From JBDREC01 sp043820105 [NCBI: Pseudomonadota bacterium] (GTDB lineage: Bacteria; Bdellovibrionota_F; JAHFAK01), in assembly GCA_043820105.1 (NCBI GenBank), contig JBDREC010000082.1:1-7702 (forward strand): a stretch of 7,702 nt of DNA, given 5' to 3'. Below, piece after piece: positions 1-7,702 of this stretch (within the stretch, counting starts at the first letter, position 1; every line of letters starts with the position of its first letter). Under the pieces are notes generated by a model. That model was not told the DNA's origin. It searched no databases and saw only the letters and a program-made list of their open reading frames with translations. The translations under genes and the position numbers were made by a program.

Positions 1-678
1 TTCAAAGTCACTGTCCCAGATACAAGTGGTTGCTGGGGAATAACTTTCTGTTTCGTCCATTTCAATCCAATAACCTCTTCCTGCATACATTCTCATGAAT
101 GGTTGGTCAATTGGATCAATAATACATGCGTTAATTCCAACCCATGCATCATTATGGTTTCCGCAGTTAATATAACTCCATAAACCACTCCATTTAGGGA
201 ATCCTTGTTCTGTATTAACTAATGAATTCAATGCACAATACGCCTTGTCTCCATAAACATAGTTTTCTGGGAAATCCCATCCACCGCATTGTGATTCATA
301 GTCATACATATAGTTGTATAATTCCCAACTTGCACCATAATAACCTATTAAGTTCCATCCTGCTGCCATTGGTTTGCTTGGTGGGCCTTGTGGTCCTGTT
401 GGCATCAAGCTTCCTCCTAAAGTTATTATTAAATTGTCCTGGTTAGAATATACCCAATAACCCCAACCTGGCTCAATGTGCTCTAAGTCATTTGTTCCAG
501 GCACTCCGTTTGGCCTGTAAACATACCAATGATCTGCTACTCCATCATAAGTCCAAACTGAATCAATGTGTTCATTTACATCAGCAAAGACTACTGCAGG
601 ATCATCATTGAATAATCTAAATGGAACTGAAATTAAATTCCATTTGCTGTTCAAAAGCAAATCAAAGTTTGCTCCTTC
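1..678 (-). other. C-terminal duplicated GWNLI...GYW module, incomplete
   Basis: Residues 1716-1941, after the last Ig-like repeat. Two units share the same landmarks. Unit 1 has KWNLISVPF (1727-1735), a VWTYDG strand (1756-1761), WYVYRPNG and PGWGYWVYS (1786-1794). A GSLMPTGPQGPPSKP linker follows. Unit 2 has GWNLIGYYG (1822-1830), a KWSGLWSYI strand and GRGYWIEM (1915-1922). Paired GWNL/GYWV segments recur near the ends of archaeal and bacterial surface proteins. I cannot name the family with certainty. The module continues past base 1. Confidence 0.6.
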
Positions 679-3600
679 AACTTTAATTAATTCAATGTCT
701 GTTTCGCCTCTGTTTCCCAATGCATCTTCACAATAATACTCTAATTGGTGCATTGAATCTTCACCAAAGTATATTGTAGTTCCTGCATCAATACAAGTCC
801 AATCCTGAACTAAGTATTCTGGTGTATCTCCATCCAAAAAATACCTATAACATGCCTGAGAATGATTTACCGGATGTGGCTGACCGTCTTCACAACTTAA
901 AGTGATTGGAGTCAACTGTGTTATTTTCCATTCCCATTCTGCTTGAATGATTCCATCTTCTGTTGTAAAAGGCTGGAAACAATCAATTCCTTCAGTGCAT
1001 TCAGTTTTTGGATCTCCGATTGTTTTAATTCCTGTTGGAGGTGTATGATCCACAAACACACATTGCTTATGCAAAATATCTTTTTGGACATTGTCAACTG
1101 AATAGACTTCTATCAAATGACAGGATTCTTCTGTAATACTGATTTCACTTTCATCTGTTAATTCAGTCCAATTTCCTGTCCCTTCTGTTGTTTCACAAAC
1201 AGTTGTGTCCCAACAAGCTCCATCATCAACTAAAGAAATTCTGTATTCAGTATAGTCAACTCCTGAAGGATGTGGTTGCGGGTCTTCAGCTTCAATACTT
1301 ATTTCAGTACCAAAACTAATCCATTCTACTCCATTTTCTTCATAAAATGGCTTACTATATTCTTTTGTTATTACTGGTGCTTTTTTGTCTACAAAAACAC
1401 ATTCATATTGCATATCTTCTGTATTGCCTAATGCATCCACTGAATAATACTGTATTACATGACATGATTCTTCTGGAATACCAAATGCACCGTCATATAC
1501 TTCCATTCCAATATCAACCGAATGGCATGCTTCTGTATCCCAACAGGCATCGTCATCTAATAATGCATATCCATAATAAGTTGTTATTCCACCAACTGCA
1601 CAAATTGGTCCGCCATCTGTTGCGGTTAAACCAATTGTTGAAGCAGTGTCAATCCAACGGACATCCTCTTCTTCATAAATTGGACCAAGATATTCATGTG
1701 TTGTAGTTGGTGCAACTGAATCTACTTTAAAGATTTCATAGTCTGTTGTTGTTTCAGTGTTTCCTAAACCATCTTTACAATAGAATTCAAAGTCATGCAC
1801 TGAGTCTTCCTGGAAAGTTAAAGTATAAGATCCATCTCCAACACCCACACAACAATAATCTCCTTCCATTGTTCCTCCAAATTCACTACAATATTGGTCT
1901 GTTAACCATGGAGTGTCTGGATCATCAAATGAAACTTTGTAACATGCTGTTTCCTGTTGTACTGGATGAGGTGTCTGGTCTTCACAATCAATTGTTACTT
2001 CTGTTACATGATCTCTAACCCACCAGCAATCCGGCGCTCCTGGTTCAGTTTCAATCAAACATTGCGCTGAACAACCATCTCCGTCTTCTTGGTTTCCATC
2101 ATCGCATTCTTCTCCTGGTTCAATTATTCCATTACCACATAAAATTGGTTCTGGGCCTTCTACGAAACAGGATAAAGGAACTGCAATCAAAATTGTGTCT
2201 AATGCTGAATCTCCTGAATCTGCAACTCTTAATTCAACATTTTGTCCTTGGGCTAAAGTTGCTAAAGTAACTGTTCCTGTTCCTTCAGTTGTTGGGCCAT
2301 AAGGAATCATCACTACATTATCATAAGGAGCTTCATTATCTGATTCCCAATCCAAAATTGAAACATCAATTATTCCACCAATTCTCATCCAGTCAGTATA
2401 AATGGAATAATAATAGTGTGGGAATTCAGCTGAAGCTGCCAAAACAACACTGTTTCCTAATGGGGTAAATGGCAAGTCAACACAGTCATTTGTTGAATAA
2501 CCATCTGGATTATTTCCACACCCCATATTTCCCATAGATGAATCCAAATCAGTGTCTGCATCCAATGGATTCCCTGAAGACAAAATTAAAATGTCTCCAC
2601 AACCTTCTTCCATTAATGTCGGGTCAACTCCTTGTGCCAATAAAATATCTTCTGCAAACAATGGCAATGTATTTGAAGGCACATAAGCACATTGTTCTGG
2701 TTGTGTTGCTGAATCACAAACATTTACTACTGTCATTAATTTTGGGGTTTCTGTTTCAACAAACACATCAGGAATTCTTTCTTCTCCTGAAAAATCAAGA
2801 AGTTTTACTCCTGATCCGCCTGTAAGGAATAATGGTGAGTCAACTGAACAAGTTAATTTTGGTTCTCCGATTGTTTTGATTCCAACTGGAGCCAAATTAT
2901 CTACAAAAACACATTGTGAATTTGTTTGTTCAATAGTTCCAAACAAGTCCTCTGCATAGAATTCAATATAATGACAAGAGTCTTCTGCAATAGTAAATTG
3001 TGTTGTGTCACTCATTACTTCAGTGAAATCTCCTCCACCTATTGCTTTACATGTTTCCACACAGTCCTGATCAGCCATGTCTTCAAGCAAAGTTACTCTA
3101 TACTTAATCTGTTTTACTCCGACTTTTTCATCTTTAGCAGTCAAAGTAATTGGTGTTGCTGAAGTAATCCATCTGTAGTCTCCTGAAACTTCTGTTGGTT
3201 CGCCGTAAGTTTTTGTTGTTTCAGGAGGAGTTAAATCCACTAAGAAATCCTCGCTTTCCACTACCATATTTCCAAGTGCATCTACACAATTCAAAGCTAT
3301 CTTGTGTTTTGAATCTTCCTCAAAGAATACTTGCATACCCTCTTCACCGAAATCTCCATCGTCAACCAAACACCAAGTGCTTCCTCCATAAACTCCATAA
3401 TAGTCATAACCTAAATCATTGCATTCCTGTTGGGTAAATCCTTCCCCCCAAAAAATTTTATAGCTACAAGTTACTTGGTCAACATTGCATCCCATGTCTG
3501 TTGGGTCAGGGTCATAAACTGCAATATCTACCCCGCCATTAGCTGCAACATAACATTTTTCATCACTTGAAGCTTTTGGAGGACATTTCCCCATCCAATC

Positions 3601-5823
3601 AATATCTTCATCTCCAATCATTGTTTTTTCAATAACCGGGGCTGTTCCGTCTACTCTGAAATATTCTAAATCTATTTCACTTTCGCTTCCTAAAGCATCT
3701 CTGCAATAATATTCTAAATCATGCATTGATTCTTCAGTGAAAACAAAGCTATAATTATTTTTTGAAACATCTGCACAACAATAATCGCCTTCCATTGTGC
3801 CGCTGTTTGCATTACAATATTGTTCTGTTAACCAAGGAGTTGCCGGGTCATCAAAAGAAATTTTATAACAAACTTCTTCTTGACCTACTGGGTGAGGTAA
3901 TTGGTCTTCACAACTTAAAGTAATAGGGGTTACATTCTCTTTTACCCAGACTGGCTGTGTTTTATCTATTGTCCAGTCTAATCCAGTTGTTTCCATTAAA
4001 ACTGGAGGATAATTGCTTCCTCCTGGGACATCAGCTGCTTCTTTTACTATAAAGCCAGCTCCAAAATCATGTGCTGGGCCTATTCCATAATGTCCGTTTG
4101 GCATAAGCAAGAAATAAGTTTTTATATAGTCACCGGAAGCATCTGTTGTTGCTTTCATGTCAAAATTCCAGAATCCTTCATTTCCTGTTCCGCCGTTCCA
4201 ATAACCGCATTCCCAGGCATATTCATAACCTGATTTTGGTCCATTTGGATTTGCACAATTATTACCTAATTCATCATTTCCGTCATTTCCTTCTCTTCCA
4301 TTAAGAGTTAACTGATAATCTGTATTTGATTTTAATCCTGTCATTTTAACTGAAATCTTTAAAAAAGGACCAAAATTTTCGTAAGCTAATTTTCCTTCAG
4401 GAAGTGAATTATAACCAATGTCAGCTAAAGCTGCTGGCAAAGTATCATAACAAGTCCACTTACTATCAGCATCTTTATAACAAAGATTATCTGTTTCTTC
4501 ACTTGAGTTTTCATAATATGAAGGGTCTCCAACTTCTTTTGTTCCAATTGGAGGTTTATCTTCAACAAAGAAACATTGTGTTTGCATGTTTTCAATATTA
4601 CCTAATGCATCAACACTATAATATTGTAAGATATGGCATGATTCTTCGTTTTTAGTAAAAGGATCTAAATAAGTTTGCCAATTACAAACTGGAGGACACC
4701 CATCCCCACATTTATCTGGCAAATGTTTGCAGATTGGCTGACAATAATCTACTGGGTTTTCACAATAACTGTCATCAACAACTTCATCATAATAATAAGT
4801 TGTTGTTCCATCAACATGACAAATGTCTCCGCCATCTTTAACATCTAAATTAATTAAAGTGTCATTTGTTTTAATCCAATGCTGTGGTCCTGAATCAAAA
4901 TCATCTGGGAACTGAGGACCATCAAAAGTTTTAGTTGTTGTTGGAGGGGTATCGTCAACTTTGTCTGTTTCAGTTATAACTGTTTTATTTCCTACAACAT
5001 CATAACATTCAATTTCAATATAATGTTCTGAATCTTCGTCAAAAGAAAAATCAAATGAAACACTTCCGTCTGCATAATAAGGCATCCATTCACTTGGAGT
5101 TCCGTCATCTAAAGTATATCTCCATTGACAATAATCTAATCCTAAATTACATTCATCCTGATTTTCATAAGCTAAAACATCAATTACTGTGTCTTGAGTA
5201 ATCCAATAATTGCATGCTTGATTGTCTGTTCCTTGGAAAGGACCTAAATCACAAGCTGGATCGCTCATAAGTATTTGGGGGGTTCCCACAATTTTTTCTA
5301 CAACAGGGTCAACACAATCAATACTTACATTCAATGGGGAAGTGTCTCTGTCTCCTTCTGGTTGAGCATCATCAACTGTTGCAACAGTAAAAAAACTTCC
5401 ACAAGCTTCTGTTGAAGTTATAGTTGCACTAAAAGTAAAATTAAGTGAATCTCCATAGTCAATCTTATATGCACTATCCAATTGTGTAACATAAATACAT
5501 CTGTCTCCTAATGGCCACGGAAGGTATGTCCATCCATCTGGCTCAGCACCACAAGTAAAAGAACCTAAATCAATTCCAGTACTTGGTCTAGGAATTTCAA
5601 CCTGCATTATACTATCGCCTTCTACTGGTCCGTTGTTCAAAACATTTATTGTAAAAACAGTAGAATCACCGGCAATGTCACAACTTGCCATATCAGGATC
5701 GATTGTAACTACTGCTTCATGCGCAGCAAAAGCCATTGTTGCAAATAGAATTGTGAAGATGAAAAGAAGTGAAAGTTTTCCTCCTAAAGTTGATAAAAAA
5801 GTTTGATTATTTATTCCGATCAT
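1..5823 (-). CDS. Giant secreted repeat protein (surface adhesin-like), C-terminus cut by window edge
   Basis: Probable exported cell-surface protein, at least 1941 residues. I translated every codon from the ATG at 5821-5823 to base 1 and found no stop, so this is one intact frame whose C-terminus lies outside the window. Order of parts: signal peptide (1-33), DUF11/CARDB-like beta-sandwich (about 36-170), nine Ig-like/OmpL47-type repeats (171-1714) with two large insertions, and a duplicated GWNLI/GYW module (1715-1941+). The chain is rich in Asp, Glu, Thr, Tyr and Cys, which fits an extracellular disulphide-bonded protein, and has several N-x-S/T sequons (for example NFT at 128 and NVS at 165). 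The start is supported by a G6 ribosome binding site five bases upstream. Role in adhesion or cell contact is inferred from architecture only; no catalytic motif is visible. Any anchor (transmembrane helix or sorting signal) would lie beyond the left edge. Confidence 0.93.
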   Translation of the reverse strand, partial: MIGINNQTFLSTLGGKLSLLFIFTILFATMAFAAHEAVVTIDPDMASCDIAGDSTVFTINVLNNGPVEGDSIMQVEIPRPSTGIDLGSFTCGAEPDGWTYLPWPLGDRCIYVTQLDSAYKIDYGDSLNFTFSATITSTEACGSFFTVATVDDAQPEGDRDTSPLNVSIDCVDPVVEKIVGTPQILMSDPACDLGPFQGTDNQACNYWITQDTVIDVLAYENQDECNLGLDYCQWRYTLDDGTPSEWMPYYADGSVSFDFSFDEDSEHYIEIECYDVVGNKTVITETDKVDDTPPTTTKTFDGPQFPDDFDSGPQHWIKTNDTLINLDVKDGGDICHVDGTTTYYYDEVVDDSYCENPVDYCQPICKHLPDKCGDGCPPVCNWQTYLDPFTKNEESCHILQYYSVDALGNIENMQTQCFFVEDKPPIGTKEVGDPSYYENSSEETDNLCYKDADSKWTCYDTLPAALADIGYNSLPEGKLAYENFGPFLKISVKMTGLKSNTDYQLTLNGREGNDGNDELGNNCANPNGPKSGYEYAWECGYWNGGTGNEGFWNFDMKATTDASGDYIKTYFLLMPNGHYGIGPAHDFGAGFIVKEAADVPGGSNYPPVLMETTGLDWTIDKTQPVWVKENVTPITLSCEDQLPHPVGQEEVCYKISFDDPATPWLTEQYCNANSGTMEGDYCCADVSKNNYSFVFTEESMHDLEYYCRDALGSESEIDLEYFRVDGTAPVIEKTMIGDEDIDWMGKCPPKASSDEKCYVAANGGVDIAVYDPDPTDMGCNVDQVTCSYKIFWGEGFTQQECNDLGYDYYGVYGGSTWCLVDDGDFGEEGMQVFFEEDSKHKIALNCVDALGNMVVESEDFLVDLTPPETTKTYGEPTEVSGDYRWITSATPITLTAKDEKVGVKQIKYRVTLLEDMADQDCVETCKAIGGGDFTEVMSDTTQFTIAEDSCHYIEFYAEDLFGTIEQTNSQCVFVDNLAPVGIKTIGEPKLTCSVDSPLFLTGGSGVKLLDFSGEERIPDVFVETETPKLMTVVNVCDSATQPEQCAYVPSNTLPLFAEDILLAQGVDPTLMEEGCGDILILSSGNPLDADTDLDSSMGNMGCGNNPDGYSTNDCVDLPFTPLGNSVVLAASAEFPHYYYSIYTDWMRIGGIIDVSILDWESDNEAPYDNVVMIPYGPTTEGTGTVTLATLAQGQNVELRVADSGDSALDTILIAVPLSCFVEGPEPILCGNGIIEPGEECDDGNQEDGDGCSAQCLIETEPGAPDCWWVRDHVTEVTIDCEDQTPHPVQQETACYKVSFDDPDTPWLTDQYCSEFGGTMEGDYCCVGVGDGSYTLTFQEDSVHDFEFYCKDGLGNTETTTDYEIFKVDSVAPTTTHEYLGPIYEEEDVRWIDTASTIGLTATDGGPICAVGGITTYYGYALLDDDACWDTEACHSVDIGMEVYDGAFGIPEESCHVIQYYSVDALGNTEDMQYECVFVDKKAPVITKEYSKPFYEENGVEWISFGTEISIEAEDPQPHPSGVDYTEYRISLVDDGACWDTTVCETTEGTGNWTELTDESEISITEESCHLIEVYSVDNVQKDILHKQCVFVDHTPPTGIKTIGDPKTECTEGIDCFQPFTTEDGIIQAEWEWKITQLTPITLSCEDGQPHPVNHSQACYRYFLDGDTPEYLVQDWTCIDAGTTIYFGEDSMHQLEYYCEDALGNRGETDIELIKVEGANFDLLLNSKWNLISVPFRLFNDDPAVVFADVNEHIDSVWTYDGVADHWYVYRPNGVPGTNDLEHIEPGWGYWVYSNQDNLIITLGGSLMPTGPQGPPSKPMAAGWNLIGYYGASWELYNYMYDYESQCGGWDFPENYVYGDKAYCALNSLVNTEQGFPKWSGLWSYINCGNHNDAWVGINACIIDPIDQPFMRMYAGRGYWIEMDETESYSPATTCIWDSDFE
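1849..1986 (-). repeat. Intragenic DNA duplication, copy in repeat 6
   Basis: Partner of 3775-3912, in the same frame and with no gaps. In the protein it is residues about 1280-1325, just after the choice-of-anchor-L-like and DUF4215 insertions. Repeat 9 (residues about 1639-1670) has a more diverged third copy of the TPITLSCEDxxPHPV part. Confidence 0.8.
2059..2139 (-). other. DUF4215 / Myxo-type cysteine-rich motif
   Basis: Residues 1229-1255 match the compact CGNGxxExGEECDDGNxxxGDGCSxxC signature. The four cysteines are C1229, C1240, C1251 and C1255, and the acidic stretch EECDDGN lies between the first two pairs. The motif is known from secreted proteins of myxobacteria and other bacteria and eukaryotes, where it is thought to be disulphide-bonded and may bind metal. 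Here it directly follows the choice-of-anchor-L-like insert and precedes the body of repeat 6, a pairing also seen in modular secreted proteins. Confidence 0.85.
2161..2808 (-). other. Choice-of-anchor-L-like domain inserted in repeat 6
   Basis: Residues about 1006-1221. Landmarks resembling the choice-of-anchor L family appear in the right order: LFAEDILLAQGV (1055-1066), an ILILSSGN strand (1078-1085), an Asp ladder DxDxDxD (D1088, D1090, D1092, D1094) followed by SSMG, a hydrophobic strand leading to ASAEFPHYYYSIYTDW (1130-1145), and a final strand VELRVADSGDSALDTILI (1196-1213). In that family the last segment is typically IAD-x-x-D...DSAVF. Such domains occur on secreted bacterial and archaeal proteins with varied C-terminal anchors. 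The Asp ladder could bind calcium. Assignment is by eye and unconfirmed. Confidence 0.5.
3775..3912 (-). repeat. Intragenic DNA duplication, copy in repeat 3
   Basis: This 138-bp block aligns without gaps to 1849-1986, 1926 bp (642 codons) away. By hand I count 108 of 138 identical bases, about 78%. It encodes the CEDQxPHPVxQExxCYKxSFDDPxTPWL segment and the GTMEGDYCC segment. The high DNA identity compared with the other repeats points to a younger duplication or to gene conversion. Confidence 0.8.
4024..4440 (-). other. Unassigned beta-rich domain inserted in repeat 3
   Basis: Residues about 462-600 interrupt repeat 3 between its linker (V420 to about residue 445) and its W-V-K-E-N-V-T-P-I-T-L strand (from about 626). 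The insert has strands such as LKISVKMTGL (488-497) and DYQLTLNG (502-509), a Gly/Asn/Trp-rich loop (540-553, YWNGGTGNEGFWNF region) and a closing segment TYFLLMPNGHYGIG (569-582). It is rich in Gly and aromatic residues with only a few cysteines, unlike the surrounding repeat. I do not recognise the family. The boundaries are approximate. Confidence 0.5.
4681..4761 (-). other. Cysteine-dense loop in repeat 2
   Basis: Residues 354-380 carry six cysteines (C354, C361, C365, C372, C376, C380) in 27 residues, separated by Pro, Asp, Lys and His. It replaces the short central loop found in repeats 7 and 8 at the same place, after the GxTTYY strand. It is likely a disulphide knot or a small metal-binding loop; the spacing matches no zinc-binding family I can name. 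Confidence 0.55.
5314..5718 (-). other. N-terminal DUF11/CARDB-like beta-sandwich domain
   Basis: Residues about 36-170, directly after the signal peptide. Landmarks typical of DUF11/CARDB-type adhesion modules are visible: a strand ending FTINVLNNGP (57-66), a conserved-looking GW with paired cysteines (C91, C109), a strand LNFTFSATIT (127-136), and a closing strand with the sequon NVS (165-167). The domain sits before the first Ig-like repeat and lacks the VDxTPP linker that opens the repeats, so it is a separate module. Family assignment is by eye. Confidence 0.55.
5725..5823 (-). other. Signal peptide of the giant surface protein
   Basis: Residues 1-33 form a Sec-type signal sequence. 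There is a short polar N-region with Lys16, a hydrophobic core at residues 17-30 (LSLLFIFTILFATM) and an A-x-A site (Ala31-Phe32-Ala33) followed by AHEA. Cleavage is predicted after residue 33. This is the main evidence that the protein is exported. The absence of Arg-Arg argues against Tat export. Confidence 0.85.
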
Positions 5824-5828
5824 TAAAT

Positions 5829-5834
5829 CCCCCC
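5829..5834 (-). promoter_or_regulatory. Ribosome binding site of the giant gene
   Basis: On the minus strand a run of six G lies five bases before the ATG (AAGGGGGGATTTA then ATG). It can pair with the pyrimidine-rich 3' end of archaeal 16S rRNA, although it is not the usual GGTG/GGAGG. It supports the chosen start and implies a transcript with a leader, unlike the other two genes here. Confidence 0.6.
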
Positions 5835-5894
5835 TTAAATGATTAAAATTTTTTTTTATTTTATTAAAAAAATGTTTGCTGTTAATAATTGAGC

Positions 5895-5912
5895 AGTATT
5901 TATTTAAATACT
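5895..5912 (-). promoter_or_regulatory. TATA box of the giant gene inside an 18-bp inverted repeat
   Basis: TATTTAAATA at 5901-5910 is a good archaeal TATA element. Transcription would start near 5876-5880, giving a leader of roughly 55 nt. The TATA lies within a perfect inverted repeat, AGTATTTA - TT - TAAATACT, spanning 5895-5912. A protein bound to this dyad would block TBP, so the site is a possible operator. AT-rich sequence makes chance dyads common, so the regulatory role is only inferred. Confidence 0.45.
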
Positions 5913-5992
5913 TTAAGTTTTAGTCAAAAAAGTTATGTTGAAGTTATTGGGTTTGTTTTCACTGAAGAGTTTAAAAACATTTTTCAGATTGG

Positions 5993-6007
5993 ATATATTA
6001 TATATTA
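5993..6007 (+). promoter_or_regulatory. TATA box of the winged-helix gene
   Basis: ATATATTATATATTA lies about 25-30 bp before the GTG at 6029. This is the distance at which archaeal transcription starts, so the mRNA probably begins at or next to the start codon (leaderless). A second TATA-like element, TTTAAAA near 5970, would give a leader of about 30 nt and is less well placed. Confidence 0.6.
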
Positions 6008-6028
6008 GAGTTAAAGGTTGGTTTTTGA

Positions 6029-6304
6029 GTGGAAAAAGGTTTTGCTGAAGCAGAAATCCTGACTAAACTGTCTCCTTTACAGCAAAAAATCGTTATTGAA
6101 TTAAAGTCAGGGCCATTAACCTTGAATGAAATAAGCGAAAGGACTAATTCAAGTATTTATACAATAGGAAAACAGCTTTCTTTGCTTCAGGGAAGAACTA
6201 AATGCAATCACCTGAAAAAAAAAGGGATTGAATGCCCTTTAATAAAAAAAGTCAAAGAAGAAAAAATAAAAACAACTTATTTGCTGGCATTAAATAAATT
6301 CTGA
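6029..6304 (+). CDS. Small winged helix-turn-helix DNA-binding protein
   Basis: A 91-residue basic protein, probably a transcription regulator. Residues about 14-27 (LSPLQQKIVIELKS) form the first helix, GPLTLNEISERTN (28-40) the second, SIYTIGKQLSLLQGR (42-56) the recognition helix, and the segment to about 88, ending KIKTTYLLAL, the wing. Between the last helix and the wing it has C59, H61 and C69, which could bind a metal or act as a redox sensor, but this is speculative. The start is a GTG: an in-frame TGA lies directly before it, there is no usable ATG inside, and a TATA box sits at the right distance for a leaderless message. The gene is divergent from the giant surface gene and convergent with the ATPase, overlapping it by 28 bp. 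The target is unknown; the divergent promoter is the obvious candidate. Confidence 0.8.
   Translation: MEKGFAEAEILTKLSPLQQKIVIELKSGPLTLNEISERTNSSIYTIGKQLSLLQGRTKCNHLKKKGIECPLIKKVKEEKIKTTYLLALNKF
6244..6266 (-). terminator. T-tract terminator of the ATPase gene
   Basis: Reading the minus strand past the ATPase stop (6277-6279) gives a T6 at 6266-6261 and a T7 at 6250-6244, with no hairpin. These are plausible archaeal termination sites and lie inside the winged-helix coding sequence, so each message would carry antisense to the other gene's end. The tracts also encode Lys-rich residues, so they may be partly coincidental. Confidence 0.4.
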
Positions 6305-7491
6305 TTTTTTTCAAGCAGCCATTTCTTTATGTTAATTAAGCATATTTCAATATTTTTTTGTGTTATTTTCTTTGTTTTGCCTGTGTATAATATTGTTGCC
6401 TTTTCTGTTTTGGTTTTTTTGCAGAATTCTATTATGCTTTCCTGTTCCCTTACAGGAAGCTTAACAGAATAGCATACATTAATAGGATTTATTTTTGTTT
6501 TTTTCTTTGCTATAAAATCCACTTCCTGGACGCTTTTCCAGTAATACAATTCATTTTGCCTGTGCTTTAATTCTATTGCAACTGCGGATTCTGCCAATCT
6601 GCCTTTATCTTCTGTAAATGATTTCGAAGCATATTGCTGCATACCCAAATCAAAAGCATAAATTTTTCTCGGTTTTGCCAGCGACTCTTTCATAGAATAA
6701 GAAAAAAAAGGAACCTGAAACACCAAAAAAGCAGTTTCCAGATACTCTAAAAACTGCCTTATTGAATCATAAGACAAACCAAGCGCAACCCGTATTTTTT
6801 TTAAGCTTATTTGCTTGCCTGAATTAGTCAATAAATAAAAAGCAAAATTTCTTAATGCAGCAGAATCCCTTACATTATATCTGGTTATTATATCCTTTAT
6901 CAATGCAAGCTCAAAATAAGATTCCAGCAGTTTTTCTTTTTTTTTCGGATTAAGCACTACTTCAGGATAACCTCCTGTTAATAAATAATCATCAAGCCCT
7001 TTTTTTGTTATTCTGTGAAATTCACTAAACGAAAACGGCAGTATCTGAAAACCAATGCCTCTGCCCCCAAGCGAAGAAGCAAACTCACTGCTTAATAATT
7101 TTGCAGAAGACCCAGTTACTATTACCTGGCATTGCCTTGTATCAACTGCCTTTCTAACCCATTTTTCCCATCCTGAAATAAGCTGGACTTCATCAAATAC
7201 AATTGTGTCATTCACTGAAAGGCCTTCAGCAAAAGAATCCATAAGCGAAGTATTCAGCAAATTTACAAGTTTCGGGTCCTCCAAATTAACATATCTTTTT
7301 TTAGTGTTTTTTGGCAGTCTTTCCAGCAGCCGCCTTGCAACAACAGACTTGCCTGCCCTTCTTGGCCCAAACAAAAAAACAACATTTTTACTGCCAACAT
7401 AAGGCAAAATTTCATCCTCAACATTTCTTTTGAATGTTTTTTCCCTTAAAGCCCACTTATCCAAAAGCTCTTTAAAATCCCCTGAAAGCAT
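6277..7491 (-). CDS. AAA_14 / DUF4143 family ATPase
   Basis: A 404-residue cytoplasmic P-loop ATPase of full family length. Walker A is GPRRAGKS (42-49), Walker B IVFDEVQ (97-103), sensor-1 region VTGSSAKLLS (125-134), and LGGRGIGFQILPFSFSEF (141-158) with R144 is the usual arginine motif. The DUF4143 part follows: YLLTGGYPEVV (169-179), a winged-helix segment (about 225-256), and a PD-(D/E)xK-like core with E300 in GRLAESAV and E322-V-D324-F. The E-x-K strand of the nuclease fold is replaced by NVCYSVK (337-343), so cleavage activity is doubtful. Family members are often scattered, mobile or toxin-antitoxin-associated in archaea; the cellular role is unsettled. The ATG at 7491 has no ribosome binding site and a TATA box 25 bp upstream, so it is probably leaderless. 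Its 3' end overlaps the winged-helix gene by 28 bp. Confidence 0.92.
   Translation of the reverse strand: MLSGDFKELLDKWALREKTFKRNVEDEILPYVGSKNVVFLFGPRRAGKSVVARRLLERLPKNTKKRYVNLEDPKLVNLLNTSLMDSFAEGLSVNDTIVFDEVQLISGWEKWVRKAVDTRQCQVIVTGSSAKLLSSEFASSLGGRGIGFQILPFSFSEFHRITKKGLDDYLLTGGYPEVVLNPKKKEKLLESYFELALIKDIITRYNVRDSAALRNFAFYLLTNSGKQISLKKIRVALGLSYDSIRQFLEYLETAFLVFQVPFFSYSMKESLAKPRKIYAFDLGMQQYASKSFTEDKGRLAESAVAIELKHRQNELYYWKSVQEVDFIAKKKTKINPINVCYSVKLPVREQESIIEFCKKTKTEKATILYTGKTKKITQKNIEICLINIKKWLLEKNQNLFNASK
6305..6311 (+). terminator. T-tract terminator of the winged-helix gene
   Basis: Seven T follow the TGA stop at once, and a second T7 lies near 6352-6358. Archaeal RNA polymerase commonly stops at such tracts without a hairpin. 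Both lie inside the ATPase coding region on the other strand. Confidence 0.5.
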
Positions 7492-7512
7492 GAAAAAATA
7501 AGGAACAAAAAC

Positions 7513-7520
7513 ATATATAA
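7513..7520 (-). promoter_or_regulatory. TATA box of the ATPase gene
   Basis: TTATATAT on the minus strand is centred about 25 bp from the ATG at 7491. That spacing, with no ribosome binding site between them, indicates a leaderless transcript. Confidence 0.7.
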
Positions 7521-7521
7521 G

Positions 7522-7543
7522 GGGTTACGTTATAACGTAACCC
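7522..7543. promoter_or_regulatory. Perfect 22-bp palindrome, candidate operator
   Basis: Two 11-bp half-sites, GGGTTACGTTA and its exact complement TAACGTAACCC, meet with no spacer. The site ends one base from the ATPase TATA box, where TFB would contact the BRE, so a bound dimer should block initiation. On the other side it abuts TATTTAAAT, a possible plus-strand TATA. GC content at the ends is well above the surroundings. The binding protein is unknown: it could be the ATPase itself through its winged-helix segment, or an unseen regulator. Confidence 0.7.
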
Positions 7544-7702
7544 TATTTAAATGGCGGATTTATAAAATTTGGTTTAAAGAACGAATTGGTTTTTTGTCAG
7601 ATTGCTTCTTTAATTTGCTAAAAGCCGGTTACACATACAGGGAAATTATTTGAAAAAGTTTCCCTCTATAAAATTCTTGTTGCTTTTGGATAAAAACGAC
7701 TT
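7544..7702 (+). other. Right-edge region with plus-strand TATA elements, possible start of a divergent gene
   Basis: Two TATA-like elements, TATTTAAAT (7544-7552) and TTTATAAAA (7559-7567), face rightward. The phase starting with TTG at 7594 gives about 19 residues (…NLLKAGYTYREII) before TGA at 7651. A different phase is open from 7614 to the end, and a TTG at 7650 after AGGGA would give LKKFPSIKFLLLLDKND running off the edge. The two may be a real start plus noise, or a frameshifted remnant; the window is too short to decide. Confidence 0.25.

Follow-up and report, generated by a model that had tools for sequence, protein, structure and literature searches.

The AAA_14/DUF4143 ATPase gene in the 7,702-nucleotide stretch of DNA analysed here (the window) is preceded by a perfect 22-bp palindrome at its core promoter. 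This dyad is conserved at a fixed position upstream of orthologous genes, is nearly unique in the genomes that carry it, and has counterparts of different sequence at the core promoters of other DUF4143 ATPase genes. We think it probable that the palindrome serves as an operator private to this ATPase gene, and that the ATPase itself binds it and represses its own leaderless promoter.

A perfect palindrome adjoins the TATA box of the ATPase gene

The interval 7513–7543 is made up of the TATA box of the ATPase gene (TTATATAT, 7513–7520, minus strand) and, one base away, the palindrome GGGTTACGTTATAACGTAACCC (7522–7543), which is identical to its own reverse complement over 22 bp and has no spacer, as a previous interpretation made from the sequence alone (the sequence-only reading) had claimed. 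It is the longest spacer-free palindrome of the window, the runner-up having 14 bp. The same reading held a chance origin to be very unlikely, and the numbers bear this out: from the base composition, 0.004 palindromes with arms of at least 11 nt are expected per window, and only 1 of 903 Markov-simulated windows contained an equally long one. When the A/T-rich flanks are counted in, the arms of the dyad reach 21 nt, with 81% complementarity.

The centre of the palindrome lies at about -41 relative to the ATG of the ATPase gene. Since the TATA box ends 22 bp before this ATG, the ATPase message is expected to be leaderless and the palindrome to lie outside of it. Judged by archaeal promoter architecture, the palindrome would cover the position of the BRE next to the TATA box. 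The fixed geometry of dyad, TATA box and ATG, which also holds in the orthologues described below, thus fits the earlier proposal of a bound dimer controlling a leaderless promoter, and makes the palindrome a candidate operator. A terminator scanner flags the dyad as terminator-like on the minus strand, such that it might instead act as RNA, in the form of a terminator or attenuator hairpin. However, the tail of this hairpin would be CTTATATATG, i.e., the TATA box, which is no continuous run of T, the leaderless message is expected to begin downstream of the dyad, and several of the bacterial dyads described below span the -10 region instead of a leader. We regard a role as RNA as highly improbable.

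On its far side, the palindrome is followed by a mirrored A/T octamer (7544–7551; TTTAAATA on the minus strand), which could serve a divergent promoter as its TATA box or belong to the binding site. An A/T-rich, TATA-like stretch that mirrors the gene's own TATA box beyond the palindrome is found at 7/7 gene-bearing sites. The suggested divergent promoter at the right edge may have its counterpart in this conserved octamer, yet no divergent gene was identified in the 0.2 kb that the window offers past the site. A second dyad, AGGGAAATTATTTGAAAAAGTTTCCCT, lies at 7639–7665; its minus-strand sequence is similar to the promoter found in a different class of ATPases (L187, L101). The 0.1 kb between this dyad and the palindrome contains no gene of that class, and the second dyad may be a relic.

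The palindrome is conserved together with the ATPase gene

A genome scan yielded four close orthologues of the ATPase, three of them from MAGs of Diapherotrites and the fourth from a Chloroflexi-labelled bin that falls in the same phylum group; two further ones (L104, L106) came from a pattern search. These six orthologues are 73–85% identical to the window ATPase. In 7/7 sequences, window included, a dyad lies beside a TATA-like box at a distance to the ATG that is constant within a base or two (about -41), while the DNA further upstream fails to align. The promoter dyad is hence conserved together with the ATPase gene, and the palindrome is kept in all seven sequences, which is the conservation upstream of orthologues on which the earlier interpretation had been made to depend. 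A more distant relative from Micrarchaeota (L072, 48% identical) carries a degenerate dyad at the same place. The dyad might also be a chance palindrome or an effect of composition. A/T-rich promoters do yield some chance dyads, as seen in 5 of our 127 control promoters (see below), yet the low expected number per window and, decisively, the conservation of the dyad in orthologues whose flanks diverge refute this explanation, the probability of which we consider negligible.

The gene neighborhoods have little in common. A small HTH-like ORF is shared by the flanks of the window and of L068, an ORF of L070 is 39% identical over 54 residues to the long repetitive protein of the window, and in L106 a second, distant ATPase adjoins the first; outside the ATPase gene, no other flanking ORF recurs (with <0.4 kb available downstream for L071, L104 and L106). 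The long repetitive protein (1–5823) is of a surface type, comprises 1,941 amino acids in the window, where it runs off the edge, and shows a weak match to an OmpL47-type domain.

The small HTH-like ORF (6029–6304) is convergent with the ATPase gene, overlaps its 3' end and gives weak matches to sigma-70 region 4/HTH domains. It bears on the possibility that a separate TetR/ArsR-type regulator, encoded elsewhere, uses the dyad as its operator and so controls the ATPase. TetR/MarR-type sites are typically spacer-free dyads of about this length, the HTH-like ORF adjoins the ATPase gene in the window and lies 0.9 kb downstream of it in L068, and relatives of the HTH protein were found in 4 of the 10 genomes subjected to a whole-genome search (G001, G004, G007 and G022). 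Yet it is absent from the other six (G002, G003, G033, G072, G019 and G037), the first four of which possess an intact ATPase and operator, so that the HTH gene is missing from 4/6 genomes with an intact orthologue and operator. Furthermore, the site occurs only once per genome, and every ATPase would require a separate regulator of its own, which in the bacterial genome G185, e.g., would amount to many. We consider a separate regulator unlikely, though one unrelated to the HTH-like ORF and encoded far away may exist. That the product of the ATPase gene binds the dyad is the simplest assumption, because the genes with a dyad have a private one each, fixed to the core promoter, without a co-occurring regulator gene.

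Sites are rare and mostly lie next to DUF4143 genes

Of 87 genomes from the phylum, 11 contain the palindrome when up to three mismatches are allowed, with one site each. The motif is hence not scattered, whereas scattering far from promoters would have refuted the sequence-only reading. As the reversed pattern, used as a control, also gives one match each in 6 genomes, a single weak site means little alone. Eight of the 11 sites are located within 100 bp of a DUF4143 gene. The eight comprise the six orthologues, a member of the sister group (L107, with a 36% identical ATPase) and a decayed site in G007, where the neighbouring ATPase has a different operator. The three other sites (G019, G022 and G037) have no family member within the 10–19 kb around them; in G022, a PF01637 ATPase is found more than 1 kb from the site. 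The site in G037 shares its operator variant and promoter, including a TATA-like box, with L104 and then diverges, and looks like a relic of gene deletion. The sites at L211, L212, L213 and L223, which are orphans or adjoin an ATPase gene with a truncated N-terminal part, look like relics of gene loss.

Orphan and decayed sites, together with the largely unrelated surroundings of the orthologues, would also be compatible with an ATPase gene carried by a mobile unit, of which the dyad would be an end, a target or an excision scar. However, each genome has only one copy, and the window has a single one, with none at the other end of the ATPase gene; terminal inverted repeats at both ends, by which a transposon or insertion sequence would be recognized, are thus not present. 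The position of the dyad is fixed with respect to TATA box and ATG, which is not required of a mobile end, and different dyads occupy the same position in other family members. The orphan site of G037 keeps operator and TATA-like box before it diverges, as after deletion of a gene. Altogether, a mobile unit appears very unlikely to us.

In viral contigs, 67 stretches match GTTACGTWWWWACGTAAC, but the DNA available around them encodes no ATPase relative (E 1e-3), and we take these matches as unrelated convergence. The exact 18-bp core GTTACGTTATAACGTAAC is present in 26 of the 67 viral stretches (L001, L006, L007 and others), 22 of them in one shared context.

Different dyads occupy the core promoters of other family members

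Many of the other DUF4143 ATPase genes likewise have a core-promoter dyad, but one of different sequence; TTTCTATTACTAATAGAAA, TATTGCTCATTATAATAAGCAATA and TTTCCCTATGTATAGGGAAA are examples. We analysed 118 unique upstream stretches drawn from 137 profile matches, having dropped those with no Walker A match, no start codon, or less than 170 bases upstream, as well as duplicates; 60 regions had been taken among the higher-scoring matches listed. The set is mainly archaeal: most stretches belong to the phylum that includes G001, and a few come from G005, from Thermococci and from two bacterial loci. It also contains two RFC-like proteins (L075), which had passed the profile. The start codon was taken to be the ATG lying furthest upstream within 90 residues of Walker A; single positions may therefore err, as that of L068 does. 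Dyads were scored at thresholds of 7, 7.5, 8 and 9, the main tables being compiled at 7, 8 and 9. The 127 control promoters came from 15 of the same genomes.

Dyads scoring at least 8 and centred at -46 to -36 are found in 26 of the 118 ATPase stretches vs. 5 of the 127 control promoters (p = 1.4e-5); for the latter we demanded 90 bases not covered by other ORFs, a condition that was not imposed on the ATPase genes. In the wider zone from -60 to -20, the counts are 43/118 vs. 10/127 (p = 3.4e-8). Further upstream, at -110 to -70, there is no difference to control promoters (12/118 vs. 8/127), although this zone is still above shuffled sequences (12/119 vs. 3.0). Dyad centres peak at -42 and -41 (19 genes), where the palindrome of the window is also centred. 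When proteins are clustered at 55% identity, 16 of 67 clusters have a dyad at -46 to -36, whereas 40 dinucleotide shuffles gave 0.7 on average and never more than 2. In some family genes, the half-sites lie on either side of the TATA box, and in the majority of the members analysed no dyad reaches the score applied. The signal is weaker in Micrarchaeota, for which ATPase promoters alone were counted, with dyads in 8/50 stretches at -46 to -36 and in 10/50 at -110 to -70. In the Thermococci loci L306 and L296, dyads of the form CTTTCACAAAAGGTGCA..TTTGTGAAAG occur upstream of DUF4143 ATPases, two of them in tandem in L306.

The operators are largely private to their genes. Sites of the class TTTCTATTACTAATAGAAA with zero or one mismatch occur in 6 of 87 genomes; four of the six have it at the promoter of a full-length DUF4143 gene, while it lies beside an N-terminally truncated one in G049 (L223) and, in G067 (L229), beside a frame that is cut by the contig end and still matches the family profile. 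At exactly two mismatches, 13 further places are found, compared to 3 for the reversed pattern: one is at an ATPase promoter (G030, L222), one is inside an ATPase reading frame (L216), and the remaining 11 have no family member within 1.5 kb on either side. Judged by these counts, exact copies of an operator are private while weak copies are not. Likewise, one operator pattern of G185, searched with up to two mismatches, has exactly two sites in 5.4 Mb, both of them at ATPase promoters.

Bacterial and plasmid-borne members

G185, the bacterial genome of an Oligoflexia MAG (locus L074), contains 70 DUF4143 matches, 47 of which have usable promoters. In these, dyads scoring at least 8 at -35 to -5 are present in 21 of 47 promoters vs. 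0 of 24 control promoters (p = 2.3e-5; 0.6 expected from shuffles), and several of them enclose a -10-like box; at -120 to -90, the counts are 5/47 vs. 1/24, with 0.7 from shuffles. The genome of the Chlamydiae MAG contig L073 (G188) has 24 DUF4143 matches. Both genomes thus appear to hold large expansions of a candidate defence gene.

Of ten named, hand-picked plasmid copies, five have a dyad scoring at least 8 within 50 bp of the start. In Spirosoma linguale the dyad spans 35 bp and is centred at -20.5, and the other centres are at -21 in Thermus oshimai, -46.5 in Thermus thermophilus, -14 in Calditerrivibrio and -23 in Sulfuricurvum; the copies of Sulfurimonas, Methanomethylovorans, Treponema, Methanosphaera and Emticicia have no such dyad in this range. 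The DUF4143 gene analysed on pTT27 has dyads at -46.5 and -11.5. According to PMC4406477, in T. thermophilus HB27 possessing Argonaute, the presence of a plasmid is accompanied by a 6.6-fold rise of the AAA_14/DUF4143/HTH gene TT_P0211, and the authors attribute such expression changes directly or indirectly to Argonaute. We take this plasmid-linked rise as an independent hint for regulation, TT_P0211 being only putatively the same gene as the pTT27 DUF4143 copy.

The ATPase contains a predicted winged helix

The ATPase gene (6277–7491, minus strand) encodes 404 amino acids. The protein matches AAA_14 (PF13173) over residues 35–158 with 108 bits (cut-off 27) and DUF4143 (PF13635) over residues 199–342 with 84.6 bits (cut-off 28.1), i.e., both domains exceed their curated cut-offs in one protein, which makes it a member of the AAA_14/DUF4143 family. 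A match to PF01637 is below threshold. The PADLOC model of PDC-S01, which we take to be the COG1373-type, is matched with an E-value of 4.5e-92, and PDC-S01 models are also matched by 7/7 relatives tested, which identifies the protein as a candidate defence ATPase. Sequence searches returned no solved structure related to the window protein, the profile searches yielding distant AAA+ proteins or chance matches only.

For residues 178–404, AlphaFold2 (alignment of 16 sequences) gave a model with a mean pLDDT of 89.9 and a pTM of 0.85; the model of the whole protein is poor (pLDDT 66), and its Foldseek matches were used as evidence for an AAA+ fold only. Residues 210–279 (coded by 6655–6864, minus strand) are predicted to form a winged helix, mostly with pLDDT >90, consisting of helices 210–222, 230–237 and 241–253, the last of which would be the recognition helix, and a two-strand wing that extends to residue 279. 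The closest folds to residues ~178–280 of this predicted model are MarR/Fur/ArsR-type repressors, with middling Z values of up to 8.4, and Foldseek gave no match at an E-value of 0.001 or better for the winged-helix part. The gene product is thus predicted to possess a DNA-binding domain. Residues 296–387 (6331–6606, minus strand) resemble McrC (Z 8.4 over 106 residues), Can2 (Z 7.8) and VC1899 (Z 6.6), and by these middling, fold-based scores the C-terminal part appears to have a PD-(D/E)XK nuclease fold. E301, E323 and D325 are invariant in 10 sequences, and the expected ExK would, by our putative residue mapping, read N/Q-V-C/T.

Discussion

The most economical reading of these data is that the ATPase controls itself, as the sequence-only reading had suggested, since other family genes carry their own, different dyads. 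We envisage that two ATPase subunits, either as a dimer or as members of a larger ring, would place their two winged-helix domains on the 22-bp dyad. The bound ATPase would hide the BRE beside the TATA box, keeping TFB/TBP (or RNA polymerase) off the promoter, such that its own leaderless transcription would stay low. Release might come about by a changed nucleotide state, a changed oligomer or a captured target, which for a defence ATPase would plausibly be foreign DNA. Different dyads at the same place would prevent cross-talk between paralogues of one genome. The dyad, its position, conservation and near-uniqueness, and its family-wide counterparts are observed and the winged helix is predicted, while the binding by the ATPase, the repression and the releasing signal are what we infer.

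If the winged helix reads the operator, it might be expected to covary with it. Similar operators are found mainly among proteins whose AAA domains share more than ~60% identity, and operator similarity tracks overall protein similarity. Comparing pairs that share an operator with pairs that do not, the raw contrast in the winged helix is marked at 0.40–0.85 identity (p = 6.7e-7), weak at 0.55–0.85 (p = 0.035) and lacking at 0.40–0.55. After correction for total identity by regression, no part of the protein predicts operator sharing better than the others (sliding AUC 0.42–0.59). Self-directed control is favoured for its economy, but the covariation does not single out the winged helix.

PDC-S01 is described in PMC12988326 as an ATPase fused to a PD-(D/E)XK domain that constitutes a single-gene candidate defence system, with 9,986 detections in archaea and 29,494 in bacteria, which makes it the fourth most common across prokaryotes; experimental validation is stated to be pending for most PDCs. 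The window protein and the relatives tested resemble PDC-S01 in that they match its models. A term search of the main text of PMC12988326 gave no hit for promoter, palindrom-, autoregul-, operator or inverted repeat, so that the operator layer is what the present analysis would add to that account. Among the open-access literature matches listed, there is no report of operators of the PDC-S01/DUF4143 family, and no title of the open-access papers naming COG1373 concerns regulation. Autorepression via inverted repeats as such is already known for defence genes: in AbiE, a type IV toxin–antitoxin system, the antitoxin AbiEi autoregulates via inverted repeats (PMC7319586). As in AbiE, the product of a defence-related gene would repress its own promoter through inverted repeats; unlike in AbiE, where a separate antitoxin binds, ATPase, DNA binder and effector would here be one protein. 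As far as these sources go, what is new are the putative gene-specific operators across the family. With MarR/ArsR/Fur-type repressors, the ATPase would share the predicted fold and, presumably, the action on promoter dyads, yet its winged helix, recognized by fold match, is located between the AAA and nuclease-like domains.

By way of generalization, PDC-S01/COG1373 ATPases of archaea and bacteria could be self-repressing sensor-repressors with private, fast-diverging core-promoter operators, released when the ATPase or nuclease part engages an intruder; we put this forward tentatively, as a proposal that falls somewhat short of being probable. Private promoter operators would make the opaque PDC-S01 family testable, as they would predict the DNA bound by each protein. 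Autorepression predicts that deletion of the ATPase derepresses its own promoter, which could then serve as a reporter for the releasing signal. The divergence of operators below ~60% AAA identity would fit selection against cross-talk, and the family would then be a source of orthogonal repressor–operator pairs. If this holds true, a genome with dozens of such ATPases would contain dozens of mutually orthogonal pairs, and the operators would directly reveal which DNA is recognized by uncharacterised proteins in their tens of thousands.

The PF01637 ATPases, which we take to be the STAND/MNS archaeal ATPases, are related P-loop ATPases with another C-terminal family, and 29 of 30 returned loci provided 22 genes with a usable promoter for comparison. 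Among the 11 better matches, a dyad is present in 2/11 at -46 to -36 and in 4/11 at -60 to -20, while the 11 weak matches, taken as other AAA+ ATPases, have no dyad scoring at least 8 at -60 to -20 (0/11). With 11 genes compared, this sister family may share the dyad design. Strong dyads near the start codon were observed in the PF01637 ATPase genes at L373, L377 and L386.
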